A DNA stretch of 64,000 bases from Mesoflavibacter profundi (GTDB lineage: Bacteria; Bacteroidota; Bacteroidia; Flavobacteriales; Flavobacteriaceae): positions 2,771,501 through 2,835,500 of the forward strand of contig NZ_CP061703.1 in NCBI RefSeq assembly GCF_014764305.1, written 5' to 3'. The notes under the pieces were generated by a model. It searched no databases. It was not told the origin of the DNA and saw only the letters and a list, made by a program, of their open reading frames with translations. A program made the position numbers and the translations under genes. Positions 1 through 64,000 of this stretch are shown one piece after another; position 1 is the first letter of the stretch, and each line of letters opens with the position of its first letter.

Positions 1-440
1 ATTTGATAAAAATGAAGCATTCCGTTTAAATCTAACGCATGCGAGCTCATTAAAAAAGAATCTACAGGAATATCTGCTTGTAACGATCCAGAAGTACCAA
101 CACGAACTATATTTAAAGCGGTTAATTGTGCTTTAGGTTCTCTGGTTTCTAGGTTGATGTTAACTAATGCATCTAATTCATTTAAAACAATATCTATGTT
201 ATCTGGACCAATTCCAGTAGATAAAACGGTTAAGCGTTTACCTTTATAAGTACCTGTTTGCGTTTTAAATTCTCTTTTTTGAGTTGAAAATTCTATCGTG
301 TCAAAATGTTTAGTAATTTTTTCTACACGATCTTGATCACCAACAAAAATTATGGTGTCCGAAATATGTTCTGGTTTTAAATTTAGATGATATACACTAC
401 CATCTGGATTTAATATTAATTCTGATTCTTTTATTGCCAT
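1..440 (-). CDS. Nucleoside phosphorylase (uridine/purine type), C-terminus outside window
   Basis: Partial gene: the start codon is at 440 and the reading frame stays open to base 1, giving about 146 residues. The N-terminal part reads like the PNP/UDP phosphorylase family: a segment FVGDQDRVEKI near residue 32 (phosphate-site strand), STGIGPDNIDIVLNEL near residue 75, and RVGTSGSLQ near residue 113, the Gly-rich phosphate/nucleoside loop. Such enzymes cleave nucleosides with phosphate to the base and (deoxy)ribose-1-phosphate in the cytoplasm (salvage). The start lies 2 bases beyond the stop of the upstream DUF1835 gene, so the two are probably co-transcribed. The substrate (uridine versus purine) cannot be told from this fragment. 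Confidence 0.82.
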   Translation of the reverse strand, partial: MAIKESELILNPDGSVYHLNLKPEHISDTIIFVGDQDRVEKITKHFDTIEFSTQKREFKTQTGTYKGKRLTVLSTGIGPDNIDIVLNELDALVNINLETREPKAQLTALNIVRVGTSGSLQADIPVDSFLMSSHALDLNGMLHFYQ

Positions 441-442
441 TT

Positions 443-1372
443 CTAAATGGTTTTTACAAGTTTACTTTCAGTTTTTAAATATTGAAAGTCTGTTTTTTTA
501 GCGCCGCCAAATTGAAAATTGGATGCCATCTCTTTTAAAAAGTTTTTTTGATGTGCTAGTGCTAAAAACCCTTGTCTGCTTAGTATTAAGCCATCTTCTG
601 TTTGATCGTAAAATGGCTGTAAATTATTAATTATTCGTTTAATTTGAATGTCTCCGTAACCATAATAACCTTGATAATGTAAACCATAACCTAATAAATG
701 ATGCTTATCTTTTATTTGATATTCTTTAATAATTTTAAGTAGGTTATATTCCATCATATTTAATCCACTTCTGGTATCAGGAAAACGTTTCATATGCGCT
801 TTTAAACAATTGCTCATGTATAAAAAGTTTGAAGGTCTTACAATTAATTCTTTTAATTGGTTGTGATCTTCTTCGCAATAAATGCGCCATGCTTTTTGAG
901 CAAAAGCAATATCGTCTACGTTAAGTAGCGTTTTGTTATTATAATGCGTTTTTATTTGCTGTTCTGTTAACTCTCCAAATCCTTTTAGTTGTTTTTCGCC
1001 TTTAATTTTACCACAATTTACTAAGTAAATTGGTAAGCTACATTTGTGTTGTTTTAACCAACTTATCGCAGCAATCATATTTATATGGCAAAATAAATCG
1101 AATTCGAACCAAAGTACAACATGATCGTAATTGTTTAGCTCGTTAATTTTATCAAGTTCAGTCTTAAAGACTTCGGTTTTGTAAGGAATGTTGTATGTAG
1201 ACTCGATAAATTGTTTTCTAATGCTGAAAAAATTATCGTTATCTATTTGTTTTGTTGTAGGACCGACGCATAACATTTCATGCCAAGTCATTAGTAAACC
1301 ATCAAAGTTTAACTTGGTTAAATAGTCGGTTAATACGCCGCCATTAGTTATATGAAATGCTTTATTAGTCAT
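443..1372 (-). CDS. DUF1835 domain-containing protein
   Basis: A 309-residue soluble protein without signal peptide. The N-terminal third has the DUF1835 look: HITNGGVL at residues 7-14, a WHEMLCVGP segment near residue 30, and a hydrophobic VVLWFEFDLFCHINM segment near residue 85. The C-terminal half (about 170-300) is a helical domain with a winged-helix-like feel but no motif I can name. The molecular function of DUF1835 proteins is not established, so none is assigned. It sits between the SUI1 gene (2-base gap) and the nucleoside phosphorylase (2-base gap), which suggests one minus-strand transcript. Confidence 0.75.
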   Translation of the reverse strand: MTNKAFHITNGGVLTDYLTKLNFDGLLMTWHEMLCVGPTTKQIDNDNFFSIRKQFIESTYNIPYKTEVFKTELDKINELNNYDHVVLWFEFDLFCHINMIAAISWLKQHKCSLPIYLVNCGKIKGEKQLKGFGELTEQQIKTHYNNKTLLNVDDIAFAQKAWRIYCEEDHNQLKELIVRPSNFLYMSNCLKAHMKRFPDTRSGLNMMEYNLLKIIKEYQIKDKHHLLGYGLHYQGYYGYGDIQIKRIINNLQPFYDQTEDGLILSRQGFLALAHQKNFLKEMASNFQFGGAKKTDFQYLKTESKLVKTI

Positions 1373-1374
1373 AC

Positions 1375-1701
1375 TTATCCACCAACACGTTTTACATTAA
1401 AGCCTTTATCCTTCAATATTTGCATGATTTTGTCGCGGTAATCACCTTGGATTATAATTTTTTCGTCTTTAAAACTACCGCCAACACTTAGCGTTTGCTT
1501 GATTTCTTTTGCTAATTGCTTAAAATCTTCGGTTGCACCAGTATAACCTTCTAAAATGGTTATAGGTTTACCTTTACGTTTTTCGTATTTACAAATTATA
1601 GGATCGTCTTGTAGCCAAATATTGCTTTCGTCTGGTGTAGATTCGGTTTCTTCTGGTACATGATCTGGAAATAAGTTTTTAAGTTGATCTTGTAAATCCA
1701 T
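1375..1701 (-). CDS. SUI1/eIF1-like translation factor (YciH family)
   Basis: A 108-residue protein whose C-terminal 65 residues form a SUI1 domain: GKPITILEGYTG, then KQLAKEIKQTLSVGGSFKD, then IIIQGDYRDKIMQIL and the terminal GFNVKRVGG. This matches bacterial YciH, a homologue of eukaryotic initiation factor eIF1 thought to influence start-site fidelity. The N-terminal 40 residues are acidic and Pro-rich and probably disordered. It is the first gene of a tight minus-strand cluster; a palindromic repeat (1721-1768) lies just upstream. The family call is secure; the physiological role in bacteria is not well defined. Confidence 0.88.
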   Translation of the reverse strand: MDLQDQLKNLFPDHVPEETESTPDESNIWLQDDPIICKYEKRKGKPITILEGYTGATEDFKQLAKEIKQTLSVGGSFKDEKIIIQGDYRDKIMQILKDKGFNVKRVGG

Positions 1702-1720
1702 GTTGTTTAGTTTACAGTAT

Positions 1721-1768
1721 CAGTTTGCAGTCACAATAATTTAGAAGAAACAACTGTGACTGCGACTG
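1721..1768. repeat. Palindromic intergenic repeat
   Basis: Imperfect inverted repeat between the SUI1 and oxygenase genes. The left arm is CAGTTTGCAGTCACA (1721-1735) and the right arm TGTGACTGCGACTG (1755-1768); they pair over the whole arm apart from a 2-versus-1 base mismatch. It has no U-run suited to a terminator. It looks like a member of a dispersed repeat family of the kind common in flavobacterial intergenic DNA, though only one copy was seen here. Confidence 0.6.
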
Positions 1769-1772
1769 AAAA

Positions 1773-2720
1773 CTATTTTTTTAATCCTAATTCTCTTAAA
1801 CGCTCGTCAAGGAATTCTCCAGCTGTAATATCTTCGAATTGTTTTGGGTTATTCTCATCGATACAACTATCTAATACATCTAATTTCATTTCACTAATTG
1901 GATGCATAAAAAATGGAATAGAGTAGCGTGATGTTCCCCATAATTCTCTTGGCGGATTTACAACACGATGTATTGTAGATTTTAATCTGTTGTTAGTATG
2001 TCTTGATAACATATCACCAACGTTAATCATTAACTCGTCTGGCTCGGCAATAGCATCAATCCAATCTCCGTTATGGTTTTGCACCTGTAAACCACGACCT
2101 TGTGCGCCCATTAATAAAGTGATTAAATTAATATCACCATGCGCTGCTGCACGAACTGCATTATCCGGTTCTTGAGTAATTGGTGGATAATGTATTGGTC
2201 TTAAAATAGAATTTCCGTTATGGATATAATTATCAAAATACGTTTCTTCTAAACCTAAATGAAGTGCTAAAGCACGTAACACATATTTTGCAGTTTTTTC
2301 TAAAGTTTGATATGCTTTTTTACCAACTTCGTTAAAACGAGGTATTTCTTTTACTTCTACGTTTTGAGGATATTCTTCGGCTCTTTTAGGATCGTCTTCT
2401 ACATATTGACCAAAGTGCCAAAATTCTTTTAAATCACCTTCTTTTTTACCTTTTGCACTTTCTTTTCCAAAAGAGACATATCCACGTTGTCCACCAATTC
2501 CTGGTATTTCGTATTGTCTTTTAGTTTCTACAGGTAATTCAAAAAAGTTTTTAATTTCTGCATATAAATCGTCTACTAATTCGTCATCTAAAAAGTGTCC
2601 TTTTAACGCCACAAAGCCTATTTCTTCATAAGCTTTACCAATTTCGTTTACAAACTTCTGTTTTCTTTCTGGATCACCAGATGTAAAATCCTTAAGGTTA
2701 ACACTAGGTATTTTATTCAT
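1773..2720 (-). CDS. 2-oxoglutarate/Fe(II)-dependent oxygenase, isopenicillin N synthase family
   Basis: A 315-residue cytoplasmic enzyme of the IPNS-like dioxygenase family. The DIOX_N region is at about 5-120. The jelly-roll core carries the facial triad: H194 and D196 in HGD, and H251 in HRVVNPP. R265 and S267 in SRYSIPFF form the RxS site that binds the 2-oxoglutarate carboxylate. Such enzymes hydroxylate or oxidise small molecules; the substrate cannot be predicted. It is transcribed alone, divergent from the E1 dehydrogenase gene. Length is typical and all catalytic residues are present. Confidence 0.88.
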   Translation of the reverse strand: MNKIPSVNLKDFTSGDPERKQKFVNEIGKAYEEIGFVALKGHFLDDELVDDLYAEIKNFFELPVETKRQYEIPGIGGQRGYVSFGKESAKGKKEGDLKEFWHFGQYVEDDPKRAEEYPQNVEVKEIPRFNEVGKKAYQTLEKTAKYVLRALALHLGLEETYFDNYIHNGNSILRPIHYPPITQEPDNAVRAAAHGDINLITLLMGAQGRGLQVQNHNGDWIDAIAEPDELMINVGDMLSRHTNNRLKSTIHRVVNPPRELWGTSRYSIPFFMHPISEMKLDVLDSCIDENNPKQFEDITAGEFLDERLRELGLKK

Positions 2721-2803
2721 AATGTAAAAATATTATAATCTTATTATTACAAATGTAACGAAAACCTTGCAAAAACAGTAGTTTATTTTATTCCTAATTA
2801 TAC

Positions 2804-2811
2804 TATATTTG
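2804..2811 (+). promoter_or_regulatory. Bacteroidota -7 promoter box
   Basis: TATATTTG, a full match to TAnnTTTG, 45 bases before the E1 dehydrogenase start. No convincing -33 TTTG lies at the usual distance, so this is a partial promoter match. Confidence 0.5.
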
Positions 2812-2815
2812 GCAA

Positions 2816-2854
2816 AGCATATTTTAGCATATTTTCAATATTTGAAAGCATATT
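2816..2854 (+). repeat. Three phased AGCATATT direct repeats in a 5' leader
   Basis: The octamer AGCATATT occurs at 2816, 2826 and 2847, spaced 10 and 21 bases (about one and two helical turns), ending 1 base before the ATG at 2856. It lies between the -7 box and the start codon. It could be an operator or an element acting in the mRNA leader; no known regulator site is recognised. Confidence 0.45.
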
Positions 2855-2855
2855 A

Positions 2856-4832
2856 ATGAAATTTGATAAATCAACCCTAAATAACGATACGCTTCTAGAT
2901 CTTTACAAGCGTTTATTAAAACCACGTTTAATAGAAGAAAAGATGCTTATTTTACTAAGACAAGGTAAAATAAGTAAATGGTTTTCTGGAATTGGCCAAG
3001 AAGCTATTTCCGTTGGTGTAACATCTGCGATGCAAGACGAAGAATATATTTTACCTATGCATCGTAATCTAGGTGTTTTTACAACTAGACAAATCCCTTT
3101 ACATAGATTGTTCTCGCAGTGGCAAGGTAAGGCTAACGGATTTACAAAAGGACGAGATCGAAGTTTTCACTTTGGTACACAAGAGTATAACATTGTTGGA
3201 ATGATAAGTCATTTAGGTCCGCAATTTGGTGTTGCAGATGGTATAGCTTTAGCTTCAAAACTAAAAGCTAAAAACCAAGTTACTGCAGTATTTACAGGTG
3301 AAGGCGGAACAAGTGAAGGTGATATACATGAAGCCTTAAACGTTGCTTCTGTATGGCAATTACCGGTGCTTTTTTGTATAGAAAACAACGGTTACGGTTT
3401 GTCTACACCAACTAAAGAGCAATATAATTGTGAGAACCTAGCAGATAGAGCACTAGGTTACGGTATGGAAAGCCATATTATTGATGGTAATAATATTTTA
3501 GAGGTTTACACTAAAATCTCTGAAATTACTAAAAGCATACGTGAAAATCCGCGTCCTGTTTTAATCGAGTTTAAAACCTTTAGAATGCGCGGACATGAAG
3601 AGGCTAGTGGAACAAAGTATGTTCCTCAAGACTTGATGGACGAATGGGCTAAAAAAGATCCAATTGAAAACTATCAAGAATTCTTAAAAAATGAAGGCAT
3701 TTTAACCGATGAAGAAGAATTAAGAATTAAAGAAGATATTGTTAGTGAAATTAACTCGAATTTAGACATTGCTTATTCTGAAAATCCTATAAAACCATCT
3801 TTAAGTGATGAGTTAAATGATGTATATAAATATTTTGAATATGAACACTTTAAAGAATCTGAAAATACAAACGAATTAAGATTTGTAGATGCGATTTCCG
3901 AAGGATTAAAACAATCTATGCAACGTCATGAAGATCTTGTTATTATGGGACAAGATGTTGCAGAATATGGCGGCGTTTTTAAAATTACAGACGGATTTGT
4001 TGAAGCTTTTGGTAACGATCGTGTTCGTAACACACCAATTTGTGAATCTGCAATTATCGAAACCGCAATGGGATTAAGTATTGCAGGCATAAAAAGTGTT
4101 GTCGAACTTCAGTTTAGTGATTTTGTAACTTCTGGTTTTAATCCTGTTGTTAATTATTTAGCAAAATCACATTACAGATGGAACCAAAATGCAGATGTTG
4201 TATTACGTATGCCTTGTGGCGCTGGCGTTGCAGCAGGACCATTTCATAGTCAAACTAATGAAGCTTGGTTTACAAAAACACCTGGTTTAAAAGTAGTTTA
4301 TCCAGCTTTTCCTTTAGACGCAAAAGGCATGTTAGCAACTGCAATTAACGATCCTAATCCAGTTTTGTTTTTTGAACATAAAGCACTTTATAGAAGTATT
4401 AGACAAGACGTACCTTCAGATTATTACACTATACCTTTTGGTAAAGCAGCTTTATTAAAAGAAGGAACAGATATTACCATAATTAGTTATGGAGCAGCAG
4501 TACATTGGGCTTTAAACACTTTAGAAGCACATCCAAATATTTCTGCAGATGTTATAGATTTAAGATCATTACAACCATTAGATACAGAAGCAATATATAA
4601 CTCTGTTAAAAAGACAGGTAAAGCGATTATTTTACAAGAAGATTCTTTATTTGGAGGTATTGCAAGCGATATTTCATCTTTAATAATGGAACATTGTTTT
4701 GAATATCTTGATGCGCCAGTAAAACGTGTAGCAAGTTTAGATACACCAATTCCTTTTATTAATCAATTAGAAGAACAATATTTATCTAAAGGACGATTTG
4801 AAAACGAACTTTTATCTTTATTAGAGTATTAA
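2856..4832 (+). CDS. 2-oxoacid dehydrogenase E1, fused alpha and beta subunits
   Basis: A 658-residue fusion of thiamine-diphosphate-dependent E1 alpha and beta. The alpha half (about 15-320) has the ThDP motif beginning GEGGTSEGD at 148 and ending ENN at 176-178, and HRNLG near 69. The beta half (about 340-658) has MGQDVAEYGG, the FxEAFG strand, and the C-terminal transketolase domain (PFGKAALLKEG, IDLRSLQPLD, QEDSLFGG). The family oxidatively decarboxylates pyruvate or branched-chain 2-oxoacids and passes acyl groups to an E2 lipoyl protein. The LRSLxPLD and RMRGHEE motifs favour the branched-chain/acetoin type, but substrate is uncertain. No E2 or E3 is nearby. A strong terminator follows at once, so it is monocistronic. 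Confidence 0.88.
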   Translation: MKFDKSTLNNDTLLDLYKRLLKPRLIEEKMLILLRQGKISKWFSGIGQEAISVGVTSAMQDEEYILPMHRNLGVFTTRQIPLHRLFSQWQGKANGFTKGRDRSFHFGTQEYNIVGMISHLGPQFGVADGIALASKLKAKNQVTAVFTGEGGTSEGDIHEALNVASVWQLPVLFCIENNGYGLSTPTKEQYNCENLADRALGYGMESHIIDGNNILEVYTKISEITKSIRENPRPVLIEFKTFRMRGHEEASGTKYVPQDLMDEWAKKDPIENYQEFLKNEGILTDEEELRIKEDIVSEINSNLDIAYSENPIKPSLSDELNDVYKYFEYEHFKESENTNELRFVDAISEGLKQSMQRHEDLVIMGQDVAEYGGVFKITDGFVEAFGNDRVRNTPICESAIIETAMGLSIAGIKSVVELQFSDFVTSGFNPVVNYLAKSHYRWNQNADVVLRMPCGAGVAAGPFHSQTNEAWFTKTPGLKVVYPAFPLDAKGMLATAINDPNPVLFFEHKALYRSIRQDVPSDYYTIPFGKAALLKEGTDITIISYGAAVHWALNTLEAHPNISADVIDLRSLQPLDTEAIYNSVKKTGKAIILQEDSLFGGIASDISSLIMEHCFEYLDAPVKRVASLDTPIPFINQLEEQYLSKGRFENELLSLLEY

Positions 4833-4835
4833 AAT

Positions 4836-4869
4836 AAAAAAGCAAGTAATTAATTTACTTGCTTTTTTT
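4836..4869. terminator. Bidirectional intrinsic terminator
   Basis: Perfect inverted repeat with arms AAAAAGCAAGTAA and TTACTTGCTTTTT around a short TTAATT-type loop, flanked by A and T runs on both sides. It ends the E1 transcript and could also stop transcription of the minus-strand remnant that ends at 4871. Confidence 0.9.
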
Positions 4870-4870
4870 A

Positions 4871-5099
4871 TTAGTGTGCGTATTTTTTAATACCGTACCA
4901 CAATCCGTTTTTTATAGAGTTATGCTTTAAAAAGTCTCGTTTTTGAATACTATTAGAATCTGTATTTAAAAATAACCTGCGATGTATAATGTCTGGTTTC
5001 ATAATTAAAAACTTATCTAAATCTTCTTTTGCTATTCCAAGTATAACTTCTTGTTCCTTCTAATGTACTAGATAATTGATTGTTGTTTAATGTTCTCAT
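4871..5099 (-). pseudogene. Frameshifted small reading frame, function unknown
   Basis: From the ATG at 5099 the frame reads MRTLNNNQLSSTLEGT and then runs into a stop after about 28 codons. In the frame displaced by one base, an open stretch reads EVILGIAKEDLDKF and continues for about 60 codons, ending NGLWYGIKKYAH at a stop (4871-4873). The total of 229 bases is one more than a multiple of three, as expected if one extra base entered near the codon for Gly15/Thr16. The restored protein would be about 75 residues. A shorter intact frame could start at an internal Met (MKPDIIHRR). No family recognised. It may be a decayed gene or a sequencing indel. Confidence 0.45.
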
Positions 5100-5326
5100 G
5101 ATTAATGTTTTTTGATTGATTATTAATGACTTACACAAATAAGACGACGTATAAATAAAATTGTTACATCCAAATTATAAAATATTTAGTCTTTAACAGT
5201 TTTTAACTTTTTTAAGTAAATTGCAAGCTGATTACGTATTGTTAATGCTATTTTAACATTGATTATAAAAATATTAGCATTTAGGTATGGTTTTTGAATT
5301 AATTTAGTGGCAATTAAATACTATCC

Positions 5327-6088
5327 ATGAAAATTTATATTTCATTTTTACTACTTTTTTTTATTTCTGTTAGTGGTTTTTCTCAAATAGACAGAGAAAA
5401 TATTGGTTTTGCAATTCCTGCTGAAGAAACTGAAGATCCAAAAGATGATCCAGAATTAATTATAGAACCTTCTGAAGTAAAATCTAACGATATTAAACCT
5501 GAAGATACTAACGCGACTGTAATTGCTCCTAAAGATGCAAAAACAGAACAATCACCAAAAAAAGAGTTTTCTATGATAGAAGAAAACAATTTAAGAAATC
5601 CAGGTGAGTTGTTTAGAAAACAAATAGATAGGCAATTAAAATTTAGAGAAGACGACGAGAAAAGTAATAATGGTAGTCTTGTTAATCAATTTTTAGGTGA
5701 ATATCGTACGACATCAAAAGCTGTAAATATAATTTATCGCGACCATCAATATCCTGATGGAGATGCAATTAGAGTATTTATAAATAAAGATATAGTTGTA
5801 CCAACCGTTGTACTTACTTCTGGTTATAATGGTATTTTATTACCTCTTGACGAAGGTATAAACGAGATAGATTTTTTAGCTCTTAATCAAGGTACATCTG
5901 GTCCTAATACTGCAGAGTTTCAGATTTTAGATGAATTTGGAAATGTGATTGCTGCAAACCAATGGAATCTTGCTACTGGCGTTAAAGCCACTATTACTGT
6001 TGTTAAGGATAAAGAAAGTCCTTTAAAACTTAAATCGCAATCTGTACAAAACACAAAATCTACAGATACGACTAAAACCGGACAATAA
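5327..6088 (+). CDS. Secreted protein of unknown function
   Basis: 253 residues with a Sec signal peptide (Lys then a hydrophobic core of about 12 residues, ending VSGFSQ near residue 20). Residues 25-80 are acidic and Pro/Glu/Asp-rich, probably disordered. The ordered part (about 110-230) is beta-rich, with VNIIYRDHQYPDGDAIRVFIN and GYNGILLPLDEGINEIDFLALNQGTSG-like strands split by turns, compatible with a beta-sandwich. The tail is Ser/Thr/Lys-rich. It is probably periplasmic; no catalytic motif is seen. It converges with the TolC gene, which ends 19 bases away on the other strand. Confidence 0.6.
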   Translation: MKIYISFLLLFFISVSGFSQIDRENIGFAIPAEETEDPKDDPELIIEPSEVKSNDIKPEDTNATVIAPKDAKTEQSPKKEFSMIEENNLRNPGELFRKQIDRQLKFREDDEKSNNGSLVNQFLGEYRTTSKAVNIIYRDHQYPDGDAIRVFINKDIVVPTVVLTSGYNGILLPLDEGINEIDFLALNQGTSGPNTAEFQILDEFGNVIAANQWNLATGVKATITVVKDKESPLKLKSQSVQNTKSTDTTKTGQ

Positions 6089-6107
6089 GACGTATTACCA
6101 ATTAAAA

Positions 6108-7496
6108 TTAATTAGTTGGTAAAATCCCTAAACTATTAAATAGTTTTGCTTTAGTAGATAAAAACTTATTCTCTAATTTTACAGCTTTAACCTGAACGTC
6201 TATTAGCTTTTTTTCTCTCGTGTTAATTAAAAAGACTGAGCTTTCTCCAAAGCTAAATTTTCTTTCTTCACCAATTAGCATTGCCTCATAATCCTTTACA
6301 ATATCTACAATTAAAATATTTTGGGTTTTAAAAGATTCAACTTCATTTGTAATAGCATTTATTTTATTTTGTAGTTGAAATTGCGTGTCTGATAATGTAA
6401 AATTTGCATCCTGAACTTTAATTTTTGAAAGCTTTAAATCACCACGTTCTTTTCTTAAAAATAAAGGCATAGCAACATTTATCATTGCTTTGTAGGATGA
6501 TGCATTTAATGAATTAGTATCGTCTGGCGTTTCGGTTAAAAAATTATATTGCAAGTCTATTTTTGGTAGTAATTTGTTGGCTTTTAAGCGTTGATCTACA
6601 CTTAAACCATCTATTTTTCTGTTTAAAGCTATAATTTTAGGATGATTTTGAATGTTGAAATTTTCTAAATTATTTAAACCTAAATAATTATCTACTTCGT
6701 CTTCAAATACCGCCATAGGAAATACGTTTTCTGCTATTTCTACAGGAGTATTTTCTAGCCATAAAAAATTAGAAGCCTCTAATCGTGCTTTAAATAAAGC
6801 AACTTTGGCTTGTTCTAATTCTAATTTTCTGTTTTTTACTGTAATTCCAGATTCTAAACTATCAATTCCAGCTTTATCACCAGCAATAACACTAGATCTT
6901 ACACCATTAAATCTTATAGTTGCATTTTCTAAAAACTTCTCGTAAATCTTATATTCTTTATAAGCTTGTACCCAATTAAAATAAGCTAAAGACGCATCGT
7001 ATAAGGCTTGGTTAACTTGTAAGTTTCTTTCTGCAATAGATTGTTCTTTAAAAAATTTAGCCTTTTTTAAGTCAGCCATTCTTTTATTAATAAATAAACC
7101 TTGACCTAAAGAAAAACCAATTCCTGCACTAAATAATCCATCTTCTGGTACTGTATTTTCTGGATTTAAGTAATACCCAGAATTTTCTTCAAAATTTGCT
7201 TTCAATTCAATACCATACCACGTTGGAATTTTAAATGTGGCATATAATTTTTCGTAATATTCTCTATTTTTAAAATCTTTTTCGTTAAAGTCTACTTCAA
7301 CTTTAGGATCAAATCCACCACGAGCTTTAAGTAACGTAGCGATACCAGATTCGATTTTTAAATCGGCTTGTTTTACAACAGGATGATATTGCTTAACATA
7401 ACCTAAAAATTCGGCATAACTTAAACTATCTTTAGTTTGTCCTAAAAGTGATAAAGGACTAATTAATAGTAGTATAAATAGCTTTTTTATATTCAT
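6108..7496 (-). CDS. TolC-family outer membrane efflux protein
   Basis: 462 residues with a signal peptide (hydrophobic stretch FILLLISPLSLLGQ) followed by two repeats of long coiled-coil helices typical of OEP/TolC proteins, for example the SLAYFNWVQAYKEYKIYEKFL segment split over the first repeat and the KLNKIN-like helix around 370-450. The family forms the outer membrane/periplasmic exit duct of tripartite exporters. The ATG overlaps the stop of the HlyD gene (TAATG-type overlap at 7494-7498), so translation is probably coupled. It is the last gene of the tetR-ABC-hlyD-tolC operon. Confidence 0.88.
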   Translation of the reverse strand: MNIKKLFILLLISPLSLLGQTKDSLSYAEFLGYVKQYHPVVKQADLKIESGIATLLKARGGFDPKVEVDFNEKDFKNREYYEKLYATFKIPTWYGIELKANFEENSGYYLNPENTVPEDGLFSAGIGFSLGQGLFINKRMADLKKAKFFKEQSIAERNLQVNQALYDASLAYFNWVQAYKEYKIYEKFLENATIRFNGVRSSVIAGDKAGIDSLESGITVKNRKLELEQAKVALFKARLEASNFLWLENTPVEIAENVFPMAVFEDEVDNYLGLNNLENFNIQNHPKIIALNRKIDGLSVDQRLKANKLLPKIDLQYNFLTETPDDTNSLNASSYKAMINVAMPLFLRKERGDLKLSKIKVQDANFTLSDTQFQLQNKINAITNEVESFKTQNILIVDIVKDYEAMLIGEERKFSFGESSVFLINTREKKLIDVQVKAVKLENKFLSTKAKLFNSLGILPTN

Positions 7497-8896
7497 TACT
7501 TTTCAGTTGAAGTTGAATTTGACGCAGCGTTAGATGCAGCTGTTGGCGTAACAGCACTGTTTTTGTCTTTAGTAGCTGGCGTATAATAATTTGGAGGAAA
7601 ACCGTTTAACTGTCGCCATATTTCGTACCAAATTGGCACATCGTCTAATAAACCAATTGTTCTTGCTCCAGAACCAACTCTAATTGCTTCAGGCCATTTG
7701 TGATCGTCTTTATCTGGTGATAATAATACTCTAAACTTCCCGTTTGGACTAATAAAACGCTCTATAGCAACTACTTCTGCGCCGTAAGTACCATAAGATA
7801 CATTTGGCCAACCACTAAAAACTATTGCTGGCCAACCATCGAATTGTACTCTAAACTTTTCGCCTACATGAATTAGCGGTAAATCTATTGGGTCTACAAA
7901 AGTTTCTATTGCAATGTCATAAGTAGATGGCATTATACCAACAAGTTGTTCGCCTTCTTTAAAGGTCTCTCCAATACCTGCTTTTATTGCTTTATTAATG
8001 TAACCATCTTGTGGCGCTTTGATGTAATATAAATCATTACGAATAGAGTAGTTGGTGTAATCACTTTCTAGTTTAGATACTTGTGCTTCTGCATCAAATT
8101 GATTAGACTGCGCTGTAAACTTATCACTTCTAGCTTTAGAGATTTTATCTATATATTCTGCATTTATACGATTTAATTCTACTTCTGCATTAATAATTTC
8201 ATTTTTAGCAGCTAAAAATTTATTTTCTTGAGAAATTAATTTGGCTTGTGTTTCTTGTAGTTTTAATCGTTTTTCTTCAACTTCGGTAACAGATTTTAAT
8301 CCTTCTGTTTGTAATTGCTGTGTACGATTAAATTGTTTTTCGGCAATACTTAAATTAGTTTTTGCAGCTTCAAAATCTATACTATCACTTTTTGCTTTTA
8401 ACTTAGATTGTAAAAGTTTGTTTTGTGCTTGTTTGTATTTTAATTCCCTTTCGTTAGATAGTGCGGCAATTTGATTGTTTAAAGCGTTTACCTTTTCTGA
8501 ATAGGATAACACCGAAGAACTTTTGGCTTTTATCTGTTGATCGGTTCTAGTTACAAGATTAGGATCAAAATATTCATTTTTAATTTCTGAAATGAATAAA
8601 ATAGTATCGCCTTTTTTTACTTTTTCACCTTCTTTTACATACCACTTTTCTATACGACCAGGAATTGGTGATTGTATAGTTTGCGGTCTTTGGTCTGGCG
8701 TTAAAGTGGTGACTAATCCTGGTGCATTAATATTTTGTGTCCATGGTAAAAATAAAATGATTAATCCTATAATTCCAAAAGTGACTAAAAACCTGTTAAA
8801 TGCTTTATAATGCTCTTTACCAAACGCTTGTTTACCGCATTCGTATTGCGATAAATCTACACGTTCATTTAATTTATTATTTGAAATATTTAACAT
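7496..8896 (-). CDS. HlyD-family periplasmic adaptor (membrane fusion protein)
   Basis: 466 residues. One transmembrane helix (about 37-52, FLVTFGIIGLIILFLPW) anchors the protein. A biotinyl/lipoyl-like half motif follows (IPGRIEKWYVKEGEKVKKGDTILFI, residues about 85-112, read in pieces), then a long coiled-coil hairpin (about 120-290) rich in Lys, Glu, Gln and Ala, then the second lipoyl half (YIKAPQDGYINKAI) and a beta-barrel domain. The C-terminal 30 residues are an Ala/Ser/Thr-rich tail. It bridges the inner-membrane ABC protein to TolC. Its start lies 1 base beyond the stop of the ABC gene and its stop overlaps the tolC start. Confidence 0.88.
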   Translation of the reverse strand: MLNISNNKLNERVDLSQYECGKQAFGKEHYKAFNRFLVTFGIIGLIILFLPWTQNINAPGLVTTLTPDQRPQTIQSPIPGRIEKWYVKEGEKVKKGDTILFISEIKNEYFDPNLVTRTDQQIKAKSSSVLSYSEKVNALNNQIAALSNERELKYKQAQNKLLQSKLKAKSDSIDFEAAKTNLSIAEKQFNRTQQLQTEGLKSVTEVEEKRLKLQETQAKLISQENKFLAAKNEIINAEVELNRINAEYIDKISKARSDKFTAQSNQFDAEAQVSKLESDYTNYSIRNDLYYIKAPQDGYINKAIKAGIGETFKEGEQLVGIMPSTYDIAIETFVDPIDLPLIHVGEKFRVQFDGWPAIVFSGWPNVSYGTYGAEVVAIERFISPNGKFRVLLSPDKDDHKWPEAIRVGSGARTIGLLDDVPIWYEIWRQLNGFPPNYYTPATKDKNSAVTPTAASNAASNSTSTEK

Positions 8897-8897
8897 C

Positions 8898-10565
8898 TTA
8901 TTTTTTGTTAATTATTTGACCGTTTTCTAATGTAATTACTTTATCTAATTTTGCTAGCCATAATGGGTTTTGACTAACAACAATTAGTGACCAAGGATGT
9001 TCTGGCTGTATTAAAAAGTTTATAATTTTTGAAGCTTCTTCTTGATCAAAATGATCTAAAGGTTCTTTTAAAACCAATAATTTTGGCTTTTTAATTATGC
9101 TTCTTGCTAAAATTATTTTTTTAGATAATGTAAACGAAATTTCTTTTCCTTCTGGTCTTAAAATAGTGTTTAATCCTTGTGGTAATCGCTTTACGTAATC
9201 GCTTAAACCAACGCTTTGGATAGCCCAATCTACATCTGCTTTTGATATAGTTGGATCGTCAAAAGTTATGTTTTGAAGTAAAGTGCCTTCAAAAGGCGAT
9301 TCCTCTACCAATGTTTGTCCTAAATGTGCGCGATAATGATTAAGTTTTAAATTTGATAAGGAATTATTGTTTACGTAAATATTACCTTTTGTAGGTTTTA
9401 TTATACCAGAAATTAAACGTAAAAGACTAGTTTTTCCAGATCCATTTTTACCATTAACTAAAATCTTATCTTGTTGATTTATAGTAAAACTAATATCTTT
9501 TAGTATTGGTGCTTCTTTATCAGGTACTTGATAGGATACATTTTCAAATTCTAGAGTAAATGGAGATGCATTAAAATCTATCGTTTCGCCTTTTTGTGAC
9601 TCTAAATCTTTATCAACCACTTTACCTAATTTTTCAATAGAAGTTAATACATCATAGAATGTTTCTAGACCTAGGATTAATTTTTCTACAGAATTTATGA
9701 CTAAAAGAATAATAATTTCGGCAGCAACAAATTGACCAATATTCATTTGTTGACTTAAAACCAATGCGCCACCAATGACTAATAATCCAGCTGTTACTAA
9801 AACTTTAAACCCAATTAATTGTATAAATTGAATGACTAAAATTTTAAAGTGACTTTCTCTAGCTTGTAAATAATCATTAACTAATTGATCGTTTTTATTT
9901 AATGCTAAACTTGTTTTTCCAGATAATTTAAAGCTAACAATAGACCTTGCTATTTCTTGTATCCAATGAGCAACACGATATTTATGATCAGATTCTTTTA
10001 AGCTTGTACGTAACCCTTTTTCTATAGTAAATTTAAATACAATGTAGATTAGAATCACTAATAAAACACCATAAATAATAAAAAATGGATGATAAAAGGA
10101 TAGTAAAATTAATCCAAATGCAATTTGAAGTATTGCAGCAGGAAAATCTATTAATATTTTTGCTAAACCCTTTTGTACGTTAATGGTATCAAAAAATCTA
10201 TTAGCTAATTCTGGTGGATAAATACCTCTTAATTCACTCATTTTTATTTTAGGAAAGCGGTACGTGAAATCAAAAGATGCTCTAGTAAATATTTTTTGCT
10301 GAATATTTTCTATTATACGTATTTGCATAAGTTGTAAAACACCAACAAAAACAACACCTAAGGTAACTAATACAACAAGAACAATCCACGATGTACTAAC
10401 TTGAGCTGCTTGCAACAAATTAATTATAGCCTGTATACCAAGTGGTAAAGATAGGTTTACTAAACCAGCAAAAATAGCGTAGAAAAAGACTTGCTTTAGG
10501 TCTTTTTTATCTAGTTTTAATAGATTGACAAATCGTTGCCAAGCTGTTAATATTTTTTTACTCAT
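8898..10565 (-). CDS. ABC exporter (membrane domain + degenerate ATPase domain)
   Basis: 555 residues: six-helix exporter membrane domain (about 20-310) fused to a nucleotide-binding domain (about 335-555). Walker A is intact (GKNGSGKTS, 372-380). The rest is altered: the Q-loop Gln position is Val420, the LSGGQ signature reads ISFTL (476-480), Walker B reads LLVLKEP with Lys500 for the conserved Asp (Glu501 kept), the D-loop reads DHFD, and the H-loop His is Gln532 (VVSQNP). The exporter family is clear and the operon supplies its adaptor and TolC, so export is the expected role, but ATP hydrolysis by the usual mechanism is doubtful. No C39 peptidase domain. It overlaps the tetR 3' end by 8 bases. 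Confidence 0.85.
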   Translation of the reverse strand: MSKKILTAWQRFVNLLKLDKKDLKQVFFYAIFAGLVNLSLPLGIQAIINLLQAAQVSTSWIVLVVLVTLGVVFVGVLQLMQIRIIENIQQKIFTRASFDFTYRFPKIKMSELRGIYPPELANRFFDTINVQKGLAKILIDFPAAILQIAFGLILLSFYHPFFIIYGVLLVILIYIVFKFTIEKGLRTSLKESDHKYRVAHWIQEIARSIVSFKLSGKTSLALNKNDQLVNDYLQARESHFKILVIQFIQLIGFKVLVTAGLLVIGGALVLSQQMNIGQFVAAEIIILLVINSVEKLILGLETFYDVLTSIEKLGKVVDKDLESQKGETIDFNASPFTLEFENVSYQVPDKEAPILKDISFTINQQDKILVNGKNGSGKTSLLRLISGIIKPTKGNIYVNNNSLSNLKLNHYRAHLGQTLVEESPFEGTLLQNITFDDPTISKADVDWAIQSVGLSDYVKRLPQGLNTILRPEGKEISFTLSKKIILARSIIKKPKLLVLKEPLDHFDQEEASKIINFLIQPEHPWSLIVVSQNPLWLAKLDKVITLENGQIINKK

Positions 10566-11244
10566 GTATTGAAATGTTTAAAGTTTTAAAAACAATGTCT
10601 TTAAAAAATGAGGTTGGAGCTTCGTTTGGTTGTAATCCAGAAATGGATTTAAAATGATCTTTTATATAATGTTGGTGTAATGCACCTTCAATAATAGTAT
10701 TAGCTAAACAAAATGCATAATTATAGTCTTTATTAGCATTTTCTATTAGATCTTTAAGCCTAACTACGATACGTTTGTATATAGAAAAGTAACCTTCGTT
10801 ATTTTCTTCGTCTACTTTTTTTGTTAAATACGATTTACAATACTCGTGTATTATTATTCGTTTTAACACGACTTCGTTAATGTGTTTGTAATTACAGTCT
10901 TCTATTGTTGTTTTTGTTAATGTATCTATTGCAATGTCTAACTTTTTTACAGGATTTGTAATGTTGTTTATTGCAAATACTAATTGGTATTCTGTCCATG
11001 CCCAATACCAAGAAGACAAGTAAAGAAGTAACATGTGTTTACTTTCAAAATAACGATAAATACTACTTTCATTAGAACCTATTTGTTCGCCCAACTTTTT
11101 AAAAGTGAAAGCATCAAAACCAATAGTATCTATTAAAAGTATACTGTGCTCTACAATACGTTTACCTAAATCTGAAGATTCTGGATCTTTAAGATAGATG
11201 TTTTCGTTAATTGTAATCTTTAAATTTGAAAATAAACTTTGCAT
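10558..11244 (-). CDS. TetR-family transcriptional regulator
   Basis: About 228 residues from the chosen start. The N-terminal helix-turn-helix is evident (IGFDAFTFKKLGEQIGSNESSIYRYFESKHMLL, read in pieces, about residues 42-75). The C-terminal ligand domain is helical and not assignable to a ligand class. The open frame extends to 11280, but a TAnnTTTG promoter box (11263-11270) lies inside that extension, so the start is taken at 11244 (MQSLF); an ATG at 11253 is also possible. It overlaps the ABC exporter gene by 8 bases and very probably autoregulates the exporter operon. Confidence 0.82.
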   Translation of the reverse strand: MQSLFSNLKITINENIYLKDPESSDLGKRIVEHSILLIDTIGFDAFTFKKLGEQIGSNESSIYRYFESKHMLLLYLSSWYWAWTEYQLVFAINNITNPVKKLDIAIDTLTKTTIEDCNYKHINEVVLKRIIIHEYCKSYLTKKVDEENNEGYFSIYKRIVVRLKDLIENANKDYNYAFCLANTIIEGALHQHYIKDHFKSISGLQPNEAPTSFFKDIVFKTLNISIHE

Positions 11245-11262
11245 ACTAAACATGTTTAGATG

Positions 11263-11270
11263 CAAAAATA
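11263..11270 (-). promoter_or_regulatory. -7 promoter box of the tetR-exporter operon
   Basis: TATTTTTG on the minus strand matches TAnnTTTG exactly. Transcription would start near 11257, only a few bases before the ATG at 11253 and 13 before the ATG at 11244. This decides against the longer tetR frame. No -33 TTTG is seen. Confidence 0.55.
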
Positions 11271-11309
11271 ATAGTAACACTATTAACTTTGTGAGTAATT
11301 AACTATACG

Positions 11310-12587
11310 TTAACTATTTTTATCTATTTGAAGATTGTTTATAGTGTGTTTAAAAGTTGAATTATCAGGTAATTCAAAAAGTTCTAATCCAAAATAAGGT
11401 ACAGCTGCTAGAAAGTGATCAAAAAGATCGCTCATTACATATTCGTAATTTTGCCAACGTTTATCTTTACTAAAACAATACACTTCTAAAGGAATACCTT
11501 GTGCTGTTGGTTGTAATTGTCTAGCCATTAAAAACATATTTTCGTTAATGGCAGAATGATTTTCTAAATAGGTTTGAATATATTTTCTAAACACACCAAC
11601 ATTAGTCAGGTTTCTACCGTTAATTAATAGGTTTTTATCTGCGTTATGTGTTGTGTTATGTTGCTCTAATTTTTGTTGCATAGTCACCAAATATTCTTTG
11701 ATTAACTGTATGCTTTTTAAACTTTCTACTTCTTCTTCAGTAAGATATTTAATAGAAGATTGTTTAATTAACATATGTCTTTTAATACGTCTTCCATCAG
11801 AATTAGTCATTCCGCGCCAGTTTTTAAACGAATCTGATATCATCGCATAGGTAGGAATGGTAGTAATTGTATTATCCCAGTTTTGCACTTTTACAGTAGC
11901 TAGATTTATTTCTATCACATCACCATCTGCACCGTATTTTTCAAAAGTAATCCAGTCGCCAATTCTAACCATATCGTTAATGGCTACTTGGATACTAGCT
12001 ACAAAACCTAAAATCGTGTCTTTAAATATTAATAATATAATTGCCGAAATTGTACCAAAACCAGCAATAAAACTACCTAGAGACAATTCTGTAACTACAG
12101 CAATAGCCATTAATAAACCTGCAGTCCAAGCAAAAATCATAAATACCTGTATGTAACTATCTATAGGTTTATCCTTTAATCTTGGTAAGGTTTTAAAATA
12201 GCTTTTTAATGTGTTTAATAAACTTCTAACAATCCAAAGTCCAACAACAATGGCTAATACTGCAAGTATTTTTGAAGCGATTTTGTGCACATATTCAAAG
12301 TCATAAAATACAACAGGAATAGACCAATACGCTAATACTAATGCAGGAATGTGTGCTGTATTTGCTGGTACACGATTAGAAATTAATAAATCGTCAAAAT
12401 TTGATTTGGTAGTAGCAGCAATACGTGCAGATATAAATCTTAAAATAGTTCTTACCAATAAATCTATTATAAATATGAAAATAAAAGCTAGTAAAAAAAG
12501 CACTAGCATATTCATATATTTAGAAGATGTTACTGTAAAATTTAAGTCTCTAAAATAATCGTAAAAAAAGTGTACGTATTTATTCAT
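11310..12587 (-). CDS. Mechanosensitive ion channel, YbdG (miniconductance) type
   Basis: 425 residues with about five transmembrane helices in the first 190 residues (for example LVLFLLAFIFIFIIDLLV near 30 and the pore-lining SFIAGFGTISAIILLIF near 180), then an MscS beta domain. The segment WITFEKYGADGDVIEI, followed by TVKVQNWDNTITTIPTYAM and SFKNWRGM, is characteristic of YbdG/MscM-like channels rather than short MscS. The channel releases solutes on hypo-osmotic shock. Monocistronic on the minus strand; a separate, shorter MscS-type channel is encoded at 44959-45861. Confidence 0.88.
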   Translation of the reverse strand: MNKYVHFFYDYFRDLNFTVTSSKYMNMLVLFLLAFIFIFIIDLLVRTILRFISARIAATTKSNFDDLLISNRVPANTAHIPALVLAYWSIPVVFYDFEYVHKIASKILAVLAIVVGLWIVRSLLNTLKSYFKTLPRLKDKPIDSYIQVFMIFAWTAGLLMAIAVVTELSLGSFIAGFGTISAIILLIFKDTILGFVASIQVAINDMVRIGDWITFEKYGADGDVIEINLATVKVQNWDNTITTIPTYAMISDSFKNWRGMTNSDGRRIKRHMLIKQSSIKYLTEEEVESLKSIQLIKEYLVTMQQKLEQHNTTHNADKNLLINGRNLTNVGVFRKYIQTYLENHSAINENMFLMARQLQPTAQGIPLEVYCFSKDKRWQNYEYVMSDLFDHFLAAVPYFGLELFELPDNSTFKHTINNLQIDKNS

Positions 12588-12659
12588 CTACATATTAATT
12601 ATGCTGCAAAATTAAAGACTTTACAACTAATTTAAGAGGGAAAATTAATTAAAGATTAG

Positions 12660-13247
12660 TTAAATTATAGAAGGTAAATCAGGTAAATTACAAACTTCAC
12701 CAACGTCTAACCCATCTAAAAATACTTGACCAATTCTAACTCTAACCAATCTTAAAGTAGGATATCCAACAGCACTTGTCATTTTTCTTACCTGTTTAAA
12801 TTTTCCTTCCTTTAATGTGATCGAAATCCATGTTGTTGGTCCATGTCTTTCATCTCTAATTTTTTGGGATCGTTGTGGTAGGTTAGGAGTAGACTCTAAA
12901 ATTCTAGCTTTACAAGGTTTTGTGTCGTATTTAATTCCATCAAAACCAATTTTAACTCCAGTTTGTAAATCTTGTATCGCTTTCGCGGAAATTGCGCCAT
13001 CAACCAAAGCATAATATTCTTTTTCTATTCCAGATTGGTTAATGTGATTACTTAATTTTCCATCGGTAGTTAATAGCAATAAACCTTCACTTTTTTTATC
13101 CAATCTACCAATTGGCATCGTACCTTCAGGAAATGTACCAAGCTCTGATAAAAAACGCTTTTTTTGCTCATGTTTGGCATTACTATCAAACTGGCTAAGC
13201 ATTCCGTAAGGCTTATAAATCTTAAAGTGTTGGTGTTTAGTTTTCAT
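12660..13247 (-). CDS. rluE: 23S rRNA pseudouridine synthase, RluE-like
   Basis: 195 residues of the RsuA/RluB-F family without an S4 domain. The catalytic motif is GRLDKKSEGLLLLTTDG with Asp50. The conserved C-terminal core has TWISITLKEGKFKQVRKM and GYPTLRLVRVRIG. RluE isomerises one uridine in 23S rRNA (E. coli numbering U2457); the short form and the preceding RDERHGPTTW segment favour RluE over RluF. Its start overlaps the 3' end of topB by 11 bases, so the two are co-transcribed. A 15-base word shared with topB (12976-12990) encodes SAKAI here. Confidence 0.85.
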   Translation of the reverse strand: MKTKHQHFKIYKPYGMLSQFDSNAKHEQKKRFLSELGTFPEGTMPIGRLDKKSEGLLLLTTDGKLSNHINQSGIEKEYYALVDGAISAKAIQDLQTGVKIGFDGIKYDTKPCKARILESTPNLPQRSQKIRDERHGPTTWISITLKEGKFKQVRKMTSAVGYPTLRLVRVRIGQVFLDGLDVGEVCNLPDLPSII

Positions 13248-15540
13248 TTAATATTTTGAAAACAAGCGCTTTTGTTAATTGCTGTCCTTTTGCTTTTTCT
13301 CTTATTAAATCGTAACTAAATCTAAAATCGCAACCGTTTTTATAGTCACTACAACCGTAAGCTGTTTTTCCTTTTATAATGGTTCCTTTTTTACATTTAG
13401 GACAGATTTTTTCGTCCGATTTTTCATTTATCGCTTTCGCGGAAGTAGTTTGTTTAGGTTCTAATTTTAATTTGAAATTATCATCAAATCGAAGCAAACC
13501 TTCAACAGATTGCTCATTAACTTTAAAGCCTTTTAAATTTACTGTAGATCCTTTACTTAATAAACGTTTATATTGATTTTCTGAAATAGATTTTTCTGCA
13601 TACTTAAAAGGTAACACAAAATCGCAATTCTTACCGTAATCACTGCAACCGTAGGCATTTTTTCCTTTTAATAATTGTCCGTTTTTACATTTAGGGCAAG
13701 CTTTACCTACAATGCCTTTTTTGGAAGTTTTAGTTTTGGTTGTTGCTTTATTACCTGCTTTATTGTTGGTGTAACTTAGTTTAGCTTGTACGTTTTCTGT
13801 ACGTACATCGTAAACCAATTGATCTACCATTTTTTTCATATTATTGATAAAAGCGACAGCACTATATTCGCCTTTTTCAATGTCTTTAAGTTGTTTTTCC
13901 CAAAGTCCTGTCAATTCTGCCGATTTTAATAATTCATTTTGAATTAAATCGATTAACTGAATACCGGTAACCGTTGGTAACACCTGTTTTTTATTACGTT
14001 TGATGTACTTGCGTCTAAACAACGTTTCAATAATGTTGGCTCTAGTCGAAGGTCTTCCAATACCGTTTTCTTTCATTAAATCACGTAACTCATCGTCATC
14101 AACTTGTTTACCTGCAGTTTCCATTGCGCGTAATAAAGATGCTTCGGTAAATTGTTTTGGCGGCTTGGTTTCTTTTTCTAAAAATGAAGGTTCATGCGGA
14201 CCTTTTTCGCCTTTTACAAACGTTGGTAAAATACCGCTTTCTTTGGTTGGAGTATCTTTAGTTTCAAAAACTTCTCGCCAACCTTTTTCAAGAATTTCTT
14301 TACCTGTAGTTTTAAAATTAACGCTTTCTGCCTTACCAATTACAGTTGTGTTAGATACTTTACATTCTGGGTAAAACACCGCAATAAAACGCTTGGTGAT
14401 AATATCATAAACCTGTTGCTGATTATATTGTAAGTTGGTTTGAACTCCTGTAGGAATAATGGCATGGTGATCGGTTACTTTAGCATCGTCAAAAACCTTT
14501 TTAGATTTTTTAATCTTTTTACCCAAAAGTGGCTGAATTAATTGACTGTAATTGGTCAGATTTTTCAGTATTCCTGGTACTTTAGGATAAATATCGTTTG
14601 GAAGATAAGTGGTATCTACACGTGGGTATGTTACCACTTTCATTTCATACAATTTCTGTACAATCTTTAAAGTTTCATCTGCTGAAAAGCCAAATTTTGT
14701 ATTGCAATATACTTGTAAACCTGTTAAATCAAACAGTTTTGGCGCGTATTCATTTCCTTTCTTTTTGGTGATGCTTACAATTTCAAAATCGTGTTCTTTT
14801 ACAATATTGGCAAGCTTTTCGCCATCTTCCATTTTTAGAAAACGTCCTTCTTCGTAACTAAATAAGGTATCGCGATAAAGTGTTTGTAATTCCCAATAGG
14901 GTTGAGGCTTAAAGTTTTCTATCTCTTTCCAACGGTTAACAACCATTGCTAAAGTTGGAGTTTGCACACGACCAATGGATAATACTTGCTTATAACCGCC
15001 ATATTTTACGGTGTATAATCGTGTGGCATTCATCCCTAAAAGCCAATCGCCAATTGCTCTAGAAAATCCTGCATAGTACAAATTATCGTATTTTTTGCTA
15101 GATTCTAGTTTCTCAAAACCTTCTTTTATGGCTTCTGTAGTTAGAGAAGAAATCCAAAGTCGTTTTACTTCGCCTTTATAATTTGCTTGGTCTAAAACCC
15201 AACGTTGTATTAATTCTCCTTCTTGACCGGCATCACCACAATTTATGACAACATCTGCATTTTGAAACAATTGCTTAACAATATTAAACTGTTTTTTGAT
15301 ACCAGAATCGTTAGATACTTTGGTTTCAAACTTATCGGGCAACATGGGTAAGTTGTTTAAATCCCAACTTTTCCAATACGGCTTATAATCGTTAGGTTCT
15401 TTAAGTGTGCAAAGGTGCCCAAAAGTGTACGTTACTGCATAGCCATTACCTTCAAAGTAGCCATCACGCTTGGTTTTGGCGCCTAAGACTTGAGCAATTT
15501 CTCTTGCTACACTTGGTTTTTCGGCAATACAGACTTTCAC
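13237..15540 (-). CDS. topB: DNA topoisomerase III (type IA)
   Basis: 767 residues. The N-terminal TOPRIM domain has E7 (AEKPS) and GDAGQEGE (102-109, a DxGxE form also common in TopB of other phyla). The active-site tyrosine is Y305 in TYPRVDTTYLP. The core ends near residue 600. Two zinc ribbons follow, each with CPKCK...G...AYGCSDY...CDF (about 629-662 and 716-748), which bind single-stranded DNA. The enzyme decatenates DNA and resolves recombination intermediates. The start is GTG at 15540, fixed by the conserved N-terminus MKVCIAEKPS. It overlaps rluE at its 3' end. Confidence 0.93.
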   Translation of the reverse strand: MKVCIAEKPSVAREIAQVLGAKTKRDGYFEGNGYAVTYTFGHLCTLKEPNDYKPYWKSWDLNNLPMLPDKFETKVSNDSGIKKQFNIVKQLFQNADVVINCGDAGQEGELIQRWVLDQANYKGEVKRLWISSLTTEAIKEGFEKLESSKKYDNLYYAGFSRAIGDWLLGMNATRLYTVKYGGYKQVLSIGRVQTPTLAMVVNRWKEIENFKPQPYWELQTLYRDTLFSYEEGRFLKMEDGEKLANIVKEHDFEIVSITKKKGNEYAPKLFDLTGLQVYCNTKFGFSADETLKIVQKLYEMKVVTYPRVDTTYLPNDIYPKVPGILKNLTNYSQLIQPLLGKKIKKSKKVFDDAKVTDHHAIIPTGVQTNLQYNQQQVYDIITKRFIAVFYPECKVSNTTVIGKAESVNFKTTGKEILEKGWREVFETKDTPTKESGILPTFVKGEKGPHEPSFLEKETKPPKQFTEASLLRAMETAGKQVDDDELRDLMKENGIGRPSTRANIIETLFRRKYIKRNKKQVLPTVTGIQLIDLIQNELLKSAELTGLWEKQLKDIEKGEYSAVAFINNMKKMVDQLVYDVRTENVQAKLSYTNNKAGNKATTKTKTSKKGIVGKACPKCKNGQLLKGKNAYGCSDYGKNCDFVLPFKYAEKSISENQYKRLLSKGSTVNLKGFKVNEQSVEGLLRFDDNFKLKLEPKQTTSAKAINEKSDEKICPKCKKGTIIKGKTAYGCSDYKNGCDFRFSYDLIREKAKGQQLTKALVFKILNEN

Positions 15541-15622
15541 TTTTATTAAAATTTTAGTGTTGCAAAATAAATGAAATTGTTAAGTTTTGGAAGTGGTTTT
15601 ATTAGTAGTTATTAACGATTAA

Positions 15623-16435
15623 TTACCACCAAACCATGAAACTTTTTTTAATGTCTCCGTTTAGGAATTTTAACCATAACATTGGCGCGTACTTTTCAGT
15701 ATAAAAAGATTTTAATTTAGATAGTATTTGCTCATAGTTTTGCCAATTTACATGAGTATTCACATCGACTAACCAATCTAACTTTTTAGGGATATAAAAT
15801 TTACAATTATTAAATTTAAGTAAATCTTTAAAATTGAAATAAAACCCATAAATACAATCGTTATTTAGTGTTTTAAGTGTGGTAGTTTCGCCAAAAGGCA
15901 TAAAAATTTGAGCTTTAAAATAGATTTGTTGCTCTATGTTTTTTGACTCTAAATTAAGTGTTTCAAGGTAATGTTTTGTGTATTTAGAATACAATAGAGG
16001 TAATTGTTTCTCTTTAAGTTTTTCTATTTTTTTTATTAAAGTATCTTTTCGATTTGGTCCAATACAATGCTCAATTTCATTATATCCAACAGTAGGATCA
16101 AAAAGGTAAAATTTATATTGAATTTCTAAATGAAACACTTGATTTGCATGACTGTACAAACAATCTATTTCTCCAATAGTTTGTTGTGGCGTATGTTGTA
16201 TTTGTAAATTTTGTGCTAGAATATGGTTGTTTTCTTCTTTTTTTAAAACCTCGATTACAAACTGCTCTACAATTTTACCAAGCCTTTCGTTAGTATTTAT
16301 CGTTGTATTTAGTTTAAAAACAGTCTTAGGATTTAAATTGTAAGGCGACATACCTAAAACCTTTGATGTAAATAAAAATGGTGTATTGATAAAACCACTA
16401 AAATTTGATTGATAATTTTCTATTATTTCTTCCAT
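15623..16435 (-). CDS. DUF1853 family protein (PD-(D/E)xK nuclease-like)
   Basis: 270 residues. The pattern GEID (88-91) followed by HLEIQYKFYL (102-111) gives Asp91, Glu104 and Lys108, the arrangement of a PD-(D/E)xK fold, with helix GPNRKDTLIKKIEKLKEKQL downstream (read in parts) as in DUF1853 proteins. An upstream Glu57 could be the first acidic residue. Nuclease activity is a fold-based inference, and the family's role is not established. Divergent from the SF2 helicase at 16548, separated by 112 bases. Length is usual for the family. Confidence 0.7.
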   Translation of the reverse strand: MEEIIENYQSNFSGFINTPFLFTSKVLGMSPYNLNPKTVFKLNTTINTNERLGKIVEQFVIEVLKKEENNHILAQNLQIQHTPQQTIGEIDCLYSHANQVFHLEIQYKFYLFDPTVGYNEIEHCIGPNRKDTLIKKIEKLKEKQLPLLYSKYTKHYLETLNLESKNIEQQIYFKAQIFMPFGETTTLKTLNNDCIYGFYFNFKDLLKFNNCKFYIPKKLDWLVDVNTHVNWQNYEQILSKLKSFYTEKYAPMLWLKFLNGDIKKSFMVWW

Positions 16436-16501
16436 AATTTACGATAAATGTAATCAATAAAAATTTTTCACAAATTATTCGTCATAAGTCTATTATCGTT
16501 G

Positions 16502-16509
16502 TATTTTTG
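16502..16509 (+). promoter_or_regulatory. -7 promoter box of the helicase pair
   Basis: TATTTTTG matches TAnnTTTG, 39 bases before the ATG at 16548. The -33 position has no TTTG. Confidence 0.5.
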
Positions 16510-16547
16510 CACATCTTAAATTTTCAACAATTACAACTAATTAATTA

Positions 16548-18101
16548 ATGCCAGTCCAAACCCAAGAATTACAAGAACGTACAGAAGGAAAAAGTTTATA
16601 TAGCTACCAGAAAGGTGCAATCGATAAAATTTTCAAGTGTTTTGAGGAAGCACCAGATGATTATCATTTGCTTTACCAATTACCAACTGGTGGAGGAAAA
16701 ACTGTAATATTTTCTGAAATTGTTAGACAATACTTAAAAACTAGAAAAAAACAAGTTTTAGTGATGACGCATCGTATAGAGCTTTGTAAACAGACCTCTA
16801 ATATGTTATCCGAATTTGGTGTATCTAACAAAGTTATAGATAGTAAAGCAGATTTAAGTGATCAAGGCGATTATAATTGCTTTGTTGCAATGGTTGAAAC
16901 TTTAAACAACCGTTTAAATGATGATAAACTTGACATATCTGATATTGGTTTAGTTATTATAGATGAAGCGCATTATAATAGTTTTACTAAATTATTTAAG
17001 TTTTTTGAAAACTCGTTTATTCTTGGTGTAACAGCAACACCTTTAAGTAGTAATATTAACCTTCCTATGAAGGATAATTATAACGAATTAATTGTTGGAG
17101 AAACCATACAATCTTTAATAGATAACGAGTTTTTAGCGCGTGCAGACATTTATAGTTATAATGTAGGATTAACGTCTTTAGTTGTTGGAGCTAACGGTGA
17201 TTATACAGTAAAATCTTCTGAAGATTTATATACAAACACAGACATGTTAACCAAACTTTTACAATCTTATGAAGAGCGTTGTAAAGGCAAAAAAACATTA
17301 ATCTTTAATAACGGAATTAACACTTCTTTGCATGTTTACGACACATTTAGACGTGCTGGATACAAAATAGCACATTTAGATAACAACAATTCTAAAAAAG
17401 AAAGAAAAGCAATACTTAAGTGGTTTAAAGAAACTCCAGATGCAATATTAACATCTGTAAGTATCTTAACTACTGGATTTGATGAGCCAACTGTAGATTG
17501 TATTGTATTAAACAGAGCAACAAAATCTTTAACGTTATACTACCAGATGATTGGTCGTGGATCACGTATTTTAGAGAATAAAAGTAAATTTACGGTTGTA
17601 GATTTAGGTAACAATTTACATCGTTTTGGTGCATGGGGCGCAGACCTAGATTGGCATAAAATATTTAGATCGCCAAATTATTATTTAGACGGAATTTTAA
17701 GTGATGAAGAACTTGAAAACAACTTTAAATATGAAATGCCAGCAGATTTACGTGAGCAGTTTAAAAACTCAGAGCATGTATATTTTGACATTAAAAAGAC
17801 TTATATAAATTCAATTAGGGCAGGAGAAAGCTCTAAAGTAGTATTAGAAAGATCGATTGCGCAACACGCACATATTTGTGTAGAAAACAGTGAAGATATG
17901 TGGGACGCATTAGCGTTAGCAAAACTTTTAGGAGACGATATAGATTACCGTATTGGTAGATATACAAAATGTATTAGTAAAAGTACACATAACTTTGTAG
18001 ATTGGTTAAAAGACGATTATAGGAAAAAATTGAACGCAAAAATTAGATCTGATTTTGACGAGATTTTTGAAGACATTAATGGATATCCTCCAGAAGAATA
18101 A
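16548..18101 (+). CDS. SF2 DEAD/DEAH-box helicase (SSL2/RadD-like)
   Basis: 517 residues. Walker A LPTGGGKTV (45-53), motif Ia MTHRIEL, motif II DEAH (in VIIDEAHYNSF, about 138), motif III TATP, motif V SILTTGFDEP and motif VI QMIGRGSR are all present. This places it with the RadD/SSL2/Hef-like branch of superfamily 2. The C-terminal 150 residues match no domain I recognise and lack zinc-finger cysteines. The substrate is unknown; nucleic-acid remodelling in repair or RNA metabolism is possible. Only 14 bases separate it from the next helicase, and both share one terminator, so they form an operon. Confidence 0.82.
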   Translation: MPVQTQELQERTEGKSLYSYQKGAIDKIFKCFEEAPDDYHLLYQLPTGGGKTVIFSEIVRQYLKTRKKQVLVMTHRIELCKQTSNMLSEFGVSNKVIDSKADLSDQGDYNCFVAMVETLNNRLNDDKLDISDIGLVIIDEAHYNSFTKLFKFFENSFILGVTATPLSSNINLPMKDNYNELIVGETIQSLIDNEFLARADIYSYNVGLTSLVVGANGDYTVKSSEDLYTNTDMLTKLLQSYEERCKGKKTLIFNNGINTSLHVYDTFRRAGYKIAHLDNNNSKKERKAILKWFKETPDAILTSVSILTTGFDEPTVDCIVLNRATKSLTLYYQMIGRGSRILENKSKFTVVDLGNNLHRFGAWGADLDWHKIFRSPNYYLDGILSDEELENNFKYEMPADLREQFKNSEHVYFDIKKTYINSIRAGESSKVVLERSIAQHAHICVENSEDMWDALALAKLLGDDIDYRIGRYTKCISKSTHNFVDWLKDDYRKKLNAKIRSDFDEIFEDINGYPPEE

Positions 18102-18115
18102 AAACATTAGTTAAA

Positions 18116-19231
18116 ATGACATTTAAAGATCTAGGTTTAGATAAAAACTACGTAAAATCGTTGAAAGAAATTGGTATAAAATCACCAACAGAAATTCAAC
18201 AACAAGCTATTTCTGTTTTATTAAATAACACAACAGACTTTGTTGGTTTAGCCCAAACAGGAACAGGTAAAACTGCTGCTTATGGTATACCTTTATTACA
18301 TAAAGTAAATCCAAAAAAAGCAGTTGTTCAAGCATTAGTTTTGTCACCAACAAGAGAGTTAGTACAACAAATAAAAAAACAGCTATTTAAGTTTACAAAA
18401 TACAACACAAACCAAACCTTTGTAGAAGCTGTATATGGTGGAGAAAAAATAGATATCCAGTTAAAAAACTTAGCCAGAACAACGCATGTTGTAGTTGCTA
18501 CTCCTGGACGATTAGTAGATTTAATTAATCGTAATGCTGTAGACTTATCTAATATTAAGACCGTAGTATTAGACGAAGCAGATGAAATGCTTAGCATGGG
18601 TTTTAAAAACGATTTAACTTCAATTTTAAACACTATAAAAAGCAACAAAAACACATGGTTGTTTAGCGCAACAATGTCTAAAGACTTACAGGCAATCGTT
18701 AAAAAATATATTAACGATAATGCAGTAAGAATAGAAATTGATAGAGAAAGTATAGTTAACAAAAATATTTCTCATTTCTTTATAGAAACAACTATACATC
18801 AAAAGTCTAGTGCTGTAATGCAGCTTTTAGATCAAAGAGAAGACCAAAGAGGTATTATTTTTACACGAACTAAAGCAGGAGCACAAGCATTAAAACATCA
18901 ATTAAATTTAGAAGGGTTTAATGTAGAAGCTTTAGAAGGCGATATGGCACAAAAGGATAGAGATAAAGTCATGAGAGCTTTTAAAAACCAATCTTTACAA
19001 TATTTAATATCTACAGATGTGTCTGCAAGAGGTATAGATGTAAATGATGTAAATTTTATCATTCATCATCAATTACCAGAACATATAGAATATTATACAC
19101 ATCGAAGTGGTAGGACAGCTAGAGGCGGAAAAACAGGAGAATCTATAGCTTTAGTTTTATCTAATGAACAAAAAGAAATTCAGAATATAGAGAAGCAATT
19201 AAACATTAAGATGAAACAAATCACATTATAA
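18116..19231 (+). CDS. DEAD-box RNA helicase, minimal core
   Basis: 371 residues comprising just the two RecA-like domains. Motifs: Q motif (GIKSPTEIQQQ, about 20-30), AQTGTGKT (I), PTRELVQQ (Ia), ATPGRLVDL (Ib), DEAD (II), SAT (III), IIFTRTKAGA (IV), STDVSARGID (V) and HRSGRTAR (VI). The protein ends soon after motif VI and has no basic or RRM-like tail as in RhlE, DeaD or DbpA, so the specific subfamily is not assigned. Likely roles are ribosome assembly or mRNA turnover. Co-transcribed with the preceding SF2 helicase; ends at a strong terminator. Confidence 0.9.
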   Translation: MTFKDLGLDKNYVKSLKEIGIKSPTEIQQQAISVLLNNTTDFVGLAQTGTGKTAAYGIPLLHKVNPKKAVVQALVLSPTRELVQQIKKQLFKFTKYNTNQTFVEAVYGGEKIDIQLKNLARTTHVVVATPGRLVDLINRNAVDLSNIKTVVLDEADEMLSMGFKNDLTSILNTIKSNKNTWLFSATMSKDLQAIVKKYINDNAVRIEIDRESIVNKNISHFFIETTIHQKSSAVMQLLDQREDQRGIIFTRTKAGAQALKHQLNLEGFNVEALEGDMAQKDRDKVMRAFKNQSLQYLISTDVSARGIDVNDVNFIIHHQLPEHIEYYTHRSGRTARGGKTGESIALVLSNEQKEIQNIEKQLNIKMKQITL

Positions 19232-19233
19232 TT

Positions 19234-19260
19234 AAAAAGGCGACCAATGGTCGCCTTTTT
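19234..19260. terminator. Bidirectional intrinsic terminator
   Basis: Perfect stem AAAAAGGCGACC (19234-19245) and GGTCGCCTTTTT (19249-19260) with a 3-base loop. It ends the helicase operon (plus strand) and the convergent HPF gene (minus strand). Confidence 0.95.
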
Positions 19261-19277
19261 ACATTTATATAACATCA

Positions 19278-19583
19278 TTAATGATGCGTTTTTAATTTTC
19301 CTTTACGCTTGGCTAGTTGGTGCTCTAATTCTCTAACAGCTTCACTAACACTTTTATGAAACGTTTCTTTACTGTCTTTCGCAAATAATCTTGGTCCAGG
19401 CGCGCTAAGTCTTACACTAGATACCATACCTGTTTTATCGTCACTAGTATTTTCTACTTTAAAAAACACATCGGCACGTACTATAAATTCGTACTTATTA
19501 AAAAGTTTCTGGATTTTTTCAGTCGTATATTCCTCTAAAGCTTTGCTAGCTTTTACATTATCATATTCAAATTTTATATCCAT
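19278..19583 (-). CDS. hpf: Ribosome hibernation promoting factor, short form (HPF/RaiA)
   Basis: 101 residues with the S30AE fold signature: MDIKFEYDNVKASKALEEYT at the start (target-strand), KIQKLFNKYEF, then VRADVFFKVEN, and a C-terminal basic helix ending LAKRKGKLKTHH. The short length means it lacks the dimerisation domain of long HPF. It binds the 30S decoding region and stabilises inactive ribosomes in stationary phase. The leader before the ATG (TTTAAAACCAAAATATT) resembles those of the stress cluster at 44261-45861. Monocistronic. Confidence 0.85.
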   Translation of the reverse strand: MDIKFEYDNVKASKALEEYTTEKIQKLFNKYEFIVRADVFFKVENTSDDKTGMVSSVRLSAPGPRLFAKDSKETFHKSVSEAVRELEHQLAKRKGKLKTHH

Positions 19584-19710
19584 AATATTTTGGTTTTAAA
19601 GTTCATTTAAATTTAGTCAAAAAAACTATTTAAAAGAAATGCTTTATTAAAAATTTAAGACTACAATTTATTAACTATCTTTAAAGCACAATCAAAAAAA
19701 CTACATTAAA

Positions 19711-22545
19711 ATGAAACATTATTCAATCTTATTTTTCATAACATCTTTGCTATTAGCATCTTGTGGAAATAATGACCAAAATTCTGATACGGTTTCTTCA
19801 GAGACTAAAGATTTTAAAATAGAATACGAAAAATTTACATTAGATAATGGTTTAGAAGTTATTCTTCACGAAGACCATTCAGATCCAATTGTAGCTGTTG
19901 CAACAATGATGCACGTAGGATCTAATAGAGAAAAACCTGGAAAAACTGGATTTGCTCATTTTTTTGAGCACATGAGTTTTAACGATTCTGAAAATGTACC
20001 AGTTGGAGCAAACAGAAAAATGATACCAGAATGGGGCGGAAGTAGAAACGGAGGAACATGGAGCGACGGAACCGTATATTACGAAGTTGTACCTAAAGAT
20101 GCGTTCGAAAAAATTATGTGGATAGATTCAGATCGATTTGGATACATGATTAATACCGTTACTAAAGAAGCTTTAGAACGCGAAAAACAAGTAGTTAAAA
20201 ACGAAAAAAGACAGCGTGTAGATAATGCGCCATATGGTTACACAGATGAAATTATCAGAAAAAATTTATATCCAGAAGGTCATCCATATAGTTGGACTGT
20301 AATAGGTTCTTTACCAGATCTTCAAGCTGCTACTTTAGAAGATGTTAAAGAATTTTACAACAAATTCTATGGTGCTAGTAATGCATCTTTAGTAATTGCT
20401 GGTGATATTAATATTGAAGAAACTAAAGACTTAGTAAAAAAATGGTTTGGAGAAATACCAAGCGGACCAAAAGTAGAAGACTTAAATTTTGAACCTGTAA
20501 AATTAGATAGTGTTAAGTCTTTATATTTTGAGGATAACTTTGCAAAACTACCTGAATTACGTATGGTAATTCCAACGGTTAAAGAATATCATAAAGACAC
20601 TTATGCATTAAATATTCTTGGTCAATTACTAAGCGGAAGTAAAAAATCTCCTTTATATAATGTTATTGTAGAAGAACAAAAACTGGCTCCAAATGTTAGT
20701 ACTTACCAAAACAGTAGCGAATTAGCAGGAGAATTTGTTTTTAGAGTAAGAGCTAATGCAGATACAGACTTAGATCAAGTTAAATTAGCTATAGAAGAAG
20801 GTTTGCAAAAATTTGAAAATGAAGGCATTAAAGACAAAGACTTAAAACGTATCAAAGCCGAACTTGAAACTAGTCTTTATCAAGGTGTAAGTACTGTTTT
20901 AAACAAAGCGTTTCAGTTAGTTCAGGATAACGAGTTTAATGGCGATCCAAGTTATATTACACAAACAGCAAAACTTACAAATGCTGTAACAGCACAAGAT
21001 GTAATGCGTGTTTATAATCAATACATAAAAAACCAAAATTATGTAATGACAAGTGTTGTGCCTAAAAACCAAATAGATTTAGCTGTAAACCATAGTAAAA
21101 AAGCAGAAGTTTGGATAGAAGAAGTAAAGCAAAACGTTGCCAACGAAGAAGTTAGTCAAGGTGCAGAAGCAGTTTATGATAAAACACCAAGTAAATATGA
21201 TAGAAGTGAACCACCTTTTGGAGAACTTCCTGTTTTTAAATCTCCAACCATTTGGAAAGACAAACTTAACAATGGTATGACATTATATGGTATAGAAAAT
21301 GCAGAAGTACCTTTAGTACAGTTTGATATCACAATTCCAGGCGGACAATTATTGGATCCTAAAGGAAAAGAAGGAGTTTCTAGTTTGTTTAGCGATGTAA
21401 TGATGCAAGGTACAGCAACAAAAACTCCAGCAGATTTAGAAGAAGCAATTGGTCTTTTAGGTGCAAATATTAATATGTACAGTTCTAGTGAAGATTTACA
21501 TATTACAGGTTCTTGTTTAACAAAAAACTTTGAAGAAACTATTAAAATTGTAAAAGAAATAATCTTACAACCAAGATGGGACTTAAAAGAATTTGATCGT
21601 CTAAAACAAGCCTTAAAAACCAATTTAAAAGGTAGCGAAGCCAACCCAAATGCAATAGCAAGCAATGTGTTTTATAAATTGTTATATGGAGAATCACATA
21701 GATTTGGTATTCCAGGTTCTGGAACATTAAACAGTACAGAAGCTATTACTATAGAAGATTTAAAAAAGTACTATGCTAATTTAAAACCTTCTAATGCAAC
21801 GTTTCATATTGCAGGAGATATAACTGTAGACCAAACTAAAAATGCATTACAAATCTTAAATGATTGGAAAGGAGAATCAAAAAACATAGAATTACCCTCA
21901 ATCACAAATACTAATACTGATGGAAATATTTATTTTGTAGACGTTCCAGATGCTAAACAATCTGTGTTATACATTGGTAAATTAGCATTATCTGCTACAG
22001 ACGATAACGCAAATAATCTAAATTTTGCTAACGAAATTTTAGGTGGTGGATCTAGCGGAAGATTGTTTCAAACCTTAAGAATAGGCAAGGGATATACGTA
22101 TGGCGCTTATTCTAATATATTAGAAAGAAAAGCAATTAGTCCTTTTGTAATTAGAACTAGTGTACGTGCTAATGCAACATTAAAATCTTTAGAAATTATT
22201 AAAGAAATGGTTAATGATTACGAAAAGTCATTTACCGAAAATGAAGTAGAATTAACAAAAAATAAAATTTTAAAAGGAAACACTAGAGCTTTTGAAAGTT
22301 TAGGAGCACAATTAGGTATTTTAAAAGATATAAGTAAATATGATAAAGCAGTTGACTTTTTAGATAAAAATCAAGAGGAATTAATCAACATGACGCTTGA
22401 AGATTATAAAAATATAATCAGTACTTATATCGTAGAAGATCAATTTACTTATCTAGTTGTTGGTGATAAAGCAACACAATTGGAAGAAGTTAAAAAACTA
22501 GGTAAACCAGTCATAGAACTTGATATTTACGGAAATGAAAAATAA
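19711..22545 (+). CDS. M16 (pitrilysin/insulinase) family metallopeptidase, lipoprotein
   Basis: 944 residues. A lipobox LLASC with Cys18 indicates a lipoprotein, probably periplasmic. The inverted zinc motif HFFEH is at 83-87, with the downstream Glu expected in the EREKQVVKNEKR segment (about 160-170). A second M16 domain (about 510-930) lacks the HxxEH motif, as is normal for the inactive half of the clamshell. The family degrades peptides up to about 70 residues. Transcribed alone and ended by the terminator at 22562. Confidence 0.9.
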   Translation: MKHYSILFFITSLLLASCGNNDQNSDTVSSETKDFKIEYEKFTLDNGLEVILHEDHSDPIVAVATMMHVGSNREKPGKTGFAHFFEHMSFNDSENVPVGANRKMIPEWGGSRNGGTWSDGTVYYEVVPKDAFEKIMWIDSDRFGYMINTVTKEALEREKQVVKNEKRQRVDNAPYGYTDEIIRKNLYPEGHPYSWTVIGSLPDLQAATLEDVKEFYNKFYGASNASLVIAGDINIEETKDLVKKWFGEIPSGPKVEDLNFEPVKLDSVKSLYFEDNFAKLPELRMVIPTVKEYHKDTYALNILGQLLSGSKKSPLYNVIVEEQKLAPNVSTYQNSSELAGEFVFRVRANADTDLDQVKLAIEEGLQKFENEGIKDKDLKRIKAELETSLYQGVSTVLNKAFQLVQDNEFNGDPSYITQTAKLTNAVTAQDVMRVYNQYIKNQNYVMTSVVPKNQIDLAVNHSKKAEVWIEEVKQNVANEEVSQGAEAVYDKTPSKYDRSEPPFGELPVFKSPTIWKDKLNNGMTLYGIENAEVPLVQFDITIPGGQLLDPKGKEGVSSLFSDVMMQGTATKTPADLEEAIGLLGANINMYSSSEDLHITGSCLTKNFEETIKIVKEIILQPRWDLKEFDRLKQALKTNLKGSEANPNAIASNVFYKLLYGESHRFGIPGSGTLNSTEAITIEDLKKYYANLKPSNATFHIAGDITVDQTKNALQILNDWKGESKNIELPSITNTNTDGNIYFVDVPDAKQSVLYIGKLALSATDDNANNLNFANEILGGGSSGRLFQTLRIGKGYTYGAYSNILERKAISPFVIRTSVRANATLKSLEIIKEMVNDYEKSFTENEVELTKNKILKGNTRAFESLGAQLGILKDISKYDKAVDFLDKNQEELINMTLEDYKNIISTYIVEDQFTYLVVGDKATQLEEVKKLGKPVIELDIYGNEK

Positions 22546-22561
22546 AGAATTTTAAACTCCT

Positions 22562-22593
22562 AAAAAAAGCACAATGTTAATTGTGCTTTTTTT
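22562..22593 (+). terminator. Intrinsic terminator after the M16 peptidase
   Basis: Stem AAAAAGCACAA / TTGTGCTTTTT around loop TGTTAA, followed by a run of T. No gene converges here. Confidence 0.9.
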
Positions 22594-22718
22594 AGTTTAA
22601 ACAGTAAAGTTTTCAATTTGAATCTACAATATTTTCGTTAACAAATGGCAAAAGACAACTTAACAATTTTAACATTTAACTGATTGATTTGTAGTTTTTT
22701 AAATATTTTTAAAAGAAG

Positions 22719-22750
22719 TTGAATAGCAAATAATATTTTTAATATTTTTG
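22719..22750 (+). promoter_or_regulatory. Bacteroidota promoter (-33 and -7) of the serine hydrolase
   Basis: The -7 box TATTTTTG (22743-22750) is exact and a TTG (22719-22721) lies 21 bases upstream, within the 17-23 base spacing of Bacteroidota promoters. The leader to the ATG at 22824 would be about 65 bases. Confidence 0.6.
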
Positions 22751-22823
22751 CGTTTAAATTTGCACAGTTTCATAATAATTGTAAATTATAGTAAGTACTA
22801 ATTTAAAACGTAATAAATTAATA

Positions 22824-23729
22824 ATGAAAATATTAAAAAGCTTATTTGTAGTTCTATTTTTAACACAATTAAGTTTCTCCCAAACAAAAGTACCTGTTAT
22901 TAGAAAACATGTTACTGAACCTATTCAGCAATTACAAGACACAACTCTGCAAACACTTTTGGATGTAGAGTTAAGAAAAAATCCTACTTGGAAACACCTA
23001 ATTAATTCTAAATTAATGTCTGTTAGTATTGTAGACTTAAGCAATCCTAATAATATTAGGTATGCAGGAGTAAATGATAACAACATGATGTATGCAGCTA
23101 GTTTGCCTAAAATAGCAGTATTATTAGCAGCTATGGATGCAATAGACAAAGGAGAACTTATAGAAACAAAAGCTGTGCAAAACGACATGCGATTAATGAT
23201 TAGCAAATCAAATAATCAGGCTACAACTAGGATGATAGATCGCGTAGGTTATAAAAAAATAGAATCTGTTCTAAGAGCTCCAAAACATAAATTATATGAT
23301 GAAGAAACTGGTGGCGGATTATGGGTTGGAAAACGTTATGCTGCTGGTGGCGCACGTTATCCAGATCCTTTAAAAGGTTTAAGTCACGCTGCAACAACAA
23401 AACAAGTTTGTAGTTTTTATTACCAATTAGCAATGGGTAATTTAATTAGTCCAAAGCGATCTGTAGATATGCTTAAAATAATGAAAAAACCAGAGTTACA
23501 TCATAAGTTTGTAAGCGTACTAAATCAAATAGCTCCAAAAGCAGATGTTTATAGAAAATCTGGTTCTTGGAAGAATTACCATTCTGACTCTGCATTAGTT
23601 TGGGGACCAAATAGAAGGTACATTATTGTTGCTTTAGTAGAAGATAGTAATGGTGAGCAAATAATGAGAAATTTAGTAAAACCTTTAGATAAAATTTTAA
23701 AAAAATCTCGTAATTTGACACATGTATAA
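22824..23729 (+). CDS. Exported serine hydrolase, class A beta-lactamase-like
   Basis: 301 residues with a signal peptide ending near LSFSQ (residue 20). The three active-site elements of the class A fold are present: SLPK (Ser93, Lys96), SNN (129-131, equivalent to SDN) and KSG (245-247, equivalent to KTG). The class A Glu166 omega-loop motif ExxLN is not evident, so it may be a carboxypeptidase-like or other hydrolase rather than a true beta-lactamase. It acts in the periplasm. The next gene starts 18 bases downstream on the same strand, suggesting co-transcription with the carrier. Confidence 0.8.
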   Translation: MKILKSLFVVLFLTQLSFSQTKVPVIRKHVTEPIQQLQDTTLQTLLDVELRKNPTWKHLINSKLMSVSIVDLSNPNNIRYAGVNDNNMMYAASLPKIAVLLAAMDAIDKGELIETKAVQNDMRLMISKSNNQATTRMIDRVGYKKIESVLRAPKHKLYDEETGGGLWVGKRYAAGGARYPDPLKGLSHAATTKQVCSFYYQLAMGNLISPKRSVDMLKIMKKPELHHKFVSVLNQIAPKADVYRKSGSWKNYHSDSALVWGPNRRYIIVALVEDSNGEQIMRNLVKPLDKILKKSRNLTHV

Positions 23730-23747
23730 TCTGTCGTCCTAATTACT

Positions 23748-26588
23748 TTGATAAAACAACTTTTATATAAAACTTTTGGATTAAGAGATGGTGAAATTGC
23801 CATCTCTTTTTTAATGCAGTTATATATATTTATAGTTATTACCGTTTTATTAATTGTAAAACCTACAGTAAACGCTTTATTTTTAAATACTTTAGGCGCA
23901 GACAATTTACCATATGCCTATTTAATGGTTGCTGCAGTTGCTGTAATTACCACAGTTTTATATAATAAAGCGTTAAAAAACAACTCACTTTATAAAATTA
24001 CAAATTATGCTTTAGTCATATTTAGTGTTTTTTTTATAGCGTTAAGTGTTATATTATATTACAAAGCATTAAATCAATTTGTGCTTTATTTTTACTATTT
24101 ATTTGTAGCCATGTTTGCTGTAATTGCAACGTCACAATTTTGGACCTTTGCTAATATGGTTTTTAATGCAAGAGAAGCCAAACGTTTATTTGGTTTTATT
24201 GGAGCAGGAGCAATAGCTGGCGGTGTTTTTGGTGGTTATTTAACAAGCTTAATAGTATCCAGTTTTGGAAATAAAACTGTTATTTTAGTTGCTGGTTTAT
24301 TAATGTTAGTTAATATTCCTATTCTTCAAAAAATATATCATTTAAGGCTAAGAAAATTAAATATTTATTCAAGACGAAATCAAAACTTTTCTGAGCAAAA
24401 AGTAAACGATTCAACATTGTTTATAATTCTAAAATCAAAGCATTTAACCTATTTAGCTTTAATCACTGGTATTAGTGTGCTAGTAGCTAAATTAGTAGAT
24501 TTTCAGTTTAGTGATTTTGCAAATAGAAATTTTAGAAATCCAGACGATCTAGCTTCATTTTTTGGTTTTTGGTTTTCAACTTTTAATGTTATAGCGTTAT
24601 TAATTCAGTTGTTATTAACTAACAGAATTCTTACTAAATTAGGTGTTTCGACTACATTACTAATCTTACCATTAGGAATAGCTTTAGGCGGATTACTTTT
24701 CTTAACGTTTCCAGAATTATGGGTTTTAGTCATAATTAAAGGCTTAGATGGAAGTTTTAAACAATCTATTAATAAAGCTGCTTTCGAATTATCAATTATG
24801 CCAATTCCAATAGGTATAAAAAATCAAGCAAAATCGTTTATAGATGTTGCTGTAGATAGTGTTGCTACAGGATTTGCTGGGTTTTTATTGGTGTTTTTAA
24901 TTAAAAAATTAGATTTACCAACTAGCTATATCACAATTATTATTTTGTTTTTTGTACTAATCTGGATTGTTCTAATTTTTAGATTAAGAGAAGCCTATTA
25001 CAATTCATTTAGAGAAAATATTAAAAGAAATTTAGTTAAGAAAAATACATCTTCGTTTGGTCTAAAACACGAAACTACAATTGTAACTGCAAAAGCAATC
25101 TTAAATAATGGCGAAGAAGAAGAGATTTTAAATCTATTAGACCGATTAAATAATTTTAAAATCAAAACCCTAAAACCATACATTATTGGATTATTACAGC
25201 ATGAATCTGTTACAGTAAAAATAGCAGCAATTAATCAATTATATACTTACGATAAAGGTACTGCAATTAAGGATGTAGAAGCATTGCTATCTATTAAAAA
25301 TGATGAATTAGTTTACGAAGCGTTAGAGTATTTATTACATCACACTTATAAAAGTGATAGTTCTATTTTTAATAGCTATTTAAATCACAGTAACGACTTT
25401 TTATCTAATGCAACGCTTTTATGTTTAGCTAAAGTTGCCAAAAATAATTACAGTCTTGCAAAGCGATATAATTTAGAAAAACGTATAGCCCAAAAGGTAG
25501 ACGAATTGTCTACTCCAGATGGATTTAGCAGAAAAGAGTCTGTTGCCATCTTATTAAATACGATTGCGCATTCTGGTTACAAAAAATTTCATTCGTTTAT
25601 CGCTGTTCATCTTAATAATAAAGATGAATATATTGTTAACTATGCAATACAAGCTGCTGGATTGTCTAAAGACGAGCAATTTATAGATAAATTACTTCAG
25701 TTTTTAAAAGAAAAACCATTTAAAAAAGCAACTATAAAAGCACTTAAAAACTATGGTTATAAGATTGTAGAAACCTTGCTAGAATCTAATACTTTAGAAA
25801 ATTTAGATGATGATGCAAAAAAATCTATCCCTAAGTTAATCCAGTCGTTTAAAACACAAGACTCAGTTAATCTGCTTCAAAAATTACTAAAGCACAAAGA
25901 TATTATTGTTAGATACAAAGCAATAATTGCATTAAGTAAATTAAAAGAAAAATCTAGAGATTTATACATAAGTAATCGATTAATAAAATCGGCACTTTTT
26001 AGAGAATGTAAGTTTTATAAAAACACCTTAATCATAAAAAAATCTATTGAGCAGCAAATAGAAAGTCCAGAAGACAAGCATGCGATTACATTAGATGCAA
26101 AAACCGAAATTTCAATAGCAAGGACTAGTATTTATGATATTTTAATTGAACAAGAGCAGATTAGCTTAAAAAACATTTTTAAGCTTCTAAGCATTCTTTA
26201 CAATAAGTCTGATATTGAAATGAGTTATGAAGGTCTTTTTAGCGATATAAAAGAGGCTAAAATCAATGCTTTAGAATTCTTGGATAATTTACTTCAAAGT
26301 CAATTAAAAACCAATGTTTTCCCATTGATAGAGCATTTAGTGATTTCAGATGAAAGTCATAAAACCACATTACAATTACATCAAATTTCAGAGAAAAATT
26401 ACTTAAATCTTATTGTTAAAAATAGAGGTAAACGATTAAAACTAGAAGTTATAAATTTAATTTACTACCTAAATAATAAAAATTACGCCTCTATAATTAA
26501 ACCGTTATTAAAGCATAAAAATAGAGACGTGAAATATCTTGCATTTAAGACTTTAAACAGTCTTACAGGTTTAAGAAGTGCCTCTTAA
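23748..26588 (+). CDS. ADP/ATP-carrier-like (Npt/MFS-type) membrane protein fused to HEAT repeats
   Basis: 946 residues. The N-terminal 420 residues contain 11-12 transmembrane helices, opening with KTFGLRDGEIAISFLMQLY and a polar loop KPTVNALFLNTLGADNLPYA (in parts) reminiscent of the nucleotide-exchange (TLC/Npt) transporter family. The C-terminal 500 residues are predicted helical repeats (HEAT-like units such as HESVTVKIAAINQLY and HKDIIVRYKAIIALSKL). The start codon is TTG at 23748; no ATG precedes residue 23. Substrate unknown; nucleotide exchange is not proven for free-living homologues. The 3' end abuts the convergent gene with no spacer. Confidence 0.65.
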   Translation: MIKQLLYKTFGLRDGEIAISFLMQLYIFIVITVLLIVKPTVNALFLNTLGADNLPYAYLMVAAVAVITTVLYNKALKNNSLYKITNYALVIFSVFFIALSVILYYKALNQFVLYFYYLFVAMFAVIATSQFWTFANMVFNAREAKRLFGFIGAGAIAGGVFGGYLTSLIVSSFGNKTVILVAGLLMLVNIPILQKIYHLRLRKLNIYSRRNQNFSEQKVNDSTLFIILKSKHLTYLALITGISVLVAKLVDFQFSDFANRNFRNPDDLASFFGFWFSTFNVIALLIQLLLTNRILTKLGVSTTLLILPLGIALGGLLFLTFPELWVLVIIKGLDGSFKQSINKAAFELSIMPIPIGIKNQAKSFIDVAVDSVATGFAGFLLVFLIKKLDLPTSYITIIILFFVLIWIVLIFRLREAYYNSFRENIKRNLVKKNTSSFGLKHETTIVTAKAILNNGEEEEILNLLDRLNNFKIKTLKPYIIGLLQHESVTVKIAAINQLYTYDKGTAIKDVEALLSIKNDELVYEALEYLLHHTYKSDSSIFNSYLNHSNDFLSNATLLCLAKVAKNNYSLAKRYNLEKRIAQKVDELSTPDGFSRKESVAILLNTIAHSGYKKFHSFIAVHLNNKDEYIVNYAIQAAGLSKDEQFIDKLLQFLKEKPFKKATIKALKNYGYKIVETLLESNTLENLDDDAKKSIPKLIQSFKTQDSVNLLQKLLKHKDIIVRYKAIIALSKLKEKSRDLYISNRLIKSALFRECKFYKNTLIIKKSIEQQIESPEDKHAITLDAKTEISIARTSIYDILIEQEQISLKNIFKLLSILYNKSDIEMSYEGLFSDIKEAKINALEFLDNLLQSQLKTNVFPLIEHLVISDESHKTTLQLHQISEKNYLNLIVKNRGKRLKLEVINLIYYLNNKNYASIIKPLLKHKNRDVKYLAFKTLNSLTGLRSAS

Positions 26589-27893
26589 CTAGTCCTCTTT
26601 GTCTTTATAATTTTCGTCTAAGTTAACTTCCTGTTTTGGTTGATTATCCTTTGTGTTTATTATATCATCTATTTTACTTGCTAAGTACATATGTGCTCCA
26701 GCCGAATTTTTGTTTAGTACATTAGACATTAAACAAACAATATATTTTACACCATTATCATGTTCAACAGTAATAACAGAATTCATATAATTAAATACGT
26801 TTCCTGCATAATCTTTACAATCAGGATTTTTTTGCCTGTCGCATTTATAGTAACTACCTGATTTAAAATATACTGCTGCGCTATCTAATCGTGGTGAAGC
26901 AGCGTATCTTATACGTCTATCTGTTAGATATAAAATACGTTTCATTTCTAAACTAGAGTTTTTATCTACAACATTACCTTGTTCTAACTGAACTAAAAAC
27001 TTCATTAATCCTTTTGGTGTTCCAATACTTCCACCTTTACGACTTATATATTTTTCTGCTGGTCTTGTAAAAAAACCACCTAAACGCCATTCGTCTTCTG
27101 TAATTCCTAATGTTCTTAAGGGTTCATTTACAACAGCATGAGATAAATTAGTTAAAGAATCTCTTGGTGTATCTTTAAAAAACTGTTCAGCTTTTTCGGC
27201 TGTTAATGTAAAATAATCCTCTTTAAATGCGCGCATTAAAAGTGCTTCTCTGTACATTACACTTGCTGCGCCATTATTACTTACAGAAACCATATGATCT
27301 AGCCATTCGTATAATGAAAATACATCACTAGCTATCACTTGACGTTTAGTAAGTTTATCTTTTTCTATATCATAAACAGGAATCGTATGATGATCACCTG
27401 TTCCCCAATATCTAGCCGAAACTTTTATATCTTTTAAATACATTGTGCGTTCTTCCCAATCTGGGCAAATCTTGGCTAACTCTGTAAATACAGCGTTTAA
27501 AACAGCAATTTTACCAACGCTTCCTGGTTGATAGCCTATTTGTTCTTTATAAGCAGCATACTTTAAGCTATCTGTATTAGTCATATCTAAAACAGCTACA
27601 GAATAACCGCTATTTGGGATTAACGCTTTTATTTTTTTTGCAAATTGGTTGTCTTCCACTAAAAGCGTATTAATACTATCTTTAGCTAAAGTGGTTAAAT
27701 TTAGTTTTATATCTTCTAAATTTTTATAAGCTCCAGCAGGAATTCTGGTGTATTTTTTACCGTCTTGTCTTAGTTTTTTTATTTGATATAGTCGTTTAAT
27801 TCCTGTACTCTCATAACCATCAATCGGATAAGAAATTACACCAAAAGAGAGTAGAGTAAAGGCTAATAAAAGTATATAAAGTAAATGTTTCAT
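26589..27893 (-). CDS. Exported serine hydrolase, class A beta-lactamase-like, long form
   Basis: 434 residues with an N-terminal hydrophobic signal (LLYILLLAFTLLSFGVI). Active-site elements: GSVGK (Ser125, Lys128), SNN (205-207) and KSG (344-346). Between them is an insertion of about 60 residues compared with the 301-residue paralogue at 22824, and the last 25 residues are an acidic, Lys-rich tail. It is probably periplasmic or inner-membrane tethered. Its start is 2 bases from the stop of the dikinase-like gene upstream, so the two are one operon. Function may be peptidoglycan- or ester-directed; not determined. Confidence 0.75.
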   Translation of the reverse strand: MKHLLYILLLAFTLLSFGVISYPIDGYESTGIKRLYQIKKLRQDGKKYTRIPAGAYKNLEDIKLNLTTLAKDSINTLLVEDNQFAKKIKALIPNSGYSVAVLDMTNTDSLKYAAYKEQIGYQPGSVGKIAVLNAVFTELAKICPDWEERTMYLKDIKVSARYWGTGDHHTIPVYDIEKDKLTKRQVIASDVFSLYEWLDHMVSVSNNGAASVMYREALLMRAFKEDYFTLTAEKAEQFFKDTPRDSLTNLSHAVVNEPLRTLGITEDEWRLGGFFTRPAEKYISRKGGSIGTPKGLMKFLVQLEQGNVVDKNSSLEMKRILYLTDRRIRYAASPRLDSAAVYFKSGSYYKCDRQKNPDCKDYAGNVFNYMNSVITVEHDNGVKYIVCLMSNVLNKNSAGAHMYLASKIDDIINTKDNQPKQEVNLDENYKDKED

Positions 27894-27895
27894 AA

Positions 27896-30784
27896 TTATA
27901 ATGTGGTTTGTAAAGAAATGGTTTGATTAAGATCTATTTTAGGTGAAATGGATTGCAAATATTCTGAACTTTTTGCAGTTTTATTTTCTACAAATGGTCG
28001 TATTTGAAATAACCACAAATTATTGTCTTTAAATCCAAACTCTACATCATAAGCTTGATCTGTTCCCATGTGTTTTCTAATAGAATTTGCAAGTTTATTA
28101 ATTTGATCTATGTTTTTTTGGTTTAAAATTGGTGCATTAAAAGATGTAGCATACGTTTTAACGCCACCAGTTTTAGGTAACCTAATAAACTGTAATTGTC
28201 TTGCTGGTGCTAATAAATAGTCTGTTTGATTTGTAATTAATCTTGTTTCTGCACTTTGACCATCTACAGCGCCGCCAGCACCTAAACTAAAGGCAACAGT
28301 AAGATCTTTATCAGTTCCTTGATTTATGCCTTTTGTAATCATTACACCAGAATAATCTACATCTACACTAGGTATAATTAAAATTGAAGGGTAAACATTT
28401 TCTGGATTTGATAAGTATTTTTGACGCCATTTAAAACTTCTTTCTGTGTAAGGAGATGCCCAAACACGTTTAATTCCTTTTAAAATTTCGTCTTCATCTA
28501 AAATATTAAATAAGGTTAAATTTAATCCAGCTCCAGTAAACTCTTTTAAATCTTCCATATTAGTGTCACTTCTTAAAAACACTGGTACTTGACCTAAGTT
28601 TGATTTAAAAGCAACTTTAAATTGACGTTTTATATCGTTTATAAACTCAGGTTTTAAAGGCATATTCACAATGGCTTCTCGCAATGTTTTAAATGCGTCT
28701 AGTTGCATATTTTCAATTGTAGTCTCATCAATATTATCTTCTCGCATTGTTTTTGCTTTTGCAAAAATGCTGTTTAAATATTCCCAATAGGTTTGACCTG
28801 TAGTTGTATTCATTTCTTGAAGCATATGCGCTTTAAAAATTCCAAAAGGAATAATTAAACCTTCTACGACATGATCAGGGAATTGAGCTTTTAATTCGCC
28901 TAAATTAGCAGCTTTTGGTCCACATAATTTACCAGAATCTGTTGCATTTACATCTCTCATATTAACAACATTATCAATATCTAAACGAATTTGGTTTGTA
29001 GGTACTTCAATTACATTTTTATTTTGTTGTTGTGCTGTAAATAGACTAGACTCTTGACTAGTCATTTGATTTTCTTTTTTAAGAATAACATTTCCTTTAT
29101 TGGAAACTGCATAAAAAACAGTCTGTCCATCAAGTTGTTTTAATTCTTTCAAATTATCATAAGATAATGCAGCGTTGGGAATTCCTAAATTTCTAGCAAG
29201 TAGTTGAACGTGAGATACTAAATTACCTTCAGAAACTGTAAAAATACCAGCAACTGGTTTTAAGTCGCTTGGTGGACGTTCAAAAATATAGATGTTGTTG
29301 GTGTTAACTTCAATTTTATCTGGATTTCCATCAACTACGACCAAAGTACCTTTTGCATATCCTGGATTTAATCCTCTAACACTACTAGAATTAGAAAGGT
29401 TTTCAATGTCATTTTTTATTTTACTTTCTTTAGCTATAAAAACACCAAGATTACTAACAGTTTCTCCTAAATTTAAAGCGATACTGCTTCTTACTTTGTC
29501 GTCTATAAAACCATATGCTAATGGCTCAAAATCTGTGTAGCTTTCAATTATAGTATTATAAACAGCTTTAGGCATAGCGCTAGACCATTCGACTAAACTT
29601 CTACTTGCAATTAAATACTCATTAAGCGTATTTAAAGTTAATTGATCTTCTAATAAAGGCGTGTTTAAACGGTTTTCTATAGCGTTGTATTCCCAATTTT
29701 CAATTAAACCTGTACCAGTTGCAGCACAAGCTAAAGTGTTAATTTTTAAAATATTGTCGTGTAGAGTAGTAGTGGTATAATTTTGAGATTCTATTAGCAA
29801 AGTTTTTTCTAATTGGTTAGTTAAATCCAATAGTAATAATCGATCTTCACTACTTTTAAAATCTAAAATATTTGTCCTAATTGTATATAATAAATTGGAT
29901 AAATCTTGAACTAAATGCGCCACATTGGTTTCGTTTTTATCCTGATTTAAAAATGCGACAATAGATAAGTAAGTACTGTTTTTTGTGTCTATTTGTTTGA
30001 TATCGTTTATTAAAGCATCAAAATCTAAAGGAGCATAAAACGTTTGCATGGTTTGAATTAGCTCTTCAAACTGTTGCTTTTGCTTTAATGACAACTTAGA
30101 CTGATTTTTATTAAAATATGCTTTAACTAACTCTACATCATTTGCATCTGGTTGCCCATGAATTTTAATGCGTAAGGACATAAAATCTTGCAAATCTTCA
30201 GATAAAATTTTGGACTGACTTCGCATTAATTGTGCAATATTGTTATCTCCATTATGCGGTATATCTTTTAATGCTTGTCTAATTAAATAATATTGCGAGG
30301 TAACAAAACTGTCATCTTTTAGTATATCTAAAAAGAAGGATTTTCCCCAAGCTTCTTCATCTTCACTTTGAAATGCTCCACGGTAATATTGTGCTTTTCT
30401 TAAAACCCAACCATTGTCTACGCTATATAAATATTTATTTATTTGATATTGTTTTAAATGATTGTAAAAATTAGCCTTATCAAGAAATTGGTCTTGGTCT
30501 TCTGCAGCTAGAATATCACCAAAAAACAGGTGGTTTTGTTCTCTTAACTGTATTAAACTCTCTTTATATTTTGCATGTTGTACACCACCAATTTTGTCTG
30601 GGCAAGGATCTTTTGGTTCGCGTTCAGTACCATCATCACAAAACCATTTAATACGTTGGTAAGGTCCACGTACATCAGATTTATAACTGCTTATTAATTG
30701 CTTAATTTGATTAGACGTTAATGATTGAGAAAGGGATAAAGTACAAACCAATAAAGCGATTGTAGTTGTTAGTTGTTTTAACAT
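27896..30784 (-). CDS. Exported PEP-synthase/glucan-dikinase-like protein
   Basis: 962 residues. A signal peptide is evident (TTTIALLVCTLSLSQS, cleavage near 20). Residues 25-460 are helical with no recognised domain, but two Cys (C49, C61) in a CDDG...CPDK segment could form a disulfide. A swivelling phosphohistidine domain (about 475-570) carries SHVQLLARN with His525; this resembles the SHVSVRARN motif of alpha-glucan water dikinases. A PPDK/PEP-synthase ATP-grasp domain follows (about 615-935: GPKAANLGEL, FLRSDTNMEDL, GAGGAVDGQSAETR). The TIM-barrel PEP/pyruvate domain is absent. The order His-domain then ATP-grasp is that of glucan dikinases. Substrate unknown. Confidence 0.72.
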   Translation of the reverse strand: MLKQLTTTIALLVCTLSLSQSLTSNQIKQLISSYKSDVRGPYQRIKWFCDDGTEREPKDPCPDKIGGVQHAKYKESLIQLREQNHLFFGDILAAEDQDQFLDKANFYNHLKQYQINKYLYSVDNGWVLRKAQYYRGAFQSEDEEAWGKSFFLDILKDDSFVTSQYYLIRQALKDIPHNGDNNIAQLMRSQSKILSEDLQDFMSLRIKIHGQPDANDVELVKAYFNKNQSKLSLKQKQQFEELIQTMQTFYAPLDFDALINDIKQIDTKNSTYLSIVAFLNQDKNETNVAHLVQDLSNLLYTIRTNILDFKSSEDRLLLLDLTNQLEKTLLIESQNYTTTTLHDNILKINTLACAATGTGLIENWEYNAIENRLNTPLLEDQLTLNTLNEYLIASRSLVEWSSAMPKAVYNTIIESYTDFEPLAYGFIDDKVRSSIALNLGETVSNLGVFIAKESKIKNDIENLSNSSSVRGLNPGYAKGTLVVVDGNPDKIEVNTNNIYIFERPPSDLKPVAGIFTVSEGNLVSHVQLLARNLGIPNAALSYDNLKELKQLDGQTVFYAVSNKGNVILKKENQMTSQESSLFTAQQQNKNVIEVPTNQIRLDIDNVVNMRDVNATDSGKLCGPKAANLGELKAQFPDHVVEGLIIPFGIFKAHMLQEMNTTTGQTYWEYLNSIFAKAKTMREDNIDETTIENMQLDAFKTLREAIVNMPLKPEFINDIKRQFKVAFKSNLGQVPVFLRSDTNMEDLKEFTGAGLNLTLFNILDEDEILKGIKRVWASPYTERSFKWRQKYLSNPENVYPSILIIPSVDVDYSGVMITKGINQGTDKDLTVAFSLGAGGAVDGQSAETRLITNQTDYLLAPARQLQFIRLPKTGGVKTYATSFNAPILNQKNIDQINKLANSIRKHMGTDQAYDVEFGFKDNNLWLFQIRPFVENKTAKSSEYLQSISPKIDLNQTISLQTTL

Positions 30785-30963
30785 TAATATTAGTTTAGGT
30801 TGGATAACAAAAATAACTGCTTGTATCTATTAAAAATACTGTTTAATTTTTAATTAACACTTCTAAATCATAAGGTTTTCTTAACAAAAGCTAATGTTAG
30901 TTAATTATTAAAAATCAAGCATTTAAATTAGTAATTTAGGTCTAAACCAAACCATTAATAATT

Positions 30964-31407
30964 ATGAAAACATTAAAAACAACAATAGAAACCTTTGCTT
31001 TCTTAACATTTTTTGCAGTTCTATTTAATTGTACTCAAGCTAAAGGTCAAGTTCCAGAGAATGTAAAACAAGCCTTTACAGATAAATATCCAGATGAAAC
31101 CAATCCAGATTGGGAAACCGATGCACATGGTAACTTTGAAGCACATTTTAAAAAAGATGGCGAAAAGTATAGAGCAGACTTTAGTGCTAACGGGCAATGG
31201 ATAGAAACAGAATCTAGTATTAAAAAAGATGAGCTACCTAAAGCTATAAGATCTGTAATTAAAGATAAATACGATAGTGAAGAAATTACCGAAGTAGAAT
31301 ATGTACAAAGCGCTACTAAAGGAGAATTTTACGACGTCGAATTTAAACAAAAAGGAAAAAATAAAGATGTCGAGTTTAGAGCAAACGGACAAATAATAAA
31401 CCAATAA
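30964..31407 (+). CDS. PepSY-like domain secreted protein
   Basis: 147 residues with an N-terminal export signal; Cys23 in LFNC could be lipidated, though the lipobox is poor. Two tandem PepSY_like units are seen: VKQAFTDKYPDETNPDWETD with HFKKDGEKYRADFSANGQW, then IRSVIKDKYDSEEITEVEYV with EFYDVEFKQKGKNKDVEFRANGQ (read in pieces). Such domains occur in periplasmic Bacteroidota proteins of unknown function. Monocistronic, ended by the hairpin at 31429. Confidence 0.8.
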   Translation: MKTLKTTIETFAFLTFFAVLFNCTQAKGQVPENVKQAFTDKYPDETNPDWETDAHGNFEAHFKKDGEKYRADFSANGQWIETESSIKKDELPKAIRSVIKDKYDSEEITEVEYVQSATKGEFYDVEFKQKGKNKDVEFRANGQIINQ

Positions 31408-31428
31408 AATATTGATTAATAGCGATAT

Positions 31429-31465
31429 AAAAGCCGATTTAATAAAATTTAAGTCGGCTTTTATT
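31429..31465 (+). terminator. Intrinsic terminator after the PepSY-like gene
   Basis: Twelve-pair stem AAAAGCCGATTT (31429-31440) / AAGTCGGCTTTT (31451-31462) with one G-U pair and a 10-base loop, followed by T-rich sequence. Confidence 0.85.
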
Positions 31466-31505
31466 AGTTACTATAAATTATAAAATAAAGTTAAACTACT
31501 TGGAG

Positions 31506-31525
31506 ATATATTCCATGGTAAATAT
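31506..31525. promoter_or_regulatory. Palindrome upstream of the OYE reductase (possible operator)
   Basis: A 20-base imperfect palindrome centred on CCATGG with ATAT ends; 16 of 20 positions are symmetric. It lies 22 bases before the ATG at 31547. It may be an operator for a dimeric regulator; no matching regulator is encoded next to it. Confidence 0.35.
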
Positions 31526-31546
31526 ATTTACATAAAAAATTACATT

Positions 31547-32611
31547 ATGACATTATATAAAGACTATCAATTAAAAGATTTAACATTATCGAATAGAATT
31601 GTAATGGCACCAATGACTAGAAGTCGTGCTATAGATAATATTCCAAACGATTTAATGGCAGAATATTACAGCCAACGTGCATCTGCTGGTTTGATTATTT
31701 CTGAAGGAACTTCACCATCTGTAAACGGACTTGGATATGCTCGTATACCAGGAGCTTACAGTCCGGCGCAAATCGAAGGTTGGAAAAACGTTGCAGAACA
31801 AGTACATAAAAATAATGGAAAGATATTTGTACAATTAATGCATTGTGGTCGCATAGCTTCAGAAGAAAATTTACCAGATGGAGGAGAAGTTATAGCACCA
31901 AGTGCTGTGCTAGCTGCTGGAGAAATGTACACAGATACTAAAGGTATGTTGCCACATACTACACCAAGAGCGATGACTTTAAAAGACATTGAAAACACTC
32001 AAAATGAATATGTTAATAGTTCAAAATTATTAGTAGATGCAGGAATAGATGGTGTTGAATTACATGCAGCAAATGGATATTTATTAGAACAGTTTTTAAA
32101 TCCAAAATCTAACGTTAGAGACGATAATTATGGAGGAAATTTTGAGAACAGAGCACGTTTTGTTTTAGAAACTACAAAAAAAGTGGTTGATGCAATTGGC
32201 GCCAATAAAGTTGGTATTAGAGTTTCACCTTATGGCGCAAACGGTGATGTACAACATAACTATGAAGATTTAGTAGACCTTTACACATATTTAGCCGATG
32301 AATTAAAAGCTTTAAACATCGCTTATATTCATATTGCAGATCATACAGCAATGGGCGCACCAGAATTTGAAACAGATATTAAGGCAACTATTAAGTCACA
32401 TTTTGAAGGAACAGTAATTTCTGGTGGCGGCGTTACAAATGAAACTGATGCACAAAAGGTTTTAGATTCTGGAATGGATTTAGTTTATGTTGGTAGACCG
32501 TACATATCTAATCCAGATTTAGTTGACAAACTAAAATCAAACAAAACTTTAAAAGATCCTAATCCTGATACATTTTATACACCAGGTAAAGAAGGATATA
32601 CAGATTATTAA
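31547..32611 (+). CDS. Old Yellow Enzyme family NADH:flavin oxidoreductase / alkene reductase
   Basis: 354-residue FMN TIM-barrel enzyme. The N-terminus has LSNRIVMAPMTRSRA (FMN strand), then FVQLMHCGRIA, and the substrate-binding pair in GVELHAANGYLLEQFL (His and Asn of the HxxN motif, about 173-176) with the following NPKSNVRDDNYGG. The phosphate site is ISGGGV and VYVGRPYISNPDLV near the C-terminus. The family reduces activated C=C bonds (enones, nitro compounds, N-ethylmaleimide). Monocistronic between the terminators at 31429 and 32644. Confidence 0.9.
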   Translation: MTLYKDYQLKDLTLSNRIVMAPMTRSRAIDNIPNDLMAEYYSQRASAGLIISEGTSPSVNGLGYARIPGAYSPAQIEGWKNVAEQVHKNNGKIFVQLMHCGRIASEENLPDGGEVIAPSAVLAAGEMYTDTKGMLPHTTPRAMTLKDIENTQNEYVNSSKLLVDAGIDGVELHAANGYLLEQFLNPKSNVRDDNYGGNFENRARFVLETTKKVVDAIGANKVGIRVSPYGANGDVQHNYEDLVDLYTYLADELKALNIAYIHIADHTAMGAPEFETDIKATIKSHFEGTVISGGGVTNETDAQKVLDSGMDLVYVGRPYISNPDLVDKLKSNKTLKDPNPDTFYTPGKEGYTDY

Positions 32612-32643
32612 TTCTGTAGAATTAATATATATTGATTAGTTAT

Positions 32644-32674
32644 AAACGCTTAGTAAAACACTAAGCGTTTTTTT
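32644..32674 (+). terminator. Intrinsic terminator after the OYE reductase
   Basis: Eleven-pair perfect stem AAACGCTTAGT (32644-32654) / ACTAAGCGTTT (32660-32670) with loop AAAAC and a run of T. Confidence 0.92.
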
Positions 32675-32707
32675 ATTTATCATTATGCGTTAGAAATGAT
32701 GACTTTA

Positions 32708-32740
<33 letters not shown>

Positions 32741-32778
32741 ACAATTATAATAATTAACGTAATAGCACGAAGTGTTAT

Positions 32779-32834
32779 TTTACATAGTCATCGATATAAT
32801 GTGTTTAGACTTATATCGTAAATGATTATGTAAA
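32779..32834. repeat. Long imperfect inverted repeat in non-coding DNA
   Basis: The left arm TTTACATAGTCAT+CGATATAA (32779-32799) pairs with TTATATCG (32811-32818) and, after a 3-base bulge, ATGATTATGTAAA (32822-32834). That is 21 pairs with one G-T pair and an 11-base loop. It is not followed by a T run, so it is not a simple terminator. Confidence 0.65.
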
Positions 32835-33191
32835 GCTAATTATTATCAATCCAAATAATATTTGTTTTCAATACTTAATTTAGAATCTATATTTAATATA
32901 AATTTTATAATAAAAATAATGTGATTTCTCACGTTGTTCTAAATGACTTTAAAAAACCTAAAAATGGTCATATTTCTTAATTCTCATAATTTTAATATTC
33001 TGTACAAATGATCGTAAATTTTCAAATACGCGATTCTCAGCGATTAAAATTCAGCGTTTAAATTGAAGATATTTATTGAAAAACTAATTCTTTCATCTCT
33101 TATTTTATCATAAAAATTATAAGAATAGATTTATTTAATTCTATTTTACATAATAATATTCAATTTTAGATATTGAAACTATTATCATAAA

Positions 33192-33223
33192 AAAAACGCT
33201 TTAGAATGTTTTAAAGCGTTTTT
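33192..33223. terminator. Bidirectional intrinsic terminator
   Basis: Twelve-pair stem AAAAACGCTTTA (33192-33203) / TAAAGCGTTTTT (33212-33223) with an 8-base loop, A and T runs on both sides. On the minus strand it ends the FKBP transcript; on the plus strand it would end any transcript made across 32680-33190. Confidence 0.85.
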
Positions 33224-33297
33224 CATTATAAATCTAAATGTTGATAGGTTCTTTAATTATGCGATTTCTTACCGTGCTCGAAATGACTACTATTAAG

Positions 33298-33317
33298 ATT
33301 CCTGCTTTCGCAGGAAT
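33298..33317. repeat. Family A palindromic repeat
   Basis: ATTCCTGCTTTCGCAGGAAT, 3 bases from the FKBP stop. Same family as 51795-51812, 53236-53255 and 57099-57118. Confidence 0.7.
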
Positions 33318-33320
33318 TTA

Positions 33321-33749
33321 TTAGTTGATTCCTACAACTTCTAAATCAAATATTAAATCTTGACCAGCTAAAGGATGATTCGCATCAATAACAATATGGT
33401 TCTCATTTACTTCTGCAACACGTAATTGCTGTTGTGATCCATCAGGTCTTGACGCCATTAAGCCCATTCCAACTTCTGGTGTAATTTCTTTTGGTAACTC
33501 TTCTTTTGATATTTTTTGAAACAATTCTGTACGTACATCTCCGTAAGCATCTGCTTTGGCAATTGTTACGGTTTTCTTTTCGTTAACTGCCATATCTATT
33601 AAAGCGTTTTCAAAACCAGGTATTAATTGTCCTTGTCCTAATTGTGCTTGTAACGGTTCTCTTTCTGCCGATGTATCAAACACTTGTCCATTGGTTAATT
33701 TACCTGTGTAATGTACTTTTACAGTATCGTTTGCTTTTACTTTACTCAT
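33321..33749 (-). CDS. FKBP-type peptidyl-prolyl isomerase, SlyD-like
   Basis: 142 residues. The FKBP core (VKVHYTGKLTNGQVFDTS at the start, LGQGQLIPGFENALIDM near 37-53) is interrupted by an insert-in-flap domain (about 66-120) and closes with DANHPLAGQDLIFDLEV, the arrangement of SlyD. The His-rich metal-binding tail of E. coli SlyD is missing. It catalyses prolyl isomerisation and probably acts as a cytoplasmic chaperone; no signal peptide. Preceded by a TAnnTTTG box (33779-33786). Confidence 0.88.
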   Translation of the reverse strand: MSKVKANDTVKVHYTGKLTNGQVFDTSAEREPLQAQLGQGQLIPGFENALIDMAVNEKKTVTIAKADAYGDVRTELFQKISKEELPKEITPEVGMGLMASRPDGSQQQLRVAEVNENHIVIDANHPLAGQDLIFDLEVVGIN

Positions 33750-33778
33750 AATTTTTGTTTATAATTTGTAAATAGCTA

Positions 33779-33786
33779 CAAAGGTA
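33779..33786 (-). promoter_or_regulatory. -7 promoter box of the FKBP gene
   Basis: TACCTTTG on the minus strand, exact match to TAnnTTTG, 30 bases before the ATG. Confidence 0.5.
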
Positions 33787-33864
33787 TGGCTCTTATATTG
33801 GTTTGACGAATAATTAGGAAATTGTTTAGAAATTCAATAGCTGCCACTACTCTACTTCTAACTT

Positions 33865-33885
33865 ATTCCGTACTAGATGCGGAAT
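33865..33885. repeat. Family B palindromic repeat
   Basis: ATTCCGTACTAGATGCGGAAT, in reverse orientation relative to the copies in the his operon (51834-51858, 53283-53307). It lies between the FKBP and AraC genes. Confidence 0.6.
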
Positions 33886-33946
33886 CTATTTTTTCAATTA
33901 TTCATAATAAAAAATGCTTTAAAACACGAACTGTTTTAAGCGTAGT

Positions 33947-34837
33947 TTATCCAACTCTAAATCGCGACGGACTTATGCTAACATGTTTTTTAAAGAAGTT
34001 ACTAAAATGTGTAGCTTCTTTAAAATCTAAAGCATAAGCAATTTGAGAAATATCCCAATTAGGCTGTTTTAAAAGGACTTTAGATTCTTGTAAAATCCGA
34101 TCTGCTATTAACTGTGTTGTTGTTTTTCCGGTGATTTCTTTAACTGCTTTGTTTAAATAATTTACATGAATATTTAGCTTGTTTGCATAATCTGAAGCAG
34201 ATTTTAATTGAATTTTTGGATGATTATTATCTAACGGAAATTGCCTTTCTAACAATTCTGTAAATAACATACAAATACGTTGAGATGCATTAACTTGCGC
34301 TTCTTTCGTAGTAATTGTTGGATTTAATTTTAGAGCAAAATGAAGTAAGTTAAACACTTGATTTCGTATTGCGTCGTACTTGTATTTGTAGCCTGAAGAA
34401 AGTTCGGCTTCCATATTTTCAAAAATATGATAAAGCTTGTTGTAATCTTCTGCAGAAAGTTCAAAAATATGATCATGATCTGGTTTAAAAACTTCATAAT
34501 TATTAAACGTACCAAATTGATGAAAAAAATGAGTATCAAAAATGCAATAAATACCTTCTCTAATCGTATCTAAATGTTCCCATTTATAAGGAATTTGCGG
34601 ATTAGAAAATGATAAAGCTTGAGCATTAATTTTTACTACACGATCGGCAAAATGTACCTTGCTTTGCCCTTTTACTAACATGATTTTATAAAAATCTCGT
34701 CTTTGATAAGGTATTTTTGTAGGTTGACCAGCAACATAAGGCTGAAGTTTAAAAATATTAAAATGACCAATTTCTGTTTGTAAAGATTTTGGTATCCATT
34801 GACTTTTGTTTTTGTAAAACTGATCTAAACTTTCCAT
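33947..34837 (-). CDS. AraC-family transcriptional regulator
   Basis: 296 residues. An N-terminal cupin-like sensor domain (about 25-170) is followed by two C-terminal helix-turn-helix units: ASDYANKLNIHVNYLNKAVKEITGKT and WDISQIAYALDFKEATHFSNFFKKHVSISPSRFR (read in parts), the second being the AraC signature. The effector is unknown. The membrane protein gene at 34864 is upstream on the same strand and ends 26 bases before the AraC start, so they may be co-transcribed, or the regulator may act elsewhere. Confidence 0.88.
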   Translation of the reverse strand: MESLDQFYKNKSQWIPKSLQTEIGHFNIFKLQPYVAGQPTKIPYQRRDFYKIMLVKGQSKVHFADRVVKINAQALSFSNPQIPYKWEHLDTIREGIYCIFDTHFFHQFGTFNNYEVFKPDHDHIFELSAEDYNKLYHIFENMEAELSSGYKYKYDAIRNQVFNLLHFALKLNPTITTKEAQVNASQRICMLFTELLERQFPLDNNHPKIQLKSASDYANKLNIHVNYLNKAVKEITGKTTTQLIADRILQESKVLLKQPNWDISQIAYALDFKEATHFSNFFKKHVSISPSRFRVG

Positions 34838-34863
34838 GTGTTAAAGTTATAAATTTCAAACAT

Positions 34864-35604
34864 TTAAAACGAATAAATTAAAGACACATTCCAAAGTAAA
34901 GATTCACTTTTTATATTTGAATTTAGCTTGTGATTTAAAATTGTCTGTAGCGCTAAAGGAAAGTTCTTCTTTTCAAGAGTAATGTATTCAGCAGTATAAA
35001 AACCATCTTTAGCATCTAAATTTAAGTAGTACGCTAAGGCGGTAATATTCAAAAACCAATCTTTAACAATTGTTAAGTTAGAAAAATTAGCATTTGCATT
35101 TAAAAAATGTCCGTTTTTTAAACCTTGATCAAATCCTTTAGAGTATAAATAATACATACCAACACTTGTTTTTGAAGATAGTTTGTAGCTAGGTGCAACT
35201 TCTCCTGCCAAGTAACGTCTTGATTCTATAAACGTTTCTTGTACATTGTTTACAGTTAAGGTTTTATCTCTAAAATTAAGCGCTGGATGAACACCAACAC
35301 GTAAGTTTAATTTTTCTTTTTTTATGGCTTTATATCTAAACCAAAACAAGAAAGACCAAGGTTTTCCTTCTAAAGCAAATCGCATATCTGGCTCAAAACT
35401 AAATCTACCTTTAGTCATTTTTAATTCTAACAAAGCGGCAGGATCACCTAAAGAAAATGTTGGCACTAAAGAAATACCATTATTAGTCGCTGCGATAGTA
35501 CCTGTAAAACTATCTAAAAGTGGTTGTTTTACCTTGTCTTGAGCTATAATATTTAAGGTGAATAGCATTAATAAAAATAAGCTTAGTTTTAATTTGAATG
35601 TCAT
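34864..35604 (-). CDS. Exported protein, probable outer-membrane beta-barrel, function unknown
   Basis: 246 residues with a signal peptide (LSLFLLMLFTLNIIAQ, cleavage near 21). The mature part alternates polar and hydrophobic residues in strands of 8-12 residues with aromatic ends (FSFEPDMRFAL, FLFWFRYKAI, TSVGMYYLYSKG, FLNITALAYYLN) and ends with LLWNVSLIYSF, a C-terminal aromatic strand typical of outer-membrane barrels. About ten strands can be drawn. No homologue is recognised. Confidence 0.6.
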   Translation of the reverse strand: MTFKLKLSLFLLMLFTLNIIAQDKVKQPLLDSFTGTIAATNNGISLVPTFSLGDPAALLELKMTKGRFSFEPDMRFALEGKPWSFLFWFRYKAIKKEKLNLRVGVHPALNFRDKTLTVNNVQETFIESRRYLAGEVAPSYKLSSKTSVGMYYLYSKGFDQGLKNGHFLNANANFSNLTIVKDWFLNITALAYYLNLDAKDGFYTAEYITLEKKNFPLALQTILNHKLNSNIKSESLLWNVSLIYSF

Positions 35605-35762
35605 GTTAGCTAGTATTGAATTTTACATGTGCAAGTTACATTTGAACAGCTATATCAACATATAATTTTCAATGCAATAGTTGTAAATTTCAAACATCAA
35701 CAAAGTCAAACTTTACAAATAAAGAATTTGAAAATTTTTAGCTTAAACCAGTAATTATGTAA

Positions 35763-35770
35763 TATTTTTG
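35763..35770 (+). promoter_or_regulatory. -7 promoter box of the DUF3817 gene
   Basis: TATTTTTG, exact match to TAnnTTTG. Transcription would begin near 35777, which makes a TTG at 35781 an unlikely start and supports the ATG at 35787. Confidence 0.5.
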
Positions 35771-35786
35771 CATAAATTTTTTGATT

Positions 35787-36074
35787 ATGAGTTTACTTAA
35801 TGTATTTAGAATTGTTGCCTTATTAGAAGGTATCTCATATATTCTTTTATTATTTATAGCTACACCTTTAAAGCACTTTGGTAACGATCCAACTTATGTA
35901 AGATTATTAGGTATGCCACATGGTTTATTATTTGTTGCCTACATAGCTTTAGCAATACTTTTAAAGCCTGAACAACAATGGAATAAGCGTACATTTTTAA
36001 TAATATTAGCAGCATCTTTAATTCCGTTTGGTACCTTTTATGTTGATAAAAAATTTTTAGCACCAAAAAAGTAA
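35787..36074 (+). CDS. DUF3817 small integral membrane protein
   Basis: 95 residues from the ATG at 35787 with three transmembrane helices (about 5-25, 45-60 and 70-85). The signature is FRIVALLEGISYILLLF at the start, then PLKHFGNDPTYVRLLGMPHGLLF, typical of DUF3817 (YdzA/MmpS-like naming varies). Ends in a short Lys-rich cytoplasmic tail. Function of the family is unknown. Followed after 41 bases by the TlpA-like gene on the same strand. Confidence 0.82.
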   Translation: MSLLNVFRIVALLEGISYILLLFIATPLKHFGNDPTYVRLLGMPHGLLFVAYIALAILLKPEQQWNKRTFLIILAASLIPFGTFYVDKKFLAPKK

Positions 36075-36115
36075 ACTAAAAAAAATGTAATATTGGACTG
36101 GTTAAACAATTCAAT

Positions 36116-37321
36116 ATGAGCATTTTTAATAGAATTTTTGGTATCGCTATTATCTTTCTTTTATTTACTTGCAACAAAAATGCTGATAACGTTGAAACTG
36201 AAACTTCAGTTAATCCTACTCCTATCCTAAAACTGGAAAACAACCAGTTTTATATCTCTGGATTAACTTTTAGCGATAGTTTAAAGACGGTTTACCTTAG
36301 TAGGATTGAAACTAATGTACCGCAAATTATAGATAGCGCTATTGTAAAAAATAAAACCTTTAATTTTTCAGGATTTATATCAAATCCAGAAGAATATATT
36401 ATCACTACTAACTTAAGTGATTCTCCGTTTAGATTTCTTGTAGACGCTTCGAAAATTGAAGTATTTATTAATCAAAATGTAGAAAAATCGGCAAGTTATT
36501 CTTCAACTACGATTCAAAAACAATACAAATCTTACAGAGATAGTATAACTGCATTTAGAAATAAAGGTGTGAAATTGTATTATGACTTAAAAGGCGATTT
36601 TTCATCTAAAAAAATTGCGAAACTTAAGTTAGACAGAGTAAAGTTATTTGCTGAAAGAAGCCGTTATACAAGAGATTTCATTAAAAACAACCCAAATTCT
36701 TATTTATCGGTAATACTTTTAAAAAATGAAATTAATGCTTACGGAATCAAAGAAATTAGAACTTTATTTGATAATCTATCTCCTGATTTAAAAAGTATTG
36801 CAAGTGTAAAGACTTTAGATTCTGTAATTACTGAAATAGAAACTACAGACAGAAACTCTAAAATTATAGATATTCAACTAACCGAAACACCTATAAAAAA
36901 AATAGAATATAGGCCAAAAGCTTACGGTTTTTCTGGTGTAAATCCATATGGCGAAACATTAAGTCTACAATCCATACCAAAAGGAAAAGTAATTTTAATA
37001 GATTTTTGGGCAAGTTGGTGTGGACCATGTAGAGCTACAAATCCGCAATTAGTCACCTTATATAATAAATACCATAATCAAGGGTTAGAGATATTTAGCA
37101 TTAGCGAAGATAAAGGGACAACCGAATGGATAAATGCAATTGCAACCGATAATTTACAATGGGATTATCATATTATAGACAATAATAAAAGTATTGCTTT
37201 TAGATATGGTGTAGAGTCTATACCGTTTAAGTTATTAATTGATAAAAATGGTAATATTGCTAGTGAAAAAATATCTGGAAACGCTCTGGAATCTAGAATT
37301 AAAACATTGCTTGCAGAATAA
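36116..37321 (+). CDS. TlpA-like thioredoxin-domain protein with N-terminal DUF4369
   Basis: 401 residues. The export signal ends in a lipobox-like LLFTC (Cys18), so it is probably a periplasmic lipoprotein. Residues about 35-140 look like DUF4369 (beta-sandwich: FYISGLTFSDSLKTVYL, FNFSGFISNPEEYII). A helical linker follows, and the C-terminal 140 residues are an AhpC/TSA-type thioredoxin fold with the redox motif WCGPC in DFWASWCGPCRATNP. The role is thiol-disulfide exchange in the periplasm. The cis-Pro (SIPFK) is present. Confidence 0.88.
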   Translation: MSIFNRIFGIAIIFLLFTCNKNADNVETETSVNPTPILKLENNQFYISGLTFSDSLKTVYLSRIETNVPQIIDSAIVKNKTFNFSGFISNPEEYIITTNLSDSPFRFLVDASKIEVFINQNVEKSASYSSTTIQKQYKSYRDSITAFRNKGVKLYYDLKGDFSSKKIAKLKLDRVKLFAERSRYTRDFIKNNPNSYLSVILLKNEINAYGIKEIRTLFDNLSPDLKSIASVKTLDSVITEIETTDRNSKIIDIQLTETPIKKIEYRPKAYGFSGVNPYGETLSLQSIPKGKVILIDFWASWCGPCRATNPQLVTLYNKYHNQGLEIFSISEDKGTTEWINAIATDNLQWDYHIIDNNKSIAFRYGVESIPFKLLIDKNGNIASEKISGNALESRIKTLLAE

Positions 37322-37325
37322 CCTG

Positions 37326-37718
37326 TTATTGTTCTTTTAATCTATCTTTTATATATTCTATTTTGGTTTTACCATGTGGTTTAGGTTTACCATCGTCTCC
37401 TAAATTTACCATAATAATATCCTCTACTGTGATAATGGTTTCGCGTGTTCGCATATTACGCACTTCGCACTTTAGTGTTAAGGAAGAGCTACCAAATTTT
37501 TTAACGTCAATACCAATTTCAACAATATCGCCTTCTGTAGCTTTACTCATAAAATTAATTTCACTCATGTATTTGGTAACAACTCTATTATTTTCTAGTT
37601 GTACTATACTATAAAGCGCAGCTTCTTCGTCTATCCAAGCTAGTAATTTACCACCAAATAATGTTCCGTTAGGATTTAAATCTTCGGGTTTTACCCATTT
37701 TCTTGTGTGAAATCTCAT
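37326..37718 (-). CDS. Acyl-CoA thioesterase (hotdog fold, YciA/BACH-like)
   Basis: 130 residues, a single hotdog domain. The conserved segment NPNGTLFGGKLLAWIDEEAAL (17-37, in parts) carries the catalytic acidic residue in the long helix, and MSEINFMSKATEGDIVEIGIDVKKFG forms the following strands. The C-terminus is short and basic. Cytoplasmic hydrolysis of acyl-CoA to free acid. Convergent with the thioredoxin gene, 4 bases apart. Confidence 0.88.
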   Translation of the reverse strand: MRFHTRKWVKPEDLNPNGTLFGGKLLAWIDEEAALYSIVQLENNRVVTKYMSEINFMSKATEGDIVEIGIDVKKFGSSSLTLKCEVRNMRTRETIITVEDIIMVNLGDDGKPKPHGKTKIEYIKDRLKEQ

Positions 37719-37746
37719 ATGTTTTTAATAAGTGTTTTTTTACTGT

Positions 37747-37778
37747 TTATCTATATTTTTTTTAAAAGATATAGATAA
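37747..37778. promoter_or_regulatory. Perfect 10-base inverted repeat in a divergent promoter region
   Basis: TTATCTATAT (37747-37756) and ATATAGATAA (37769-37778) with a 12-base T/A-rich loop, between the thioesterase gene (minus) and the exported-protein gene at 37811 (plus). Operator or hairpin; undetermined. Confidence 0.4.
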
Positions 37779-37810
37779 TGTTTAGGTTAGACTTCTAAAT
37801 TAATCAATAA

Positions 37811-38248
37811 ATGAAAAACCTTCTAACCTTAGTGCTTGTTTTTAGCACTTTTTTAACCTACGCTCAAGAAAAACTTACTGTAGTAAATAATTGGACTGTT
37901 ACTAAAGATTTAGAATTAGTAACCATTAGCCAAAGAACCGTTAACGTAAGTGATGAAAAAAACGGGATTTTTAAAGAATATGTACAATATAAATTTAAAA
38001 ACAAGACCAATAAACAAGTATTTATAAATTGGGATTTTGAGCTTAAATACAGCAATTCGGATAAAGTGCATACAAATTCTGGAGAGCTTTATCGCGCTAC
38101 GGTTTTACAACCTAACCAAGATTTTATCCCTACTTACAACTTATCTAATCAAAAAAGCTTTTTCGTGTTTAATAAGTTTTTAAAAAGCACAACCAATGTG
38201 CAATTAGAATACGCAAACTTTAAAAACTTATCTGTAAAAACTTTATAA
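37811..38248 (+). CDS. Small exported protein of unknown function
   Basis: 145 residues with a clear signal peptide (LLTLVLVFSTFLTYAQ, cleavage near 19). The mature 125 residues are beta-rich (EYVQYKFKNKTNKQVFINWDFELKY in parts), like an immunoglobulin-type sandwich. No motif is recognised. The large surface protein starts 10 bases downstream on the same strand, so the pair may be co-transcribed and functionally linked. Confidence 0.6.
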   Translation: MKNLLTLVLVFSTFLTYAQEKLTVVNNWTVTKDLELVTISQRTVNVSDEKNGIFKEYVQYKFKNKTNKQVFINWDFELKYSNSDKVHTNSGELYRATVLQPNQDFIPTYNLSNQKSFFVFNKFLKSTTNVQLEYANFKNLSVKTL

Positions 38249-38258
38249 CGCATTACAC

Positions 38259-41200
38259 ATGAAAAACTTTATTTTATTTATACTTATAGCATTAAGCAGT
38301 CATGTAATTAATGCGCAATGTACAGATCCTTCAGGATTAAATATTATTGGAACAAGCGAAACAACTGCAACTTTTGGCTGGACAGAAAATGGATCTGCTT
38401 TAGATTGGGAATACGAAATTGTTTTATCCGGAGCAACACCAACAGGAACAGGAACTGCTATAAATGCAAATCCTTATACAGTAGATAATTTAATTTCTGG
38501 AGAAAATTATGATGTATACCTTAGATCAAATTGTTTAGCTAATGGATATAGTAATTGGATTGGACCAGTAAATTTAACAACCATTTCATGCATCTTTACA
38601 ATCGATGCTTTAGAAAGCACAGATAACTGTTTAGAATACTGCTTCTTCCCTATTGGTAGTCAATTTGGAACATTTTTCGATTTTAATTCTGGAGTATTAC
38701 CAACAGGATGGAATTCTTCTCCTTATGCAGTAGGAACACCTTGTATTACAGATATGGTAGATAATTCGCCATATTTTTGGGCGACAACATTAGATTCTAA
38801 CGGTTATAGACAAGTTACCACAAATACTTTAGATGTATCTTTAGGTGGAATTATACAGTTTTACATGCGATATGGTGCAGATGATCCAGATCCTGGTTGT
38901 GAAACTGCAGATTTACCAGAAGAAGGTGTTAGATTACAATATTCTATAAATAATGGTGCTACTTGGGTAGATATTAATTATTGGATTCCTACAGATATAT
39001 TAACAGATCCATTATATAGTTGGACACAATACACAGAGAATATTCCTGTTGCAGCTCAAACGGCTAACACATTATTTAGATGGTTTCAGCAAGATAATAG
39101 TGGTAGCCAATACGACAATTGGGGATTAGATAATGTATTAGTATCTGCTAACACAAATGCCAACTATTTATGGGATTTTGGCGATGGTAATACGTCTACT
39201 CTTGCAACGCCTTGTCATTCTTATGCTACAGAAGGTAATTACAATGTAACTTTAACTGTTAATTCACCAAATTGTAATGCGTCTGCATCAACTTCTGTGA
39301 ATGCAGAAGATAATTTGCCTCCAACAGTTATTTGTCAAGACATAACAATTGATTTAGACAATTTAGGTAATGCAAGCATTACCGCATCAGATATTGATGA
39401 TGGAAGTTTTGATACTTGCGGAATACAAAGTTTAAATTTATCGCAAACTAATTTTAATTGTTCGGATGTAGGTAATAATAGTGTTATACTTTCAGTTACA
39501 GATATTTATGGAAACACTGAAACTTGTACAGCAACAGTAACAGTTAATCCTTCATATCCTGCGCCTCAAAACATAACTATTTCTTCTATAACAGCGACTA
39601 ATGCGATTATAGATTGGTTACCTGGAGGAACAGAAACTTCTTGGAATATAGAGATAGTTCCAGCAGGAACAACACCAACTGGAACAGGCACAATTGTAAA
39701 TAGTATACCATATACGGTATCTAACTTAACAGCTAATACAGATTACGATGTGTATATTCAAGCTGTGTCCAATACAGGTTGTAGTGAATTAGCAGGTCCA
39801 GAAACATTTTCTACACCATGTGTTACTTTAAGTGTTCCTTATGTAGAACCTGTAGAAACACAATTACTAGGTAACGCTAGTTTAATTGATAATTGTTGGT
39901 CTGCGGTAGATTCTAATTATGAATGGAGAGCAAATTCATTTGGTACAGCATCTATAGGAACTGGTCCAAACGCTGCTGCAAATGGTACAAATTATTTTTA
40001 TACTGAAGCTTCTTCTCCTGCAAACACAGGTGATGTAGCGATTTTATTATCTCCAATATTTGATTTAACAACATCTACAAATACTGTACTTCATTTTAAT
40101 TACCATATGTACGGATCAGCAATGGGAGAATTACACGTCGATCTTTATGATGGATTAAATTGGGTACAAGATGTTTTTGTTTTAAATGGTCAACAACAAA
40201 GTTCTAATAGTAGCGCTTGGTTAAACCAAGTGATAGATATTAGTAGTTATGAAACCGTTTCTAATTTTCAAGTTAGATTTAGAGGTATTAGAGGTAGCTC
40301 TTACACATCTGATATGGCAATAGATGATATTACTATAGAAAGTATGCTACCTTGTCCAGAACCTATTAATTTTACAGCATCAAATCCTACAGCTACAACT
40401 ATAGATTTAAACTGGACAGAAGTTGGATCTGCAATAAGTTGGGAAATTGAAGCTGTTCCTACAGGAATGACTCCAACAGGATCTGGAATTACAGTTAATA
40501 CAATGCCTTATACTTATTCCGGTTTAAATATAAATACAACTTACGATTTTTACATAAGTGCAATTTGTAGTAGTACTAGCATGAGCAATTGGGTTGGACC
40601 AGTTACTTTAGCTACCGTTTGTGACGATATTAGCTTTGATTTTTGCCCACAAGACATTACCATTGCGACAGACGCTGGACAATGTTATGCAATTCCAAAT
40701 TTTAGTATTCCTACAATTACAGATAATTGTGATCCAACAAACACAAGTGTAACTTTGCTTCAAGGATTTAATCCAGATCAAGCATTTCCTATTGGTACAA
40801 CAACTGTAGAATATACAGCTTCAAATAGTGTTGGAACTACAATATTCTGTCAATTTGATGTGACAGTTCAAGATCCTTTTAGTGGATTACAATTACAATC
40901 TAGTGTTGCTCCAGATGATAACGATATAATAACGCTTTGTAATGAAGACACGACAACATTAACACTAACTGGTGGAAATTTTGATGGGACCGAAACTTAC
41001 CAATGGTATCTAGACAACACAATAATACCTAACCAAACGTCAAACACTATAAATAATGTTAATGATACTGGTGAATATCAAATTGAAGTTTCGCTTGGAA
41101 CATGTTCGCAAGTATATATGGTAAATATAAATCACATCATTGCTAATCCTGATTTTGAAGTTAGTGCAATTGCTTGTGAAGGTGCAAACTTTAACGTAAC

Positions 41201-41870
41201 AGGAACACAAGGCGGATCATTTATGTTTGAAACAACGCCTTTTGATGGCGCTATGATAAATCCTACTACAGGAGAAATTTATAATGCTAATCCAGGTGAA
41301 ACCTATGAAGTTAGATACACAACACCTCAAACGGTTTGTCAGGAATTTGCTGTTGTTTCAGTGACTTTACTACCTTTAGATGATGCAAGTTTTGAATTAG
41401 ACGAAGACAATTTATTCTGTTATTCTGCAAAAATGATTGTAACAGGAACTACAGTAGGCACATTCTCTTTTAATCCAGAACCAAATGATGGCGCTGTTAT
41501 AAACCCTGAAACTGGTGAAGTTAGCAATACACAACCAAACACATATTACACCGTACAATACACGACAAATGACGTATGTAGTAATACTGAATTCTTGACT
41601 TACTTAACGCCAGAAAACTGTATTATTCCGCAAGGAATTTCTCCAAATGGTGATGAGTATAACGAGTATTTTGAAGTGTCTTGGTTAGAAGCCACAAAGA
41701 TTACAATTTACAATAGATACGGTAAAGAAGTTTATAGTAAAGTTAACTACAGAAACGAATGGAATGGAATAACAAATACTAACGAGCCTTTACCAACAGG
41801 AACGTATTATTACTGTATAGAACTTCCAGAAGACAAACCTGTTGTTGGTTGGGTTTACGTTAATAGATAA
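38259..41870 (+). CDS. Large multidomain surface protein with T9SS type B C-terminal domain
   Basis: 1203 residues. Signal peptide ends near NAQ19. Three fibronectin-III units carry the same motif W..E........TPTG.G....PYT...L.....YD.Y (about 25-110, 445-530, 705-795). Two adhesin/MAM-like domains lie at about 140-300 and 560-700, a PKD domain (LWDFGDGNTST) near 305-350, and HYR domains near 355-440 and 800-880. Two tandem 75-residue repeats with PNDGAVINPETGE-type cores occupy about 985-1130. The last 80 residues (IPQGISPNGDEYNEYFEV ... ITIYNRYGKEVY ... WNG ... LPTGTYYYC) are the gliding-motility/CHU_C sorting signal, so it is secreted by T9SS. Probable adhesin. Confidence 0.88.
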   Translation: MKNFILFILIALSSHVINAQCTDPSGLNIIGTSETTATFGWTENGSALDWEYEIVLSGATPTGTGTAINANPYTVDNLISGENYDVYLRSNCLANGYSNWIGPVNLTTISCIFTIDALESTDNCLEYCFFPIGSQFGTFFDFNSGVLPTGWNSSPYAVGTPCITDMVDNSPYFWATTLDSNGYRQVTTNTLDVSLGGIIQFYMRYGADDPDPGCETADLPEEGVRLQYSINNGATWVDINYWIPTDILTDPLYSWTQYTENIPVAAQTANTLFRWFQQDNSGSQYDNWGLDNVLVSANTNANYLWDFGDGNTSTLATPCHSYATEGNYNVTLTVNSPNCNASASTSVNAEDNLPPTVICQDITIDLDNLGNASITASDIDDGSFDTCGIQSLNLSQTNFNCSDVGNNSVILSVTDIYGNTETCTATVTVNPSYPAPQNITISSITATNAIIDWLPGGTETSWNIEIVPAGTTPTGTGTIVNSIPYTVSNLTANTDYDVYIQAVSNTGCSELAGPETFSTPCVTLSVPYVEPVETQLLGNASLIDNCWSAVDSNYEWRANSFGTASIGTGPNAAANGTNYFYTEASSPANTGDVAILLSPIFDLTTSTNTVLHFNYHMYGSAMGELHVDLYDGLNWVQDVFVLNGQQQSSNSSAWLNQVIDISSYETVSNFQVRFRGIRGSSYTSDMAIDDITIESMLPCPEPINFTASNPTATTIDLNWTEVGSAISWEIEAVPTGMTPTGSGITVNTMPYTYSGLNINTTYDFYISAICSSTSMSNWVGPVTLATVCDDISFDFCPQDITIATDAGQCYAIPNFSIPTITDNCDPTNTSVTLLQGFNPDQAFPIGTTTVEYTASNSVGTTIFCQFDVTVQDPFSGLQLQSSVAPDDNDIITLCNEDTTTLTLTGGNFDGTETYQWYLDNTIIPNQTSNTINNVNDTGEYQIEVSLGTCSQVYMVNINHIIANPDFEVSAIACEGANFNVTGTQGGSFMFETTPFDGAMINPTTGEIYNANPGETYEVRYTTPQTVCQEFAVVSVTLLPLDDASFELDEDNLFCYSAKMIVTGTTVGTFSFNPEPNDGAVINPETGEVSNTQPNTYYTVQYTTNDVCSNTEFLTYLTPENCIIPQGISPNGDEYNEYFEVSWLEATKITIYNRYGKEVYSKVNYRNEWNGITNTNEPLPTGTYYYCIELPEDKPVVGWVYVNR

Positions 41871-41876
41871 ACTATT

Positions 41877-41911
41877 AATTCTAATTATTTCATATTAAAA
41901 TAATTAGAATT
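41877..41911. terminator. Hairpin downstream of the surface protein gene
   Basis: Fourteen-pair stem AATTCTAATTATTT / AAATAATTAGAATT with a 7-base loop; AT-only apart from two C-G pairs, no long T run after it. Probably acts with the stronger hairpin at 41931. Confidence 0.6.
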
Positions 41912-41930
41912 TAAGTACTTCATAATAAAT

Positions 41931-41970
41931 AAAAAATGTTGTTAATAAGACAGTTAACAACATTTTTTTT
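41931..41970. terminator. Intrinsic terminator
   Basis: Fifteen-pair stem AAAAAATGTTGTTAA (41931-41945) / TTAACAACATTTTTT (41954-41968) with an 8-base loop and a T run, ending the surface protein transcript. Confidence 0.92.
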
Positions 41971-42022
41971 TGCTCTAATTAAGTATTAAAATTATCAATA
42001 ATTTTAATTAAAACTTCAAGTT

Positions 42023-42439
42023 ATGACTACAAGAGATCAACTATTATTAGAAGCAAGACCAGTTATAGAAAGTATAGTTTTAAATGAACATATGAGTAAT
42101 GACGAAAGATTTCAAAATGAAACCTTAAGACCTATAATTAAGCTTCAAAATGATTTATTAATAGAAGTTTTTAAAAACTACATTGCAAAACATAAAAATG
42201 TATTTTATCAACTAACCTTAGAAAAAAGACTTAATTATATAGAAAACGCTATTCATAAAGATATCAAGTTTAGAAATAGCTTAAAAGGCATGATAATAGG
42301 TCAATTTACGGTTTTAGAATATAGTATATATATAAAAAATTCGTCTGCGTTAAATAAACGTATGATGACTATTGTTAAGCAACGACTACAAAGTAATATT
42401 CAACTTTTTGAAAAACCAGATTATCTAGCTGCAGTATAA
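42023..42439 (+). CDS. Conserved small helical protein, unknown function
   Basis: 138 residues, soluble, predicted all-helical, no signal peptide. Features: TTRDQLLLEARP at the start, ETLRPIIKLQNDLLIEVFKNYI (in parts), and LEKRLNYIENAIHKDIKFRNSLKGMIIGQFT. Proteins like this are widespread in Flavobacteriaceae; I recognise no characterised member and assign no function. The next gene starts 9 bases after its stop, so they form a two-gene operon with the GreA-like protein. Confidence 0.65.
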   Translation: MTTRDQLLLEARPVIESIVLNEHMSNDERFQNETLRPIIKLQNDLLIEVFKNYIAKHKNVFYQLTLEKRLNYIENAIHKDIKFRNSLKGMIIGQFTVLEYSIYIKNSSALNKRMMTIVKQRLQSNIQLFEKPDYLAAV

Positions 42440-42447
42440 AACAGTTA

Positions 42448-42894
42448 ATGACTATTAAACAACAACTTTGGCAAATTTGTAACAACCATGTGGAAGACCG
42501 CATAAATGATTACAAAAACGAAATTAACCTTATTAAAGAATCTTTAGAAAGTAACGATAAAGGCAATAATGAAGATGACGATTCTGGTAACGGTAAATTA
42601 ATGAATGACCTAGAAAAAAACATTGGTTATTTAAATGAAGCTAGAAAAACACACGAGTATTTAAAACTGGTTAAAACCAATTTACTTTCTACTAATGCAG
42701 CATTAGGAAGTCTTGTAATTACAGATACTTTACAGTTTTTTATTGCTATTAGTTTAGGTAAAATAGAAATTGATAACAACACCTATTACGCTATTTCTTT
42801 GCAATCACCAATAGGACAACTGCTAAAACAAAAAACTGAAGGTGAACAATTTGAATTTAATGGGACTAAGTATACAATTAAGCAAATAATCTAA
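42448..42894 (+). CDS. GreA/GreB C-terminal-domain-like protein
   Basis: 148 residues. The N-terminal 75 residues are a charged coiled coil (RINDYKNEINLIKESLES, an acidic NEDDDSGN turn, then MNDLEKNIGYLNEARKTH), and the C-terminal 65 residues resemble the FKBP-like domain of Gre factors: GSLVITDTLQFFIAISLG, then YYAISLQSPIGQLLKQKTEGEQFEF. In Gre factors the equivalent SSPIGRALIGKKVGD segment contacts RNA polymerase. The acidic turn at the coiled-coil tip could correspond to the Gre catalytic tip. A transcription-related role is an inference. Confidence 0.6.
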   Translation: MTIKQQLWQICNNHVEDRINDYKNEINLIKESLESNDKGNNEDDDSGNGKLMNDLEKNIGYLNEARKTHEYLKLVKTNLLSTNAALGSLVITDTLQFFIAISLGKIEIDNNTYYAISLQSPIGQLLKQKTEGEQFEFNGTKYTIKQII

Positions 42895-43575
42895 TTAATC
42901 AATTATTGATTGACCGTTTAAATCTGTGGTTAAAATATCACTCATTAAATCAAAAAACGGTCTTATAGCTTTAAATGCTTGATCAATAGTTGTGATAAAA
43001 TCTGGAGACAATACCTCTTGATCAGAAAATTCTTTGGTAAAAATAAATTGTTTTCTTCTTATTAAATCTATTGCTGGATGAGATTTATCAAATCCTTTTG
43101 GTGCTGTTTTTAATTCGTCACCTTTAAAATTTCCCCAAATAGAAGCAAATTCTTTATCCTTTAAAATTGCTCTGATATCTTCATCATCCATTTCAAATTC
43201 TTTTCTAATTCTAAATAAATCGTCCTTATTTGGATCCCAAAATCCTGTAGCTATAAAACTTTGATTATTAGGCTGAATATGAATATAATATCCGCCTCTT
43301 AATTTAGGTTTAACTCTGTTAAAAGAACAACCAAAATGGGTTTTGTAAGGTTGTTTATTTTTAGAAAATCTTACGTCTCGATAAATTCTAAATAATTTAA
43401 GTTTATCGACGTCATCATGAGTGTTTAATAAATTAAAAACGTGAGTATTAAACTGTTTAACTTCTTTTTCTATAGATTTAAAAGTGTCTTTATGTGCATT
43501 AAACCAATCTCTATCATTATTTTGTTCTAATTGGTTTAAAAATTGAAAGACGTTTTTTGTTAAAGTAGTAGTCAT
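42895..43575 (-). CDS. DUF2461 family protein
   Basis: 226 residues, cytoplasmic. The signature includes FLNQLEQNNDRDWFNAHKD near the start, RIYRDVRFSKNKQPYKTHFG (in parts, about 64-83), GGYYIHIQPNNQSFIATGFW, and PKGFDKSHPAIDLIRRKQF, matching DUF2461 (TIGR02453). Function unknown. It converges with the Gre-like gene without a spacer (stops adjacent at 42894/42895). Confidence 0.85.
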   Translation of the reverse strand: MTTTLTKNVFQFLNQLEQNNDRDWFNAHKDTFKSIEKEVKQFNTHVFNLLNTHDDVDKLKLFRIYRDVRFSKNKQPYKTHFGCSFNRVKPKLRGGYYIHIQPNNQSFIATGFWDPNKDDLFRIRKEFEMDDEDIRAILKDKEFASIWGNFKGDELKTAPKGFDKSHPAIDLIRRKQFIFTKEFSDQEVLSPDFITTIDQAFKAIRPFFDLMSDILTTDLNGQSIID

Positions 43576-43600
43576 AGCTATTAATTTAAGTACTAAAATA

Positions 43601-43632
43601 AAAAAGCCTCAGCGAAAAACTGAAGCTTTTAT
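43601..43632 (-). terminator. Hairpin between DUF2461 and the next upstream gene
   Basis: AAAAAGCCTCAG / CTGAAGCTTTT stem with a one-base bulge and a 7-base loop; A run on the plus strand gives a U run for minus-strand RNA. It probably ends the stress cluster transcript (43651 onward). Confidence 0.7.
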
Positions 43633-43650
43633 TATTTTTATTTAAATACA

Positions 43651-44196
43651 CTATTTACTTAAATACGTTTTAGTGACTAGTGCATCTTTTTCTGAATCGT
43701 AATATTCTATTACAAAATTTCCTTCGGCGTTAAAATATCCTACTCCTGTTAATTTATCAGATTTAAACAAATATCTATTACTGTTATTTAATTTTAAAGC
43801 TTTAGCATGTTTAGATAATTGTTCATTTTCCATCGTATTAATTACAAATCCAGTATCGTTAGAAGTGAATGTGTAATTATTGTCGTTGTAACTATAAAAT
43901 ACCTCTTTTGTAGTCTCATCATAAAAAGGATCGTTATCGTTATCTATAGATATTTCTCTTTCTATTTTTGTTGGGTTATTTTTTCTATCTAACGTTCCAT
44001 CTGGTTGTTTTTCAAAGGTAATAGGCGTTTCTGCTTTTGTATTTACTTTTACTTTACGCTCTATTTTTTCACCGTTTACTTTTACAGATGTTGTTTTTGT
44101 AGTTGTAGTTTCTATATGATCTACGTTTGCTGCTTGATCTTGAGCATAAAAAACCGTAGAGGTTAAAAATGCTGATAATATTATTAAATTTTTCAT
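43651..44196 (-). CDS. Exported protein of unknown function
   Basis: 181 residues with a signal peptide (LIILSAFLTSTVFYAQ, cleavage near 18). The mature part is charged: a TTTTKTTSVKVNGEKIERKVKV stretch (in parts), then NDNDPFYDETTKEVFYSYNDNNYTFTS-like beta segments and a C-terminal LTGVGYFNAEGNFVIEYYD repeat unit. No family is recognised. It is the last gene of the minus-strand stress/envelope cluster. Confidence 0.6.
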   Translation of the reverse strand: MKNLIILSAFLTSTVFYAQDQAANVDHIETTTTKTTSVKVNGEKIERKVKVNTKAETPITFEKQPDGTLDRKNNPTKIEREISIDNDNDPFYDETTKEVFYSYNDNNYTFTSNDTGFVINTMENEQLSKHAKALKLNNSNRYLFKSDKLTGVGYFNAEGNFVIEYYDSEKDALVTKTYLSK

Positions 44197-44260
44197 GGTT
44201 TTTTCTTTTTCTGTGTTGATGTTTATTTCTTATTTCATAGCAATTTTTTTTGATTGCTTT

Positions 44261-44416
44261 TTAATCTACAGCATCTTCAATATCGTCTGCTACATCTTCT
44301 ACAGCGTCTTCTACTTTTTCTCCTGTAGATTTTTCTTCTCTACATGATGTAAATGCAGTTGCTAAAGAAAACATTAATACTAATGCGTAGATTGATTTTT
44401 TTAATGTGAATTTCAT
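44261..44416 (-). CDS. Tiny acidic lipoprotein (51 residues), paralogue of the next gene
   Basis: A 51-residue frame too short for many gene finders. Lys-rich start, hydrophobic core YALVLMFSLATAF, then TSCREEKS with a lipidatable Cys25, then an acidic tail with the pattern VEDAVEDVADDIEDAVD. The same layout and the identical TSCREEKS occur in the neighbour at 44439-44651, so the two are tandem duplicates. Probably an envelope lipoprotein. The 5' leader closely matches those of 44745-44903 and 44959-45861. Confidence 0.75.
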   Translation of the reverse strand: MKFTLKKSIYALVLMFSLATAFTSCREEKSTGEKVEDAVEDVADDIEDAVD

Positions 44417-44438
44417 AATATTTGGTTTTTAGTGGTTA

Positions 44439-44651
44439 TTATTGGTCTTGACTTTCTTCTTTTACTTCTTCAATTTCATCTTGCACATCTTCCATTGCAT
44501 CTTGAACATCGTCTGAAGCATTTTCTAAATCATCTCCTACTTCATCCATAGCTTCTTCAATTTTTTCTTCCGGAGATTTTTCTTCTCTACATGACGTAAA
44601 CATTACTGCCAAAGAGAACATGATCATTACTGTATAAATTAGTTTTTTCAT
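44439..44651 (-). CDS. Small acidic lipoprotein (70 residues)
   Basis: Signal (LIYTVMIMFSLAVMF) followed by TSCREEKSPEE with Cys21 as the likely lipidation site. The mature tail of about 45 residues is nearly all Glu/Asp/Ala/Val in a heptad-like pattern (DDLENASDDVQDAMEDVQDE), predicted to be one amphipathic helix or coiled coil. Paralogous to the 51-residue gene immediately downstream. Function unknown; the cluster suggests envelope stress. Confidence 0.75.
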   Translation of the reverse strand: MKKLIYTVMIMFSLAVMFTSCREEKSPEEKIEEAMDEVGDDLENASDDVQDAMEDVQDEIEEVKEESQDQ

Positions 44652-44744
44652 TTTTTGTGGTTTTAATTGGTTAATAAATAAGAACTAATCAGCTAGCTTA
44701 TTTGCCTCTAAAATTAGTTATACCAACTGATTAGTTAACTAGTT

Positions 44745-44903
44745 TTACCTGGTTGCTCCTCTTAAAAGTGATAGTACGAATAGCACTAAAAAGATGAAGA
44801 ATAAAATTTTAGCAATTCCTGCAGCTGCGCCAGCTACGCCACCAAAACCTAAGATTCCGGCGATAATTGCGATAATAATAAATGTGATTGTCCAACGTAA
44901 CAT
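44745..44903 (-). CDS. DUF1328 small membrane protein (YtjA-like)
   Basis: 52 residues: [20 protein letters not shown], then [20 protein letters not shown], then LSLLRG. Two transmembrane helices with a Gly/Ala-rich turn are typical of DUF1328/YtjA, a family often induced with stress and biofilm genes. Function unknown. It lies between the MscS gene and the acidic lipoproteins on the same strand. Confidence 0.85.
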
Positions 44904-44958
44904 AATTTTTGGTTTTTAATGGTTATTAATTATTGTGTTGCTTATTTAAAAGCTTGTA

Positions 44959-45861
44959 TTAGTTGTTTGAAAATTGATCTTCTAATTGTGGTGCATCAAA
45001 AGATAATTTGTTGTCAAATTGTAGCGTTCTGATAGGAAACGGAATATTAATTTCGGATTTATCATACGCTTTTTTAATTTCGATAATCGCTTTACTTTTT
45101 GCTCTTAATTTTTCTAAAGCATTCTCTGCATCTATCCAAAATCTACATAAATAGTTAATAGAACTTCCTCCGTATTCTGTATAGTAAAACTCTACATCTT
45201 CTGGTTTTTCTATCTGATCAAATGTGTTACAAATAGTTTCTTTAGTTATACGTTCTACATCTTCAAGATTAGACTCATATCCTACACCACATTCTAAGAA
45301 TACTCTCATTTTTGTAGTTAATGTGTAGTTTTTTAAAGGATTTTCAAGAATCATTTTATTAGGTATAACAACAATGTTATTATCTGCTTCTTTTAAGGTG
45401 AAATCTTTAAGATTTATATCCATAACTTCTCCAGAAAACCCATTAGTTTCTACCCAATGTCCTATCTGTATTTTTTTTCTAAAAGATAAAACTACACCTG
45501 CAAACGTATTAGATAATGTACCTTGTAAGGCTAATCCAATTGCTAATCCTGCTACTCCTGCTCCTGCTAATAAAGAGGTTAATGTTTTACTTAAGTTTAA
45601 AATTCCTAAGGCTAAAAACAAACCTGCTAGCACAACAACTACAGCAGATATACGTCCTACCATGTTAGTAATAGAGTTTTGTTGCACTCTACTTGCCATT
45701 AATTTGCTTACATATTTGTTCACATATTTTGAAACAAAATAAGCTGTGATTAATACTAAAACGGCTAAAATTAAATTAGGGATATTGGTTACAATTATAT
45801 TAAACCATCCTTCTAGTTTATCTATTAATAAATTGTATGCTTCGGTTAATTGATTTTTCAT
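44959..45861 (-). CDS. Small-conductance mechanosensitive channel (MscS)
   Basis: 300 residues. Three transmembrane helices (about 20-40, 65-90, 95-125), the last being the pore helix with the pattern SLLAGAGVAGLAIGLALQG (about 88-106, Gly/Ala packing) followed by TLSNTFAGVVL. The beta domain contains IGHWVETNGFSGEVMDINL and VVIPNKMILENPLKNYT. It opens on membrane tension and lets solutes escape. Second MscS-type channel of the window; the YbdG type is at 11310. Confidence 0.92.
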   Translation of the reverse strand: MKNQLTEAYNLLIDKLEGWFNIIVTNIPNLILAVLVLITAYFVSKYVNKYVSKLMASRVQQNSITNMVGRISAVVVVLAGLFLALGILNLSKTLTSLLAGAGVAGLAIGLALQGTLSNTFAGVVLSFRKKIQIGHWVETNGFSGEVMDINLKDFTLKEADNNIVVIPNKMILENPLKNYTLTTKMRVFLECGVGYESNLEDVERITKETICNTFDQIEKPEDVEFYYTEYGGSSINYLCRFWIDAENALEKLRAKSKAIIEIKKAYDKSEINIPFPIRTLQFDNKLSFDAPQLEDQFSNN

Positions 45862-45909
45862 AATATTTTGATTTTAAGGTTAATAAATAATAAAGCTTAA
45901 ACTCAAACA

Positions 45910-46413
45910 TTAACTTATTACCTTATCTTGTTTTAATTGTTCTGACGTCTTTTTTGACCATGCATTTAACATCCAACTAGTTTTTTCTAACTCTCTAATG
46001 TATGCTCCTATTAAATCTATTGTTCCTTCGTCATTTGCCTTTTCTGCACTTTCTATAACATTAGACATTTGCGCTAGAATTATTTTGTGATCTTTTAGAA
46101 GAGAATTAATCATCGCTTGGTCAGATATCATAGCACTTTCTTCCTGTACAGTTGCTATTTTAATGTAATCACTAAACTTACTTACCGGATGATGTCTTAA
46201 AGTTAGAATGCGTTCGGCGATTTCATCAATTTTAATCTTCGCGTCGTTATACATGTTTTCAAATTGCTCGTGAAGGTCAAAAAAGTTTTTTCCCAACACA
46301 TTCCAATGAAAACTTCTTAGTTTTTGGTAATACATGTGATAATCAGACAGTAATGTGTTTAAGTCCATTACTACTGGTAATAATTTTTCATCTTGCATAT
46401 TTAAATAACTCAT
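45910..46413 (-). CDS. dps: Dps-family ferritin-like DNA-protection protein
   Basis: 167 residues, four-helix bundle. The ferroxidase residues typical of Dps are seen: SFHWNV (His of one subunit) and DLHEQFENMYNDAKIKIDEIAERI (His/Asp/Glu of the other). The family stores iron by using peroxide as oxidant and protects DNA. First gene of the minus-strand stress cluster; its leader is A/C-rich (ACCAAACAACC) and only partly like those of the following genes. Confidence 0.9.
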   Translation of the reverse strand: MSYLNMQDEKLLPVVMDLNTLLSDYHMYYQKLRSFHWNVLGKNFFDLHEQFENMYNDAKIKIDEIAERILTLRHHPVSKFSDYIKIATVQEESAMISDQAMINSLLKDHKIILAQMSNVIESAEKANDEGTIDLIGAYIRELEKTSWMLNAWSKKTSEQLKQDKVIS

Positions 46414-46567
46414 AATCTTTTTTTTGGTTGTTTGGTTTGTTTAACAATGTGAAGATACACTTAAACAACACTGATTACGAAGTATTTAACTAGCTTTAAC
46501 TATAAGCTGAAGTTTTTAACATAAAATTGTGTTAAGAAAATTGAAGGTTGTTAAAAGACTTAACAGA

Positions 46568-47347
46568 TTATTCAAACTCTAATTTGTGAAGAATAAGCCC
46601 AGAAGCTGGTGCTACATAATCTATAACAACATCGTTATCTTTTGTAAGACTAGACTCTATCTGCGTTAAGGTTAGATTACCTTTACCTAAATTTATTAAT
46701 GCGCCCATCATTAATCGGATTTGATTTCTCATAAATCCTTTACCTCTAACACGAAGCATATATGAAGTTTCTGGGAAAAAATTTGCTGTATAAAGTGTAT
46801 TTTCGACAATTTCACAGGTTTCAATTTCTCTTTCGTAAATACCATTGTCTGTTGGCCTAAAACAATAGTTCTTTAAATAGTGTTTACCTTCAAAAAGCTT
46901 GGCGCCTGTTTTCATGATCTGTATATCTAAAGGATCAAGAATTGTAGTCATTATTGGCGCGCAAAATGGATGAAATTTACCGCCAAACGCAAATATATAA
47001 ACGTATTCTTTGGTTTTTGAAGATTGAATAATATTAAACTTACTATCTACTTCTCGGATAGATTTAGCTCTAATATCTTGTGGTAAATTATAATTAAACA
47101 ACTCTAAAAACGCATCAAATTCTTCGATAGGTTCTTCTAAAAACAACTCGAAAGCAGCATTCTCTGCACTTACCATAGCATCTGTACGACCAGAAACTAA
47201 GGTTTTAAAAGGCTTTTTATCTAAGATGAAATTTAAAGTACGATCTACCATTAAGTGTAAGGTCTTTACATCAGGTTGTTTTTGCCAACCGTGAAAACGA
47301 TAGCCTAAGTATTGAATGGTGATAACGTAAAAAAATTTCTTTTTCAT
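46568..47347 (-). CDS. TruA-like tRNA pseudouridine synthase
   Basis: About 259 residues from the ATG at 47347 (MKKKFFYVIT); a longer frame with a TTG start at 47380 is less likely. TruA features: IQYLGYRFHGWQKQPD at the start, catalytic Asp in SGRTDAMVSA, and MLRVRGKGFMRNQIRLMMGALINLGKG near the C-terminus. Typical TruA has GRTDAGVHA or GRTDTGVHA, so the VHA part is changed to MVSA here. It may be a TruA paralogue with altered target rather than the enzyme for positions 38-40. Confidence 0.78.
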   Translation of the reverse strand: MKKKFFYVITIQYLGYRFHGWQKQPDVKTLHLMVDRTLNFILDKKPFKTLVSGRTDAMVSAENAAFELFLEEPIEEFDAFLELFNYNLPQDIRAKSIREVDSKFNIIQSSKTKEYVYIFAFGGKFHPFCAPIMTTILDPLDIQIMKTGAKLFEGKHYLKNYCFRPTDNGIYEREIETCEIVENTLYTANFFPETSYMLRVRGKGFMRNQIRLMMGALINLGKGNLTLTQIESSLTKDNDVVIDYVAPASGLILHKLEFE

Positions 47348-47431
47348 AATTAGTGCCGAAAATAAGTTTTTAAGGCGCAATTGACAAAAAATTTATAAAT
47401 TGTCTTTTATAAACTAACTAAAATTTAAATT

Positions 47432-47866
47432 ATGACAACATCTCAAAAACCACCAATTAGCTTCTGGGTTATTAGCATCGTAGCGCTTATATGGAATACA
47501 ATGGGCGTATTAGCTTATATTGGACAAGCATTTTTAACCGAAGAAGCTATAGCAGCAATGCCACCAGAACAACAAGAAATATATAGAATAGAATTTCCTG
47601 CTTGGTATACAGCTGCATTTGCTATAGCTGTATCTGCTGGATTTGGTGCATGCATTTTGTTATTATTAAGAAAAAAATTAGCTAACATCTTATTTATTAC
47701 TTCATTTATCGCTGTAATAGTTCAATCTATTTACACATTTTTTATGTCTCCAATTACAGATAAAATGTCTGGATTTGATACAGGTATGTCTATTTCAATC
47801 CCAATTGTTGCTATACTTTTAATTATTTTTTCAAATAAAGGAATTGCAAAAGGTTGGCTTAAGTAA
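47432..47866 (+). CDS. Four-helix integral membrane protein, unknown function
   Basis: 144 residues with four transmembrane segments: FWVISIVALIWNTMGVLAYI (about 11-30), WYTAAFAIAVSAGFGACILLL (about 58-78), ILFITSFIAVIVQSIYTFF and ISIPIVAILLIIFS. A loop MPPEQQEIYRIEFPAW lies between the first two. No family with known role is recognised. Monocistronic, ended by a terminator. Confidence 0.7.
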   Translation: MTTSQKPPISFWVISIVALIWNTMGVLAYIGQAFLTEEAIAAMPPEQQEIYRIEFPAWYTAAFAIAVSAGFGACILLLLRKKLANILFITSFIAVIVQSIYTFFMSPITDKMSGFDTGMSISIPIVAILLIIFSNKGIAKGWLK

Positions 47867-47883
47867 CAAGTTTTAACTCCTAT

Positions 47884-47915
47884 AAAAAAGCATTAGAAAT
47901 TTCTAATGCTTTTTT
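47884..47915 (+). terminator. Intrinsic terminator
   Basis: Near-continuous stem AAAAAAGCATTAGAAA / TTTCTAATGCTTTTTT with essentially no loop beyond the centre, followed by T. It ends the gene at 47432. Confidence 0.9.
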
Positions 47916-47958
47916 ATTTATTAATAAATCTTAGATTTGTTTATCAACATTTATAATT

Positions 47959-49680
47959 ATGGTTTTATCTACTTTAGATTGGGTAATAATTGCCTTTTTT
48001 TTAATTCTATTTGCAGGAATAGGAATTTTTGTTTCTAAACAAGCTGGTAAAGACACAAAATCGTTTTTCTTATCAAGCCGAAACATGCCTTGGTGGTTAC
48101 TTGGTGTAAGCATGGTTGCTACAACATTTGCTGCAGATACACCTGGATTAGTAACAGAATTAGTTAGAACAAACGGAGTTTCTGGAAACTGGGTTTGGTG
48201 GGCAATGCTACTTACCGGTATGTTAACCGTGTTTTTTTACGCTAGATTATGGCGCAAAAGCGGAATAACTACAGATCTAGAGTTTTACGAATTACGCTAT
48301 AGCGGAAAAACGGCTAGTTTTTTACGCGGATTTAGAGCTATTTATCTTGGTGTAATCTTTAATATTATCACTATGGCTGGCGTATGTTTGGCTGGTGCGA
48401 AAATTGCAAATATTTTATTAGGAATTTCTCAAGAAGAAATGCTGCTTTATGCTTCAATTATTGTGGTTGTTTATTCTACCTTAGGAGGATTAAAAGGTGT
48501 GTTAATTACCGATTTTATTCAGTTTATCATTGCTATGGTAGGAAGTATTTGGGCTACAATATACATAATTAATATTCCAGAAATTGGTGGAATAGATAAC
48601 CTTTTAATAAATGAAAATGTAGTAGATAAATTAGCATTTTTTCCAGATTTTAGTAACACAGAAGCACTAATAACTTTGCTAATTATTCCGTTAGCGGTAC
48701 AATGGTGGAGCACGTGGTATCCTGGTGCAGAACCTGGTGGCGGCGGATATATTGCACAACGTATGCTAGCTGCTAAAAACGAGAAACACGCGACTTGGGC
48801 AACTTTATTTTTTAATGTAGCACATTATGCAATTCGTCCTTGGCCATGGGTTGTGGTTGGTTTGGCTTCAATTGTTGTTTTTCCTAATTTAAATGCCATC
48901 TCAGAAACCTTTCCTAACCTTACAAAGCAAATGCAAGGTCACGATGTAGCTTACGCAGCAATGATGACATATTTACCTGCTGGATTAATAGGAATTGTAT
49001 TAACATCGCTTATTGCTGCGTTTATGAGCACTATTTCGACACAATTAAATTGGGGAAGTTCTTACATAGTAAACGATTTTTACAAACGATTTCTAAAACC
49101 AGATGCTACCGAAAAACAACAAGTATTAGTTGGACGTATCTCTACAGTATTATTAATGTTATGCGCTGCCTTATTTTCATTTTATTTACAATCGGCAGCA
49201 GATGTATTTAATTTATTACTTCAAATTGGAGCTGGAACAGGATTACTTTTTATTTTACGTTGGTTTTGGAGCAGAATTAATCCGTACAGCGAAATTGCAG
49301 CTATGATCATTTCGTTTTTAATTGCTGTATTCTTCTTTATAAACGGAAAATTAGATACACCATTGGTTGCTATTGCTGGACATTGGCAATTAGTTTTAGG
49401 TGTAGTAATTACAACTATAGGTTGGATTATCGTGACCTTACTAACGCAACCTACAGATGCAAAAACTTTAATTACTTTTAATGCTTTAATTTTTGGTGAC
49501 GAATCAAAATTTAAAGGGTTTGGCAACAAAACAATTAGTTTTTTCTGTGGTGTTTTTGGTGTTTACGCATTATTGTTTTCAATTGGAAGTTTTATTTATA
49601 GCGATACTTTAAAAGGACTTGTATTACTAATCGTTACAACGATTTCAGGGTTTGTTATTTATAAATTGAATAAAAATTAA
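47959..49680 (+). CDS. Sodium:solute symporter (SSS family)
   Basis: 573 residues with about 13 transmembrane helices. Family hallmarks: DWVIIAFFLILFAGIGIF at the start, FFLSSRNMPWWLLGVSMVATTFAADTPG (in parts, Na+ site region), GLKGVLITDFIQFIIAMVGS, and LIAAFMSTISTQLNWGSSYIVNDFY, the typical SSS helix 8-9 motif. Transports a solute with Na+ across the inner membrane; the substrate (sugar, amino acid or other) cannot be told. The lipoprotein gene starts 2 bases downstream. Confidence 0.9.
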   Translation: MVLSTLDWVIIAFFLILFAGIGIFVSKQAGKDTKSFFLSSRNMPWWLLGVSMVATTFAADTPGLVTELVRTNGVSGNWVWWAMLLTGMLTVFFYARLWRKSGITTDLEFYELRYSGKTASFLRGFRAIYLGVIFNIITMAGVCLAGAKIANILLGISQEEMLLYASIIVVVYSTLGGLKGVLITDFIQFIIAMVGSIWATIYIINIPEIGGIDNLLINENVVDKLAFFPDFSNTEALITLLIIPLAVQWWSTWYPGAEPGGGGYIAQRMLAAKNEKHATWATLFFNVAHYAIRPWPWVVVGLASIVVFPNLNAISETFPNLTKQMQGHDVAYAAMMTYLPAGLIGIVLTSLIAAFMSTISTQLNWGSSYIVNDFYKRFLKPDATEKQQVLVGRISTVLLMLCAALFSFYLQSAADVFNLLLQIGAGTGLLFILRWFWSRINPYSEIAAMIISFLIAVFFFINGKLDTPLVAIAGHWQLVLGVVITTIGWIIVTLLTQPTDAKTLITFNALIFGDESKFKGFGNKTISFFCGVFGVYALLFSIGSFIYSDTLKGLVLLIVTTISGFVIYKLNKN

Positions 49681-49682
49681 AG

Positions 49683-50378
49683 ATGAAAAAACTTATTCTA
49701 TTTTTATTATTAATGACAACCTTCTTCAATTGTAAAGAATGCAAAAAAGAAAATGAACAAACAGTAAAAAAAGGAGTAGTTGAAATTAATGAGAAATTTA
49801 TTAAATATAAATCTGATAAACTTATTAAATATTTCATTATCAAATCGATGGAAGAAGATAAAACTTATAGTCATCTAGATTTACAGAATTTAAGTAATAC
49901 TTTACCCTATGGAAACTACAAAATAATTTATCCTTCATTTTACAATTCTGAAAATGAAATCGACTTTAAAATTGATCAAGAAAAAACAACTATTAATTAT
50001 TTTGTCGACTCTCTTGATTACAATAAGGCTTTTAGTCCTTTTATAGATCAATTACAAGAAAATGAAACCATTCGGTTGATTAATAATGTTTCCGGATGTT
50101 TTTCGTCATACGGAGGAGAAATTAAGATCTCAAAAAAGGGGAATGATTATTATATAAATAATGATAACTTCAAAAACAAAAAATTAAATACCGAACAAGT
50201 TAGATTTTTAAAAGAATTTGAATTTGAAATGTTCAATTTAGATTTAAAAGGTTTTTATTGTACAAATACTGAAAAAACTTTACTTCTCAACGATTCAACT
50301 TTTGATTTTATATCTATAGAAGATAGTTCTTGTTGGTATTATGGTTTCAGCTATTTAATGGAAAAGTTAAATGAATAA
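49683..50378 (+). CDS. Putative lipoprotein, unknown function
   Basis: 231 residues, starting 2 bases after the symporter stop. The N-terminal signal LILFLLLMTTFFNC offers Cys17 as a possible lipidation site, followed by two more Cys in CKECKKEN. The body is rich in Asn, Lys and Asp, with no recognisable domain. The base composition is even more AT-rich than its neighbours, which may mark a fast-evolving or recently acquired gene. Convergent with hisIE, ending 3 bases from it. Confidence 0.6.
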   Translation: MKKLILFLLLMTTFFNCKECKKENEQTVKKGVVEINEKFIKYKSDKLIKYFIIKSMEEDKTYSHLDLQNLSNTLPYGNYKIIYPSFYNSENEIDFKIDQEKTTINYFVDSLDYNKAFSPFIDQLQENETIRLINNVSGCFSSYGGEIKISKKGNDYYINNDNFKNKKLNTEQVRFLKEFEFEMFNLDLKGFYCTNTEKTLLLNDSTFDFISIEDSSCWYYGFSYLMEKLNE

Positions 50379-50381
50379 AAA

Positions 50382-50981
50382 TCATTTTTCTCTTTCTTTT
50401 AAAACCTTAACCACATCATCTAACTTAAAACCTTTAGCCTGCAACAACATTAAATAGTGAAATAATAAATCGGAACTTTCATTTAAAAATAAATCGTCGT
50501 TATTGTCTTTAGCTTCGATAACAACTTCTACAGCTTCTTCACCAACTTTTTGAGCCACTTTATTGATACCTTTTGCAAATAATGAAGCTACATAGGATTT
50601 TTCTGTATTACCAGCTTCTACTCTACTTTGTATAGTGTTTTCTAATTGGGTTAAAAATCCATAAGATTCAGTATTGTCTTCATTCCAACACGTATCGCTT
50701 CCAGTGTGGCATGTTGGTCCGTTTGGATTTACAGTTACTAACAAAGTATCACTATCACAATCTAATTTAATATCTACTAAGTTTAAAACGTTACCGCTTT
50801 CTTCACCTTTGGTCCAAAGTCGTTTTTTGGTACGACTAAAAAAGGTCACCAACTTAGTGTCTTGTGTTTTTTTAAACGCTTCTTCATTCATATAGCCAAG
50901 CATCAACACATTTTTAGTTGTTGCATCTTGAATGATTGCTGGAACTAATCCGTCGTTGTTTTTATTGAAATCTATGTTCAT
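50382..50981 (-). CDS. hisI: Bifunctional phosphoribosyl-AMP cyclohydrolase / phosphoribosyl-ATP pyrophosphatase
   Basis: 199 residues, the fused HisIE. The HisI half (about 1-105) has MLGYMNEEAF, FFSRTKKRLWTKGEESGN and the zinc-site cysteines in DCDSDTLLV and GPTCHTGSDTCW. The HisE half (about 110-199) has LENTIQSR, KSYVASLFAKGINKVAQKVGEEAVEVVIEAK (in parts) and a C-terminal helix. It catalyses steps 2 and 3 of histidine biosynthesis. Last gene of the his operon, preceded (5') by a palindrome at 51004-51024. Confidence 0.95.
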   Translation of the reverse strand: MNIDFNKNNDGLVPAIIQDATTKNVLMLGYMNEEAFKKTQDTKLVTFFSRTKKRLWTKGEESGNVLNLVDIKLDCDSDTLLVTVNPNGPTCHTGSDTCWNEDNTESYGFLTQLENTIQSRVEAGNTEKSYVASLFAKGINKVAQKVGEEAVEVVIEAKDNNDDLFLNESSDLLFHYLMLLQAKGFKLDDVVKVLKEREK

Positions 50982-51003
50982 TATATTTTTACTTTTTTAT
51001 GAG

Positions 51004-51024
51004 ATCCTGAATCAAGTTCAGGAT
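51004..51024. repeat. Palindromic intergenic repeat
   Basis: ATCCTGAATCAAGTTCAGGAT between hisF and hisIE, 6 bases past the hisF stop. Related in layout to families A and B but with its own arms. Confidence 0.55.
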
Positions 51025-51030
51025 TACAAG

Positions 51031-51786
51031 TTATAATCTAACAGAAATACCATTCTGTTTTAATTCGTCTTTTAAATCTTTTATTTCTATTTCACCAAAA
51101 TGAAAAACACTTGCTGCCAAAGCTGCATCTGCTTTTCCTACTTTAAAGGTATCTGTAAAATGCTGAATAGTTCCTGCGCCACCAGAAGCAATTATCGGGA
51201 TATTTACCGTTTTTGACAGTTTAGCCAATGCTTCATTTGCAAATCCGTTCTTTGTTCCGTCGTTATTCATTGAAGTAAATAAGATTTCGCCTGCGCCTCT
51301 TGTTTCAACTTCTTTTGCCCAATCAAATAAATCTAATTCGGTTGGAATACTTCCTCCAGCTAAATGCACTTTCCATTCTCCATTAACTTGTTTGGCATCA
51401 ATAGCAACCACAACACATTGACTACCAAATTTACTTGACAATTCGTTTACCAATTCTGGTCGTTTTACTGCAGATGAATTGACAGATATTTTATCTGCAC
51501 CAGATTTTAAAAGTATATCTACATCTTCTAAAGATGAAATTCCGCCACCAACTGTAAATGGAATATTAACTTGTTCCGCGACTTTCAGCACCATTTCAAT
51601 CATTGTTTTTCTGCCTTCTAAAGTTGCAGAAATATCTAAAAACACCAGTTCGTCTGCGCCTTTTACCGCATACTGTTTTGCTAATTCTACAGGATCGCCT
51701 GCGTCTCTTAAATTAACAAAATTTACGCCTTTAACGGTGCGACCGTTTTTAATATCTAGACAAGGTATGATTCGTTTTGTTAGCAT
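51031..51786 (-). CDS. hisF: Imidazole glycerol phosphate synthase cyclase subunit
   Basis: 251-residue TIM barrel. [14 protein letters not shown] places catalytic Asp11 at the start and VVAIDAKQ gives Asp130. The phosphate-site loops are VGGGI and ASGGAG. It joins the ammonia produced by HisH to PRFAR, making IGP and AICAR. Works as a heterodimer with HisH, encoded two genes upstream. Confidence 0.96.
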
Positions 51787-51794
51787 AATTTTAC

Positions 51795-51858
51795 TTCCTG
51801 CATAGGCAGGAATCTAATATTAGTTTCACAATAGATTCCGCATCAAGTGCGGAATGAC
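51795..51858. repeat. Family A and family B palindromes between hisA and hisF
   Basis: TTCCTGCATAGGCAGGAA (51795-51812, family A) and GATTCCGCATCAAGTGCGGAATGAC (51834-51858, family B; given here as positions with arms GATTCCGC / GCGGAATGAC). They fill most of the 76-base spacer. Confidence 0.7.
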
Positions 51859-51862
51859 AGTT

Positions 51863-52597
51863 TTATAAAAAGCGTTCTAATTCTTTTAAACTTATTTTGT
51901 TTTCGTAAATGGCTTTTCCGATTATGACTCCATCGCAACCAATTTCAGATAAAATTTCAACATCTTTAATAGTTGTTACTCCGCCAGAAGCGATAAGTTT
52001 TACAGATTGATCTGCGCTACCATTGGTACATTGGTTGATTATTTTTTTATACAAATCTACCGATGGACCTTGAAGCATACCGTCTTTTGAAATATCTGTA
52101 CATACCACATACTGAATACCATTTTTTTGATACTCTTGAATAAATGGTACAACTTCTAAGCTACTTTCTTCTAACCAACCAGAAATAGCAATTTTTTCGT
52201 TTTTACAATCGGCTCCAAGGATAATTTTTTGGGTTCCGTATTTATTAATCCATCTTAAAAAAGTGTCGGTGTTTTTTACGGCTATACTACCACCAGTGAT
52301 TTGTCTTGCTCCAGAATTAAAAGCAGTAAATACATCATCGTCGGATTTTAGTCCGCCACCAAAATCAATTTTTAAATTGGTTTTTGTTGCCACCTTTTCT
52401 AACACTTTATAGTTGACTACGTGATCTGCTTTAGCGCCTTCCAAATCTACCATATGCAAGTATTCTATACCTGCATCTTCAAATTGTTTGGCAACTTCTA
52501 ACGGATTTTCATTGTACATTTTTGTTGTGCTATAATCACCTTTAGTTAATCTTACGCACTTTCCTTCAATTATATCTATTGCTGGTATTATTCTCAT
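51863..52597 (-). CDS. hisA: Phosphoribosylformimino-AICAR ribotide isomerase
   Basis: 244-residue TIM barrel. [14 protein letters not shown] gives catalytic Asp8; the second acid is in [10 protein letters not shown] (about 130). Phosphate loops are FGGGL and ASGGV. Performs the Amadori isomerisation of ProFAR to PRFAR. Fourth step of the pathway; typical length. Confidence 0.96.
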
Positions 52598-52610
52598 TTT
52601 TTCGCCTTTT

Positions 52611-52632
52611 GCTTTTAGCTTTTAGCTTTTAG
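52611..52632. repeat. Tandem GCTTTTA repeat
   Basis: Three perfect GCTTTTA units (52611-52631) just upstream of hisA (within the hisH-hisA spacer). Possibly slippage-generated; no promoter box seen here. Confidence 0.6.
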
Positions 52633-52645
52633 CTAATTGTTTTTT

Positions 52646-53227
52646 TTATAAATTGATGAAATTTCTCAAAATTTGTTCGCCTGCTAAGGATGATTTTTCG
52701 GGATGAAATTGGACACCGTAAAAATTATCTTTTTGTAATGCTGAAGTGTATTCTACATCATAAGTTGTAGTTGCAATTGCCTCTTGGCATTGTTCTGCAT
52801 AAAAACTATGCACGAGATACATAAACTCATTTGCTTTAATATCTTTAAATAAATCTGATTTAAGATTACTTATCGTATTCCAACCCATTTGTGGCACTTT
52901 TACAGTGCTTGAAAAGCGTTTTACTTCTACATCAAAAATACCTAATCCTTTTGTGTTACCTTCTTCTGTAGATTTACACATTAATTGCATACCTAAACAA
53001 ATCCCTAAAACAGGTTGTTTTAACTGCGGAATCAACAAGTCCAAACCTGATTCTTTTAGCTTTTGCATTGCACTACTCGCCTCGCCTACACCAGGAAAAA
53101 TCACTTTATCTGCTGTTTTAATTTCTTCAGGATTGTTAGTTAACAACGCTTCAAAACCTAAGCGTTTAAAAGCAAATTGAATGCTTTTGATGTTTCCTGC
53201 ACCGTAATTTATGATGACTATTTTCAT
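52646..53227 (-). CDS. hisH: Imidazole glycerol phosphate synthase glutaminase subunit
   Basis: 193 residues, class I glutamine amidotransferase. Catalytic triad: Cys77 in GICLGMQ, and His/Glu in QFHPEKS near the C-terminus. The oxyanion strand is in FPGVGE. It hydrolyses glutamine and channels ammonia to HisF. Confidence 0.95.
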   Translation of the reverse strand: MKIVIINYGAGNIKSIQFAFKRLGFEALLTNNPEEIKTADKVIFPGVGEASSAMQKLKESGLDLLIPQLKQPVLGICLGMQLMCKSTEEGNTKGLGIFDVEVKRFSSTVKVPQMGWNTISNLKSDLFKDIKANEFMYLVHSFYAEQCQEAIATTTYDVEYTSALQKDNFYGVQFHPEKSSLAGEQILRNFINL

Positions 53228-53235
53228 TTATTGTC

Positions 53236-53307
53236 ATTCCTGCGAAGGCAGGAATCTTATTAATTATTGTTCATTTTTTATAGATTCCGTATCAAGTACG
53301 GAATGAC
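53236..53307. repeat. Family A and family B palindromes between hisB and hisH
   Basis: ATTCCTGCGAAGGCAGGAAT (53236-53255, family A) and a family B copy at 53283-53307 (arms GATTCCGT / ACGGAATGAC). The same A-then-B order occurs at 51795-51858, in the same direction. Confidence 0.7.
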
Positions 53308-53312
53308 AAGTA

Positions 53313-54446
53313 CTACAACATTCCTTTTGTACTTGGTAAAATCATTTTTTCAACATCGCGTTTTACAGCCATTTTTATTGCTTTAGCAAATGCTTTAAAA
53401 ATTGCTTCAATTTTGTGATGCTCGTTTGTACCTTCTGCTTTGATGTTTAGGTTGCATTTTGCGCCATCTGTAAAGGATTTGAAGAAGTGAAAAAACATTT
53501 CGGTTGGCATTTTACCAATCATTTCGCGTTTAAAGTCGGCTTCCCAAACCAACCAATTTCTACCACCAAAATCTATAGCAGCTTGCGCAAAACAATCGTC
53601 CATTGGTAAGCTAAAACCGTAACGTTCTATACCTAATTTGTTCCCCAAAGTCGTTGCAAATACTTCACCTAAAGCTATTGCTGTATCTTCAATAGTGTGA
53701 TGCTCGTCTACTTCTAAATCACCATCGACTTTTATGTTTAAATCTAATTGTCCGTGACGCGCAATTTGATCTAACATATGATCAAAAAACGCAATTCCAG
53801 TATCGATGCTACTTTGTCCTGTTCCGTCAAGATTTAAATCGATTTTAATCTTGGTTTCGTTCGTGTTTCGTTCGATGCTTCCTGTGCGTTCTTTGGCTTT
53901 TAAGAATTTATAAATTTCTTCCCAATCATTACTTTCTAATGCGATAAACTGGTCTAAAGCGTCACGTTTTACCGTAATTTCATCTGTTCCTAAATTGGTG
54001 TAATCATTGATAAAAATGCCTTTAGAACCAAGGTTTTTAGCTAATTCGACATCGGTTAATCGGTCACCTATCACAAACGAATTTTCTAAATCATAATCCT
54101 TACTAAAATACTTAGTTAACAAACCTGTATTTGGCTTTCGTGTTGGTGCGTTATCCTTAGCAAAAGTTCTGTCAATGAATTGTTCTTCAAAAATAACACC
54201 TTCGTTTTCAAAAGATTGAATTACAAAATTATGAACTGGCCAAAACGTGTTTTCTGGATACACATCTGTTCCCAATCCATCTTGATTAGTAATCATTACG
54301 ATTTCGAAATCTAATTCTTTAGCGATTTTACTTAAATAAGTGAAGACTTTTGGATAAAATACCAACTTCTCAAAGCTATCAATTTGCTCGTCTGCTGGTT
54401 CTCTAATCAATGTGCCATCACGGTCTATGAATAATACTTTTTTCAT
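53313..54446 (-). CDS. hisB: Bifunctional histidinol-phosphatase / imidazoleglycerol-phosphate dehydratase
   Basis: 377 residues, the enterobacterial-type HisB fusion. The N-terminal HAD phosphatase (about 1-165) has DRDGTLI (Asp8, Asp10) and [10 protein letters not shown]. The C-terminal IGPD (about 175-377) has the His-rich metal sites [28 protein letters not shown] and [14 protein letters not shown], plus the C-terminal loop LPSTKGML. It carries out steps 6 and 8. The fusion is usual in Bacteroidota. Confidence 0.96.
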
Positions 54447-54461
54447 CTTATTTTATGTTTT

Positions 54462-54599
54462 CGTCAGTTCGAGTGATTTTCTTTTGAAAATCGTATCGAG
54501 AACTTTTACATCTCGATACAATTTCTATAAGCTTCGCTTAGGTATCTTCAATCAAAATATATTTTGATTTCTATAATTTCGAAATCACTCGATGTGACG
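54462..54599. repeat. Family C compound palindrome, long copy (hisC-hisB spacer)
   Basis: 138-base element. Outer ends CGTCAGTTCGAGTGATTTT and GAAATCACTCGATGTGACG are imperfect inverted repeats; inside are GATTTTC..GAAAATC and GTATCGAGA..TCTCGATAC palindromes. It differs from the copy at 55664-55755 by about 46 extra bases near the right end. It fills the spacer between hisC stop and hisB start. Confidence 0.75.
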
Positions 54600-54600
54600 T

Positions 54601-55650
54601 TTATATATTATTTAATACTGCAATCAATTTCTCATTCTCATCACTCGTGCCAACCGTAAAACGCAAACAGTTTTCACAAAGTGGCTGATTGGTTCGGTTA
54701 CGAACAACGATGCCTTTTTCTACTAACTGATTGTATCTATTAGTCGCATTATCTACTTTTACTAACACAAAATTAGCTTGTGTTGAATATATAGTATCAA
54801 TCCAAGTAATCGACTTCAAGGCTTTAATTAACAAGCTTCTTTCAGAAATAATATTCTGAATTTCGTTTTGAACGTCTTGTTGATTTTCTAAACGTTGAAT
54901 TGCCTTTTGCTGCGTTAGTTGATTGACGTTATATGGTGGTTTTATTTTATTTAAAATTGAAATAATTTCGGTAGATGCATAGCAAATCCCAAGTCTAATT
55001 CCTGCCATTCCGTAAGCTTTAGACAGCGTTTGCGTGACTATTAAATTTGGAAAATCTGATAATCTCGATATCCAACTTTCATCTTCTGAAAAATCGATAT
55101 ACGCTTCGTCAATCACTACAATTCCTTTGAAATCAGTTAATAATTTTTCAATTTTAGACGCTTCAAAACTATTCGCTGTTGGATTGTTTGGTGAACATAG
55201 AAACAACAGTTTTGTATTGTTGTTTTGAGTGTTTAGAATATCGTCTACTTTTGGTTGAAAATCAGCACCTAATTCAACTGTTAAAACGTCTATAGCATTT
55301 GTATTTGCTAATACATCGTACATACCGTAAGTTGGTGGCAATGTGATAACATTATCTTGGTTTGGCTCGCAAAACGCTCTAAAAATTAAGTCTAACACTT
55401 CGTCACTTCCGTTACCTAACAGGATATTCTCGGTTGGAATGTTTTTTATGTTCGACAACATCGATTTTACATCCTTTTGTTGTGGATCTGGGTAACGATT
55501 TACACCATTTTCAAACGGATTTTCATTAGCATCTAAGAAAATCATTTGGTTTGATGTTGCGTCTTTAAACTCATCTCTCGCAGAAGAATACGGTTTTAAG
55601 GCTGCTATGTTTGGTCTGACTAAGTTATTTATGTTGAAAGTTGTTTTCAT
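54601..55650 (-). CDS. hisC: Histidinol-phosphate aminotransferase
   Basis: 349 residues, class I/II PLP aminotransferase. Features: DANENPFENG near the start, GNGSDEVLDLIFRAF (PLP phosphate), CSPNNPTAN, DEAYIDFSE, PLP lysine in TLSKAYGMAGIRLG, and the C-terminal substrate Arg in CLRFTVGT. It converts imidazole acetol phosphate to histidinol phosphate (step 7). Confidence 0.96.
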   Translation of the reverse strand: MKTTFNINNLVRPNIAALKPYSSARDEFKDATSNQMIFLDANENPFENGVNRYPDPQQKDVKSMLSNIKNIPTENILLGNGSDEVLDLIFRAFCEPNQDNVITLPPTYGMYDVLANTNAIDVLTVELGADFQPKVDDILNTQNNNTKLLFLCSPNNPTANSFEASKIEKLLTDFKGIVVIDEAYIDFSEDESWISRLSDFPNLIVTQTLSKAYGMAGIRLGICYASTEIISILNKIKPPYNVNQLTQQKAIQRLENQQDVQNEIQNIISERSLLIKALKSITWIDTIYSTQANFVLVKVDNATNRYNQLVEKGIVVRNRTNQPLCENCLRFTVGTSDENEKLIAVLNNI

Positions 55651-55663
55651 TTAATTTGATTTT

Positions 55664-55755
55664 CGTCAGTTCGAGTGATTTTCATTTGAAAATCGTATCG
55701 AGAACTTTAACATCTCGATACAATTTCTCATTCTTCGAAATCACTCGATGTGACG
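55664..55755. repeat. Family C compound palindrome, short copy (hisD-hisC spacer)
   Basis: 92-base element with the same ends and same inner palindromes as 54462-54599 but lacking about 46 internal bases. It occupies nearly the whole spacer, leaving 4 bases before the hisD stop and 13 before hisC start. Confidence 0.75.
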
Positions 55756-55759
55756 TTTG

Positions 55760-57040
55760 CTAAATATCTTTTAATCTAATTGAAACTGCGTTTTTGTGCG
55801 CTTGTAAACCTTCAGCTTCTGCCATTAGTTCTATCGTGTTTCCTAGGTTTTTTAATCCTTCTTTTGTGATGTTTTGAAACGTAATCGCTTTTGTGAAACT
55901 GTCTAAATTTACACCAGAATACGCTTTACTAAATCCATTGGTTGGTAAGGTGTGATTGGTACCAGACGCATAATCGCCAGCACTTTCTGGTGTGTAATTA
56001 CCAATAAATACAGAACCTGCGTTTTGAATACCATCGACATAAAAGTCGTTGTTTTTAGTCGCTACAATAAAGTGTTCTGGACCGTAATCATTAATTAAAT
56101 CTAATGCTTCTTCATCTGAATTTACTAAAATAGATTTTGAATTGTTGATAGCTTGTTGCGCAATGTCTTGTCTTGGTAATGCTTTGATTTGCGTGTTGAT
56201 TTCAGTTTCAACTTCATTAATTAAATTCTCAGACGTTGATACTAAAATCACTTGACTATCTGTTCCGTGTTCTGCTTGACTTAATAAATCTGAAGCCACG
56301 TAACTTGCATTGGAACTTTCATCTGCCACAACCAACAATTCGCTTGGTCCTGCAGGCATATCGATAGCGACACCATATTTTGTAGCCAATTGCTTTGCAA
56401 CAGTTACAAATTGATTTCCTGGACCAAAGATTTTATAAACTTGGGGAATAGTTTCTGTTCCAAACGTTAATCCTGCAATTGCTTGGATACCACCAACTTT
56501 TATAATTTTAGTCACACCGCAAAGTTGAGCTGCATATAAAATTTCGTTAGCAATTTTGCCGTCTTTATTTGGTGGCGAACATAACACAACTTCTTTACAA
56601 CCTACGATATTTGCGGGAATTGCCAGCATTAAAACTGTTGAAAATAAAGGCGCTGTACCAGCAGGAATATAAATTCCAACTTTTTGTATGGCACGTTTTT
56701 CTTGCCAACATGTAATTCCAACAGATGTTTCTACGCTTACCCTTTTTGTTTTTTGAGCTTTGTGAAACGCTTCAATATTTGACTTTGCTTGGTTAATCGC
56801 AGCTTTTAGTTCTGATGATACTTTTGAAGATGCCTCTTCGATCTCCTGTTCCGTCACGAGATTAGATTGTAAATCTGCGCCATCAAATAGGTTAGTATAC
56901 TTTTTTATTGCGATATCACCGTTGCGTTGTACATCTTCAAAAATTTGATTTACCGTACTTTCTATATCATTAACAGTTTGAGTTGGTCGTTTTAAAAGCT
57001 CTGACCACGAATTTTTATTTGGGTATTTTATTGTTTTCAT
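55760..57040 (-). CDS. hisD: Histidinol dehydrogenase
   Basis: 426 residues. Recognisable segments: YIPAGTAPLFSTVLMLAIPA, FGPGNQFVTVAKQL, DMPAGPSELLVVAD, SQAEHGTDSQVILVS (zinc ligands and catalytic region), GPEHFIV and SAGDYASGTNHTLPT. NAD-linked four-electron oxidation of histidinol to histidine, last two steps. Typical length, all key motifs present. Confidence 0.97.
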   Translation of the reverse strand: MKTIKYPNKNSWSELLKRPTQTVNDIESTVNQIFEDVQRNGDIAIKKYTNLFDGADLQSNLVTEQEIEEASSKVSSELKAAINQAKSNIEAFHKAQKTKRVSVETSVGITCWQEKRAIQKVGIYIPAGTAPLFSTVLMLAIPANIVGCKEVVLCSPPNKDGKIANEILYAAQLCGVTKIIKVGGIQAIAGLTFGTETIPQVYKIFGPGNQFVTVAKQLATKYGVAIDMPAGPSELLVVADESSNASYVASDLLSQAEHGTDSQVILVSTSENLINEVETEINTQIKALPRQDIAQQAINNSKSILVNSDEEALDLINDYGPEHFIVATKNNDFYVDGIQNAGSVFIGNYTPESAGDYASGTNHTLPTNGFSKAYSGVNLDSFTKAITFQNITKEGLKNLGNTIELMAEAEGLQAHKNAVSIRLKDI

Positions 57041-57055
57041 TTATTCTCGTTAATT

Positions 57056-57118
57056 AGGCTTCGACTGCGCTCAGCCAGACATAATTTTAAAATATTAGAT
57101 TCCAGCTTGCGCAGGAAT
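57056..57118. repeat. Family D and family A repeats between hisG and hisD
   Basis: AGGCTTCGACTGCGCTCAGCC (57056-57076; here listed by position, an imperfect palindrome GGCT..AGCC) and a family A relative ATTCCAGCTTGCGCAGGAAT (57099-57118) immediately before the hisG stop. Confidence 0.6.
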
Positions 57119-57976
57119 TTAGAGCACCATATTTTCAATAGGACAAACTAATATACCTTCTGCTCCATTGGCTTTTAATTCGTCTATAATTTCCCAGAAA
57201 TCGTTTTTGTTGATTACGGAATGTAATGAACTCCAGCCTTCTTCGGCTAGTGGTAAAACGGTTGGACTTTTCATTCCTGGTAAAATATTTATGATGTCGT
57301 CAACCTTATTATTTGGCGCGTTAAGTAAGACGTAACGTGAGTTTCTTGCTTTTAAAACTGATTGTAATCTAAACTGCAACTTGTTTAAAATCGCTTGATT
57401 TTCAGAAGAAATTTGAGGTGAAACTGCTAAAACAGCTTCCGATTTTAAAATGACTTCAACTTCTTTAAGATTGTTTTTAAAAAGTGTGCTTCCGCTAGAT
57501 ACAATATCAACAATTGCGTCTGCTAATCCAATGTTTGGCGCAATTTCAACAGAACCGTTAATGATGTGCAAATTCGCGTTAACATTGTTGTCTTTTAAAA
57601 ATTGGTTGACTGTGTTTGGATACGACGTCGCGATTCGTTTTCCTTCTAAATCTTTAATAGAATTGTAGCTTTTTCCTTTTGGAATCGCTACAGACACTTT
57701 ACAACTTGAAAAACCTAATTTCTCTGCAATAGTGATGTCTTGTCCTTTTTCTACCAAGACATTTTCGCCAATAATAGCGACGTCTACAACGCCATCTTTT
57801 AAGTATTGTGGAATGTCTCCGTTACGTAAATAAAAGACTTCTAAAGGAAAGTTTTTAGCAGATGCTTTAAGCTGGTCTTTACCATTATCGATAGAAATAC
57901 CAACATCTTTAAGGATTTTCATTGAATCCTCGTTTAATCGTCCAGATTTTTGAATTGCAATTTTTAGTTTACTCAT
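57119..57976 (-). CDS. hisG: ATP phosphoribosyltransferase, long form
   Basis: 285 residues: catalytic periplasmic-binding-like domains (about 1-205) with KIAIQKSGRL, DVAIIGENVL, RIATSYPNTV and the PRPP-loop DIVSSGSTL, then a C-terminal ACT-like regulatory domain (about 210-285) ending EGILVCPIENMVL, as in histidine-inhibited long HisG. First committed step. First structural gene; its start is preceded by the attenuator terminator and leader peptide. Confidence 0.97.
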   Translation of the reverse strand: MSKLKIAIQKSGRLNEDSMKILKDVGISIDNGKDQLKASAKNFPLEVFYLRNGDIPQYLKDGVVDVAIIGENVLVEKGQDITIAEKLGFSSCKVSVAIPKGKSYNSIKDLEGKRIATSYPNTVNQFLKDNNVNANLHIINGSVEIAPNIGLADAIVDIVSSGSTLFKNNLKEVEVILKSEAVLAVSPQISSENQAILNKLQFRLQSVLKARNSRYVLLNAPNNKVDDIINILPGMKSPTVLPLAEEGWSSLHSVINKNDFWEIIDELKANGAEGILVCPIENMVL

Positions 57977-58026
57977 TTTTCTTTTTAGTTAAAAGTGTTT
58001 GAGTAAATCTTGTTGAAGTTTTGATA

Positions 58027-58060
58027 ATAAAAAAACCGCTTGATTTACTCAAACGGTTTT
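58027..58060 (-). terminator. his operon attenuator terminator
   Basis: On the minus strand AAAACCGTTTGA (58060-58049), loop GTAAA, TCAAGCGGTTTT (58043-58032), then a U-rich run: 12 pairs with one G-U. It sits between the leader peptide and hisG with no gene stop before it, so it can only act on transcripts that have passed the leader. Its 5' arm CGTTTGAGT (58055-58047) can instead pair with ACTCAAGCG (58105-58097) at the end of the leader coding region. Confidence 0.9.
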
Positions 58061-58105
58061 AAAAATATCTTGGTTTTATTCAATACATTTTCAGCTCGCT
58101 TGAGT
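58047..58105 (-). promoter_or_regulatory. his antiterminator pairing
   Basis: ACTCAAGCG (58105-58097, leader codons 15-17 region) is complementary over 9 pairs, one G-U, to CGTTTGAGT (58055-58047) in the terminator 5' arm and loop. The two structures exclude each other. A ribosome stalled on the His codons would leave ACTCAAGCG free; one that reaches the stop would cover it. Confidence 0.8.
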
Positions 58106-58147
58106 GCAAGTATGAAAATGATGATGATGTAATTGAATAAAAGTCAT
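58091..58147 (-). CDS. his operon leader peptide
   Basis: An 18-residue frame, MTFIQLHHHHFHTCTQAS, ending in TGA at 58093-58091. Five of 18 residues are histidine, four in a row (codons 7-10) plus codon 12. It lies 13 bases or so after the expected transcription start and before a mutually exclusive antiterminator/terminator pair ahead of hisG. This is the arrangement of classical amino-acid attenuation: low charged His-tRNA stalls the ribosome on the His run and favours readthrough. The peptide itself is probably not functional. Confidence 0.9.
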   Translation of the reverse strand: MTFIQLHHHHFHTCTQAS

Positions 58148-58165
58148 GTCTTGTTTTGTTCTGTA

Positions 58166-58198
58166 CAAAGATTGTAAATTAATAATTAAAATTCCAAA
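58166..58198 (-). promoter_or_regulatory. his operon promoter (Bacteroidota type)
   Basis: On the minus strand a -33 TTTG (58198-58195) is followed after 21 bases by AATCTTTG (58173-58166), 7 of 8 matches to TAnnTTTG. Transcription would begin near 58159, about 12 bases before the leader ATG. Confidence 0.65.
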
Positions 58199-58226
58199 TT
58201 TTGAAATGTTAAAATTTATTTAATCA

Positions 58227-59039
58227 TTATTGATTACCTAAAATAATAGGCATGCCGCTATCTCCAGAACCAATTATAACTACCTTACTATTAGGAGATT
58301 CTGCTAATTTGTTTGTTGCTTCTATACCTTTATCTTGTAAAATCTTATCTGTTAAAGAAGCACTTAATATTTTGTTGGCATCTGCTTTACCTTGCGCTTC
58401 AATACGTTGTTTTTCGGCTTCTTTTTGAGCTGTAACTAATCTAAATTCATATTCTAAAGACTCTTGTTCTTGTTTTAATTTACGCTCTATCGCTTGTTTA
58501 ATTGTTGTTGGAAGTTGAACATCTTCAACTAAAACTCGCTTTACATTAACATATTGCTGATCTAACAACTTAGTGACTTCGTCTAATATTTCTTGCTCAA
58601 TTACATCTCTTTTACTAGAATATAACTGCTCTGGCGTGTATCTTCCAACAACACTTCTTGCTGCTGCATTTACAGCTGGAGCTAATAATTCTTGAACATA
58701 ATTTTCTCCTTTGGTCTTAATTAACAAGCCTAATTTACTGTATTCAGGCTCGTACCAAACTGTTCCGTTAACGTTTACCTCTAATCCATTAACAGATAGC
58801 ACATTCATTTTATCTGAAATAGATTGCTGTCTTACTTTTTTAATTATCATATCGTTCCATGGAGCAACAATATGAAATCCTTCGCCATAAGTTTGAGATG
58901 TATCAATACCATCTCCAAATCTTTTAAAAATAACACCACCTTCTCCAGGTCCGATGGTTACAGCAGATTTTGCTATAAGAATTATAAGTAATACTAAACC
59001 TATAATTATTGGTAATCCTATTTTTGGTAATCTTTCCAT
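58227..59039 (-). CDS. SPFH/prohibitin-family membrane protein
   Basis: 270 residues. One N-terminal transmembrane helix (IGLPIIIGLVLLIILIA, about 6-25), then an SPFH/PHB domain (about 28-200: VGPGEGGVIFKRFG-type start, YGEGFHIVAPW, VVGRYTPEQLYSSKRDVIEQ) and a coiled coil (KLKQEQESLEYEFRLVTAQKEAEKQRIEAQG, in parts). Such proteins form ring oligomers and organise membrane proteases or microdomains. Twelve bases downstream of the VWA gene, so co-transcribed. Confidence 0.88.
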   Translation of the reverse strand: MERLPKIGLPIIIGLVLLIILIAKSAVTIGPGEGGVIFKRFGDGIDTSQTYGEGFHIVAPWNDMIIKKVRQQSISDKMNVLSVNGLEVNVNGTVWYEPEYSKLGLLIKTKGENYVQELLAPAVNAAARSVVGRYTPEQLYSSKRDVIEQEILDEVTKLLDQQYVNVKRVLVEDVQLPTTIKQAIERKLKQEQESLEYEFRLVTAQKEAEKQRIEAQGKADANKILSASLTDKILQDKGIEATNKLAESPNSKVVIIGSGDSGMPIILGNQ

Positions 59040-59051
59040 TTTATTTTTTAT

Positions 59052-61082
59052 TTAAATTAATCCTTTATATTTCCTGATAAACCATTCTGAAGCTAGTGAT
59101 AATGCTATAATGAATAACAAATAATACCAATCTATTAGCGGAATGGTTGTTTTATTAGTTTTTAAAATTGGTAAATATTTATTATTTGAAAGTAAATCTT
59201 GCAATAATTCATTTTTTTGATTTACAAAATATGCTTTACCATTATTATTAGTAGCTATTTGCTGTAGTTTTGTTACATCTGCATTTAAAAATTGTTCTTC
59301 AACATTGTAAGCAATTATTTGAAAATTAGCTGAACTAGAAATATTATCTGAAGACGCAATTGTAAAGGCATAATCTCCAGCATCTAAACCATTTAAATCT
59401 ACTTGATAGCTGTTGTTTTTTAGGATTAATGGTCTATTTATTAAAGCATTAGATTCTTTATTTTTTATTGAAATAGTTAAATTAGCATTTGCGTCAAATT
59501 CGTAGTTTTTATTGAAAAATTGAGCGTTAATAGTAATATTATCACTTGCGTTATAAAACGACTTGTAATCTATTAAAAGCCTGTTCTTTCTTTTATTAGA
59601 GGCTAAATACTGAACGATTTTACCAATAAAATTATCAAAATCTGTGAATTGTTGCGAATTAAGATAATTTTGCGCTCTCCATTTCCAGATATTTTCACCA
59701 AAAAGTATTGCTTCTCTACGTTGGTTTACATCTATCGTCGCCAATAAAGGTTGATTGGTATTAATTCCTGAAACCGTTTTGAACAAAATGGTTTGATATG
59801 GCACATTAAAATTAGGTGTACCAAAATTAGATTTTAACGGTGGAAAGCTTTCAAAATCGATATCATCTACAATAAAATTGTTATAATTTTGATTTAAGTT
59901 TGCTTGATAATCTTCAGTTTGAGACGTGATTTCAAAGCTATAATTTTTTGAAACAGAATTTAAAAAACGCCAATCCGTTTTTAATCCAGAAATCACCCAT
60001 TTATTTTTATTTTGCTCTTCTAAAGCACTAAATAATTGCTTAAATGAATTATTTGGCTGATATAGTATAACCAATTGAAAATCATTTAATTGATTTAAAA
60101 CCTCATTTGGTTTTAAAAATACAACTTCACGTTGTTCATTTGTTTCAATACTTTTTTTAATCGCTCCTAAATCTGGATGTAAAACAGTACTAACTATCGC
60201 AATTTTTTGTTTTTGATCTATAACTTCAATAGCGAAGTTTTTTAAATTATTGGTTTTATTTTTTTCAGTGGAAATTGGAGCTATTTGCGCCTGAAAGGTT
60301 TGAACACCAATTTTAGATGTTGGCAAGCTAATATTTATAATTTCCGACGTTTTTTCTTTAGAAAAGGATAATTGCTTTTTAAAAAGTATTTTACCGTTTT
60401 GAGTAATTGTAAAATCCTTAACTATTGCATCATTACCGTTATAAACAAGTATTGCTTCTAAAGGAAATTTGTTTTTTAAATACGCGTATCGATTTACGTT
60501 TAACTGACTAATTTTTAAATCAGAATATGTTACTGTATCTCCTAAAATTATAGGATAAATGTCTTGATTATACTGGTTTGCTTTGTATTGATAATCGTTA
60601 CCCAAAGTTTGGTTTCCATCTGTAATAATAATGGTTGGTGCTACAGTGTTTTTGTATAATTCATTTAAATCTTTAAAAACAGTACTGATATTAGTTTGCT
60701 TTTTAGAAAATTCTAAAGCATCTAATACCTGAATTTGATCACTAAATGAATAAATTTCAAGATTAAACTTTTCATTTAAATCAGAATTGTTCTGTAAAAA
60801 GCTTAATATAGATTTTGCGTTATCTTGTTGTTTTAAATAGCTAATTGACTGAGTGTTATCTACAGCAATTACTAAATTTGGTTTTACAGAATAGTTTGAA
60901 TTATACTCAAATTTTGGATTAATTAATAAAAGAAAGACTCCAAAATAAGTGATAAACCTTAATATAATAAAAAGCGCATTGTCTTTTAATGCGCTTTTTG
61001 TTTTGTATTTATACTGGAAAAGCGCTAAAAATAGCGCTACAATTCCTGCTAATATGATTAATAATATGCTTTGTGTTGACAT
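59052..61082 (-). CDS. Membrane-anchored von Willebrand factor A-like protein
   Basis: 676 residues. Two N-terminal transmembrane helices (about 5-22, 38-57) and one near the C-terminus (WYYLLFIIALSLASEWFI) suggest both ends in the membrane and a large periplasmic centre. A VWA-like domain (about 68-190) starts VIAVDNTQSIS, a DxTxS variant of the MIDAS DxSxS motif, and has IIITDGNQTLG. Residues 300-450 have a glutamine-amidotransferase-like look as in BatA/CoxE-type Bacteroidota proteins, but without confident motif. Function unknown; cell-envelope role inferred from topology. Confidence 0.7.
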   Translation of the reverse strand: MSTQSILLIILAGIVALFLALFQYKYKTKSALKDNALFIILRFITYFGVFLLLINPKFEYNSNYSVKPNLVIAVDNTQSISYLKQQDNAKSILSFLQNNSDLNEKFNLEIYSFSDQIQVLDALEFSKKQTNISTVFKDLNELYKNTVAPTIIITDGNQTLGNDYQYKANQYNQDIYPIILGDTVTYSDLKISQLNVNRYAYLKNKFPLEAILVYNGNDAIVKDFTITQNGKILFKKQLSFSKEKTSEIINISLPTSKIGVQTFQAQIAPISTEKNKTNNLKNFAIEVIDQKQKIAIVSTVLHPDLGAIKKSIETNEQREVVFLKPNEVLNQLNDFQLVILYQPNNSFKQLFSALEEQNKNKWVISGLKTDWRFLNSVSKNYSFEITSQTEDYQANLNQNYNNFIVDDIDFESFPPLKSNFGTPNFNVPYQTILFKTVSGINTNQPLLATIDVNQRREAILFGENIWKWRAQNYLNSQQFTDFDNFIGKIVQYLASNKRKNRLLIDYKSFYNASDNITINAQFFNKNYEFDANANLTISIKNKESNALINRPLILKNNSYQVDLNGLDAGDYAFTIASSDNISSSANFQIIAYNVEEQFLNADVTKLQQIATNNNGKAYFVNQKNELLQDLLSNNKYLPILKTNKTTIPLIDWYYLLFIIALSLASEWFIRKYKGLI

Positions 61083-61166
61083 TTTTTAAATTTACGAAGT
61101 ACGATTTACGAATTAAAATTAATTTGATTGCTATTAAATCGTAATTCCAAAATCTAAAATCAAAGA

Positions 61167-61913
61167 TTACGTTAACATTCCGCCATCAACGTTAAGCGTT
61201 TGTCCAGTAACATATGCAGACATATCACTTGCTAAGAAAACACAAGCATTTGCAATATCTTCTGGAGTACCACCACGTTTTAACGGAATAGCATCACGCC
61301 AACCTTGTACTGTTTTTTCATCTAATTTCCCTGTCATTTCAGTTTCGATAAAACCAGGAGCGATCACATTACTTCTAATGTTTCTTGAACCTAACTCTAA
61401 AGCTACAGACTTAGAAAAACCAATAATTCCAGCTTTACTTGCTGCATAGTTAGTTTGTCCAGCATTACCTTTAACACCAACGACTGAACTCATATTAATA
61501 ATAGATCCTTTACGCTGTTTAAGCATAGTACGTTGTACCGCTTTTGTCATGTTAAATACAGATTTAAGATTTACTTCTATTACTTTATCAAAATCTGCTT
61601 CGCCCATACGCATTAACAAGTTATCTTTTGTAATTCCTGCATTGTTAACTAATACGTCTATACTACCAAATTCTGCTAACACATCTTCAGCTAATTGTTG
61701 AGCATCTTCAAAACTAGCAGCGTTACTTTGATATCCTTTTGCTTTAACGCCTAAAGCGTTTAATTCGTTTTCCAATTCGTTTGCTGCTTCTACAGAAGAG
61801 CTGTAAGTAAAAGCTATGTTAGCGCCTTGTTGAGCAAAAACTTGAGCAATACCTTTTCCTATTCCTCTAGAAGCACCAGTAATTATAGCGGTTTTATTTT
61901 CTAATAATTTCAT
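61167..61913 (-). CDS. fabG: 3-oxoacyl-[ACP] reductase
   Basis: 248 residues, classical SDR. NAD(P) loop TGASRGIGKGIA (12-23), NNAG, catalytic Ser in NMSSVVGVKGNAGQ, Tyr and Lys in YAASK (about 154-158), and the C-terminal FLASDMSAYVTGQTLNVDGGM typical of FabG. NADPH-dependent reduction of 3-oxoacyl-ACP in fatty acid synthesis. Confidence 0.92.
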   Translation of the reverse strand: MKLLENKTAIITGASRGIGKGIAQVFAQQGANIAFTYSSSVEAANELENELNALGVKAKGYQSNAASFEDAQQLAEDVLAEFGSIDVLVNNAGITKDNLLMRMGEADFDKVIEVNLKSVFNMTKAVQRTMLKQRKGSIINMSSVVGVKGNAGQTNYAASKAGIIGFSKSVALELGSRNIRSNVIAPGFIETEMTGKLDEKTVQGWRDAIPLKRGGTPEDIANACVFLASDMSAYVTGQTLNVDGGMLT

Positions 61914-61968
61914 TAATATTTTAGTTTTCTATTAGTATTTCAAATATAGTTAATCTGAATGTGTTTAA

Positions 61969-62009
61969 TAAAAAAAAGCCTCATAATTGTTATAAAATTA
62001 TGAGGCTTT
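61969..62009 (-). terminator. Intrinsic terminator after sucD
   Basis: Fourteen-pair stem AAAGCCTCATAATT / AATTATGAGGCTTT with a 7-base loop; the A run on its left gives a U run on minus-strand RNA, 21 bases past the sucD stop. Confidence 0.92.
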
Positions 62010-62029
62010 AATTTATAATATAAGGATTA

Positions 62030-62902
62030 TTATCCCATTACTTCTGCAACTTTTTTACCAATTTCAGCTGGAGAATCTACTACGTGTATACCACAATCTC
62101 TCATAATAGCTTTTTTAGCTTGAGCAGTATCATCAGATCCACCAACAATTGCTCCTGCGTGACCCATTGTACGACCAGCTGGTGCAGTTTCTCCTGCAAT
62201 AAATCCAACGATTGGTTTTTTGCTTCCAGAAGCCTTGTACCAGTTAGCAGCATCTGCTTCTAATTGACCTCCGATTTCACCAATCATTACAACACATTCT
62301 GTTTCAGGATCATTAATTAATAATTCTACAGCTTCTTTTGTTGTTGTACCGATAATTGGATCTCCACCAATACCAATAGCTGTAGTAATACCTAAACCTT
62401 GTTTTACAACTTGGTCTGCAGCTTCATAAGTTAATGTACCTGATTTAGACACAATTCCTACTTTTCCTTGTTTGAATACAAAACCTGGCATAATACCAAC
62501 TTTTGCTTCACCTGGTGTAATTACACCTGGACAGTTAGGACCAACTAAACGACAGTCTTTATCTTTTATATAATCTGCAGCTTTAATCATATCTGCTACA
62601 GGAATTCCTTCTGTAATACAAATAATTACTTTAATACCAGCGTTAGCAGCTTCCATAATCGCATCTGCAGCAAATGCTGGCGGTACAAAAATAATTGAAG
62701 TATCTGCTCCAACTTTCTCTACAGCTTCTGCTACTGTGTTAAAAACAGGCTTGTCTAAATGTGTTTGTCCACCTTTTCCTGGTGTTACACCACCAACTAC
62801 GTTAGTGCCGTATTCTATCATTTGTCCAGCGTGGAAAGTACCTTCGCTACCTGTAAAACCTTGAACTATTATTTTTGAATCTTTGTTAACTAAAACGCTC
62901 AT
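62030..62902 (-). CDS. sucD: Succinyl-CoA ligase, alpha subunit
   Basis: 290 residues. CoA-binding Rossmann domain at the N-terminus ([33 protein letters not shown]), then [26 protein letters not shown], and the phosphohistidine site in [11 protein letters not shown]. Converts succinyl-CoA, ADP/GDP and phosphate to succinate and ATP/GTP in the TCA cycle. The beta subunit gene is not nearby. Monocistronic, own promoter box and terminator. Confidence 0.96.
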
Positions 62903-62950
62903 GTTTTGTATCTATTAAGAATTTTTATTTGATTTATTTTTTATGCGTAA

Positions 62951-62958
62951 CAAAAGTA
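62951..62958 (-). promoter_or_regulatory. -7 promoter box of sucD
   Basis: TACTTTTG on the minus strand, exact match to TAnnTTTG, 48 bases before the ATG. Confidence 0.5.
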
Positions 62959-62987
62959 AGAGATTGATTGCTATTTCTAAAGAAATT

Positions 62988-63392
62988 TCAAACATTAATT
63001 TCAGAAAAAGCCTGTAAATTTTCTGGAGTATCGTCTCCTAATTGACTTATCTCATATCCTTTGTATAATTGTTGGTCTTTTATTTCCCAAATAGAGATAA
63101 AATGAGCTAAGACTTCTTCTTCTTGAGGATTTTCAATAGAGGTTACATAAATAGTATATCGTGCTGTAACCGTATTATTATCTTCTAATAAATGACTTAA
63201 TTTGTAAGTGAAAGAATGAAATGCTTTTTTTAATGTGGCAATTCGCTCTTCTATCATTTTATAGTTAGAACACATATAGCCTTTACTGCTATTCCAATGT
63301 AAAATACAATCTTTATGAATGTATTCTAACACATTATTATCTTTTACAAAATCTAAACTATAAAATGTTTTTACAACTTCTTTTGGTGTCAT
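62988..63392 (-). CDS. NTF2/SnoaL-like protein
   Basis: 134 residues without signal peptide. The N-terminal KEVVKTFYSLDFVKDNNVLEYIHKDCILHWNSSKGY (in parts) and the later YTIYVTSIENPQEEEVLAHFISIWEIKDQQLYKGYEISQ show the alpha+beta cone fold of NTF2-like domains (helix then bent beta sheet, with W and H lining a pocket). It may bind a small ligand or be an enzyme; not determined. Its start is 1 base past the LpxD-like stop. Confidence 0.75.
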   Translation of the reverse strand: MTPKEVVKTFYSLDFVKDNNVLEYIHKDCILHWNSSKGYMCSNYKMIEERIATLKKAFHSFTYKLSHLLEDNNTVTARYTIYVTSIENPQEEEVLAHFISIWEIKDQQLYKGYEISQLGDDTPENLQAFSEINV

Positions 63393-63393
63393 T

Positions 63394-64000
63394 TTACTTT
63401 TGTTTTAATTGACTTAAAATTTCAGGAATTTTTTTAACGTATGCAAGATCTTTCAACTTAACTCTAGATTCTTCTATTGGTGTTCCAAAATAAGTTTTAT
63501 GTCCTTCTATAGATTTTGTAACACCTGTTTGCCCTAAAACATTAGCTTTTTTGCCAATGGTTATACCACTAGTAGTACCAACTTGTCCCCAAAGCGTGAC
63601 TTCATCTTCAATTATACAACAACCAGCGATTCCTGTTTGAGATGCGATTAAGCATTTTTTACCTATTACAGTATCGTGACCTACTTGTATTTGGTTATCC
63701 AGTTTAGAACCTTCGCCAATTGTTGTATCACCAGTCACACCACGATCAATACTACACATGGCGCCAATATCTACATTGTCTTTTATTACAACTCTTCCTC
63801 CAGATTTTAATTGATCAAACCCTTCTGGTCTATTTTTATAATAAAATGCACTTGCACCTAACACACTTCCTGCATGAATAGTCACATTATTACCAATAAT
63901 CGTATCATCATAAATACTAACATTAGAATGAATGACACAATTATCACCAATAGTTACATTGTTTCCAATAAAACAGTTTGGTTGAATAATGGTATTTGTT
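63394..64000 (-). CDS. lpxD: LpxD-like acyltransferase, left-handed beta helix, N-terminus outside window
   Basis: At least 202 residues, open to the window edge in the same frame (the GTG at 63885 is internal, not the start). Many hexapeptide units [LIV]-G-x-x form a left-handed beta helix, e.g. IGDNCVIHSN, VVIKDNVDIGAMCSIDRG, SKLDNQIQVGHDTVIG with a candidate catalytic His, and GTTSGITIGKKANVLGQTGVTKSI. It resembles UDP-3-O-acylglucosamine N-acyltransferase of lipid A synthesis; a second, LpxD-related paralogue is usual in Flavobacteriaceae, and this may be it. Confidence 0.8.
   Translation of the reverse strand, partial: TNTIIQPNCFIGNNVTIGDNCVIHSNVSIYDDTIIGNNVTIHAGSVLGASAFYYKNRPEGFDQLKSGGRVVIKDNVDIGAMCSIDRGVTGDTTIGEGSKLDNQIQVGHDTVIGKKCLIASQTGIAGCCIIEDEVTLWGQVGTTSGITIGKKANVLGQTGVTKSIEGHKTYFGTPIEESRVKLKDLAYVKKIPEILSQLKQK

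Follow-up and report, generated by a model that had tools for sequence, protein, structure and literature searches.

A predicted ribosome-mediated attenuator upstream of hisG in Mesoflavibacter profundi carries a conserved strand beyond its terminator

In this study, we describe a putative histidine attenuator upstream of hisG in Mesoflavibacter profundi, which appears to be ribosome-mediated and of the classical kind, plus one extra strand. This strand, segment 5, lies 3′ of the terminator U-tract and can pair with the terminator 5′ arm and loop. From the comparison of related sequences we consider the attenuator itself to be close to certain; the helix between segments 3 and 5 (3:5) is very probably functional, and the whole explanation, including a translational lock in the lineage of the window, seems to us moderately probable. 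The conserved segment 5 is a new variant on an otherwise largely ordinary attenuator, a structured element 5′ of hisG having itself been published already (PMC9723704). Segment 5 falls outside the interval covered by the original prediction (58027-58198) and was overlooked there. The promoter, leader, terminator and 9-bp antiterminator proposed in that prediction held up, but its statements that a 1:2 hairpin is absent and that two hairpins suffice did not.

The window is the whole stretch of 64,000 nucleotides that was analysed. It belongs to a genome of one 3.09-Mb contig, and the same genus code occurs in one other among the 299 sampled genomes. The closest named HisG among the best 80 of 555 candidates is that of Mesoflavibacter zeaxanthinifaciens (99% identity). 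The features of the locus are as follows.

58227-59039, minus strand: upstream neighbour gene of 270 residues, without an NCBIfam hit at 1e-10
58166-58198, minus strand: promoter-like element read from the sequence, with -33 TTTG (58198-58195), N21 and -7 AATCTTTG (58173-58166)
58091-58147, minus strand: His leader ORF read from the sequence, MTFIQLHHHHFHTCTQAS and stop, 18 codons with five His
58132-58142, minus strand: segment 1, UUUUAUUCAAU, outer strand of the 1:2 hairpin directly 5′ of the His codons (minimum-free-energy fold; 1:2 swap test)
58074-58084, minus strand: 3′ strand of the 1:2 hairpin, AUUGAAUAAAA (minimum-free-energy fold; swap test)
58097-58105, minus strand: segment 2, the antiterminator strand ACUCAAGCG, formed by the last codons of the leader and complementary to 58055-58047
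58060-58049, loop and 58043-58032, minus strand: terminator, a 12-bp hairpin with 5′ arm AAAACCGTTTGA, loop GTAAA and 3′ arm TCAAGCGGTTTT, then more T
58042-58060, minus strand: segment 3, comprising the 5′ arm AAAACCGUUUGA (58060-58049), the loop GUAAA (58048-58044) and the first two bases of the 3′ arm
58042-58054, minus strand: the part of segment 3 that pairs with segment 5, GUUUGAGUAAAUC
58029-58043, minus strand: segment 4, the terminator 3′ arm UCAAGCGGUUUU (58043-58032) and the remaining U-tract
57997-58009, minus strand: segment 5, GAUUUACUCAAAC, 3′ of the U-tract, a perfect 13-nt complement of 58054-58042
57968-57975, minus strand: segment 6, UGAGUAAA, at the hisG start (AUG 57976-57974), an 8-nt complement of positions 58007-58000 of segment 5; lineage-restricted
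57119-57976, minus strand: hisG (TIGR00070), first gene of the operon, which extends down to 50382

Eight his genes, all named by NCBIfam models, follow 3′ of the leader on the minus strand in the order hisG-hisD-hisC-hisB-hisH-hisA-hisF-hisIE (hisGDCBHAF-IE). The product of the upstream neighbour gene presumably is a membrane protein like prohibitin/band-7. The TTTG/N21/AATCTTTG motif, which we take to be of the Bacteroidota promoter type, is present where the original prediction placed it, and a similar motif (TTTG-N15..26-NAnnTTTG) was found within 75 nt 5′ of the leader start at 128 of 250 loci compared with 7 of 250 shuffled ones. As predicted from the sequence, the element sits between this putative promoter and the first gene of its cognate operon.

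A total of 340 hisG upstream regions were collected, of which 130 were from the family, 80 from named organisms, 50 from the order, 30 from the genus coded g127, which we take to be Flavobacterium, and 30 + 20 from the phylum sample, the 20 being from the class of the window. The sampling favours near relatives (130 of 251 HisG-bearing genomes, the best 80 of 555, 50 of 78, 30 of 43 and 50 of 252, respectively). Locus L309 was left out, since its hisG start could not be placed, giving 339 loci. Loci without a leader, with a terminator below score 10, with a non-ATG start, with a leader that extends into the terminator or with less than 18 nt after the U-tract were set aside, leaving 274. Some genomes occur in two samples, and rows with identical segments were merged, which reduced these to 252 loci with leader, terminator and ATG start.

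A short ORF with tandem His codons, as in attenuators of the his/trp type, is predicted to be translated as MTFIQLHHHHFHTCTQAS from 58147 to 58091, in agreement with the original prediction. A His-rich leader ORF was detected 5′ of hisG in 315 of the 339 loci; the same search gave 13 hits in 1017 shuffled regions and a single one in 339 reverse complements. The ORF was present in 28 of the 30 phylum-sample and 16 of the 19 class-sample loci. Fifteen of the 24 pattern-negative loci belong to 0.6-Mb genomes of family f16. The leader was present though missed by the search pattern in two more (L060 and L113), and at least four of the other seven (L300, L304, L314 and L336) were seen by eye to have a His-codon stretch, which fell outside the search pattern or the scanned stretch. 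In near relatives the peptide reads approximately M-x-F-I-Q-x-H-H-H-(H)-F-H-x-C-x-Q-A, and its final residues are encoded on the antiterminator strand CTCAAGCG. Conservation of the His run, terminator and antiterminator in this comparison, which had been proposed as a check, gives good support to the prediction of His-specific ribosome-mediated attenuation.

Two side observations concern the leader. A second in-frame ATG lies 5′ of some leaders (L102, L074 and L112; e.g. MENTFYFYRVMKNRNTHHHFYTGSQAR). The fifteen f16 loci that have hisG and no His leader by pattern (L216-L218, L221, L222, L224, L226, L227, L229, L232-L234, L236, L238 and L239) carry a terminator-like hairpin AAAGCTTAC..GTAAGCTTT 5′ of hisG; judging from their small size, these genomes are probably those of endosymbionts.

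An intrinsic terminator stands before the first gene, at the position predicted (AAAACCGTTTGA/GTAAA/TCAAGCGGTTTT and a T run), and in an alignment of 108 loci 98.5% of the cells of its helix are paired, with a covariation score of 0.144. The antiterminator strand ACTCAAGCG (58105-58097) can form 9 bp with CGTTTGAGT (58055-58047), as had been proposed, and this 2:3 pairing reached p≤0.05 against dinucleotide shuffles in 206 of the 252 loci. Both structures use 58055-58047 of segment 3, and the antiterminator would exclude the terminator. Segment 2 is formed by the last codons of the leader, so the strand does lie within the leader coding sequence. The idea that a ribosome at the stop codon occludes this strand is sound in its geometry; it is nothing special to this system, as ordinary attenuation does likewise.

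Scan scoring also returned 28 loci with a His leader and no strong intrinsic terminator, mostly in class- or phylum-level relatives (L273-L275, L279-L281, L283-L288, L292, L294-L296, L298, L299, L301, L311, L315, L318 and L320). The other five are nearer relatives (L021, L158, L324, L329 and L330), and a terminator missed by the scan is visible in L329 and L330. The class- and phylum-level relatives without a strong terminator may use another kind of attenuation.

The leader region folds more stably than dinucleotide shuffles (z = -5.2 for 189 nt and -6.1 for 126 nt; 0/200 equal in each). Its minimum-free-energy fold is the long 1:2 hairpin, in which 58142-58132 pairs with 58084-58074 and inner helices take in part of segment 2, so that the antiterminator strand is enclosed. 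The 1:2 pairing was supported at p≤0.02 against dinucleotide shuffles in 140 of the 252 loci and not in the remaining 112. In a swap test with 164 leader groups, own partners paired better by 3.05 kcal/mol (permutations -0.01 ± 0.21, 0/2000 equal). A separate 1:2 hairpin had been described as not evident, yet it is the minimum-free-energy fold and co-varies between species. Since it encloses the antiterminator strand, the claim that only two alternative hairpins are needed falls as well. The layout read from these sequences is the classical three-helix one and not a minimal two-hairpin system, and the 1:2 hairpin has a putative role in pausing.

Segment 5 (GATTTACTCAAAC, 58009-57997) exactly complements GTTTGAGTAAATC (58054-58042), which takes in part of the terminator 5′ arm, the loop and the start of the 3′ arm. 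In the window the two segments form an inverted repeat with a 32-nt spacer, and segment 5 ends 20 nt before hisG. Taking p≤0.02 against 200 shuffles together with at most -8 kcal/mol as support, the 3:5 pairing was supported in 181 of the 252 distinct loci; this is the only unselected figure for the helix, and since the loci are related by descent, the per-locus p values behind it are not independent. Loop variants such as GTAAA, GACAA, GTACA and GCAA are each matched by their own segment 5 complement. The distance from the U-tract to segment 5 ranges from 6 to 41 nt, and that from the end of segment 5 to the ATG has a median of 16 nt (quartiles 15-23, range 10-49).

Alignment A1 (MAFFT) and the model R1 were built on 108 of the 181 3:5-positive loci, having distinct segments and at most 62 nt from U-tract to ATG. 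In A1, 91.5% of the 3:5 cells are paired, a percentage which, like that for 5:6, is inflated because the loci were selected for 3:5. Eight of the 13 pairs changed on both sides, a number equalled in 9 of 500 shuffles. In these selected loci, both-side-changed cells numbered 121, compared with 38.6 ± 4.5 when shuffled and at most 31 when slid, and the covariation score was 0.333, where shuffling gave 0.169 ± 0.007 and sliding at most 0.069. This is above the 0.144 of the terminator; in Flavobacteriales, the post-terminator strand thus outscores the terminator itself in covariation. In a swap test with 48 segment-3 variants from the 181 loci, own partners gave -5.32 kcal/mol against 0.00 ± 0.34. 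On a HisG tree of 104 loci there were 18 double compensating 3:5 changes compared with 0-1 when slid, where the 3:5 windows had been picked by best pairing and some double changes may share one branch. There were a further 64 one-sided pair-keeping, 66 breaking and 26 restoring changes. The tree test left out rows with fewer than 9 of 13 pairs, with loops other than 5 nt or with an incomplete HisG.

The inverted repeat of the window, with its 32-nt spacer, is also what a DNA operator bound by a repressor would look like. We rejected this reading, which we consider extremely improbable, because both sides vary between species (27 further pair types) and the spacing between U-tract and segment 5 varies as well, and one protein would not be expected to track such variable sequence and spacing. 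The preferred reading of segments 3 and 5 is an RNA helix.

The 3:5 pairing was found in order families f1, f2, f3, f5, f7 and f15; no locus of the phylum sample (30) or the class sample (19) showed it, with just 6 and 6 of these testable. Of 148 genomes from the order, 51 gave an R1 hit at E≤0.01, and in every one of the 43 genomes with a hit at E≤3.2e-5 the hit adjoins a HisG match. On the genome of the window R1 returned one high-scoring match, the one before hisG. Two weaker matches at the ends of genes come after it (37.8 and 31.6 bits), and the others reach 27.3 bits or less. As a contrast, 10 trpE loci were examined, 8 of which have a terminator by scan, including the one of the same genome as the window. 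No segment-5-like strand was found in these eight (lowest p 0.075), and we rejected the idea that attenuators in these genomes generally carry such a strand.

Other leaders were seen in passing outside the window. In the same genome, locus L344 (G000:C1 near 368977) has a Trp leader MNTILNHTWWWNFKNSNFVK and a terminator AAAAGGCTTGTC..GACAAGCCTTTT before trpE, and WWW leaders were seen in 8 of the 10 trpE loci, which are not identical to the eight with terminators. Upstream of ilvD (L358, L355 and L357) there are Ile/Val/Leu-rich short ORFs with terminator-like hairpins, for instance MNKQIVNIISNISIVIIKSRW 330 nt before the start in the own genome and MRVNNVILSIIILLCQL at 132 nt in G300; these are possible branched-chain leaders.

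Segment 5 has a second potential partner, since TTTACTCA within it complements TGAGTAAA of the hisG start over 8 bp in the window (5:6). A segment-5 stretch pairing with hisG nucleotides 1-10 at p≤0.05 was found in 130 of the 181 loci with 3:5 and in 7 of the 71 without, and the 5:6 site overlapped the 3:5 site in 163 of the 181 (77.6 expected). The swap test with 36 start variants gave -1.73 kcal/mol for own partners against 0.00 ± 0.27. In the alignment of loci selected for 3:5, both-side-changed 5:6 cells numbered 39 against 18.1 ± 3.4 shuffled and covariation was 0.210, where shuffling gave 0.149 ± 0.009 and sliding at most 0.098; the pair count and the pair-type count were less clear, being equalled by 18 and 25 of 500 shuffles. 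Loop (GTACA), segment 5 (TGTACTCA) and hisG start (ATGAGTAC) changed jointly in most loci of g127. The start ATGAGTATT of L237 is matched with TATACTCAT, and ATGAACACC of L331 with GGGTTGTTCA.

The cost of opening hisG from -8 to +9 had a median of 6.2 kcal/mol with 3:4 forced and 1.5 with 3:5 forced. It was higher by more than 1 with 3:4 in 162 of the 181 loci and lower by more than 1 in 3, a gap which is partly trivial because forcing 3:5 uses up segment 5. The 3:4-forced state was the more stable one in 167 of the 181. Start occlusion above shuffles was found in 69 of 148 loci with an ATGAGT start, rising to 89 of 148 with hisG +1 to +36 as target; the corresponding counts for ATGAA starts were 4 and 1 of 16, and 4 of 70 loci without 3:5 had start occlusion. 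The per-locus p values for pairing with the start are not independent, as ATGAGTAAA was inherited in common by many of the loci.

The 14 ATGAC-start loci that keep 3:5 had no start occlusion above shuffles (0/14). Two of the 14 (L092 and L098) had pairing anywhere in hisG +1 to +36; in both, segment 3 and hisG +18 share the 9-mer AGCAATTCA, and segment 5 complements that site and not the start codon. At cells where segment 3 and hisG are discordant, segment 5 pairs with segment 3 only in 111, with hisG only in 20, with both in 24 and with neither in 10. These cells mostly follow segment 3, so the chief constraint comes from 3:5, with 5:6 in second place; on the HisG tree there were 3 double changes for 5:6 and 36 breaking ones. 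Blocking of the hisG start by segment 5 was therefore rejected as a universal rule, given the ATGAC-start loci and the discordant positions.

These exceptions bear on a simpler explanation, in which the attenuator is an ordinary his attenuator and 3:5 serves as an insulating hairpin of the mature mRNA, replacing the terminator stem and keeping the A-rich region before hisG open, with neither a sensing role nor a start lock. The ATGAC-start relatives, which keep 3:5 without 5:6, fit such a role, as does the rather constant position of the segment 5 end before the ATG (median 16 nt), near the edge of an initiating ribosome. However, insulation predicts neither the enrichment of 5:6 together with 3:5 (130/181 versus 7/71) nor the tracking of variant hisG starts, and we consider it unlikely, though the most serious of the alternatives. 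For the window and many ATGAGT-start relatives, the data suggest that 5:6 may add a further lock, on translation, whose state follows from the same choice made by the ribosome; the evidence for it is weaker than for 3:5. We put forward this start-codon lock in the lineage of the window tentatively, as a possibility falling somewhat short of an even chance.

Attenuator-derived small RNAs can act in trans in other bacteria. Here, segment 3 of the terminated leader RNA would pair with segment 5 of the readthrough his mRNA near the hisG start and repress it. The terminator loop and arm do complement 13 nt that end 20 nt before hisG, and both co-vary, but cis pairing explains the same covariation and is favoured as the strands share one molecule, which makes action in trans improbable.

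The comparison supports the leader and the 1:2, 2:3, 3:4 and 3:5 helices; the sequence of steps, the reaction to histidine supply and the lock on translation are our inference. When charged His-tRNA is ample, the ribosome would reach the leader stop and cover segment 2, or depart so that 1:2 forms; with segment 2 covered or held in 1:2, segment 3 would pair with segment 4 and transcription would stop. When charged His-tRNA is scarce, a ribosome stalled on the His codons would mask segment 1, so that 2:3 forms, 3:4 is delayed and the polymerase passes. Segment 5 leaves the polymerase too late to influence whether transcription ends at the U-tract, so it should act on a transcript already past that point. 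Once transcribed, it would take segment 3 from 2:3, its 13 bp being longer than 2:3. In the window and ATGAGT-start relatives, 3:5 would then keep segment 5 away from the hisG start codon, and hisG would be translated. In a transcript that leaks past a formed terminator, segment 3 would remain with segment 4, and the free segment 5 would pair with the hisG start and block it.

The attenuator may thus carry a double lock, in which the terminator 5′ arm and loop mimic the hisG start and segment 5 reports whether the terminator has formed, closing or sparing the start codon. We regard this as conceivable, with the balance slightly against it. If it is true, one ribosome decision on the His codons would be carried from transcription into translation, and the lineages using the lock would have a three-way co-varying set made up of segments 3 and 5 and the start of hisG. 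The natural start-context variants with and without 5:6 make the lock directly testable.

Stepwise folding of the window was performed by minimum free energy without kinetics, masking the RNA covered by the ribosome and withholding the 14 nt still inside the polymerase. For a polymerase standing where the U-tract ends (58027), 2:3 was the best fold if a ribosome had stalled at His codon one, two or four. If the ribosome sat at the stop codon or there was none, 2:3 never appeared and 3:4 formed next. In later steps with the stalled ribosome the minimum was 3:4 at 58019-57987, 3:5 at 57979-57963 and 3:4 with 5:6 from 57955, and without a stalled ribosome 3:5 was at no step the minimum. Taken as an equilibrium, the modelled fold would end closed in every case. 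The final minimum is 3:4 with 5:6 even after a stall, so the ON state requires kinetic trapping or rapid ribosome loading. This would amount to a kinetic memory: in starvation, 2:3 would keep segment 3 until segment 5 captures it and ribosomes load on the open hisG start, and in plenty the terminator would form first and the few leaked transcripts would be closed by 5:6.

Leader-peptide attenuation is textbook knowledge for proteobacteria, with his and trp of E. coli as the classical attenuators, and Rfam includes a proteobacterial His leader family. No Rfam family reached its gathering score in the window, and 12 sub-threshold hits up to E 10 in 57900-58300 included no leader-peptide family; among them was the 'trpB' cis-regulatory motif (E 2.5, 19.7 bits against a cut-off of 59). 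Like the classical amino-acid attenuators, as outlined in part of a published account (PMC9413887), the system has a leader with tandem regulatory codons, 1:2, 2:3 and 3:4 helices and a terminator before the cognate operon. Unlike in these, segment 2 lies here inside the leader coding sequence, and a conserved strand past the U-tract pairs with segment 3.

Bacteroidota are thought to initiate translation without relying on Shine-Dalgarno pairing, and a comparative attenuator study of 2004 reportedly mentions Bacteroidetes. In the open-access literature, as far as the accessible portions go, leader-peptide attenuation in Bacteroidota receives brief mentions only. A 2010 survey states, in the part available, that its authors were aware of no leader-peptide system having been shown beyond Proteobacteria and Actinobacteria before their own Firmicutes case (PMC2965389). 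A transcriptome map of B. thetaiotaomicron describes, in the sections available, leader-peptide-like short ORFs in long 5′ UTRs (PMC7366714). In F. psychrophilum, the accessible part of a transcriptome study gives a structured element 5′ of hisG, common to other genera of the family and without an Rfam match, and clues for leader-peptide attenuation before amino-acid operons (PMC9723704). With this element in print, a structured element before hisG is in itself nothing new; it is probably the same as the one here, and the accessible part has no account of the His leader, the helices or segment 5 (PMC9723704). No description of a post-terminator strand like segment 5 was found in the portions of the open-access literature at hand.

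In the B. subtilis trp leader with TRAP, transcription attenuation is combined with a translational block in readthrough transcripts. There the sensor is a protein; here the proposed sensor is the ribosome on the leader peptide. Among Gram-positive his regulators, some attenuators have a structure hiding the ribosome-binding site in place of a terminator, according to the account outlined in part above (PMC9413887). The mechanism that may come closest to the proposed double lock is that of tlrB (yxjB) in B. subtilis, where, in the accessible part of the report, a ribosome stalled on the leader keeps transcription from terminating and also keeps the start of the next gene from being closed (PMC6851288). 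The likeness would be that one leader-peptide ribosome sets both termination and start access and that leaky transcripts face a translational block. For the latter, a downstream start blocked in readthrough, there is partial support, at 69 of 148 or, with the wider target, 89 of 148 ATGAGT-start loci and at 0 of 14 ATGAC-start loci. As described in the same part of the report, tlrB senses tylosin, an antibiotic, and hides a Shine-Dalgarno sequence, and its antiterminator is not identified (PMC6851288); here there are His codons, an antiterminator is present, and the proposed target is a start codon mimicked by segment 3. If segment 5 controls the start codon, the his attenuator would be a compact case of a single ribosome decision acting at both transcription and translation.
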